Source: Phycisphaerae bacterium (GTDB lineage: Bacteria; Planctomycetota; Phycisphaerae; Phycisphaerales; SM1A02). Taken from it: a DNA stretch of 34,685 nucleotides. Under the pieces are notes generated by a model. The model saw nothing but the letters and a program-made list of their open reading frames with translations, made no database searches and had not been told where the DNA came from. The stretch lies in assembly GCA_002709295.1 (NCBI GenBank), contig PAQL01000012.1, forward strand, positions 137,032-171,716. Reading direction: 5' to 3'. Positions within the stretch are counted from its first letter, which is position 1. Every line of letters begins with the position of its first letter. This document shows positions 1 through 34,685 of this stretch, piece by piece. Both the position numbers and the translations under genes were made by a program.

Positions 1-260
1 CGAAGCACCGGGGAAACGCACCCGTTCCATGACGGAGATCGTCCCCCGGCATCACATTCGGGACCGCCCCGACCCGACAGGGCCCTTCAGTCTCCTCGGA
101 CCTCGCGGCCGCAGGAATGACGAAGCCCCCGGGTGTGATACGCAGGAGGGTAGTGACGCCCGTCGGATTCGTGACGGCCATTCAGTCGTTTTGGCGGGCC
201 AAGGCCATGCGGGGGTCTACGCCCCAGCCCGGCCCCGATGTCATCCAACGCAATGCCGCA
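1..260. other. non-coding left edge
   Basis: I see no convincing gene here. Short open frames on both strands have codon use unlike the neighbouring genes and no ribosome binding site. The stretch lies downstream of the leftward acetylesterase gene, so it should hold that gene's 3' untranslated region, but I find no convincing terminator hairpin. Confidence 0.5.
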
Positions 261-2339
261 TCACTCGCAGCGAAGTCTGATCTGGTCCATCGGAAGTCCG
301 GTGGAACCGGTCACATTCGCTCGCTCGGGGTTGTTCTGCCATGCATAGGCGACCGCCACGGGATCCGGCACCTTGTCGCTCCAGACGATGACCGAACGAC
401 CGTCCTCGCCGAAACGGGCCTCGGCCCAGTGCCACTTTCCGCTCGGGCCCTGCACCGCGAATCCGTCGGGCGCCTTCCCGTCCCGGGTGCGAAGTCCGTC
501 CATGGCGTTCTCGACCTCGATTCGGAAGCCCTCGATGGCGACGTCTCCGTCCGTCCGAGGCGGAACCACCGCTTCACAGGCGACGATCCGTGGGCTGGCA
601 TGATCCTGATTCTCGCGGCCGTAGTGATCGTGCAACGCCCACCTCGCGAGACGTCGGCCGACCTCGCGCTTGTTGCGGGGGTGGATGTCCCGGGCATCAC
701 CGATGTCGGTGGTCACCACGATGCCGACGTTGGGCATGGCCACGGCGGTCGCCGACTGGGCCTCCCGAAGCAGCGGCCACTGGTCCTCCACCGGCAGGTC
801 GGGCTTGAACTCCCGGAACGCCGCGAGCTGGACGATGCCGAAGGGAAGATCATCCCGTTCGAAGACCTCGCCCCAGTCATCGACGAGCATCGGCATGAAT
901 TCGTGATACCGCGCGGGCTCTCCGGAATTGGACTCGCCCTGGTACCAGATCGCTCCCCGGACTCCATAGGGGGCGAACGGCCGGATCATGGCGTTGTGAA
1001 GTGCTGCGTAATCGGTCGGCTTCGTGCCCGGTGCGACGAGCCGGGTCGGAGCGGGAGCGGGCCTCGCCCCCTTGTGGTCTCCTCCCCTGCTCCATCTCCA
1101 CGAACCAGCCAGCGGGATGGACGCGGGTTCAGCCGCCCTGCGATCCATCACTCCGATCCTCAACCGGTTCGCCGGACCGTTGAAGCCACCCGCGCCACCG
1201 GAATCGATGCAGGCCACGACGATCGTTCGCGATCCCGGCTTCACGATCGCCCCGGGAATCCGGTAGCGACGCTGGGCGGCGTGAGCCTCGACCGTGGAGC
1301 CGATGCGGACTCCGTCGAACCAGACGATGTCGCTGTCGTCGATGGCACCGAGTTCCAGCATGAGATTCCTGCCTGCCCAGTCCTCCGGAACCTCGATTGT
1401 TCGTCGATACCAGACGGTTCCGTCGAAGCCCTGCAGACCTTCTCCGGTGTCCTTCCAGAGTTTCGGAAGCGCGACCGTCGCCCAGTCCGAGTCGTCGAAT
1501 CCGGGCTTGAGCCAGCCACCGGGGACGCCGGGGTCGGCCCCGAGCTGCCGGTCGATGTAGCTCACGCTGGAGCGGGCATGTTCGAGCCTTGCCTTCTCCT
1601 CGCGATCGAACCGCTCTCCCTCGCTCATCGATTCGAACCGCTCGACCATCCCGAGCTGCCGCTTCATGTTCTCACTGCTGAGATCGGCCTTCGAAAGCGA
1701 TTCGATCGAGATCCAGGGCTCGATCCGGGTCCCGCCCCAGTTGAGGGACAGGAGGCCGATCGGAACGTCGAGTTCGTCCTGAAGGTGACGTGCGAACGCA
1801 TATCCGACCGCGGTGAACCCTCCCACCGTCGCTGGACTGCACACCGTCCAGCTCGCATCGATGTCGTCCTGCGGCCGGTTGGCGGTCACGTGAGGGGCCT
1901 TGATCAACCGGATGGTCGGGCGGTCCGCGGTCGCCTTCTCACGCGGAGGATCGCTCGAAGCGTCGACCGTCCATTCCATGTTGGACTGACCGCCGCAGAT
2001 CCAGACCTCTCCCACGAGGACGTCCTTCACCAGGATCTCGTTGTCTCCCCTCACCACCAGCGGTCTGGAGACCTTCGAAGCAGGCATCGGATCGAGATCG
2101 ACCCGCCACCGACCGTCGGAGTCCGCCGTGGCCTGTCGGGCCTGACCCGCGAAGAGAACCGTGACCTCCTCGCCGGGATCGGCGGTGCCCCACACCGGAA
2201 CCGCCTCGTCCCGTTGAAGCACCATGTGATCGCCGAACACCGCTGGCAACGAGACGTCCGCCCGGGCGGCGGACGATCCCGTCGAGAAGAGTGCGACGGC
2301 AAGGAGAAGGAACGCCGGGTGTCGAAGGTGTCGTGACAT
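261..2339 (-). CDS. secreted sialate O-acetylesterase (SGNH hydrolase)
   Basis: This 692-residue protein is a sialate O-acetylesterase-type SGNH hydrolase, a family that removes O-acetyl groups from sialic acid or related sugars outside the cytoplasm. An N-terminal signal peptide (about residues 1-27) precedes a beta-rich region starting PAVFGDHMVLQ, which is typical of the family. The nucleophile motif GGQSNMEW places the catalytic serine at about residue 119, and DIHP places Asp551 and His553 near the C-terminus. Residues about 265-400 look like an inserted galactose-binding/GH2-type jelly roll (GFDDSDW, WYRRTIEVP). I chose the ATG at 2339 because it gives a clean signal peptide and has an AAGGGGAG Shine-Dalgarno-like stretch about 10 bases upstream; the frame could extend to 2405. 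The family call is firm. The true substrate could be another acetylated polysaccharide. Confidence 0.93.
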   Translation of the reverse strand: MSRHLRHPAFLLLAVALFSTGSSAARADVSLPAVFGDHMVLQRDEAVPVWGTADPGEEVTVLFAGQARQATADSDGRWRVDLDPMPASKVSRPLVVRGDNEILVKDVLVGEVWICGGQSNMEWTVDASSDPPREKATADRPTIRLIKAPHVTANRPQDDIDASWTVCSPATVGGFTAVGYAFARHLQDELDVPIGLLSLNWGGTRIEPWISIESLSKADLSSENMKRQLGMVERFESMSEGERFDREEKARLEHARSSVSYIDRQLGADPGVPGGWLKPGFDDSDWATVALPKLWKDTGEGLQGFDGTVWYRRTIEVPEDWAGRNLMLELGAIDDSDIVWFDGVRIGSTVEAHAAQRRYRIPGAIVKPGSRTIVVACIDSGGAGGFNGPANRLRIGVMDRRAAEPASIPLAGSWRWSRGGDHKGARPAPAPTRLVAPGTKPTDYAALHNAMIRPFAPYGVRGAIWYQGESNSGEPARYHEFMPMLVDDWGEVFERDDLPFGIVQLAAFREFKPDLPVEDQWPLLREAQSATAVAMPNVGIVVTTDIGDARDIHPRNKREVGRRLARWALHDHYGRENQDHASPRIVACEAVVPPRTDGDVAIEGFRIEVENAMDGLRTRDGKAPDGFAVQGPSGKWHWAEARFGEDGRSVIVWSDKVPDPVAVAYAWQNNPERANVTGSTGLPMDQIRLRCE

Positions 2340-2581
2340 GCCCACATGCTCCCCTTGACCGACGGTCACCGCAACCAGCGATGACCTCTGGCGTCCGAGA
2401 GTCATCCGAAAACCCGGCTTTTCGAGGGAACGGCTCGTTGAAGCCTCGACAGACGACTTCCCGGCGTCGACTCACGTAACATTCAGACGGTGATCATGAA
2501 AAGCGGTGCCGGCAGCACCGACATCCCCATCCCGCAACCGGGAAACCGATTCCACGTTCGTCAGCTCCGGCCCACTGAAGA

Positions 2582-3853
2582 ATGAAGATCCACTTCGTCA
2601 ACGTCGCATGTCTGCTCTGGATGGGCATGCTTCTTCCGGTGGCACCGGGATGCGGAGACGGATCACGGGAACGATCCGTCCCGCAGTCCCGCACGGAGGC
2701 GGAGGTCACACCGGCCGCGATCCTGCCCCGTCCGAACCCCCCCAGCGGCATCGATGCCGTCTCCTCCGGGATCATCGGACGCCGAGCGGATCTTCTGCTC
2801 GCCGAACCCGACGCCGCGACCTGGACGGGCTATGCCGACGCATGCCTGATGAACCTCTGGCCGGCAGAAGCGGTGATCGCCTACCGCCGGGCTCTGACAC
2901 TTCCCGGAGTGGACGTCCCGCTGGTCCGCTGGCGACTGGCCCGCGCCCATCAGGATCTGGAGGCATTCGACGAAGCCGAAGCCGAGGCGATCGCCGCCCT
3001 CGATCTCTCACCCGACTACGCCGCCGGCTGGGTCGAACTCGCAAGACGCCGTCTGGACAACGGCGATCTCGAGGGCGCCCGGGCGGCCCTCGATCGAGCC
3101 GATGCCGAGCAGTCGGGCCTGATTTCCCATGCCGTGGTGTCGATCCCTCTCGACCTTCAGTCCGGTCGAACCGGCGAGGCGAGGGAGACGCTCGATGTCC
3201 TCCTGCTCGAAGGTCCCGACCGGACCGTGAACCGCCTCGCGGTGATGGTCGGACAGGCCACCAATGATCAGGAACTGGTCGACAGACATCTTCCGAACGC
3301 CTCCCGCGGACTGATGCGGTTCGAAGATCCGTGGATCGGAAGGCTCGCCCCTCTCGCCCGGCACGAACGTGCGGACCTCGTGAGAGCGATCAGCATGAAG
3401 GACAACCTTCCTCCGGAGAAGGCCCTGCCCTTGGTGCGACGGATGATCCGGGATCGACCGCGACTTCCGATGCTTCGCGTCGTGTCCGCCGGCATCCTCA
3501 AGGACATGGGACGCCTTCCCCAGGCCAGGACCGCCCTCGATGCGGTGTACGACCTGAATCCTCCGGACCACGAGTTCTGGGCGATGGACGCCCTGGTCCA
3601 CCACCAGCTTGCCGAACTGGGTGATCCGACCCTCATGGAGAGAGCCCGCTCATCGAGCGACCGAGCCATCGAGATCAACCCCCGGATCGCCTACGGCCAG
3701 CAGATCCGCGCCCTCATCCACGAAAAGGACTCCGAGTGGCCCCAGGCCGCAGCCGCCTACGAGGCCGCCGCCGAACACGCGGAAAGCGAAGAGGACCGGG
3801 CCCGGTTCATCGCGGAAGCGGACCGGTGCCGGAAGACGGAGGCCCGGCCATGA
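2582..3853 (+). CDS. TPR-repeat lipoprotein
   Basis: The 423-residue product starts with a hydrophobic signal ending in VAPGC (Cys24), a plausible but not ideal lipobox, so it is probably lipid-anchored. The rest is helical and rich in tetratricopeptide-like units, for example AEAVIAYRRAL, FDEAEAEAIAALDLSPDY and LEGARAALDRADA, and again near the C-terminus (AIEINPRIAYGQQIRAL). TPR proteins act as protein-interaction scaffolds; I see no catalytic domain. The stop overlaps the next start as ATGA, so translation with the FG-GAP/UnbV gene is probably coupled. A 6-bp hairpin (CGGTGC, 5-base loop, GCACCG) lies at 2504-2520 in the upstream gap. No strong promoter could be picked. Confidence 0.88.
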   Translation: MKIHFVNVACLLWMGMLLPVAPGCGDGSRERSVPQSRTEAEVTPAAILPRPNPPSGIDAVSSGIIGRRADLLLAEPDAATWTGYADACLMNLWPAEAVIAYRRALTLPGVDVPLVRWRLARAHQDLEAFDEAEAEAIAALDLSPDYAAGWVELARRRLDNGDLEGARAALDRADAEQSGLISHAVVSIPLDLQSGRTGEARETLDVLLLEGPDRTVNRLAVMVGQATNDQELVDRHLPNASRGLMRFEDPWIGRLAPLARHERADLVRAISMKDNLPPEKALPLVRRMIRDRPRLPMLRVVSAGILKDMGRLPQARTALDAVYDLNPPDHEFWAMDALVHHQLAELGDPTLMERARSSSDRAIEINPRIAYGQQIRALIHEKDSEWPQAAAAYEAAAEHAESEEDRARFIAEADRCRKTEARP

Positions 3854-5565
3854 ACATGTCAAGGAACCGTGGTCTTCCGTTCGTCATGATCCCGCTGCTG
3901 GCCGTGGTCGTGTCATGCGGCGAGGACTCCGCATCAAGTGACGGAGCCGACCAGAACCCGGAACCGCCAACCACCCGGACCGATCCTCCACTTCCGTGGT
4001 TCAATGAAGTCGCGAAGAGCCGTGGCATCGACTTCCAGCATGACAGCGGAGCCCGGGGTCGCTACCGACTCCCGGAAAGCCTCGGAGCCGGGGCCGCCCT
4101 CTTCGACGCCGACGGCGACGGCGACCTCGATGCCTATCTGGTGCGGGGTCATGATCTCGACGGGGCGCCGGATGCCTCCGAAGGCGGCAATCGCTTCTAT
4201 CGCAACGACGGCACGGGCCATTTCACCGACGCCACCTCCGAATCGGGCCTCGGCGATGCCGGGTACGGCTGTGGAGTGGCGGTGGCGGACATCGACGGAG
4301 ACGGCGACCTCGATCTCTATCTCGCGAATCTCGGACTCGATCGACTGTTCATCAACGATGGCGGCGGTCGATTCACCGTCGCCGACCGGAACCGCCTCCC
4401 GGGAACCGAGGATCACTCGGTCGCTCCCTGCTTCCTGGATTTCGACCGCGACGGCGATCTGGACCTCTTCGTCGCCCGCTACATGGACTGGTCGCCGGAG
4501 ATCGAGGTCGAGTGCAGAAACCTCCTGGGAGATCGCGACTACTGCAATCCCGAGATCTACGGCCGGGGCATCGCGGACCGGCTCCTCGAGAACGATGGCT
4601 CGGGCTTTTTCAAGGACGTGTCGGAGGCCTCCGGCATCTCCGCGGTGACCGGCACCGGCCTCGCCAGTGCCAGCACCGACCTCGATGGAGACGGCTGGCC
4701 GGACATCTTCGTCGCCAACGACAAGACGCCCGATCGACTCTGGATGAACCAGGGGGACGGCACCTTCAAGGAGGAGGGTGGCATTCGAGGATGCTCGATG
4801 GGTCTCGACGGCAGTCCACGGGCGGGCATGTCGGTCGCCTTCGCGGACCTCGATCGGGACGGCGACTTCGAGATCCACGTCAGCAACATCGACGGTGAGG
4901 CCGACGGCCTGTTCCAGAACAACGACGGGAACTTCTTCGATCGCGCCGCCGGCTGGGGCATCGCCGCCACCACTCGAAACCGCACCCGTTGGGCGAGTCA
5001 CTTTCATGACTTCGACCTGGACGGCCGACCCGAACTGCTCGTCGCCTGCGGCCGCGTCCTGCGGAAGGTCGATGCCGCACGTCCCGACAATCCGTATGCC
5101 GAGGAGGATCTCCTCTTCCGCTTCGACGAGAAGGATCGCTACCGAAGGGTTCCGAACGCCTGGCCGGCGGATCTCGAGGTCGAAGCGACCCACGGGGTGG
5201 CGGTCGGAGACGTGGACGGGGACGGCCATGACGATCTGCTGACCGTCTCCCGCGACGGGCCCGCGCGGCTTTTTCTCCGGAACGTCACCGGGGATCTGTC
5301 CGATCCGGTCCGATTCGATCTGAGGAGCGGGCATGGAGCTCCCGCGATCGGATCCATCCTCACGGTGGTCGAGGGCGGATCCGCCACGCCGTACCCGATC
5401 GACACCGCCGGGGGATATGCCTCCGCCAGCTCCCATGTCATTCCGGTCCCCGGACCGGTCGAGTCGATCTCGATCCGCTGGGCCGATGGCAGCGAGGAGA
5501 CTCGCACCGGGCCCTTCGCAGCCGGATCACTGATCCGGATCCAGCAGGCTTCGAAGGACACCTGA
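3850..5565 (+). CDS. FG-GAP/VCBS repeat lipoprotein with ASPIC/UnbV C-terminus
   Basis: This 571-residue protein begins with a strong lipoprotein signal (LLAVVVSC, lipidated Cys23). The body has about seven calcium-binding FG-GAP/VCBS blades, visible as repeated D-x-D-x-D-G-D/W motifs: DADGDGDLDAYL, DIDGDGDLDLYL, DFDRDGDLDLFV, DLDGDGWPDIFV, DLDRDGDFEIHV, DFDLDGRPELLV and DVDGDGHDDLLT. They predict an integrin-like beta-propeller. The C-terminal 80 residues (GHGAPAIGSILTV ... ISIRWADGSEET) match the ASPIC/UnbV module in degenerate form. The gene overlaps the TPR gene by four bases. TPR plus ASPIC/UnbV partners recur in planctomycetes and acidobacteria, but their role is unknown; surface binding or assembly is an inference. 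The frame could open further upstream at 3736, but the lipobox fixes the start at 3850. Confidence 0.92.
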   Translation: MNMSRNRGLPFVMIPLLAVVVSCGEDSASSDGADQNPEPPTTRTDPPLPWFNEVAKSRGIDFQHDSGARGRYRLPESLGAGAALFDADGDGDLDAYLVRGHDLDGAPDASEGGNRFYRNDGTGHFTDATSESGLGDAGYGCGVAVADIDGDGDLDLYLANLGLDRLFINDGGGRFTVADRNRLPGTEDHSVAPCFLDFDRDGDLDLFVARYMDWSPEIEVECRNLLGDRDYCNPEIYGRGIADRLLENDGSGFFKDVSEASGISAVTGTGLASASTDLDGDGWPDIFVANDKTPDRLWMNQGDGTFKEEGGIRGCSMGLDGSPRAGMSVAFADLDRDGDFEIHVSNIDGEADGLFQNNDGNFFDRAAGWGIAATTRNRTRWASHFHDFDLDGRPELLVACGRVLRKVDAARPDNPYAEEDLLFRFDEKDRYRRVPNAWPADLEVEATHGVAVGDVDGDGHDDLLTVSRDGPARLFLRNVTGDLSDPVRFDLRSGHGAPAIGSILTVVEGGSATPYPIDTAGGYASASSHVIPVPGPVESISIRWADGSEETRTGPFAAGSLIRIQQASKDT

Positions 5566-5571
5566 TCGAGG

Positions 5572-5599
5572 GTGACCTCCCGTGCCCGCGAAGTATGAT
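5572..5599 (+). promoter_or_regulatory. putative promoter of tRNA-Val
   Basis: A GTGACC box at 5572-5577 and a TATGAT box at 5594-5599 are separated by 16 bases. They resemble the sigma-70 -35 (core TGAC) and -10 (5 of 6) elements and place the transcript start just before the mature tRNA 5' end at 5609. Confidence 0.5.
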
Positions 5600-5608
5600 C
5601 CGGGCCGA

Positions 5609-5682
5609 GGGCGCTTAGCTCAGTTGGCTAGAGCATCCCCGTTACAGGGGGAAGGTCGCTGGTTCGAGTCCAGTAGCGCCCA
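5609..5682 (+). tRNA. tRNA-Val (anticodon UAC)
   Basis: The 74-base sequence folds into a complete cloverleaf. It has a 7-bp acceptor stem (GGGCGCT with AGCGCCC), a 4-bp D stem (GCTC/GAGC), a 5-bp anticodon stem (TCCCC/GGGGA) around loop GTTACAG with anticodon TAC, and a T stem GCTGG/CCAGT around TTCGAGT. The discriminator base is A and the 3' CCA is not encoded. Positions 32 and 38 of the anticodon loop are both G, which is unusual because position 32 is nearly always a pyrimidine. Confidence 0.96.
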
Positions 5683-5728
5683 TTCGACGTACAGACCGGC
5701 GTTCGAGACCGACGATCCGGTGAAGGAC

Positions 5729-6229
5729 TCAGGCCGCCGGTTCGGGAGCCGTGGACCGGATGCGCCGGGAGACCAGCCATCCGGCCAGCAACGACATCAG
5801 AATGGCTCCGACCATGCCGATGACGGGCATCCAGACGGGGTGCTTGAACTGGAGGGACACCGTCATGATGCCGAAGACGTCGATGATTCCGATGAAGAGC
5901 GCCATCGGAAGCCGGGTCACGGGAGCGGTGGCCGCGGCGGCCAGGCCGCCGAAGAACGCCGATCCGATCCAGGCGAGCACCACGAAGAGCATCGCCCCCA
6001 CCGGTGCCGTCTCGAGATAGGCCGACATCGCGACCTCCAGCTTCGACTGGATCTCGACCAGCGCACCCTGATCCTCGTTCGCCATGGCATCGGTCAGCTG
6101 CGTCGCGAGCTGGCTGATCTCGGCCGGCGGCGGATAGACGGCATGCCCGATCCCCTCGATCACGGTGACCGTGAACATGAAGACCAGCAGGCCGAAGATG
6201 GGTGCGAGCAGGAATCGGAAGATCTTCAT
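5729..6229 (-). CDS. small four-helix inner-membrane protein
   Basis: I do not recognise the family. The 166-residue product has about four predicted membrane segments, near residues 5-26, 75-98, 105-126 and 133-153. A polar region of about 45 residues (around ISQLATQLTDAM to IQSKLEVAM) follows the first helix and probably faces the periplasm. The C-terminus is short and basic (VSRRIRS). A much longer frame runs upstream over serC, but the ATG at 6229 gives the first hydrophobic segment directly and leaves a 114-base divergent gap to serC. There is no clear Shine-Dalgarno. Codon use fits the genome. A transporter accessory or integral structural role is possible, but nothing in the sequence shows it. 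Confidence 0.78.
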   Translation of the reverse strand: MKIFRFLLAPIFGLLVFMFTVTVIEGIGHAVYPPPAEISQLATQLTDAMANEDQGALVEIQSKLEVAMSAYLETAPVGAMLFVVLAWIGSAFFGGLAAAATAPVTRLPMALFIGIIDVFGIMTVSLQFKHPVWMPVIGMVGAILMSLLAGWLVSRRIRSTAPEPAA

Positions 6230-6343
6230 GGGAGGCGTCCGGACGGGGAAATGGCTGGCACTGCGGGCCCCAGTATCCACGATTCCTCCCCCACCGGCCG
6301 AGATGCCGAGGACGATCGGCTCGGGGCTGCATACGCTGTCGGC

Positions 6344-7474
6344 ATGAGCATCCAGAACGCGTTCACCACCCCCCCGACGGAACCACGCCTCGGGATCTAC
6401 AACTTCTCCGCCGGGCCCTCCCACATGCCCCTCGAGGTCGTCGACAAGGTCCGCGAGGAGCTGCTCGACCTGGGCAGTTCGGGGATCGGCCTGCTCGAGC
6501 ACTCCCATCGCGGACCGGAGTACGACCAGGCCAACGAGGAGGCCGAGGCCGTGGTCCGGCGACTGGCCGGAGTGAATGACGACCATGCCGTGATCTTCAT
6601 GCCGGGGGGCGCGACCGTGAACTTCGCATTCCTCGCCCTCAACTACATCCAGGAGGGTGGGACCGGCGTCTATCTGGACACCAGCGTCTGGGCAGGCAAG
6701 GCGATCGAGGAGGCCCGGCCGATCGGCGATGTCCACGTCGGCTTCGATGGAAGGTCGAGCGAAATGTTCACCTGTCCCGATCCGGCACGCGAAGGTGGAG
6801 ACATCGATGTTCCGTCGGACGCCCGCTACGTGTTCTACTGCGCGAACAACACCGGCGAGGGAACCTGGTACGAACAGCCTCCGATCACCGACCGACCCCT
6901 GATCGGCGATCTCACCAGCGACATCTTCTCCCGCCCCTGGCCGTTCGAACGACATGCGATGACGATCGCAGCCGGACAGAAGAACCTCGGGGCCGCGGGC
7001 TGCTCCGTGGTCGTGGCCCGCAGGGACTTCCTTGCGGATGCCTCGCACCGGCTGGGTCCCATCCTTCGGTTCGAGGATCATGAGAAGGCCGATTCGATCC
7101 TGAACACACCTCCAACCTTCGCCGTCAGGGTCATCGGGCTCATGGCCGAATGGACCGAGGCACAGGGCGGTCCCGCGGTCATCGCGGAACGGAACGCCGA
7201 GAAGGCCGGACTGGTCTGGAGCACCATCGACGGCAGCGAGGGGTTCTACCACTCCAGAGCCGAACGACGATCGCGAAGCAATCTCAACGTGACGTTCCAG
7301 ACCGCATCACCGGAGACCGATGCCCGCTTCATCGAGGAAGCGGCCGGCCACGGCATGGTCAACCTCAAGGGACTCGTCGGCGGCATGAGAGCGTCGATGT
7401 ACAACGCCTTCCCCAGGAGAGGCGCCGAGATCCTGGTCGAGTTCATGAAGGACTTCGCCGCCCGGAACGGTTGA
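6344..7474 (+). CDS. serC: phosphoserine aminotransferase
   Basis: SerC is the PLP-dependent enzyme that converts 3-phosphohydroxypyruvate and glutamate to 3-phosphoserine in serine biosynthesis; related enzymes also serve pyridoxine synthesis. The 376-residue length fits the family. Visible landmarks are NFSAGPSHMP near residue 20, SSGIGLLEHSHRGPEY at 45-60, the GGAT phosphate-binding turn near 88, GDLTSDIFSRP near 188, and the PLP lysine Lys213 in AGQKNLGAAG. The C-terminus GLVGGMRASMYNA is also family-typical. The start at 6344 begins just before conserved sequence; the frame extends upstream through the tRNA, which cannot be coding. No Shine-Dalgarno is seen, and a TACGCT box ends 6 bases before the ATG, so the mRNA may be leaderless. 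The next gene is convergent, 17 bases downstream. Confidence 0.96.
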   Translation: MSIQNAFTTPPTEPRLGIYNFSAGPSHMPLEVVDKVREELLDLGSSGIGLLEHSHRGPEYDQANEEAEAVVRRLAGVNDDHAVIFMPGGATVNFAFLALNYIQEGGTGVYLDTSVWAGKAIEEARPIGDVHVGFDGRSSEMFTCPDPAREGGDIDVPSDARYVFYCANNTGEGTWYEQPPITDRPLIGDLTSDIFSRPWPFERHAMTIAAGQKNLGAAGCSVVVARRDFLADASHRLGPILRFEDHEKADSILNTPPTFAVRVIGLMAEWTEAQGGPAVIAERNAEKAGLVWSTIDGSEGFYHSRAERRSRSNLNVTFQTASPETDARFIEEAAGHGMVNLKGLVGGMRASMYNAFPRRGAEILVEFMKDFAARNG

Positions 7475-7491
7475 TCCGGAAGGCGAGCTTC

Positions 7492-8601
<1,110 letters not shown>

Positions 8602-8607
8602 GTCCGC

Positions 8608-8613
8608 ACTCTA
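8608..8613 (-). promoter_or_regulatory. putative -10 box, leaderless FGE transcript
   Basis: The minus-strand hexamer TAGAGT (4 of 6 to TATAAT) is followed by six bases and then the ATG at 8601. Transcription would begin at or near the start codon. No clear -35 is visible. Confidence 0.3.
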
Positions 8614-8665
8614 TGACCAGGGACATGGCCGAAGCGACCTCCGCCCGCTGCGGGGCCGGAGAGTG

Positions 8666-9790
8666 TCAGTCTTTCGACCGCATCCAGATCATCGATGACC
8701 GGGATTCATCCGGACCGGAGCGGCCGTCGGCATCCATGAGCATGAATTCCAGATCCATGCGATCCCCGTCGAGCGTCATCCAGGAGGCACGGAAAGGTGC
8801 TTCGTCGAGATCTTCCGGGCCTCCGACCCTGCCGTCGACGTCGTCCTCGGGTCCCCACACGATCAGCAGTCCGACTCGTCCGTCGCGGCGAGCCACCGAA
8901 GGCGAGCCCTCCCGGACCTCGCCGGCACTGGTGATCATCCGGAATCCCATGTCACCCGTGTCGTCATCGAGCCAGAGCACCTCGGATGCGATGAAGTCGC
9001 CCTCCGCACCGGGGTCGAGGATCACGAAGGAGAGGGATCGATCTCCCCGTCCGGATCGAATCATCAGGCGACTTCCATCGGGAATCGATTCCGAGCCTCC
9101 GCTTCGAAGAATCCACTCCCCCACGAGATCGGGAGCGAAGGGCATCGCCTCGTGGAGGGGGTTCACCCTCTTCCAGCTGAATCGCGCGGCATCGAGTTCG
9201 ACGTCACCGTCCACACAGGTCGGAATGAAGTCGACCATGCAGAGATCATCGGTGGGAAAGGCGTAGGTCACCTCGAAGTTGACCGACTCGCTCGTTCCGG
9301 AGGTCTCGTGCCCTCTCCAGTCGAACACGCCGTCCCCAGCTGCGATCAGGGTCGCACTTCCCGTGAAGGGGCGACCATCCTCCTCGCCCCGGTAGGTGTT
9401 GACGACCGCACCGGCGATGTCGTCCCAGTTGATGCGGCCTCGACCGCTGGTGATGATCGAACCGTCCGTGAGCATCACCGACCAGACGACGCCGAGTGAA
9501 CGACCGGGCTCGATCCACTCCACCGACTGACGGGCCTGGAACATGCGACCGGCGTTGTCGTTCTCGGCATCGCTTCCGGCCAGGCCCGACATCGACCACT
9601 CGCCGACCAGGGTGCCCAGCGCCTCGACCGCCTCCATCCCGGGGAGCGCCACCGTCTCGTCCTGGCCCGCGTGGGATCCCGGTGACATGAAGAGCAGGAC
9701 GGATGCGGCGAAGATCACGGACAGGGCCGACACCACACGGCGGATCCATCTGCAGTCGGTCGCGGCGAAGTGATCTCGATCGGGTCCCAT
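8666..9790 (-). CDS. exported protein with two LVGEW-type beta repeats
   Basis: I do not recognise a named family. The 374-residue product has a basic N-terminus and a hydrophobic segment near residues 18-36 followed by SHAGQ, which suggests signal-peptide cleavage. Two halves each open with LVGEW (residues 61-65 and 222-226) and continue as alternating beta-strands, resembling the lipocalin-like DUF1579 pattern in which LxGxW marks the first strand. The halves are too diverged to call a clear tandem duplication by eye. Two cysteines (DDLCMVDFIPTC) could form a disulphide. GGAAG lies about 7 bases before the ATG. It precedes the FGE gene on the same strand with a 64-base gap, but that gene seems to have its own promoter. 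Confidence 0.85.
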   Translation of the reverse strand: MGPDRDHFAATDCRWIRRVVSALSVIFAASVLLFMSPGSHAGQDETVALPGMEAVEALGTLVGEWSMSGLAGSDAENDNAGRMFQARQSVEWIEPGRSLGVVWSVMLTDGSIITSGRGRINWDDIAGAVVNTYRGEEDGRPFTGSATLIAAGDGVFDWRGHETSGTSESVNFEVTYAFPTDDLCMVDFIPTCVDGDVELDAARFSWKRVNPLHEAMPFAPDLVGEWILRSGGSESIPDGSRLMIRSGRGDRSLSFVILDPGAEGDFIASEVLWLDDDTGDMGFRMITSAGEVREGSPSVARRDGRVGLLIVWGPEDDVDGRVGGPEDLDEAPFRASWMTLDGDRMDLEFMLMDADGRSGPDESRSSMIWMRSKD

Positions 9791-9856
9791 GGGTGTCTTC
9801 CGTTCGTGGTTCTCGTGGCGAGGGATCGACGAGTGTATTCACGAAGGCGACGGACA

Positions 9857-9879
9857 GGGCGGGATCGACATCCCGGCCC
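9857..9879 (-). terminator. hairpin downstream of the 212-residue gene
   Basis: GGGCGGGAT and ATCCC-G-GCCC pair around a CGAC loop, giving about nine pairs with one bulged base. It lies 23-45 bases beyond the stop of the leftward gene ending at 9902. There is no following T-tract, so it is only a possible terminator. Confidence 0.3.
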
Positions 9880-9901
9880 CTGCAACCCATGACGAACCCC
9901 C

Positions 9902-10540
9902 TCAGGCGGGGATTCGACGCACCGAGAGCAGCGGATCATGCACCGCCGCCGGAGCACGGCCATCAAGGGCCGATCCCAGATCCCGGGCCAGAAGCTCGGG
10001 TTCCGCGGTCGACCAGACCTGTTGGATGCCGCCGCCCTGGGGATCGATCGGCTCGAGTCGTTCGACGGTGCCTCGGCCGATGGTCCGAAGAAGGCGGAAG
10101 CACCACTCCACGAAACGGGACTCGGTGCGGTCGACGAGGACGTCGATCCAGCCTTCTACATCGGGGTCGGTCGGAAATCCATGCCCGCAACGACGCCATT
10201 CCAGCTCGATCTCGTGAATCAGATCGTCGCTGTCGCTGAGACCGATGCACTCGATGGGGCGAGGAAGCCCCTCGACCACGGCGGCGGCGATGCGGCGATG
10301 CAGTCCGATCAGACGGGCACCGACCGAGCCCTCGAGTCCGGTGAGATCCAGGCGCCCGTCGACCACCTCCGCCAGCCGATGGCTTCCCGAGCATCCCTGC
10401 TCGATCCCGCCCTCGAAATCATCTTCGAACTCATCCTCGAAACCATCCGCGAGCCAGCCGGCCCTCGCCGGGGCCGAAGTGGGGTGGCAGTCGAACACGG
10501 CGGGCAGGCGATCGGTGGGTTCAGCGGGGTGGTGGAGCAT
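9902..10540 (-). CDS. hypothetical 212-residue protein
   Basis: I recognise no family. The frame is supported by codon use like the neighbours: nearly every codon ends in G or C, with ATC, CTC, GAG and GCC favoured. The overlapping plus-strand frame lacks this. The product has no signal peptide or membrane segment and looks soluble. It has an acidic, Phe-containing stretch near residues 34-44 (FEDEFEDDFEGG). A mixed helix/strand region follows (LIGLHRRIAAAVVEGLPRPI; WIDVLVDRTESRFVEWCFRLL). Tryptophans and cysteines are relatively frequent. No Shine-Dalgarno precedes the ATG at 10540, so the true start may be further inside the frame. Confidence 0.72.
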   Translation of the reverse strand: MLHHPAEPTDRLPAVFDCHPTSAPARAGWLADGFEDEFEDDFEGGIEQGCSGSHRLAEVVDGRLDLTGLEGSVGARLIGLHRRIAAAVVEGLPRPIECIGLSDSDDLIHEIELEWRRCGHGFPTDPDVEGWIDVLVDRTESRFVEWCFRLLRTIGRGTVERLEPIDPQGGGIQQVWSTAEPELLARDLGSALDGRAPAAVHDPLLSVRRIPA

Positions 10541-10707
10541 GGGATGAGGTCACGAAGGCTGCGGAGAGGGGCTTGGAGGCCACACGACCTCCTGATGGAG
10601 GAGTGACGCACCCGAACCCGAACACTGACCGAACTCGGTGGAAAAATCCCGAGGAATCCTCCAAAGGCGGGACGTCATCATCGATGTGTCGCCAAACCCC
10701 GGATGCG

Positions 10708-10713
10708 TACAAT
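10708..10713 (+). promoter_or_regulatory. putative -10 box before the 491-residue gene
   Basis: TACAAT (5 of 6 to TATAAT) ends nine bases before the ATG at 10723. There is no Shine-Dalgarno, so the mRNA may have almost no leader. No convincing -35 is seen. Confidence 0.4.
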
Positions 10714-10722
10714 TGTCCACCC

Positions 10723-12198
10723 ATGTACACGATCATTCCGGATCGAAGTCGACCGCTCACCCGCCTTTCAGCCTTCGCCATCGCCCTCGGTGGCGTGCTG
10801 ACGGCCGGCGGTTCCGCGGCTTCCCAGGATGCCGCCGCCCCTGCCCAGCGATTCAAAGCCGCATCCCGGGCCCTGGTCGACTCGACGACCGTCTCCCCAC
10901 TGATCCGCGCCCGAGCGACCGGCCACCTCGCTGCGATGTCGGGTGACGCCACCCGGATCTCGAGCGGCCTTCGCGCCTGTCTTGACGAGCGTTCCAGACT
11001 CGCCTACCTCGACGCGGCCCTCGCCGGTGGATCCCGGTCCTTCGACAGGCTCGATGCCCGGAACCGGGCCCTCGAGATGCTTGCGACCACCGCGCCCGAG
11101 GACCGGGCCCCCAGGATCGAGCGGGAGCTTCGGCGGATCGAGAACGAGCATGCCGAAGGCTCCGTGAACTGGGGCAGCCTGACCACCGCCGACCTGGTGT
11201 GGCGTCCGTTCACATGGTCCCCCGAGTCACCAGTGGATCGCCTGGCCCGCCTCTCGCCCTCCATGAGGAGGACCCTCATCGAACTGGAGGACCCGGGGCC
11301 GCGATCGGAGATCATCGCGGCGGTTCTTGCCGGCATTCCGGTCGAATCGACGGAGGAGAGACGCGAGATCATCCTCGACCTCGATCTCGATGGGGCGGTG
11401 ATGGGCCCGGCCGTGATGAGGGATCTCGCCCGCCGTCGGGCCACCGATGCCATGACCGAGCTGGCCTCTGCCACGCCGGCCGTGCTCTCGGTACCCGCGG
11501 TCCGGATCGCGACCGCGGCATGGATCGCGAGGGATCGACCGGACATGGCCCTCAGGATGATCGGTGGCGAGGACAACATCAGCCGCCTCCCGGGAATCGG
11601 CCAGTCCTTCCTGAGACGGGGCCTGGCGGAGGGCCTTCGTGGGGATCCCGATCCCGAACTCTGGAAGCTCGAGGTCGCACAGATCGGTCAGACCGACGAT
11701 CGACTCGAAGCCATGCTCGCCCTGGCGACCATGCATCCGGATGACGCGGATCCGGCGGAAATCGATCCTGAAAGGACGTTCGAGGAGGTCAAGTCGATGC
11801 GGACCCTCACCCCGGGACGCGTGGCATCGGCCATCGAACAGGATCTCACCGATCGCGACACCGCGATCCAGGCCCTCGCCGATCTGCTGCTGACCGGCCG
11901 CTACGACCTCGCCTTCAGCTTCCTCGCCCCGAACACCACCGAACCCACGCGAAAGGCCGATCACTGGCTTCCGGTCCGGATCGGACTTCTGGGCGAGGCG
12001 CTCGCCGATGCGGATGCCGCACCGGATGCCTGGATCCCCCTGGTCGTCTCGGTCAAGCGACTCGGACGTCTGGACGGCCAGACCGCGGCTCTTCGTGCCA
12101 TCCATGAGAGCTACGACCGGGTGCATGGTGATGCGGATCTTCCGGACGATCTTCGTCGAACCCTCGACGACACCCTGATCGAGATCGCGATTGACTGA
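10723..12198 (+). CDS. exported helical repeat-like protein of unknown function
   Basis: I recognise no family. The 491-residue product starts with a signal peptide (LSAFAIALGGVLTAGGSAASQ) and then is almost wholly helical, with many Leu/Ala/Arg/Asp-rich amphipathic segments such as ALEMLATTAPEDRAPRIERE and AIQALADLLLTGRYDLAFSFL. This resembles HEAT/TPR-type solenoids without a clear repeat consensus. No catalytic motif or metal site is evident, and cysteine is nearly absent. I chose the ATG at 10723 because it gives a clean signal sequence; an upstream ATG at 10684 would cross the -10 box. The gene overlaps rarD by eight bases, so the two are probably co-transcribed. Confidence 0.85.
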   Translation: MYTIIPDRSRPLTRLSAFAIALGGVLTAGGSAASQDAAAPAQRFKAASRALVDSTTVSPLIRARATGHLAAMSGDATRISSGLRACLDERSRLAYLDAALAGGSRSFDRLDARNRALEMLATTAPEDRAPRIERELRRIENEHAEGSVNWGSLTTADLVWRPFTWSPESPVDRLARLSPSMRRTLIELEDPGPRSEIIAAVLAGIPVESTEERREIILDLDLDGAVMGPAVMRDLARRRATDAMTELASATPAVLSVPAVRIATAAWIARDRPDMALRMIGGEDNISRLPGIGQSFLRRGLAEGLRGDPDPELWKLEVAQIGQTDDRLEAMLALATMHPDDADPAEIDPERTFEEVKSMRTLTPGRVASAIEQDLTDRDTAIQALADLLLTGRYDLAFSFLAPNTTEPTRKADHWLPVRIGLLGEALADADAAPDAWIPLVVSVKRLGRLDGQTAALRAIHESYDRVHGDADLPDDLRRTLDDTLIEIAID

Positions 12199-13165
12199 AC
12201 CAGGGAGTTCCTCGAAGTCCGATCGCGAAGCGTCCATCGGGGTCGCACAGGCGATCGGTGCCTACCTCTGGTGGGGATTCGTCACCGGCTTCTACTTCAA
12301 GGCTCTGGACACCGTCTCCTCCTTCGAGCTTCTCGCATGGCGGGTTCTCGCCGGTCTTCCGGTGATGCTCGTGCTGATCGCCCTGCCACCGGGCTTCCGA
12401 CGACTCAAGCCGGCCCTCGCCGACCCGGGAAAGGTCGGGATCCAGGTGATCTCGACCCTTCTGATCGCGGCCAACTGGCTGGTCTTCATCTACGCGGTGG
12501 TCGGCAACCGCCTGGTCGAGGCGAGTCTCGGCTACTACATCAACCCGCTGGTCTCGGTGCTGCTCGGCCGGATCTTCCTCCAGGAACGGCTTCGACCGCT
12601 CCAGAAGATCGCGGTCCTGCTCGCATCGATCGGGGTGGCGATCTTCGCATGGTCGAAGATCGATGATCTCACCGCGGGAATGCTGTCGACTTCCGCCCGG
12701 GACTTCGACTGGCTTCGACTCCCCTGGATCTCGCTGGCGCTGCCGCTGTCCTTCGGATGCTACGGCCTGCTTCGCAAGCGGATGACGGCCGATTCGACGA
12801 CCGGCCTGACCATCGAGATGCTGTTCCTCTTCCCATTCATGGTCGCTCTCCAGATCTGGCTCATGTCCAGCGATCGGTCGAGCTTCATGCAGGGGGATGT
12901 CCGAATCGATGCGCTGCTGATCGCCGGCGGTCTGGTCACCGCCCTTCCTCTGATCCTCTTCGCGGCCGCGGCTCGACGCCTGCGACTGGCCACCCTCGGT
13001 CTGCTCCAGTACCTCGCCCCCACCTGCCAGCTCCTGCTTGCCGTGCTCTGGTTCGGAGAGATGATCGAGCCCCTCGGAGTCGCGGCCTTCGTCTTGATCT
13101 GGATCGCAGTGGGGCTGTACTGCTTCGACCTTCTCCGCGAGAACCGGAATCAACGGGCCGCCTGA
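12191..13165 (+). CDS. rarD: RarD-type EamA/DMT family transporter
   Basis: The 324-residue product is a ten-helix drug/metabolite-transporter superfamily permease of the RarD type, probably an inner-membrane exporter or importer of small metabolites. Family landmarks are GAYLWWGFVTGFYFKAL near the N-terminus, WRVLAG, AANWLVFIYAVV, EASLGYYINPLVSVLLG and LQYLAPTCQLLLAVLWFGE. These are the usual RarD positions for the first half, the NP helix and the LQY motif of helix nine. It overlaps the preceding gene by eight bases. The only start codon that keeps the first helix is TTG at 12191; the next in-frame ATG would delete two helices. The family is clear, but substrates of RarD proteins are not established. 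Confidence 0.92.
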   Translation: MTEPGSSSKSDREASIGVAQAIGAYLWWGFVTGFYFKALDTVSSFELLAWRVLAGLPVMLVLIALPPGFRRLKPALADPGKVGIQVISTLLIAANWLVFIYAVVGNRLVEASLGYYINPLVSVLLGRIFLQERLRPLQKIAVLLASIGVAIFAWSKIDDLTAGMLSTSARDFDWLRLPWISLALPLSFGCYGLLRKRMTADSTTGLTIEMLFLFPFMVALQIWLMSSDRSSFMQGDVRIDALLIAGGLVTALPLILFAAAARRLRLATLGLLQYLAPTCQLLLAVLWFGEMIEPLGVAAFVLIWIAVGLYCFDLLRENRNQRAA

Positions 13166-13195
13166 ACGGACGGAGTCGAACCGGAACCCACGGAG

Positions 13196-15667
13196 TCAGG
13201 GCGCTGCTCGTGGAATCTCGAACGGGAAACCGTCGTACTGCTGCGCATCCTCGGTGGGATCCGCCCAACGCGGCCACGCCTCCAGCAGCAGCGATCCATC
13301 CTCAGGATCGACCTCGACGATTCCATAACCCGGCGAGAGATCGAAGAGGCGCCTCGGTTCCAGCCTCCGGTCCTCGGGATTGGTCACCACGAACACCGTG
13401 ACGAGGTTTCCGAAACCGTCCTCGAAATCACCGGCGTACCGAGGAGCGCCCTCCCACGGATTCCCTCCGCGTTCGACGGGCATCCAGCGTCTGGGCCAGG
13501 TGTTGGCGACCGCGGGCGGGGTGAAGGCGAAGCTCCCGTCGCGATGTTCGTCGATGCCGTACTGGACGAGGGATCCGAGATGCTGGTCACCGCAGAGATG
13601 AAGCGCGTCGGCCTCCGCGAGGGACCTGACGGCACGAGTCCTCGCGGTCTGCGGCCAGCCTCCGGAATCGGTGTCCGCGGCGGGCTCGTCGTCCTCCGCG
13701 TACTCCCCGGCCTTGTGAATCGTGAGACGGGGAACCACCCCGTCGTCCCGCCCCGGGGGCAGCGTGGCGACGTTCACCCACGGGGTCTGACTGAGAACGA
13801 TCTTTCGCGGCGACTTCGGATCGCGGTCGCTCGCCCACCCCTCGAGGAATGCCTCCTGCGTGGGGCCGAGGAACTCCGCGCCCTCGACATCGGCGTCGCG
13901 GGGATCGAAGTCGGGGTTCTTGAACCAGCCGTTGCGGACCTTCGCCTCGGGAACCTTGACGGTCGCGGAATCCTTCCACATCCGGTCGGCCACGATCGCG
14001 AAGTCGACGGGGCCGTACCTCAACCGGGTGGTGTAGGGATCGATCCCCTGGCCGATCGGACCCGGAACCATACATTCGGGAAGATTCCCGACCTGTGTCC
14101 GATGGACCGCGTTGACCATGTCCGCGGAGAGCTTGTAGCCACCGGCATCCTGCTGGGTCATGCCGTCACGGGCCTTGGCGAGGATCCCGCCCGCTCCCCA
14201 GATGTTTCCGTGATAGACGTCATGGTCGTCGGGGATGATCACGCTCGGACGATCACGAACCAGCTCACCGAAGCTCCGCAGCCATCGCTGGTACTTGGTG
14301 TGATAGTCAAGCACGATCCGTGAACGATCGACGGGCGTCACGTCCCCTTCGTAGATCTGGTCTCCCGCGAAGAAGTAGAAGTCGGGGCGATGAACATCGA
14401 CCCGCTCCACGAGATCCTCGTGGGGATACCAGACTCCCTGTCGATTCCAGGCCTTGTGAGCAGTCACGTTCTTGACGCAGTTCAGGCTTGCGATCCGCAG
14501 CGGGCGGTCCTCCGGAGGATCGTGCAGTTCGCCGATCCACTTGAAGGGACGGCCGTTGCATTCACCTCTGACCCGGAACCGACGTCCCATGTGCTCGTCG
14601 ACGTCGGGAACCGCATATCGAACCGTGAAACTGCCGTCTTCGAGCACCTCGCTCGCGACCGGCCGCCACGCGCCGTCCCGCGTCTCCAGCTCCAGCGCAA
14701 CCTCCCCCAGATCCTCGGCCTCCAGCGGCGGGAACAGGGCGGTGAGCCGAAGAGCATGCATTCCATCATCGTTGCGATCGAGGGTGTAGGTCGTCGCAAG
14801 GACCGGGCCCCAGGAGAGGTCCTCGTCGTCGATCCAGGCATCGAGATCCGAGGATCGGATCGACATTCCTTCGAATTCCCAGCCGAGCCGGGGCTTGCGC
14901 ACCCCTCGATGCCCGACGAGGGCGAGCCCGCCATCGATCCGTTCCCGGGGCAGGTCCTTGACGACCGCGACTCCATGAATGAGATCACCCCCGCCCAGTT
15001 CGAGTCGAAGATCGAATCGATCACCCTTCCTCGGCGTGATGGTCACCGAGACCGTCACCGGCCCGGTGGTCATGCCGCCGTTGGCCAGCTGCACCTGCGA
15101 GCCCTCGACACTCCGGAGCGACTCCAGGGTCGTGTCGCGGGGGAGCGTCCAACTGAAGCCCCCCTGCTTCTCGGTCGAGAAGTCGATGATCCTCGGCGCC
15201 CGCTCGCCGTCCATGACGCACAGCATTCCTCCGTCGGGCGCCGGCACCTGCTGGACCATCGCGGTGAGTCGCGGATCGACTTCCGAACCACCGGCACCGA
15301 GGAGGATCCCGGCGAAGGCGTCGGCCTCGAGTGGAGCATCGCCCCAGGGCCGCACCGTGGTACGGATCACGATGGGCGCGGAAGGCGCATCGGGATCCAG
15401 TCGGAACTCGAGAGCATGAGCGGTCCGCACCGGAAGCCGGGCGTCGTCGTTCACCAGTCGGCCCTCGAGAATCCGCCAGTCCTGCAGACGGGAAGGCTGC
15501 CACCCTGCTCCGATCCAGCGGCGGTCCTCCTCCGCGTCGACCTGTACGAAGCGTTCCACCTCGTCCTGCCCGATCGGAGCGGCGAGAGCCTCGGGAACGG
15601 CGAAGCCGAGAAGCACCACGAGAAGGGCGGGGACGGTATCGAACGTGAAACGCCGGGGTCTGGACAT
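13196..15667 (-). CDS. secreted PhoD-like metallophosphatase
   Basis: The 823-residue product has a signal peptide (about residues 1-29, ending PEALAA), a beta-rich N-terminal half, and a C-terminal PhoD-like metallophosphatase from about residue 390. PhoD enzymes are calcium/iron phosphomonoesterases or phosphodiesterases acting outside the cytoplasm. The metal-ligand motifs are AGDQIY (Asp436), PDDHDVYHGN (Asp480, Asp481, His482, Asp483) and GDQHLGS (Asp694, His696). The N-terminal region, about residues 30-380, contains repeated strands and probably one or two jelly-roll or Ig-like domains of unknown role. The frame extends to 16708, but the signal peptide and an AAGGA Shine-Dalgarno 8 bases upstream fix the start at 15667. 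It is divergent from the ThuA gene across 84 bases. No Tat twin-arginine is seen, although PhoD proteins often use Tat. Confidence 0.92.
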   Translation of the reverse strand: MSRPRRFTFDTVPALLVVLLGFAVPEALAAPIGQDEVERFVQVDAEEDRRWIGAGWQPSRLQDWRILEGRLVNDDARLPVRTAHALEFRLDPDAPSAPIVIRTTVRPWGDAPLEADAFAGILLGAGGSEVDPRLTAMVQQVPAPDGGMLCVMDGERAPRIIDFSTEKQGGFSWTLPRDTTLESLRSVEGSQVQLANGGMTTGPVTVSVTITPRKGDRFDLRLELGGGDLIHGVAVVKDLPRERIDGGLALVGHRGVRKPRLGWEFEGMSIRSSDLDAWIDDEDLSWGPVLATTYTLDRNDDGMHALRLTALFPPLEAEDLGEVALELETRDGAWRPVASEVLEDGSFTVRYAVPDVDEHMGRRFRVRGECNGRPFKWIGELHDPPEDRPLRIASLNCVKNVTAHKAWNRQGVWYPHEDLVERVDVHRPDFYFFAGDQIYEGDVTPVDRSRIVLDYHTKYQRWLRSFGELVRDRPSVIIPDDHDVYHGNIWGAGGILAKARDGMTQQDAGGYKLSADMVNAVHRTQVGNLPECMVPGPIGQGIDPYTTRLRYGPVDFAIVADRMWKDSATVKVPEAKVRNGWFKNPDFDPRDADVEGAEFLGPTQEAFLEGWASDRDPKSPRKIVLSQTPWVNVATLPPGRDDGVVPRLTIHKAGEYAEDDEPAADTDSGGWPQTARTRAVRSLAEADALHLCGDQHLGSLVQYGIDEHRDGSFAFTPPAVANTWPRRWMPVERGGNPWEGAPRYAGDFEDGFGNLVTVFVVTNPEDRRLEPRRLFDLSPGYGIVEVDPEDGSLLLEAWPRWADPTEDAQQYDGFPFEIPRAAP

Positions 15668-15739
15668 CTGATCTTCCTTGGTTGAGCGGTTTGGAGAAGG
15701 GTATCTGCCGGCGACGAGTGGAGGGAGGTCGGGGCCGAC

Positions 15740-15745
15740 TAAACT
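15740..15745 (+). promoter_or_regulatory. putative -10 box, leaderless ThuA transcript
   Basis: TAAACT (4 of 6 to TATAAT) is followed by exactly six bases and the ATG at 15752. There is no Shine-Dalgarno next to the start, which fits a leaderless mRNA. Confidence 0.3.
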
Positions 15746-15751
15746 GATGCC

Positions 15752-16741
15752 ATGCCGAACCTCCTCTCCATCATCGTGATCCTCATGAGCTCGACGCTCC
15801 AATCGTCTCCCCCGCCCACGGGTGAACCGCCCCTCGTGGTCCTCATCGCAGGCGACGAGGAGTATCGAAGCGAGGAGACGCTGCCGATGCTCGCGTCGAT
15901 CCTTCGCCGCGATCACGGATTCCGGACCCGGATCCTCTTCAGCCTCGACGAGGACGGCCTGGTCGATCCGGAACGACTCGACCACATCCCCGGAACGGAG
16001 ATCCTGGCCGATGCGGATCTCATGATCCTCTTCACCCGGTTCCGTGCTCTTCCCGAGGACCAGGTCCGACCGATCCTTGACTACGCGCGATCGGGCAGGC
16101 CGATCGTGGGATTGCGCACCGCGACCCACGCCTTCCGCTACCCGGGCGACCACCCGCGAGCCGATGCCCTCAACGACGACTGGCCGCAGGAGGTGCTCGG
16201 CCAGCGATGGATCACCCATCACGGCCACTTCGACGAGGGAAGCGCTCCGCTCACCGCGGTGACGCCCCTCGAGACCGATCATCCGACGATGAGAGGGGTC
16301 GGCCCGTTCGACGCATTCTCCTGGCTCTACCACGTCGATGGAGGCGGTGACTCGCTGCCCGACTCGGCGACCCACCTCGCCATGGGACGGGCGATCAAGT
16401 CGGGACATGGCGACTCCTCGCGCTTCCCCCGCAGCAATCCTGTCACCTGGGCGATCGAACGCACCGACGAAGGACTTCCCAACCGAGTGTTCTTCACCAC
16501 CCTGGGACATCCCTACGACTTCCGGTCCGAGGATGCTCGACGAATGCTGGTGCAGGGCGTGCTGTGGTCGCTCGGAAAGGAGAAGTCGATTCCCGAGCAG
16601 GGGCTTCCGGTCGCCGCCCCCGCGGGATGGAAGCCCACCAACGCCGGCTTCGGAGGCCATCGCCGCGGCCGAACCACGGACGCCGCCATCGCGGAGCCGG
16701 ACACGCACCCGCTGCCGTCAGAGGCCTCCGGACGACCATGA
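15752..16741 (+). CDS. exported ThuA-like domain protein
   Basis: The 329-residue product carries a ThuA domain, a class I glutamine amidotransferase-like fold often found in planctomycete sugar-related loci. After a hydrophobic N-terminus (LLSIIVILMSS) come VVLIAGDEEYRSEETLPML near residue 29, then ILFTRFRALPEDQ, RPIVGLRTATHAFRYP near residue 114, TPLETDHPTMRGV, and NRVFFTTLGHPYDF near residue 248 with the final helix VQGVLWSLG. These are the standard ThuA landmarks. The usual glutamine-amidotransferase nucleophile Cys is not evident: the LRTATHAF position holds Thr and His. Its biochemical role is unknown; related proteins are annotated as trehalose-utilisation proteins. It is divergent from the PhoD gene. 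Confidence 0.9.
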   Translation: MPNLLSIIVILMSSTLQSSPPPTGEPPLVVLIAGDEEYRSEETLPMLASILRRDHGFRTRILFSLDEDGLVDPERLDHIPGTEILADADLMILFTRFRALPEDQVRPILDYARSGRPIVGLRTATHAFRYPGDHPRADALNDDWPQEVLGQRWITHHGHFDEGSAPLTAVTPLETDHPTMRGVGPFDAFSWLYHVDGGGDSLPDSATHLAMGRAIKSGHGDSSRFPRSNPVTWAIERTDEGLPNRVFFTTLGHPYDFRSEDARRMLVQGVLWSLGKEKSIPEQGLPVAAPAGWKPTNAGFGGHRRGRTTDAAIAEPDTHPLPSEASGRP

Positions 16742-16769
16742 TCGAAGACCCTGATTCCCGGATCGAGAA

Positions 16770-16797
16770 TTGACTGCCTTCTCCGATCAGATATCAT
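16770..16797 (+). promoter_or_regulatory. sigma-70-like promoter of the prepilin-like gene
   Basis: TTGACT (16770-16775, 5 of 6 to TTGACA) and TATCAT (16792-16797, 5 of 6 to TATAAT) are separated by 16 bases. This is the best promoter match in the window. Transcription would start near 16804, giving a leader of about 88 bases. Confidence 0.65.
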
Positions 16798-16819
16798 CGT
16801 TTTCTGGAAAGCACTTCGA

Positions 16820-16859
16820 TCGAACCTTCGGTTCGACGCGTCTCACCCGTGGGTGAGAC
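16820..16859 (+). promoter_or_regulatory. tandem hairpins in the leader of the prepilin-like gene
   Basis: Two dyads lie between the predicted transcript start and the ATG at 16892. The first (16820-16836) pairs TCGAACC with GGTTCGA around TTC. The second (16840-16859) pairs GTCTCACCC with GGGTGAGAC around GT. They could be RNA hairpins in the leader or DNA operator sites. An AGGGAG Shine-Dalgarno follows at about 16878-16883. Confidence 0.5.
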
Positions 16860-16891
16860 CTCTCTCGAGTGCACCTGAGGGAGTCCCCCGG

Positions 16892-17686
16892 ATGACCAGG
16901 AGCCCATCGAAGCGACCGAAGCGGCACGGTTTCAGTCTCGTGGAACTTCTCGTGGTGATCGGAGTGATCGCCCTTCTGATCTCCCTGGTCGTCTACAGCG
17001 CCGGCACCCTCCAGAAGACGTCTCGCGGACTGACCTGCCTCTCGAACCAGCGGCAGCTCATGGTGGCATGGGACGGCTACGCCACCGACAACTCCGGTCG
17101 CTACGTCGCACCGGACACCAACCGGCATGAGTGGGACTGGGTCAGATCCGTCGGTACCAACCTCGGACCCGGGAACACCGAACGCGAGAGCGCGATCACC
17201 GAGGGCAGCTTCTGGACCTACGTCGGAGACCTTCGTCTCTACCGATCGCCGCTGTCTCAATCCGAGAACATCAGGACCTATTCCCTCAGTGCCTTCTTCA
17301 GCGACGGCGAGGGATCCGATTACTGGGGAGGCCCCCCCTCCTGGCAGATCGCGACCCGAAGCCGGATCCCGAAGCCGAGCGAGACGATCAGCGTCGTCGC
17401 CGAATTCGATCATCGTGGACACAACATCAACGGCTGGGGCATCAGTCCGTACGGCCCCGACTGGATCGACAAGCTGATGATCTGGGACACCGGCTACTTC
17501 AACTTCGCCTTCGCGGACGGCCACGTCGAGCGGTACAAGTGGGCGGGCGAGAGCTACACCGACAGCGATCCGATCGAGGTGGCGTTCATGCGGCCCCAGA
17601 CCAACGTCTACTATCCGGGGCCGGACTGGGACTGGGTCTCGAAGAGACTCTTCCCCGGCAGCCGGGCCCTGTACGGAGGCTGGTGA
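16892..17686 (+). CDS. prepilin-type protein with degenerate H-X9-DG motif
   Basis: The 264-residue product has a type IV prepilin leader: basic MTRSPSKRPKRHG, cleavage before Phe14, the conserved Glu at mature position 5 (FSLVELL), and a hydrophobic helix to about residue 37. The body resembles the planctomycete H-X9-DG prepilin-associated group, ending in NFAFADGHVERYKW. The residue ten places before the Asp is Asp instead of His, so the motif is degenerate. These proteins are probably assembled by a type II/IV-pilus-like machine, but their function is unknown and no assembly genes are nearby. The start at 16892 has AGGGAG 8 bases upstream; an in-frame start at 16853 would lie in the hairpin region. 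The GTGA overlap joins it to the following lipoprotein gene. Confidence 0.9.
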   Translation: MTRSPSKRPKRHGFSLVELLVVIGVIALLISLVVYSAGTLQKTSRGLTCLSNQRQLMVAWDGYATDNSGRYVAPDTNRHEWDWVRSVGTNLGPGNTERESAITEGSFWTYVGDLRLYRSPLSQSENIRTYSLSAFFSDGEGSDYWGGPPSWQIATRSRIPKPSETISVVAEFDHRGHNINGWGISPYGPDWIDKLMIWDTGYFNFAFADGHVERYKWAGESYTDSDPIEVAFMRPQTNVYYPGPDWDWVSKRLFPGSRALYGGW

Positions 17687-18090
17687 TCCGACCTCGGCCG
17701 ACGATCCTGCTCGCCACGATGATCCTCACGATCCAGGGCTGTGGAGCCTCCGAGACGCCGGAGACCGATCGCGAGCCCGCAGGTCCCCGTTCACGGGGGC
17801 CCCAGGTCGACATGGAGGCGATGCTCGAGGACCCGAAGGTCGCCGCCTTCGGGAACGAGGCCGCGGGATATCGCGAGCTCATGTCCGAGCTTCGAACCCT
17901 CGATGCACTGATGGTCGAGTCCGGTCTTTCCGAGGCCGAGCGTGAACGTTGGAACGAGCTCGAGCGACAGGCGACCCTCGAACGCAATCGGCTGAACTCC
18001 ATGATCTACGCCGCGGACGTCGACTCCGATCAACGAGCCGCGATGTGGTGGTTGATGCAGCCCGAATCCGCGAATCCCGCCGACGGCTGA
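17683..18090 (+). CDS. small lipoprotein coupled to the prepilin-like gene
   Basis: The 135-residue product begins at GTG, which shares GTGA with the prepilin-like stop codon. The signal ILLATMILTIQGC predicts lipidation at Cys20. The mature part is short, with an extended charged segment and then a helical, possibly coiled-coil region (AAGYRELMSELRTLDALMVE; AERERWNELERQATLERNRL). I recognise no family. The four-base overlap suggests translational coupling and a joint function with the prepilin-like protein, for example as an outer-membrane or inner-membrane anchored partner; that is inference. A longer frame in the same phase starts at 17131, but it overlaps the prepilin-like gene almost completely and loses the signal. 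Confidence 0.8.
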   Translation: MIRPRPTILLATMILTIQGCGASETPETDREPAGPRSRGPQVDMEAMLEDPKVAAFGNEAAGYRELMSELRTLDALMVESGLSEAERERWNELERQATLERNRLNSMIYAADVDSDQRAAMWWLMQPESANPADG

Positions 18091-18133
18091 ACCGGTCACC
18101 GAGGTCCGCTGGCTCCGACCCCCGAGCTCAGGT

Positions 18134-18139
18134 TACATT
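18134..18139 (+). promoter_or_regulatory. putative -10 box, leaderless lipoprotein transcript
   Basis: TACATT (4 of 6 to TATAAT) is followed by six bases and the ATG at 18146. No Shine-Dalgarno is present. No -35 is evident. Confidence 0.3.
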
Positions 18140-18145
18140 CGTGGC

Positions 18146-18583
18146 ATGACCCACCGTCACCAGACAACATCCCCTCGCAGGCTCGCGCTGGCGCTGCTCC
18201 TCCCGATCCTGTTCGCCGGCTGCGCCGCCAATCCGTTCGAGTCGAATTACGTGGGAAGAACCCAGGGGCTCGAAGGCGAGCCGGTCAGGCTTCCCGGCAA
18301 GCAGGATCTCCGACGACTGGGGACCGCCCGATTCGACATCGACGAGATGGCGAACACCCTCCCCGGAGACGAACAGGCCCTGGAGACCGCCCGGGCCGTG
18401 GGCGCGAACGCCTACTGGTGGACGAGCCGGCCGAAGTTCAATGCCGGCAACACCGCCTCCCGGCAGCAGAGACAACGAGGCCGGGTCGGTTCAAGCGCGG
18501 TGCACGGCATCTCATACGACGAGAAGTCCATCAAGTGGTACACCTACGAGGCCATCTTCTACGCGGACCGTCCCTCCGATTGA
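18146..18583 (+). CDS. small lipoprotein of unknown function
   Basis: The 145-residue product has a classic lipoprotein signal: a basic start, the hydrophobic LALALLLPILFAGC, and a lipidated Cys at about residue 27. The mature protein is short. It includes FDIDEMANTLPGDEQALETARAVGAN, a segment resembling a small alpha/beta domain in which a helix is followed by NAYWWTSRPKF, and a C-terminal IKWYTYEAIFYADRPS strand. That pattern loosely resembles small lipoproteins with a YdgH/BhsA-like helix-strand unit, but I cannot assign a family. It follows the prepilin/lipoprotein pair by 55 bases and seems to have its own promoter. It is convergent with the metalloprotease gene, with a strong terminator hairpin between. 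Confidence 0.85.
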   Translation: MTHRHQTTSPRRLALALLLPILFAGCAANPFESNYVGRTQGLEGEPVRLPGKQDLRRLGTARFDIDEMANTLPGDEQALETARAVGANAYWWTSRPKFNAGNTASRQQRQRGRVGSSAVHGISYDEKSIKWYTYEAIFYADRPSD

Positions 18584-18649
18584 AGCGATCCGAGGGACTT
18601 CGCGGGTCACGACTTCGAGGGACACCGACATCCATCCGAATGAAGAGAA

Positions 18650-18683
18650 CGCCCCTCGACGGCCGGAAGGCCGCCGAGGGGCG
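18650..18683 (-). terminator. terminator of the zinc metalloprotease gene
   Basis: CGCCCCTCG pairs with CGAGGGGCG, and CGGCC with GGCCG inside it, around a four-base loop. On the plus strand the two stems are separated by an A-C mismatch. On the minus strand the same position is a G-U wobble, giving a continuous 15-bp stem followed by T-rich TTCTCTTCATT. Both points favour termination of the leftward metalloprotease transcript, whose stop lies 33 bases away, although it may work in both directions. Confidence 0.7.
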
Positions 18684-18715
18684 AATCATGGTCGTCGAAC
18701 CAGGAAGTGCGGGAC

Positions 18716-21553
18716 TCAGTCCATCCGGCTGAAGAAGGACATCAGGTCGATGGGTGCTCCGGAACCGCCCGAAGCCTGGTTGTAGATGTAATCGGAGTTG
18801 AGGACGCGATCGATGATCGCCCGGGCGTCCGCCAGGTGAGCCCTGGTGTACGGATCGAGACGGTTGCCGTCACGACTCAGAACCTCGCCGATCTCCTCCT
18901 CGAGGTCCCGAAGCTGGGCCCGGGCGAGACTTCCGACCGCGGTGGAACTGGCTCCGAAGCCGTTGTTCTCGCCTGCAAGATCGACGAGCCGCTCGAGGTG
19001 GCTCCTCTGCAGGTTGCGGCGAAGACTCGAGACATGAGGATCACTGGCGGTCCGGCGGCCCTCGGGGCGTTCGCCGAGCTCGGTCCAGACCGATGCCTTG
19101 ACCGTGTCCATCACCTCGGGGACGGTCAGGACGTCCTCGTCGGGCTCGGCCCGGAACTCGTTGTCGTAGACCCGGTTGAGGGTCGACGGGTTGAGCAGCT
19201 GGGTGAGAGCCGATCGCTGGACGCCCGCGATCGAGGAGTGGATCGGATAGGTGGCGTCCCGCTGGGTGTCGCGGATGCCACCATCATCGAACCACTTCTC
19301 GACCGTCATCTTCCGGAGCAGTTCCGGGGTCAGGCCGTAGGCCGCATCGGGCATGGTGTTGTCGAGGACGCAGGCCAGCGCTCGACGCTGCTGGTCGGCG
19401 GGGATCGACTCGATCGGGTCGAGTTCCATCCCCTTCTTGACACGGTTGACCGTCGAGCCGCCGATCCAGTTGCTCGCGATGCCGATCGCACCACGATGCT
19501 TTCGGAGCAGCATCTCGTAGGCCCGTCGAGCCTTCGCCCAGCCCTCGCCGTCGTCGACCATCTCATCGATGATCCGGGTGCGAAGCTCGACGACCATGGC
19601 GATCTGGGCATCGGCGTAGTCGAGCGGATTCTCGGCGTTGTCGAATCGGCGAGCCATCGGGTCGGGACCGCTGGTGTCCTCGTCGGTGGCGTAACGAAGC
19701 GCCGGCTCGTTGGAACGGGCCAGGATCTCCTTGGTGTCGCCGGGGGCGTACCCGTAGGCGATCGCCCACATGTCGTAGGGACCGATGGTGTTCGTGGTCC
19801 AGGGGCCCTGCACGACATCCTCGCCGAACGCGATGTTGACCGGCAGGTAGTCCATGATCGAGGAGGAGGTCGGACCCTCGAAGCCCTCGCTGTTCATCTC
19901 CTTGTAGGAGACGAGCTGCGAGCCCTTGAAGTTGTGTCGAAGCCCGAGCGTGTGCCCGACCTCGTGCATGATCAGGTCCTTCACCAGCGGCCCGATGAAC
20001 TCCTCGGGCACGCCGTCGAGCGTCTGGCCGCCGTCGGCACCGAGCTTCGGACCCATGAGTCCGAGGAGGTCGGCGTTCATCCGCATGAAGCCGACGTCGA
20101 ACGCCTTGCGGGCCGCGTTGGTGCAGGCGGTGACCGCGTGCTCGGTGCTCTCGATGGCCTCGCCGTCGGGGCCGGCTCCGGCCACGAGCTTGCCGATGCC
20201 GTCGTGCGACGGGTGCATCCCACGCAGTCCCTCGTCCTTGAGCTGGGCGTACCGCTCCGCGATCTGGCGGGCGACGTTCTCCTGCTCGTGACGCGGCGAC
20301 AGCAGGACCCGGGGGTCGTACTCGGGACGGGTGGCGAGCCACTCGATGGTCTCGGTGCCGAAGGACTCCACCGAATCGTGGGGGATCTGGCGGTCCCAGG
20401 TGTCGACCCAGCCGCTGATGAATCCTTCGTCGATCACGATGTCGGCGTCGAGGATCTCACCGGTCTTGGGATTGGCCCGGCTGGGGCCGATCGCGAAGCC
20501 CATGTCGGCGTTGGTCCAGCAGATGAAGTTGTAGCGGGCATCCTCCGGATCCTTGTCCATGTGGGTGCCGGTGGTCTTGTCCTGCTGATACACGATGATC
20601 GCGTTGTCGAAGCCGACCTGCTCGAAGGCCTTGTTCCATTCGAGAAGTCCGTCCCGGACCCATCGGCGATAGCGGACGGGCACGGGGTGCTCGACGTAGA
20701 AGATGATGGGTTCCTTCGGCGGGCTCAGCTTCAGGCTCGGATCGGCCTTCTGGAGGTTCCACCGGTTGATGTACCGCTTCCAGGGGGTGTCCGCGGAGGG
20801 ATCGCCGAGGTCCTTCACGCTGGTGGTGAAGTACCCGACGCGATCGTCGGCCATGCGAGGCTTGTAGGTGCTCCGCGCCGGGATCTCGGCGATGGAGTAC
20901 GCCAGGGTCGCGAAGCGTCCGTTGCCAAGCGGCATCTCGTACTCGATCTCGACGTTGGTCGGGAAGGTCTTCGCCTTCTCCACGGTGACGAGACGGGAGT
21001 TCGCACCCGAGACCCGACCGCCGAAGAAGGTTCTCGCTCCACTCACGAACATCTGGTTCATGTCGATGATCGGGCCGCCACCGGGTCCCATGGTCAGGAT
21101 CGGGATCTCGGTGATGACGCGGTCGGTGAAGACGCGGCCGGTCGCGGAACGACTTTCGGTGTCACCGGTGGAGATCGTCGCGAAGTTGGGCTCGATCAGG
21201 GCGAGTCGCTTGCCGAATCTCTTGAACCGGGCGTACTGATCTCCGGCGTGGACCGCCGAGGTCTGAATGCCTCCGGCCACCGTCCAGGACATGAACAGGT
21301 CCTGCTTCTCGAAGGTTCGAGGAAGCTCGGCGATGATCCGCTGGTCCTTCTTGTTCACCCAGAGTCGGTACATCCCCTTGGTGCCCTCGGGGGCGGCCAC
21401 CTCGGTGAAGCCCTCGGAGATGCTGGCGAACGGGGGGAAGTCGGGCCGGGCAGCCTGTTGCGAGGACGCCGCCATGGCGATCGCCGGCGCGGGGGCGATG
21501 AGGCCGGTGAGACCGGCGGCACCTGCGAGAACGAGAGTTCGGAACTGGCCCAT
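18716..21553 (-). CDS. secreted zinc-dependent metalloprotease (DUF4953/DUF5117 type)
   Basis: The 945-residue product belongs to the large bacterial zinc-dependent metalloproteases with DUF5117 and DUF4953 regions. A signal peptide (MGQFRTLVLAGAAGLTGL ... AIAMA) is followed by an N-terminal beta region with FMSWTVAGG, then YFVTTS-like VGYFTTSVKDLGD and FYVEHPVPVRYRRWVRDGLLEWNKAFE, all characteristic of the family. The zinc site HEVGHTLGLRHNFKGS (His530, Glu531, His534, His540) is the metzincin pattern HExxHxxGxxH and is intact, and a Met follows in SSSIMDYLP. It should be an active extracytoplasmic endopeptidase; its substrate is unknown. Two starts are possible: ATG 21568, and ATG 21553, which has GGAG nine bases upstream and a better signal; I prefer 21553. 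A terminator hairpin follows the gene. Confidence 0.94.
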   Translation of the reverse strand: MGQFRTLVLAGAAGLTGLIAPAPAIAMAASSQQAARPDFPPFASISEGFTEVAAPEGTKGMYRLWVNKKDQRIIAELPRTFEKQDLFMSWTVAGGIQTSAVHAGDQYARFKRFGKRLALIEPNFATISTGDTESRSATGRVFTDRVITEIPILTMGPGGGPIIDMNQMFVSGARTFFGGRVSGANSRLVTVEKAKTFPTNVEIEYEMPLGNGRFATLAYSIAEIPARSTYKPRMADDRVGYFTTSVKDLGDPSADTPWKRYINRWNLQKADPSLKLSPPKEPIIFYVEHPVPVRYRRWVRDGLLEWNKAFEQVGFDNAIIVYQQDKTTGTHMDKDPEDARYNFICWTNADMGFAIGPSRANPKTGEILDADIVIDEGFISGWVDTWDRQIPHDSVESFGTETIEWLATRPEYDPRVLLSPRHEQENVARQIAERYAQLKDEGLRGMHPSHDGIGKLVAGAGPDGEAIESTEHAVTACTNAARKAFDVGFMRMNADLLGLMGPKLGADGGQTLDGVPEEFIGPLVKDLIMHEVGHTLGLRHNFKGSQLVSYKEMNSEGFEGPTSSSIMDYLPVNIAFGEDVVQGPWTTNTIGPYDMWAIAYGYAPGDTKEILARSNEPALRYATDEDTSGPDPMARRFDNAENPLDYADAQIAMVVELRTRIIDEMVDDGEGWAKARRAYEMLLRKHRGAIGIASNWIGGSTVNRVKKGMELDPIESIPADQQRRALACVLDNTMPDAAYGLTPELLRKMTVEKWFDDGGIRDTQRDATYPIHSSIAGVQRSALTQLLNPSTLNRVYDNEFRAEPDEDVLTVPEVMDTVKASVWTELGERPEGRRTASDPHVSSLRRNLQRSHLERLVDLAGENNGFGASSTAVGSLARAQLRDLEEEIGEVLSRDGNRLDPYTRAHLADARAIIDRVLNSDYIYNQASGGSGAPIDLMSFFSRMD

Positions 21554-21568
21554 GAACGAAGACTCCAT

Positions 21569-21973
21569 GAAGTGAACGATCTGACGTCGGCGGATGGTCG
21601 GCCGGCCGGAGAACCGGGGACGCCATGAACCGCAAATGATACGGTTCCGAAGCGGCCCGCCCCTGTAATTCGTAGGCGAATCAACCCTCTTACCACGCGG
21701 ATTCCAGCAGGTTTCCGGGGGTTCCCACCCCTCGAGAGGGATCGGTTTCCGCCCGGTGGTCGGCTGAAGACTCGCCCGGGTCAGGATTCCCGAGGCAGGC
21801 TGACCCGAAAAAATCGTTTTTCAGGCCCAAGAACGCGGTTTTTGGAGCCGAGATCCGATCTCCGCACACTGAAGAACCGCACGACCCGAAGTCGAAGTCT
21901 CGACTCGCTGACCACCAGCACGGGGTGGAGGATGCTGGGCTGAAATCGGCCTGAAGGCCCGTGATCAGCACCC
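21569..21973. other. intergenic region with AT-rich hairpins and promoter of the metalloprotease
   Basis: This 405-base stretch holds no convincing gene; a 102-codon minus-strand frame has codon use unlike genes here. Contents are as follows. A small hairpin GGCC-TGAA-GGCC near 21954 lies just after the stop of the FG-GAP gene and could end its transcript. The motif CTGAAATCGGC at 21942 recurs at 25370. GAGAT-CCG-ATCTC lies at 21850-21862 and AGTCGA-AGTC-TCGACT at 21890-21905. An A6/T5 hairpin is near 21809-21825, and CCCTC-GA-GAGGG is near 21729-21740. A -10-like TATCAT (minus strand, 21636-21641) inside an inverted repeat probably drives the metalloprotease gene. Confidence 0.5.
21627..21647 (-). 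promoter_or_regulatory. inverted repeat around a -10 box of the metalloprotease gene
   Basis: GAACCG and CGGTTC form 6-bp arms separated by nine bases. On the minus strand the spacer holds TATCAT, the same -10 hexamer as at 16792. A regulator bound here would cover the promoter. No convincing -35 is seen. Confidence 0.35.
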
Positions 21974-23473
21974 TCAACCGGGGCCGAGTCCATGCCACTC
22001 GGCGATCACCGCGAGCAGATCCGTCACATCAACCCGGCCATCACAGTTGGTGTCACCGAGGCATGAGCCCGAACAGGCCCCCCAGCCGTTGATCACCCCG
22101 AGCAGATCACTCACATTCACGGTGCCGTTCCCATCGACGTCGGCACCCGTGACGCTGAAGCTCAGCACTCGTCCCCCGCCCCCGTTGGAGGGTCCGGTGG
22201 CGGATGCATGGAGATGCCCATCCTCCACCTCGATGTCGCTTCCCAGCCTCTCCAGCCGCGCCTCGGAGGCCCGGTAGATCCGAGTGCACCCCTCGGTCCC
22301 GTCGATGGGAATCCCGAACACCGCACCGGTGTTGGTCCAGCCCCGGTTGAAGGAGGTGCCCGGCGCTCCGACGAAGAGGATGCCTTCCTCCAGATCCAGA
22401 CAGTCACCGAATTCGATGACCGACATGTCCTCCACTGCCGGGGCCTCGATCATGTCGATCATCGACCACTCACCGGGGGCCTCCTCTCGATAGAGGATCA
22501 CCACGCCATCACCATCACGCCCGGGTGCCGAGACCGCGGCATGGATCCCGTCGATCGCGACGGCGCTTCCGAAACCATCGAAGTCATCGAATGCGCCGCC
22601 CGGCACCGCCGGTGGAAACAGCGAGGCAAGGAGATCGAGACGGGGCGGGCCGGTCTTGCCTCCGGTGCTCACCGCGTAGATGTGGGCCGCCCCAGGGTCA
22701 CCGGACCCGGGATCGGGAACCGAACCGACGATGACCCGTTCGGATCCGGCGTCGGCGGCCATCGACAGTCCGAAGACCCCGGCCGGGCCCGAGCCCCTGG
22801 CACGAGGCAGCATGCCGAGCGACGCAAAGTTCGTGGTATCGAAGACCTCGACACCACCCCGCAGTGCGATTCCACTCTGGAAACCGGCGATGCCGACCAG
22901 AAGCACGTCCTCGCGAAGCAGGACGGTGGAGCCGAATCCCCAGCTGACATCGCGATCCGATGGCTCGATGACGTGCTGGATCACTTCCGTGTCCTCGAGC
23001 CCGATGATCGACACCCGCCCCAGATCCGGTCGCTCCCCGGGATCGCCCGGATCCTCGCGCCAGGGCTCCCCCACCGCCGCTCGAAGTCCATGCAGGTCGA
23101 CCGCACTGCCGAAGCGCGGGCAGGCTCCGCCGGAATCGTATGACATGCAGGAGGTCCGATCGCCGGGACCGACATCCTCTCCGTTGAGAATCACCGGATC
23201 GAGGCCCGAGGAGAACAGGACCGCCCGTCCCCATGAGCCTCCATTCTCCTTCAATCCCAATGGATCCCCGACCAGCAGTCGTCCCTGATCGAACGCGATC
23301 GAGCGGCCGAAGCGGTACGGTTCCGCGCCGTTTCCAGATCCCTCCTCGGGATTCTGCATCACGAGGAACTCCTGTCGCACCTCTCCGGCGTCGGAGGGAC
23401 GGTCATCGAATGCCCCGAGGATTCCAATGAGGATCACGGCGGCAGCACGGCCGGTACGGGTCGCGGTGTTCAT
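21974..23473 (-). CDS. secreted FG-GAP repeat protein with C-terminal dockerin-like repeats
   Basis: The 499-residue product has a signal peptide (AAAVILIGILGAF) and at least five FG-GAP-like blades visible as paired motifs of FGS plus V-x-V/A-G/S-x-P: FGRSIAFDQGRLLVGDP, FGSAVDLHGLRAAVGEP, FGSTVLLREDVLLVGIA, FGSAVAIDGIHAAVSAP and FGDCLDLEEGILFVGAP. These predict a beta-propeller. The C-terminus has two calcium-binding, dockerin-like repeats, DVDGNGTVNVSDLLGVINGW and DTNCDGRVDVTDLLAVIAEW, a common ending of secreted planctomycete proteins. Its role is probably surface binding or display; no enzyme motif is seen. I chose the ATG at 23473 because it begins the signal peptide, with GGAG about ten bases upstream. 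The frame extends to 23773 but has no coding character there. Confidence 0.88.
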   Translation of the reverse strand: MNTATRTGRAAAVILIGILGAFDDRPSDAGEVRQEFLVMQNPEEGSGNGAEPYRFGRSIAFDQGRLLVGDPLGLKENGGSWGRAVLFSSGLDPVILNGEDVGPGDRTSCMSYDSGGACPRFGSAVDLHGLRAAVGEPWREDPGDPGERPDLGRVSIIGLEDTEVIQHVIEPSDRDVSWGFGSTVLLREDVLLVGIAGFQSGIALRGGVEVFDTTNFASLGMLPRARGSGPAGVFGLSMAADAGSERVIVGSVPDPGSGDPGAAHIYAVSTGGKTGPPRLDLLASLFPPAVPGGAFDDFDGFGSAVAIDGIHAAVSAPGRDGDGVVILYREEAPGEWSMIDMIEAPAVEDMSVIEFGDCLDLEEGILFVGAPGTSFNRGWTNTGAVFGIPIDGTEGCTRIYRASEARLERLGSDIEVEDGHLHASATGPSNGGGGRVLSFSVTGADVDGNGTVNVSDLLGVINGWGACSGSCLGDTNCDGRVDVTDLLAVIAEWHGLGPG

Positions 23474-23696
23474 GTCCTGGAAGCTCCATATTGCTTCCTC
23501 GCCCCACGGGAAGCGTGCATCCGCTTCAGGCGGGGATCGATCTGCTCCAGAATCCGATGCAACCAGCTCATCGGTCCCGACATGCATGACATGACGAGCG
23601 GGGAGGCTGCTCTGGAAGCTCTTCGTGAACACCACCTGAAACGATCTGTTCAGGAGATCTGTAGGCTCGGCCGGTTCCCCGAGGCAACTCCCGGGC

Positions 23697-24755
23697 TCAG
23701 GAATCCCGCCGGTGCACCGGCGAGGTGATCGGGCGTTGATCCACGTCGGGCCCGACGACCCCGACCGCGGCATGCCCGGGGCCCGAACCCTGGGAATGAA
23801 GGACCTTCAACCGGACCTTCCCCCCCTTTCGAAGCGGAATCGGATCCGTGACCTGGCCGGGTCGACCCTCCCATGAGTCGGGGTCGGTCCACCCACCCAG
23901 ACGGGCGGAACCCAGCAGGAGCGCCTGATCGTCGTCGGATCGAACCTCCAGCAGGGCGAAGTCGTCGGCGGAGAGCATGAAGCGGTACTCGCCGTCGCGT
24001 GGAGCCGTCCAGGTGCCGGTCAGACGTGTGGCGACCGAAATCCCGATGTCCGGCGGAGTCGAGAGGTCGACGACCCGGTTCCGACGATCGGGCTTTCGAT
24101 CGAAGACGTCGATGCCGCTCGGATCCTGCTTGGGAACGCCCGACCACGACTCGAAGAGGAACTGAGGCTCGACGATGCAGCCGAGCGGGATCGGTCTATC
24201 GATCCCCGACCGCGGCACCTTCCACCCGATGCTCAGATGATCGGCGCCACTGACGTCTCGATGTCGCGCCTCGACGTAGCACCGCTGCCCCTTGATCAAG
24301 GTGACGGGTCGGGACATCTGCCCGGATCCATTGAAGTCGTCCGGTGCGGTGAACCCCGTGACACTCGCCACCACCATCGCGTTCTTCGAATCACCCTCGG
24401 GAGCGATCAGAAGCACCGCATCGTCGTCGGCGGCGATCGCGAATCGATACGCCCCGGTGGCCGGAGCCTCGATCCATCCCCGGATCCGCTGCACGAAACC
24501 GTCGCCGAGATCATCCGCGCCGACCGGAATCGTGACGATGTCGACACGATCGGGCGTCGACCCGAACGTCGCGGCATCCCGAAGGGCCTCGGCAGGCACC
24601 CGGCCCATCCAGACCTCGCGCGCGAAGACGAATGGACGTTCCGGATCCGGACCGGCCTGGGCTCGGGCCGTTTCGGAGACGAGGCCTCCCAGGACCATGG
24701 AAAGGACCACCACCGCGATCCTGCGAACGCTGGTGGTGAAGAGGGGGCTGTGCAT
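23697..24755 (-). CDS. secreted protein with two PA14 domains
   Basis: The 352-residue product has a signal peptide (IAVVVLSMVLGGLVSETARAQA) and two PA14 domains, a beta-barrel found in carbohydrate-active enzymes, adhesins and toxins that usually binds glycans. The first (about residues 38-165) contains FVQRIRGWIEAPATGAYRFAI with DDDAVLLI and the ligand-type loop LIKGQRCYVEARHRDVSGADHLSIGW. The second (about 185-325) contains RLTGTWTAPRDGEYRFMLSADDFALLEV, then IPLRKGGKVRLKVLHSQGSGPGHAAVGV. No catalytic domain is present, so a glycan-binding or structural surface role is likely. The ATG at 24755 has AGGAG eight bases upstream, an ideal Shine-Dalgarno, which fixes the start although the frame runs on to 25337. 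The gene is divergent from the decayed DUF2231-like gene, with a strong dyad between. Confidence 0.88.
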   Translation of the reverse strand: MHSPLFTTSVRRIAVVVLSMVLGGLVSETARAQAGPDPERPFVFAREVWMGRVPAEALRDAATFGSTPDRVDIVTIPVGADDLGDGFVQRIRGWIEAPATGAYRFAIAADDDAVLLIAPEGDSKNAMVVASVTGFTAPDDFNGSGQMSRPVTLIKGQRCYVEARHRDVSGADHLSIGWKVPRSGIDRPIPLGCIVEPQFLFESWSGVPKQDPSGIDVFDRKPDRRNRVVDLSTPPDIGISVATRLTGTWTAPRDGEYRFMLSADDFALLEVRSDDDQALLLGSARLGGWTDPDSWEGRPGQVTDPIPLRKGGKVRLKVLHSQGSGPGHAAVGVVGPDVDQRPITSPVHRRDS

Positions 24756-24797
24756 GTCGATGGCTCCTGATCCGGTCGTCGCGCCCATCGCGATCGA

Positions 24798-24819
24798 GGC
24801 AGGGTGAGCGTACCCTGCC
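24798..24819 (-). promoter_or_regulatory. 22-base dyad in the divergent promoter region
   Basis: GGCAGGGT and ACCCTGCC are perfect 8-bp inverted repeats separated by GAGCGT. On the minus strand the centre reads TACGCT, the same -10-like hexamer seen before serC, so the site may overlap the PA14 gene promoter. A repressor operator is the simplest reading; an RNA hairpin in the leader is the alternative. Confidence 0.45.
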
Positions 24820-24870
24820 CACCGAAGCAGGCATGGAGCGTCGGTCCCCTTCGTGATTCGAAGCAGCCAG

Positions 24871-25373
24871 ATGTCCGATCTTCTCGAGAGCCTTCGACAA
24901 TCCTTCGCTGATGCGGTGACCCGACACGCGAGGCTCGTCCACCTCTCCATCGCCGTGACGCTGCTGACGATTCCGTTCGTGATCGTCCCACCTTTTCTCG
25001 GCTCCCGGAGGCCCACCACCTTCCGCATGGTGCTGGCGCTCATCGTCTTCCCGATCGCCGTGATGGCCGGGCAGGCGAGTGAGGCGTGAGAGACCGCCCG
25101 GACGGTGGTCGAGGCGAGGCTGCCGGGCCGGCAGGCCCTGGATGTCCTTGCACGGCACGCGACCATCGGCGAGCGAATCCCCCTGCTGATGGCCTGACCG
25201 CGGTTCTGGTCGGATCGATCGCGATCAGGATTCGCTGGGGCCGACTCGGCTGCAGCGTGCTCGCCATCGGCGTCGCGGTGACGAATGCGGCCGTGATGGT
25301 GATCGCATCCGATGACGGAGGCCGCCTGGTCCATCACCCGGACCGCACCCCCGGGGGCTGGAATCAGGACTGA
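24871..25373 (+). pseudogene. decayed DUF2231-like membrane protein gene
   Basis: An ATG at 24871 opens 72 codons with two membrane segments (LVHLSIAVTLLTIPFVIVPP and FRMVLALIVFPIAVMAG). The frame then meets TGA at 25087, but protein-like sequence continues in the same frame for about 34 codons (TARTVVEARLPGRQALDVLA, then RHATIGERIPLLMA). After another TGA the same pattern resumes in the next frame (LTAVLVGSIAI; LGCSVLAIGVAVTNAAVMV) and ends in GGRLVHHPD. The order of helices and the closing GGRLV are typical of DUF2231 membrane proteins. The simplest reading is one nonsense change plus loss of one base near 25195, where gccctg has become gcctg. The two surviving short frames might still be expressed, since the second begins with GTGA overlapping the first stop. 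The family assignment is moderate. Confidence 0.6.
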
Positions 25374-25530
25374 AATCGGCTCTCCAACCCTCGAAGAGAG
25401 GTCGCCGTCGACCCAATGGCGGCAAAGCCTCTCGAAATGGTCGGCCGATCGGCTAGGGTTGTGGAGGTCTCTTCACGACGACTTCGGAACTTCGGCGGAA
25501 TCCATCCGGTATGTCCCCGTTCAGAGCATC

Positions 25531-28428
25531 ATGAGATTCACGGCCTGCATCATCCTCGCCACGGTGTTCACCGCGTCCATCGCTCGCGGTGACGGCCTGT
25601 TCTCCGAACGGATCACCCGGGTGACCATCCCGGTCGACGGCGAGATGCTCGAAGTGGATTTCATGCCCGCCGATGTCCGGGGCCCCGACTTCAGGATCCT
25701 GGTCGCCGACGGTCCGCTCCTGGTCGAACACCCCGCCCCGACCTCGAGCGAGATCGTGATCGGGAGGATCAAGGGCCGGGACGACCTCCTGGTGACCGGA
25801 CGACGTGATCGGCGGGGGGGGGACGACATCAGGATCCGCTCCCGGATCGACGGCGCCCTGCACATGGCCTGGATCGACGAGCGGGGATCGGGCGCCCATC
25901 GCGTCGAGCGGATGGCCGACCGGACCTGGTCGGATGATCGCTGCGGCAACACCGGTCAGGCGATGATGGGACCGCATCCGGACCGGATCCCGCCGGCGGG
26001 CGACCTCGACCGGACGGAGCGTCCTGTTCCCGTAGGTCATCAGATGGCCGATCGCGACCACGCCCGACTCTCCCAGAGCTGCATTCGCGTGGTGCAGATC
26101 GGCCTGGACATCGATTTCGAGTATCTCAGCGACGTCGGCGGTGACGTCGACGAAGCGATCCTGCGGGTCGAACAGAGCATGGCGGAGTGCGACGAGCTCT
26201 ACGCGACCCAGGCCCGGGTGGACTTCGACATCACCCGGATCGTGGTGCGCACCGATCCGGCCACCGATCCCTACCAGGGAGTCGAGGGGGCCGGCAACCT
26301 GCTGGAGACGCTGCGAGCCGAATGGAATGCGAACCAGCAGGATGCGGAGTTCGACCTCGGTCATCTGATCTCGGGCACTCCGGCGAGCGACGGGATCCTC
26401 GGACTCGCATGGGTCGGCGCCCTCTGCACCAACTACTGCTACGCGATCAGCCGGACCGATTCCCCGGGAGTGATCGCCCATGAGATCGGTCACAACCTCA
26501 GCCTCCCCCACTGCGTCGATCCGGCCTGCACCGCCATGTGCGGGGCCTGCATGGATCTCGGTCCCCTGAGTGCCGCGCAGGTCCGCTCCTACACCGCGGC
26601 CTCGGGTTGCACCACGGGATCCCCGGGATACGGAGAACCGATTCCGCCCTACGCATCGCCGGACGCGATCACCACCACCACGGGGAACGTGATCATCGAT
26701 CCCGTCGCCAACGACGTCGACGGAAACTGCCATGCGATCTTCATCTCCTCCTTCCAGGAGGTCTCCGATGCCGGAGGCAACGTGACCCAGCGTCAGGACG
26801 GGCGGCTCGAATACCGGGCTCCTGCCGGATTCGCCGGTCCGGATCGCTTCGAGTACGTCGTGGAGGATGAGACCGGCCTCACCGATGAAGGGGTCGTCAC
26901 CATCGATGTGACCTTCACGGGGACCGTCATCGTCTCCAGAGACTGCGCCGAATCGTCATTCGACGGGATTCAGGAGGCGATCAGCTTCGCCCATCCGCAA
27001 CTGGGTGGAGAGATCCTCCTCGGCCCCGGGACGTGGGTCGGACCATTCACCACGGATCGACCGATCACCATCAGATCGATCGAAGGTCCCGACCTGACCC
27101 GCCTCGTGAACCTCGTCGACGATTCACCGATCCTCACCATCGGGGCGACCGCGGGCGACGTCAGGATCGAGGGCCTGACCTTCAGCCGGGCGTCCCACGG
27201 CGCCGTGCAGGCGACGGGAGATCGCGTCGATGTCGAGAACTGCCGCTTCGTGTCGTGCACCAACGACACCGAAGGAGGCGCGATCCTCCTCGATTCGGGG
27301 TCGGCCAGCATCATCGGATGCCGCTTCGACGACTGCATGGCTCCGACCGGCGGAGCGATCTTCGCGAGGACCGGCGGCTCGCTCAAGGTCGAGGACTCCG
27401 ACTTCCACAGGTGCACCGCGACCGAGAGCGGAGGCGCGATCCGGGCGGAGTCCCTGATCGTTCGAATCAACCGCACGACCATCGGCACCGCCTCCGCCCC
27501 GATCGGAACCGCCGGGTTCGGCACGGCCTTCAGACTGGTCGACACCGTGGTGTGTGGAAGCGGCCCCAGCCCCTTCGAGGGTTCGGTCCTGGACATCGGC
27601 GGCAACGACCTTGGAGGCGAGTGCGACTGCGAATCGGCCCCGTGGCGGATGCCTTCCGATTGCGACGACGACGGCATCGACGACCGGTGTTCGACCTCGG
27701 ATGGTTCGGTTCCTGATCAGGATCGCAACGGACTTCCCGATGCGTGCGTCCCCTCGCTCCCGGTGTTCCCCACCCGCTGGTCGATCGAATGCGGTGGCAA
27801 CGGACACTGGTACGAACTGGTCGTGCCTCGCGACCAGGTCACCTGGTCGCAGGCCCGGGACGACGCCCGCACCCGGGGAGGGACCATCGTCTCGCTCGCC
27901 CTCGAGTCCGAATCGGAGTTCGTCTTCAACCGCGTGGCTTCCGCGCCTCGGGGCTGGGATGGTGTCCAGGGCCCGTGGATCGGTCTTTCACGTGTGAACC
28001 AGACCTGGGTCTGGAACGACGGAAGCCCGCTCGATTTCACCAACTGGACACCCGGACAGCCCGACGGATCCGGGAGCTCCGCCTGCCTGTGGAACGGCTC
28101 CGGCATCACCGATCTCTGGGACGATCAACCGACGAACACGCTTCACAAGTCCTACCTCGTCGAGTACGACGGGGAGGACTGCGATCAGGACGGCCTGCCT
28201 GATGCGTGGGAGATCTTCATCGGATTCGAGGAAGACCTCGACGATGACGGAATTCCCGACGACTGCTCCGTCGTTCCCGGCGATCTCAACGGCGACGGCA
28301 TCGTGGATGGAGCGGACCTCGGACTGCTGCTCGGCGCCTGGGGAACCGCAGGCCCCGGCGATCTGAACGGATCGGGCATCGTCGACGGAGGGGACCTTGG
28401 TCTTCTTCTCGGGGCGTGGACGGGCTGA
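25531..28428 (+). CDS. modular secreted metzincin-like protein with beta-helix, C-type lectin and dockerin-like domains
   Basis: The 965-residue product has a signal peptide (1-20) and these regions in order. A metzincin-like protease region around residues 180-370 contains [11 protein letters not shown] (His317, Glu318, His321, His327); the usual Gly of HExxHxxGxxH is Ser324. A cadherin/Ig-like region (about 370-462) contains [15 protein letters not shown] and [13 protein letters not shown] right-handed beta-helix (about 466-690) has repeated short strands and cysteines. A calcium-type [20 protein letters not shown] repeat is near 710. A C-type-lectin-like domain (about 755-880) has [17 protein letters not shown] and [20 protein letters not shown] second DCDQDGLPD repeat is near 884. 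Two dockerin-like repeats (917-965) end in LLGAWG and LLGAWTG. It probably acts outside the cell as a protease/adhesin; activity is uncertain. The upstream frame start at 25312 lacks coding character. An in-frame G9 tract lies at 25814-25822. Confidence 0.88.
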
Positions 28429-28433
28429 GGTGA

Positions 28434-28655
28434 TCAGAAGTCCAGCGGCTCGAGGAGCTCCGCCCGGTCGCCGTCGATGAGCGCCTGCCACCTTCGGCCG
28501 GCGTGATCGACCACTTCCGCATAGAGGCGACCACGCTGCGACGCATGCCGACCGTTCGATTCGATGCCCGGGGGCAGCGCCGCATACATCGCGGCGATCC
28601 TCAAGGTGCCATCGGGTCCGAGGACCTCACGATCGATCACATCCGTCAGGGTCAT
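28434..28655 (-). CDS. hypothetical 73-residue protein
   Basis: I recognise no family. The product is small and soluble, with a helical start (LTDVIDREVLGPDGTLRIAA) and a beta-rich end (GRLYAEVVDHAGRRWQALIDGDRAELL). Its ATG has GGGAGG seven to eight bases upstream, one of the best Shine-Dalgarno matches here, and codon use matches the genome, so I accept it despite its size. It ends five bases beyond the stop of the large convergent modular gene. Confidence 0.72.
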   Translation of the reverse strand: MTLTDVIDREVLGPDGTLRIAAMYAALPPGIESNGRHASQRGRLYAEVVDHAGRRWQALIDGDRAELLEPLDF

Positions 28656-28681
28656 CCGCGACCTCCCGAAATCATCGGCGA

Positions 28682-28729
28682 CGCACCCGGATGTCCCGGG
28701 TGCGGAACGGACCGGATCGAGACCGGTCC
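28682..28729 (-). other. two adjacent hairpins between the inhibitor and 73-residue genes
   Basis: CGCACCCGG pairs with CCGGGTGCG around ATGTC at 28682-28704, a 9-bp stem. GGACCGG pairs with CCGGTCC around seven bases at 28709-28729. They lie 67-114 bases beyond the stop of the leftward inhibitor gene and end 26 bases before the start of the 73-residue gene. They may terminate the former, protect its mRNA or form operator sites. There is no T-tract. Confidence 0.4.
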
Positions 28730-28795
28730 CTCGGGAAGACTCGAATGCACCCGTTCTCTTTCGCGAGAACCCGGAGATCGACTACGGAAACGGGA

Positions 28796-29248
28796 TCAGC
28801 CGCCCCCGCCCGATTCGATCTCCACCCTCGCGGTTCGGACCGGAGCGGCATCCTTCTCCCAGCCGCGAACGTATTCGAACACCAGCGTGGCCTTGCCGGT
28901 CCCCGTCGCCTTGACCAGGAACCTGGTCAGACCGCTCGAACCCATGCGATCGGGATCCGCAGGCGTGAAGACGGGATCGCCGGACATCTCGAGAAAGGAC
29001 GGCAGGCTCCCGAGCAGACGCCAGGCGTACCCCGTCCCCGCGTGACCGGGGAGATCGAACGCCATCAGCATTCCCGGCCGGGTGCTCTGCCGGGTGGTCG
29101 AATCGGTGTGCAGCACGTCCACGATGTCGGGCTGGACCATGGTTCGCCGGACGGGAGCGGAGTCACAGCCGACCGCGATTCCCCCGGACATGCCGGCGGC
29201 GATCACGAGGGAGAGGCATCTGCGTGCGAACCTTGCATCGATGTTCAT
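28796..29248 (-). CDS. chagasin-like (I42) protease-inhibitor lipoprotein
   Basis: The 150-residue product has a lipoprotein signal (LSLVIAAGMSGGIAVGC, lipidated Cys28) and a domain with the chagasin/inhibitor I42 pattern. Chagasin-type proteins block papain-like cysteine peptidases through three loops. The first loop position (NPTTG in chagasin) reads HAGTGYAWRL at about residues 69-78. The second (GxGG) reads GSSGLTRFLVKATG near 103. The third (RPW) reads EYVRGWEKDAAPVRTARVEI near 125-144. A lipid anchor would place it in the envelope, guarding against secreted proteases; this is inference. A doubled ATG gives starts at 29251 or 29248; I prefer 29248, which is seven bases after GGAG. The next gene upstream (SolA-like) is 85 bases away on the same strand. 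Confidence 0.85.
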   Translation of the reverse strand: MNIDARFARRCLSLVIAAGMSGGIAVGCDSAPVRRTMVQPDIVDVLHTDSTTRQSTRPGMLMAFDLPGHAGTGYAWRLLGSLPSFLEMSGDPVFTPADPDRMGSSGLTRFLVKATGTGKATLVFEYVRGWEKDAAPVRTARVEIESGGGG

Positions 29249-29333
29249 CATGGGGCTCCATGTCGGTCGGGAGCGAGGACGTTAACCGCTGGACGACATC
29301 GGCAGCCGCCGCCGGTCGGCGACACGGGTGATG

Positions 29334-30494
29334 TCATCCCTTGAATCGCGACATGCCGAGAAACCGGACGTCATGCGCCGCGTCGAGGCCGAGCCCCAGA
29401 TCGGCGATCCGCTCCCCGAGAGCGGGAGCGAACTTGTAACCGTGCCCGCTGAAACCCGCCGCGACCACGACTCCGGACCGGCCGGGCACGCGGTCGATCA
29501 CGAAATGCTGGTCGAGCGACATGGTGTAGAGACAGGATGCCGCTTCGTGGGGAGGTTCCAGCAGCCCGGGGAGGTAGTCGGAGACATCCCGGTGAAATCG
29601 GGCGGTGACCTCCGCAGCGATCTCGCGATCGACATCCTCGGGATCGACCGCAGGTCCGGGCCCGTGGAATCCGATCTTCACCCCCGAGGGGCCGACCTGT
29701 CCCGCATGTGCGGGGACCCCGTAGTAGACCCCGTCTCCGAAACGCCCCTCGTCGTCGATCAGCCACGCCGGCATGCGGGATGAATCGATCTCCGATCCGC
29801 GTCCCTCGGTGGAATCACACCAGACGATCACCTTGCGCTGGGGCTCGAGCGAGGCACTGGAGAGTTCCGGCAGCAGTGTGCGCGTCCAGGCCCCCGCGGT
29901 GACGATCACCGCCGATGCCTCCAGTCGACGCCCATCACAGATCACCACCGGGCCACCCTCTCCCTCCTCGATCGCCCGAACCTCGAGACCGGTGAGGATC
30001 CGGGCTCCGTGACGACGGGCCACCTCGAGATGAGCCGCCACTCCCGTCTCCGGGACCACGAAACCGGCATCCGGCTCGAACAGCCCTCGGTGATCGTCCG
30101 GAACATCGAACATCGGCCATCGGCGCCGAAGATCATCCGGCTCGATCTCCTCGGCCACGATTCCATGTCGGGCCGCCGCCGACAACGACTCGCGAAGCAC
30201 CTCGCTCTTCGGGCCACCGGTCAACAGCACGCCGCATCGCTCGAGGCAGCGACGGCCGGTTTCGGACTCCAGACGTTCCCAACCTTGGAAGGCGTCCCGA
30301 GCCAGCGGAACATAGTCGGGGTGCTCGAAGTAGGCGGCCCGGATGATCCGGGATCCGCCGTGACTGCTTCCCAGATCGTGCGGCGGCTCCAGACGGTCGA
30401 TGCCGATGACCGGCACCCCTCGACGGGCGACCGCCGCCAGCGCCGCCGATCCGATCCCTCCCAGACCTGCAACGATGATCGGAGCCTGTGTCAT
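29334..30494 (-). CDS. FAD-dependent sarcosine/N-methyl-amino-acid oxidase (SolA/MSOX type)
   Basis: The 386-residue product belongs to the monomeric sarcosine oxidase/N-methyl-L-tryptophan oxidase family, which oxidatively demethylates N-methyl amino acids to formaldehyde and peroxide in the cytoplasm. The Rossmann FAD site GLGGIGSAALAAV is near residue 10, followed by IGIDRLEPPHDLGSSHGGSR and RAAYFEHPDYVPL. The C-terminal signature CLYTMSLDQHFVIDRVPG includes Cys321, the residue that covalently binds FAD in MSOX (Cys315 there), and ends in AAGFSGHGYKFAPALGE. Length and motifs fit the family, but the exact substrate cannot be told. The start at 30494 begins just before the FAD site; the frame extends to 30659 across the terminator hairpin and is rejected there. 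A leader of over 100 bases separates this start from the hairpins. Confidence 0.92.
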   Translation of the reverse strand: MTQAPIIVAGLGGIGSAALAAVARRGVPVIGIDRLEPPHDLGSSHGGSRIIRAAYFEHPDYVPLARDAFQGWERLESETGRRCLERCGVLLTGGPKSEVLRESLSAAARHGIVAEEIEPDDLRRRWPMFDVPDDHRGLFEPDAGFVVPETGVAAHLEVARRHGARILTGLEVRAIEEGEGGPVVICDGRRLEASAVIVTAGAWTRTLLPELSSASLEPQRKVIVWCDSTEGRGSEIDSSRMPAWLIDDEGRFGDGVYYGVPAHAGQVGPSGVKIGFHGPGPAVDPEDVDREIAAEVTARFHRDVSDYLPGLLEPPHEAASCLYTMSLDQHFVIDRVPGRSGVVVAAGFSGHGYKFAPALGERIADLGLGLDAAHDVRFLGMSRFKG

Positions 30495-30599
30495 GAGTCG
30501 GGTTCCCGCTTGCCGGAACGATGACGGTTTCACAGGATCCTGTCCACCCTGACGTCGAGAAGGCCAATCGATCGTTTGCCGACTCCCGTGAAAAGAAGA

Positions 30600-30625
30600 C
30601 CGGCTCCGCCCGAGGGCGGAGCCGG
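30600..30625 (-). terminator. strong intrinsic terminator in the SolA-TetR gap
   Basis: CCGGCTCCGCC pairs perfectly with GGCGGAGCCGG (11 bp) around a four-base loop. On the minus strand it is followed by TCTTCTTTT, so it should stop leftward transcripts; on the plus strand the tail is only CTTTGAAAA. No annotated leftward gene lies to its right. Confidence 0.75.
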
Positions 30626-30634
30626 CTTTGAAAA

Positions 30635-30672
30635 GGGGTCTCGACAACCGACGAATCAATCGTCAAGACCCC
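30635..30672 (-). terminator. second hairpin, upstream of the terminator
   Basis: On the minus strand GGGGTCTTGAC pairs with GTCGAGACCCC as a full 11-bp stem with one U-G wobble and a 16-base loop, followed by TTTT. On the plus strand the wobble becomes a C-A mismatch. The strand bias and T-tail suggest that the functional RNA is leftward. With 30600-30625 it forms a tandem terminator or a structured RNA. Confidence 0.55.
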
Positions 30673-30768
30673 GGACGAAAGAGTCAGGATTTGTCCTTCA
30701 TGGACGACCGAATGTTAGCCTCTGAACCCGTTCGAGAAAGTCCGGGGCGAAAGTTCCAGGATTTTTCC
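30672..30768 (+). repeat. two-copy 25-base imperfect direct repeat
   Basis: Copies at 30672-30696 and 30744-30768 match at 19 of 25 positions, sharing CGAAAG and CAGGATTT and both ending in TCC. Each is followed within 1-7 bases by TCATGGA. The second copy leads into the TetR-type dyad; the first leads only into a half-site (ATGGACG). It looks like a duplicated regulatory unit. Confidence 0.5.
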
Positions 30769-30777
30769 CGTTCGATC

Positions 30778-30799
30778 ATGGAGGATCAACCTCCATAAT
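30778..30799 (+). promoter_or_regulatory. probable TetR operator overlapping the tetR-family -10 box
   Basis: ATGGAGG and CCTCCAT are perfect 7-bp inverted repeats with a five-base spacer (30778-30796). The right arm overlaps CATAAT at 30794-30799 (5 of 6 to the -10 consensus), 37 bases before the TetR start. Size and position fit an autorepressor operator. The -35 is weak. Confidence 0.6.
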
Positions 30800-30836
30800 C
30801 GATCCGGGTCGCCTTTTCGGAAGAAAGAGTACCGAA

Positions 30837-31442
30837 ATGCCAAGTACCAAGGATGCCATGGAGCCTTCCTCCTCCAAAGAGGGGACCAGGGAGCGATTGA
30901 TGGCCGCGATGATCAAGGTCGTGGGCTCGGAGGGTCTTCATGCGGCGAGCGTCCGCACGATCGCGAAGGCGGCCGGGTGCAACGAAGCCGTCCTCTACCA
31001 GCATTTCTCCAGCAAGCTCGCGATGCAGCAGGCGATCTACGAGGAGATCGTCACGGAGATGGCCACCGAGAAACGGGAGATCGCGAACACCGCACGAGAA
31101 CCCGAGGAGCTGATCGACCGGTGGGTCGAGGCGACCTACCGCTTCTACGACCTGAAGCCCTATGCATTCGCGTACGTGTACATGTCGTACCCGCCTCTGC
31201 AGCCGACCGACCCATCGTTCATCGGGCTCAACTCGAAGATCTTCCTCGACGCTATCAAGGCCCTGACCCCGCCTCCGGGACATCGGATCGACACGTCCGC
31301 CGGCAACTTCGCGGTCTTCCGCGCCTCCCTGCTGGGCCCGCCCCGCGAGATCCACTCCGGAGAGATCTCCGGCAATGCCATGGACTACGTCGAAGTCACG
31401 GCACGCTGCGCCCGCGCGATCCTGATTCGCACGATCGACTGA
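30837..31442 (+). CDS. TetR/AcrR family transcriptional regulator
   Basis: The 201-residue product has the N-terminal TetR helix-turn-helix at about residues 16-62: TRERLMAAMIKVVGSEGLHA, then SVRTIAKAAGCNEAVLYQHF with SSKLAMQQAIYEE, where ...IAKAAG...LYQHF is the family signature. The C-terminal ligand/dimer domain is helical and diverged, with aromatic residues (YRFYDLKPYAFAYVYMSYPP), so the effector is unknown. The ATG at 30837 follows GAAAGAG by about five bases; an internal ATG eight codons downstream is less well placed. It is divergent from the SolA-like gene and convergent with the DUF1552 gene, 16 bases away. Autorepression through the dyad at 30778-30796 is likely, and the SolA-like gene is a possible target. 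Confidence 0.92.
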   Translation: MPSTKDAMEPSSSKEGTRERLMAAMIKVVGSEGLHAASVRTIAKAAGCNEAVLYQHFSSKLAMQQAIYEEIVTEMATEKREIANTAREPEELIDRWVEATYRFYDLKPYAFAYVYMSYPPLQPTDPSFIGLNSKIFLDAIKALTPPPGHRIDTSAGNFAVFRASLLGPPREIHSGEISGNAMDYVEVTARCARAILIRTID

Positions 31443-31458
31443 GTGAGCACCCTACTCC

Positions 31459-32841
31459 TCAGAGAGTCGCCGCACCTCTGGAATCGCCGAATCGATCGAT
31501 CGGAGCACCGGCGGCCCGACCCATCGAGACGAAGAGATCGCACAGAGGCGTCCTGCGCTCGTGTCTCACCAGGCGACCTGATGCCGCGCCTCCACCACGC
31601 CCGGCCACCACGATCGGAAGATCGTGATGATCGTGGCGGTTTCCATCCGCGATCGCCCCTCCGAAGCAGATGAGTGAATCATCGAGCAGTGTTCGATCCG
31701 GTCCGGTCTCGATCGATTGGAAATTCAGAACGAGATTCGCGAAGCGCTCGTTCTGCCATCGATTGATCCTGCGGATGGCCTCGATCTTGCCTTCGTCGCC
31801 GGCATGATGGGAGAGGTGATGGTGTCCCTCACGGACATCGATCTCGGGGAAGGTTCGATTCGATCCCTCGTTCGCCCACATGAAGCTGCAGACCCGGGTG
31901 AGATCGAGCCGGAACGCGAGAGCCATCAGGTCTCCCATCAGCTCGACGTGCTCCCGGTAGTCGCCGGGCACGCCGCGCGGAAGCTTGTCGAGCCCCCACC
32001 CCGACGGGTCCTGGGCCGCCGATTCGACCTTCTCGATGCGGGACTCGATGCCACGAACCCCGTCCAGATACTCCTCGAGCTTCTCGCGATCCCGGCCACC
32101 GAGTCCGGCCGAGATGCGACGGGCATCCGACCGCACCACATCAAGGATGCTCTGCCGCCGGCGAAGGCGTCGAGAGCGCGCCGCTTCGGACTCTCCTCGC
32201 GGACCGGTCATGAACAGACGCTCGAAGACGGCGCGGGGGCTGGTCTCCTTGGCCACCGGGGATCGAGGGGATCGCCATGCGATGTTGGCGCTGTAGGCAC
32301 AGGAGTAGCCCGAGTCGCATGTACCCGCGGTCATCGCCGGCTCGCATCCCAGCTCGAGGCTGCTGAAACGAGTGGTCCCCCTGAAGTGTTCGGCCAGCTG
32401 CTGGTCGATGGAGATGCCGTTCATGATGTCGCGACCCGCGGTCTTGCGAGGATGCGCGCCGGTGAGGAAGCAGGCTGCGCTCCGTGCGTGGTCTCCGGGG
32501 CCGTCTCCCAACGGTCGGGCGTTCTCGTGCCCGAGGCCGGTGTGGATCGAGACATGTTCACGGATCCGATCGAAGGGCTCGAGAAGCGTGGGCAACCGAT
32601 CGGGAAGCGGAACCGCACCGGTGGGTGAATCGCCCCTCCCTCTCCCGGGAATCCACTCCGGAGCATGCACCCCGTTCGGCATGAAGAGGAACGCCAGCCT
32701 GGCGGGCGACACCGCGGCGGCACGTGATGCGGCGCGGGCCACCCGACCGGTTCCGGTCGGCATCATCGCCTCGAGCCACGGGAGCGCCATCGCGGTTCCC
32801 ATTCCACGAAGCACGGCGCGTCTGTCGATTCCTGACTTCAT
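31459..32841 (-). CDS. DUF1552 family exported protein
   Basis: The 460-residue product is a DUF1552 protein, a family nearly restricted to planctomycetes and related bacteria and usually paired with DUF1592/DUF1588/DUF1585 proteins, as here. The N-terminus DRRAVLRGMGTAMALPWLEA resembles a Tat signal with the twin arginines at positions 7-8. Landmarks are AFLFMPNGVHAPEWIP, DHARSAACFLTGAHPRKTAG with SIDQQLAEH, SLELGCEP, and YSCAYSANIAWRSP, followed by EGHHHLSHHAGDEGK and DDSLICFGGAIADGNRHDHHDLPIVVAG near the C-terminus. The histidine-rich motifs and the overall plan recall the DUF1501/alkaline-phosphatase-like superfamily, which suggests metal-dependent hydrolysis, but no activity is established. 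It follows the DUF1592-family gene by 65 bases on the same strand, so they are probably one operon. Confidence 0.92.
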   Translation of the reverse strand: MKSGIDRRAVLRGMGTAMALPWLEAMMPTGTGRVARAASRAAAVSPARLAFLFMPNGVHAPEWIPGRGRGDSPTGAVPLPDRLPTLLEPFDRIREHVSIHTGLGHENARPLGDGPGDHARSAACFLTGAHPRKTAGRDIMNGISIDQQLAEHFRGTTRFSSLELGCEPAMTAGTCDSGYSCAYSANIAWRSPRSPVAKETSPRAVFERLFMTGPRGESEAARSRRLRRRQSILDVVRSDARRISAGLGGRDREKLEEYLDGVRGIESRIEKVESAAQDPSGWGLDKLPRGVPGDYREHVELMGDLMALAFRLDLTRVCSFMWANEGSNRTFPEIDVREGHHHLSHHAGDEGKIEAIRRINRWQNERFANLVLNFQSIETGPDRTLLDDSLICFGGAIADGNRHDHHDLPIVVAGRGGGAASGRLVRHERRTPLCDLFVSMGRAAGAPIDRFGDSRGAATL

Positions 32842-32906
32842 GGTTCAAATCCCGACGTGCATGAACTCATCCGTTCGAAGGTACATCAGGGCCGGACCCC
32901 GGACAA

Positions 32907-34685
32907 TCAGCTATCGACGAGTATCGACGGACGCCGCCGAAAAGCGTCGCTTCGGACGATGATTTCCACCGCTCTGGCCACGGTCGGCCGTTCCATCAGC
33001 CCCCGCTGGATCTCGTCGATCAGAGGTTCATCCCGCCATTCGGGGCCACGCCCGAGGGCGAAGACCATCAGATGCTTGGCGAAGGACCTCAGCAGGGCGG
33101 GGTCGCGCACCAGCATGTCGCGCAGATCGAAGGGGCCGTCGATCACGGTGCCGTCGGGAAGAAGTCCCGCCGCATCGATGTCCCCTCCCCCGTCCGGCAT
33201 CCGCCATCTGCCGGCGGCATCCAGAGGCTCCATCGAGAAACCGAGGGCATCCATGCGCAGATGACACGCCGCACAATCGGGGTCGGCGCGGTGCGCCTCC
33301 AGCATCGCCCGAAGCGACTGCGCCTCGTCGGCGTCGTCGGCGGCGCTTGGAAGCTGGTCGACGCCCGGAGGAGGCGGGGGCGGAGGCGAGTCGAGCAGGG
33401 ATTCGAGCACCCACTTCCCTCGCTTCACCGGAGAGGTCCGGGTGGGATTGCTGGTCGACATGAGCACGCTCGCATGCCGGAGAATCCCGAGTCCGGCCTG
33501 CGGCACGCCGCGGGAGCCCAGATCGATGCGGCGAAACCCCCTCTCGGGAAGTCCCAGCTCGTCGGGATCCCAGCCGTAGTGTTCTGCGAGCCTTCTGGAG
33601 AGCCAGGTCCTGCTCGAGGAGAACAGTTCGGTGATCGGCCGGTCCTTCTCGACGATCTCGGTGAATGCACGAACCGTCTCCTCCCGCATGTCGGCCAGCG
33701 TGCCGGGGTCGATCTCCCCGAAGCGGGCGGGATCGGGCTCGAGTCCCTCGATGCCGTCGATGTGCAGCCACTGCACCGCGAATCGTTCGGCGAGAGCGCG
33801 GGGGGCATCGGTTCCCAGGAGTCTCCGCGTCTCCCGCAGGATCCCGTCCTCGTCGTCCAGAAGCCCGCGCCGGGCGGCGTTCATCAACCGTTCATCCGGC
33901 GGTCCCCCGCGAAGGAAGGAAGCCAGTCGCCGGGCGATCGAGTGACCGTCCAGCGGAACGCTTCCATCCTCGGCGACTTCGGCATCCTCGCGAGCCCTCT
34001 CCACCCGGTAGAGGAACTCGGGACTGATCAGTGCATAGAGCACGAGGGCCTTCTGGATCTCCATCCTCGAGGGCCTCCCCCCGGCGTCGGAAACGACCTC
34101 CGCGGTGGCGATCAGACGATCCGCGACCTCCATCGCCTCGTCGGACCCGATGCGACGCCCCCAGCATCTCTCCAGAAGGTCGCGGGCGGCGAGTGCGGTC
34201 CCCCTTCTTCGATCGGCGGTGGTCATCCTCGCGTCGAGCGATCTCTGGAACGCGGTCGGTTCGCCGGGATCCAGCGGACCGATCAGTCGGATGTCGGCCA
34301 CCAGGGCGTTGCGGTCGGCGGGCCTTCCATCGGGACCGGTCCGCTGGTAGTAGTCGTTGAGGAAGACCGCTCCGATCCGCACCGAGGAATCGGACGACTC
34401 GAACTCGACGGAATGAGTCGCCGGATCGAGACGCGGCTCCGGCACATCGACCTCGAGGACCGTTCCACGATCGATCCGGAGCCCGAACCGGACGGGTTCG
34501 TCGCCCGCCTGCTGGCCGGCGAGATCGAACTCCACCCGATAGCGGCCGGGCCGAGGAAGCTGCCCCACCACGAAGACCTCTCCTCGACGGTTGAGCTGCA
34601 CTCCCCCGGGGCGGGCCTGCCCCCCGCGGAATCGTTCATGCGGGAACGTCCGGGTCTCGGCCAGCGGCACTTCCGGGTCGATCAC
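32907..34685 (-). CDS. DUF1592/DUF1588/DUF1585 cytochrome-like protein, N-terminus off the window
   Basis: At least 592 residues are present and the frame is open at the right edge, so the N-terminus, which in this family usually carries a c-type heme domain and DUF1587, is missing. From the visible start come a beta-rich, possibly carbohydrate-binding-like domain (GVQLNRRGEVFVVGQLPRPG; YRVEFDLAGQQ), then DUF1595/DUF1592 helices (ARDLLERCWGRRI; LVLYALISPEFLYRVERA; RRLASFLRGGPPDERL), and DUF1588 with GKWVLESLLDSPPPPPPPGV and the heme-like motif CAACH in DCAACHLRMDALGFSMEPLD. The protein ends in DUF1585 (FAKHLMVFALGRGPEW). Such proteins are thought to be exported cytochromes working with DUF1552 partners in an unknown oxidation. 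The first codon seen is not the start. Confidence 0.93.
   Translation of the reverse strand: MIDPEVPLAETRTFPHERFRGGQARPGGVQLNRRGEVFVVGQLPRPGRYRVEFDLAGQQAGDEPVRFGLRIDRGTVLEVDVPEPRLDPATHSVEFESSDSSVRIGAVFLNDYYQRTGPDGRPADRNALVADIRLIGPLDPGEPTAFQRSLDARMTTADRRRGTALAARDLLERCWGRRIGSDEAMEVADRLIATAEVVSDAGGRPSRMEIQKALVLYALISPEFLYRVERAREDAEVAEDGSVPLDGHSIARRLASFLRGGPPDERLMNAARRGLLDDEDGILRETRRLLGTDAPRALAERFAVQWLHIDGIEGLEPDPARFGEIDPGTLADMREETVRAFTEIVEKDRPITELFSSSRTWLSRRLAEHYGWDPDELGLPERGFRRIDLGSRGVPQAGLGILRHASVLMSTSNPTRTSPVKRGKWVLESLLDSPPPPPPPGVDQLPSAADDADEAQSLRAMLEAHRADPDCAACHLRMDALGFSMEPLDAAGRWRMPDGGGDIDAAGLLPDGTVIDGPFDLRDMLVRDPALLRSFAKHLMVFALGRGPEWRDEPLIDEIQRGLMERPTVARAVEIIVRSDAFRRRPSILVDS

Follow-up and report, generated by a model that had tools for sequence, protein, structure and literature searches.

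The locus and its predicted hairpins

The window, that is, the entire 34,685-nucleotide stretch of DNA analyzed here, is located on contig 12 of a 3.68 Mb genome assembled in 43 contigs (G000). Within it, a gap at 30495-30836 separates two divergent genes: a leftward gene for a SolA-like FAD oxidase of the N-methyl-L-tryptophan oxidase family (29334-30494, minus strand; PF01266; NF008425, 365 bits against a cut-off of 257), which we propose to be the regulated gene, and a rightward gene for a TetR-family regulator (30837-31442, plus strand; PF00440). Downstream of the SolA gene, the window also contains a gene for a chagasin-family (I42) peptidase-inhibitor-like protein (28796-29251, minus strand), and a protein that looks similar by eye is encoded downstream of SolA at two other loci (L018 and L024).

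The first-pass annotation placed two hairpins in this gap, at 30635-30672 and 30600-30625, and both are present at these positions. Hairpin 1 (30635-30672, minus strand) is terminator-like: as annotated, 11 outer pairs form in the minus-strand RNA, one of them U-G; the hairpin folds as 17 pairs and is followed by U4 at 30631-30634 (tail UUUUC). Hairpin 2 (30599-30626, minus strand) has a 12-bp stem with the minus-strand tail CTTCTTTTCA and, being a GC-rich stem followed by a U-rich tail (CUUCUUUUC), is classified as an intrinsic terminator. T-rich tails had been described on the minus strand only; the minus-strand tails are found at both hairpins, but the plus-strand side of hairpin 2 carries a short T run as well (CTTTGAAAAG).

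Between 29000 and 32500, two terminator-like sites were detected, hairpin 2 being the stronger one, compared to 1.6 +/- 1.5 in shuffled sequences. Across the window, there are five terminator-like hairpins on the minus strand and one on the plus strand, and whole-window shuffles (n=10) yield 0 to 5, with a mean of 2.2; the bare number of hairpins per strand does not decide whether the element is real. It is the conservation described below that removes chance as an explanation. The minus-strand RNA from 30836 to 30590, which the first-pass annotation had singled out for folding, is indeed more stable than its shuffled versions (-114.5 kcal/mol compared to -83.05 +/- 4.56; z -6.9; 0 of 200 shuffles as good); the plus strand of the same region folds well too (z -5.4).

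The element, i.e., the hairpins together with the short linker that precedes them, matches no family in Rfam release 15 at the gathering threshold, and over the whole window the only match at this threshold is a tRNA at 5609-5682. With E values up to 10 allowed, the gap produces 11 matches, all far below gathering, the best of which has an E value of 0.073 and 15 bits against the required 162. Nothing recognized as this element was found in a search of the open-access literature. The Rhodopirellula-1 motif, present in Proteobacteria and Planctomycetes, is listed without an Rfam number in a published table (PMC2864571).

Distribution and gene association

The first relative was identified in G001 by a DNA search of 61 genomes including G000: the similarity (76% identity) covers only window positions 30599-30685, that is, the linker and the hairpins. 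In G001, a genome of the same genus as G000, TetR, the hairpins and SolA follow one another as they do in the window; GACTCTTTCGTCCGGGGTCTTG is unchanged, and both stems have diverged through compensatory changes. Another genome, G002, was reached through a protein search with TetR and shows the same arrangement with a single hairpin. A covariance model (R1) built from five sequences matches the element in 10 of the 181 genomes of the family (E <= 2.2e-9). These ten carriers belong to two genera, three to the genus of the window and seven to the second genus.

In all ten carriers, the SolA-like oxidase gene lies downstream on the strand of the element, and a divergent TetR gene is located on the other side in nine; in the tenth (G440), the contig ends first. 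Thus, the description of the hairpins as orphan terminators with no gene to terminate did not survive the comparison: they precede SolA on its own strand in every carrier and, in G002, hairpin 1 with its UUUUU tail ends 27 nt (recounted) before the SolA ATG. In two genomes (G438, L042 3622-4875; G439, L044 4025-5254), two more TetR-like stretches lie behind the first TetR; at L024, which is the same locus as L042, they read as a single 418-aa open frame.

A SolA match (E <= 1e-20) is present in 104 of the 181 family genomes and, therefore, the element is specific to the TetR-SolA arrangement of the two genera. One further genome of the second genus (G035) encodes SolA on a contig that begins about 160 nt before the gene, so that its carrier status is not judgeable. 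As a control, the 420 nt upstream of SolA were scanned in the best 20 of the 93 other family genomes with this gene, and two of these contain a weak terminator-like site of 7-8 bp. The same scan of the gaps with the element yields stems of at least 12 pairs with a T-rich tail in 8 of the 10 genomes, a 7-bp stem in G439 and none in G002; in the latter, hairpin 1 carries a U5 tail, but the width of its inner loop exceeds what the scan allows.

Searches farther afield yielded no convincing member outside the two genera in the samples covered (397 class genomes and 392 phylum genomes). With R1, the class genomes gave G000, G442 and G443 only, and the phylum genomes gave G000 and one weak match (28.9 bits) inside a long open frame. 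A pattern scan of 294 phylum genomes with up to 3 mismatches recovered the window and one 3-mismatch match in G305. Four loci in the named genome collection match a 20-mer exactly, and three of them are the element (G001, G438 and G440); at the fourth, in a Myxococcales record, the hairpin is not formed, and a viral contig with a 16-mer match does not continue into the hairpin. Three weak matches within the family (G454, G026 and G452; E 0.067-0.094) have no match to SolA, TetR or DUF1552 nearby and were judged to be due to chance and not counted. One alignment (A5) includes these three, together with two loci present in duplicate and a self match on the reverse strand; the clean count uses alignment A7.

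Conservation of the linker and the stems

The core of the element, GACTCTTTCGTCCGGGG (30669-30685, minus strand), is 17 nt long and identical in all ten genomes. It consists of a 13-nt linker, GACUCUUUCGUCC (30673-30685, minus strand), a candidate sensing or pairing site, and GGGG (30669-30672, minus strand), which opens hairpin 1. Each of the ten genomes contains a single exact copy of the linker. When the ten gaps are placed ungapped on the linker and the mean pairwise identity is calculated in 17-nt windows, it equals 1.00 over the 17-mer, falls to 0.22-0.29, the random level, in windows whose start lies 20 to 85 nt upstream, and on the other side amounts to 0.55-0.71 over the rest of hairpin 1, 0.32-0.44 in the hairpin 2 region and 0.26-0.30 beyond. 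The SolA proteins themselves are 47-94% identical in pairwise comparisons (n=9; G001, cut by the contig end, was left out). A coding frame (D-S-F-V-R-G-L) that runs through the 17-mer in some genomes was rejected as the reason for this conservation: the block is identical at every base including third positions, and in the window this frame has no start codon before the upstream stop.

The homologous gaps had been proposed as a source of compensatory changes, and such changes are found in both stems. Over the 11 pairs of hairpin 1, all 110 cells in the ten genomes are paired, and sliding the partner strand leaves at most 64.5% paired. Four of the 11 pairs show double-sided changes (reached in 3 of 500 column shuffles), with a total of eight cells with such changes (0 of 500), and the covariation score is likewise reached in 0 of 500 shuffles; the number of further pair types does not exceed that in shuffles (401 of 500). 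The second hairpin is found in nine of the ten genomes, G002 having hairpin 1 only. Its sequences are largely different in three subgroups, with two compensatory pairs inside each, and in G439 two pairs are broken. Thus, as expected of intrinsic terminators, structure is maintained through compensatory changes, in hairpin 1 across the carriers and in hairpin 2 within subgroups. Because the tails of hairpin 1 range from UUUUU (G002) to AUUC or CUUC (G438, G439 and G440), the real terminator in some genomes must be hairpin 2, with hairpin 1 mainly structural there.

In the window, SolA starts at 30494, 104 nt past hairpin 2 (recounted). The distance from the hairpins to SolA in nine genomes is roughly 75-140 nt, the values other than those for G002 and the window being rough, with start positions slightly off. 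The predicted structures, the conservation and the gene association of the element are shown here, and the element is a real, conserved RNA element without an Rfam match that is tied to one oxidase gene.

An alternative is that the linker functions at the DNA level, as an operator, for example for TetR, with the hairpins serving as ordinary terminators that keep stray transcription out of SolA. Such an operator would explain why the element goes with the TetR-SolA pair and is missing where TetR homologs (39-40% identity) are encoded beside other genes, in G015 and G008; furthermore, the linker contains a weak palindrome, GAC-N6-GTC, of which the window has two looser copies (30742-30768 and 30816-30842). 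We consider this reading improbable, given that the invariant block enters the stem of hairpin 1 at a fixed spacing, that this stem shows RNA-type compensatory changes and that none of the ten genomes contains a second exact copy. Moreover, 3-bp half-sites are short for a TetR operator. Separately, the window contains, between the element and TetR, an inverted repeat with 18-nt arms (30767-30807; 83% complementary, 5-nt spacer), which is a candidate operator.

Promoter-like sites and alternative pairing

Upstream of the linker, candidate promoters were sought as matches to the hexamer consensus, on which all the assignments below are based. In the window, a weak -35-like hexamer, TTTCTC (30734-30739, minus strand), is followed after 16 nt by a -10-like hexamer, TAACAT (30712-30717, minus strand), with 6 of 12 consensus positions matched, and the transcription start can be guessed to lie near 30705. 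This pair was picked because G001, G437, G440, G441 and G442 have promoter-like pairs about as far from the linker (20-46 nt upstream). The window also has a better pair (8 of 12), whose end lies 75 nt upstream of the linker, and the same scan finds another 8 of 12 pair between the hairpins and SolA. Good pairs just upstream of the linker (8-10 of 12) are TTTACA-16-TATTAT in G437, TTTACA-16-TAAACT in G441, TTCGCA-17-TATATT in G440 and TTGATT-16-TATCTT in G001; those in the window, G002 and G438 are weak (6 of 12), and within 110 nt neither G002 nor G438 contains a promoter-like pair better than 6. Upstream of the promoter-like pair, a direct repeat, GGCGG-N5/6-GGCGG, is present in G443 (L043, around 2985), G437 (L045), G441 (L046) and G442 (L047), with the version TTGCGG...TTGGCGG in G001 (L003), and is a possible regulator site for the same promoter.

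The short open reading frame that lies in this region in the window (31 aa, 30684-30779, minus strand) brings up leader-peptide attenuation, whereby this frame, or its last five codons, MKDKS, would be translated and the ribosome would control the terminator. Apart from the frame ending at a TGA that overlaps the linker, the comparison speaks against this model, which we regard as very improbable: none of the other nine gaps has an equivalent of the 31-aa frame, no peptide is common to the ten genomes in the stretch scanned, and the part before the linker varies in length (13-40 nt from the guessed starts) and shows random identity.

A switch between alternative structures was considered as well. 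Part of the GGAC/GTCC pairings that the first-pass annotation had pointed out falls in the unconserved sequence ahead of the linker. For RNAs that begin at the guessed starts and stop where the 5' arm of hairpin 1 ends, the arm is predicted to fold onto the linker in seven of the ten genomes, with 10 pairs in G001 and G443 and six or seven in G438, G440, G439, G441 and G442, outer pairs being added in G438 and G440; in G000, G002 and G437, other pairings are preferred. The pairing between the arm and the linker would be mutually exclusive with hairpin 1. Its core, GACUCU/GGGGUC, is complete in nine genomes, is broken at one pair in G002 and hardly varies; it shows no covariation across the ten genomes and could be due to chance. 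Given the little variation, the lack of covariation and the break in G002, switching through this pairing is a suggestion only. In longer RNAs, the predictions often join the two ends of the linker, GAC with GUC, and leave its middle mostly unpaired in eight of the ten genomes, the exceptions being G443 and, in part, G439.

A putative transcription attenuator

The first-pass annotation left the choice between a small RNA and a leader of the SolA-like gene. This pair of readings is supported in part, and of the two we favor the leader: the element probably is a transcription attenuator, conserved within the 5' leader of the gene for the SolA-like oxidase. Under this interpretation, transcription would start at a promoter just to the right of the element, guessed near 30705, and proceed leftward, producing an RNA that consists of a short variable 5' part, the linker and both hairpins, the second followed by its U tract. 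In the default state, the polymerase would halt at the hairpins, yielding an RNA of roughly 115 nt. Some factor, be it a protein, an RNA acting in trans or a stabilized GACUCU/GGGGUC pairing, would act via the linker and relieve termination, so that SolA is transcribed. The linker is likely to be the sensing or antitermination site; what we infer are the promoter, the signal, the termination inside the cell and the continuation of transcription into SolA.

Several observations bear on this interpretation. A terminator precedes a constant gene on the strand of that gene in all ten genomes, and the succession of a promoter-like pair, a variable part, the linker, the hairpins, the U-rich tail and SolA is, judging by the sequence, the order of a leader with a built-in terminator. 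The strongest argument for action in cis comes from G002: given how close hairpin 1 ends to the ATG in this genome, no complete promoter fits between the terminator and SolA. On the opposite side, the promoter match close to the element is weak in the window, which has an 8 of 12 pair between the hairpins and SolA, the distance between the hairpins and SolA in the other nine genomes could accommodate a SolA promoter, and a linker in front of a terminator fits the seed of a small RNA as well.

Leaders controlled by LicT, PyrR, TRAP or the T-box, systems with recognition sequences of their own, are similar to the element in that a terminator lies ahead of the gene on its strand and is preceded by a conserved segment. 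The possible mutually exclusive pairing would be another likeness to leaders with antiterminators and terminators, although that of the element has no support from covariation, and the element differs from the intrinsic-terminator attenuators in matching no Rfam family. Antitermination through boxA, the sequence recognized by NusB/S10, was also considered: the CUCUUU core is common to boxA and the element, but the rest of the consensus is missing from the element, and in G000, the one genome used for this comparison (three others searched gave no 16S), the motifs CTCTTT, GCTCTT, TCTTTC and GTTCTTT are absent upstream of one 16S match; this reading was rejected. The 16S rRNA matches in G000 are split between C32:54923-55751 (model positions 9-873) and C5:65111-65752 (874-1520), probably an assembly effect, as the lengths of L080 and L081 suggest that both lie less than about 100 nt from a contig end.

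The principal competing explanation is a stand-alone gene for a trans-acting small RNA of about 115 nt, located between TetR and SolA, in which the C/U-rich linker would be the seed and the hairpins the terminator, with SolA transcribed from its own promoter. The element resembles such RNAs in its linker, strong hairpins, U-rich tail and, if the guessed start is right, its length; an invariant linker present in a single exact copy per genome ahead of stable hairpins, with promoter-like pairs just upstream in several genomes, is compatible with this possibility. Potential targets can be found too. The ribosome-binding region of TetR in the window, GGAAGAAAGAGTAC (repeat family D1), is nearly complementary to the linker, but this complementarity is absent in G001, where the region upstream of TetR reads GGAGG. 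Another sequence, GGACGAAGGAGTC, would base-pair with the linker along its full length, one of the pairs being G-U. In G000 and G002 (L060 and L061, respectively; site at 1501), it is located at matching positions of a long open frame (66% identity between the two frames); limited to two of the ten genomes and to a frame that may or may not be the coding strand, it moves the odds little.

A search of the ten genomes for the full linker with up to 1 mismatch returned 42 sites, ten of which are the element itself, compared to 19 for the reversed control pattern; the 20 examined among the other 32 revealed no common 5' UTR target. The sites GACTCTTTCTTCC in G438, G440 and G439 were discarded as targets: they belong to an inverted repeat between convergent dnaA-like and Fpg-like genes (names based on the translated sequence rather than on a family search) and were taken to be terminators. 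This conserved inverted repeat, with GACTCTTTCTTCCC (L084 1495, L085 304 and L083 2147), looks like a two-way terminator. The small RNA also has to contend with the fixed position and strand of the element directly ahead of SolA in every carrier and with the lack of room for a complete promoter in G002, and we consider it rather unlikely.

Returning to the attenuator, a broader generalization can be offered tentatively, as a possibility that we consider short of probable: the element might represent a new class of planctomycete cis-regulatory RNA, a very small leader in which an invariant 13-nt linker is joined to a hairpin that lies beside, or itself forms, the terminator, and is read by a protein, an RNA or a small molecule, thereby switching on the gene for an amine or amino acid oxidase, with the TetR regulator acting on the same promoter. 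A conserved structured RNA without an Rfam match was reached here from a small oddity in raw sequence. Its invariant 13-nt linker offers a precise starting point in the search for a new regulatory factor in these planctomycetes, and the SolA leader could serve as a simple test system.
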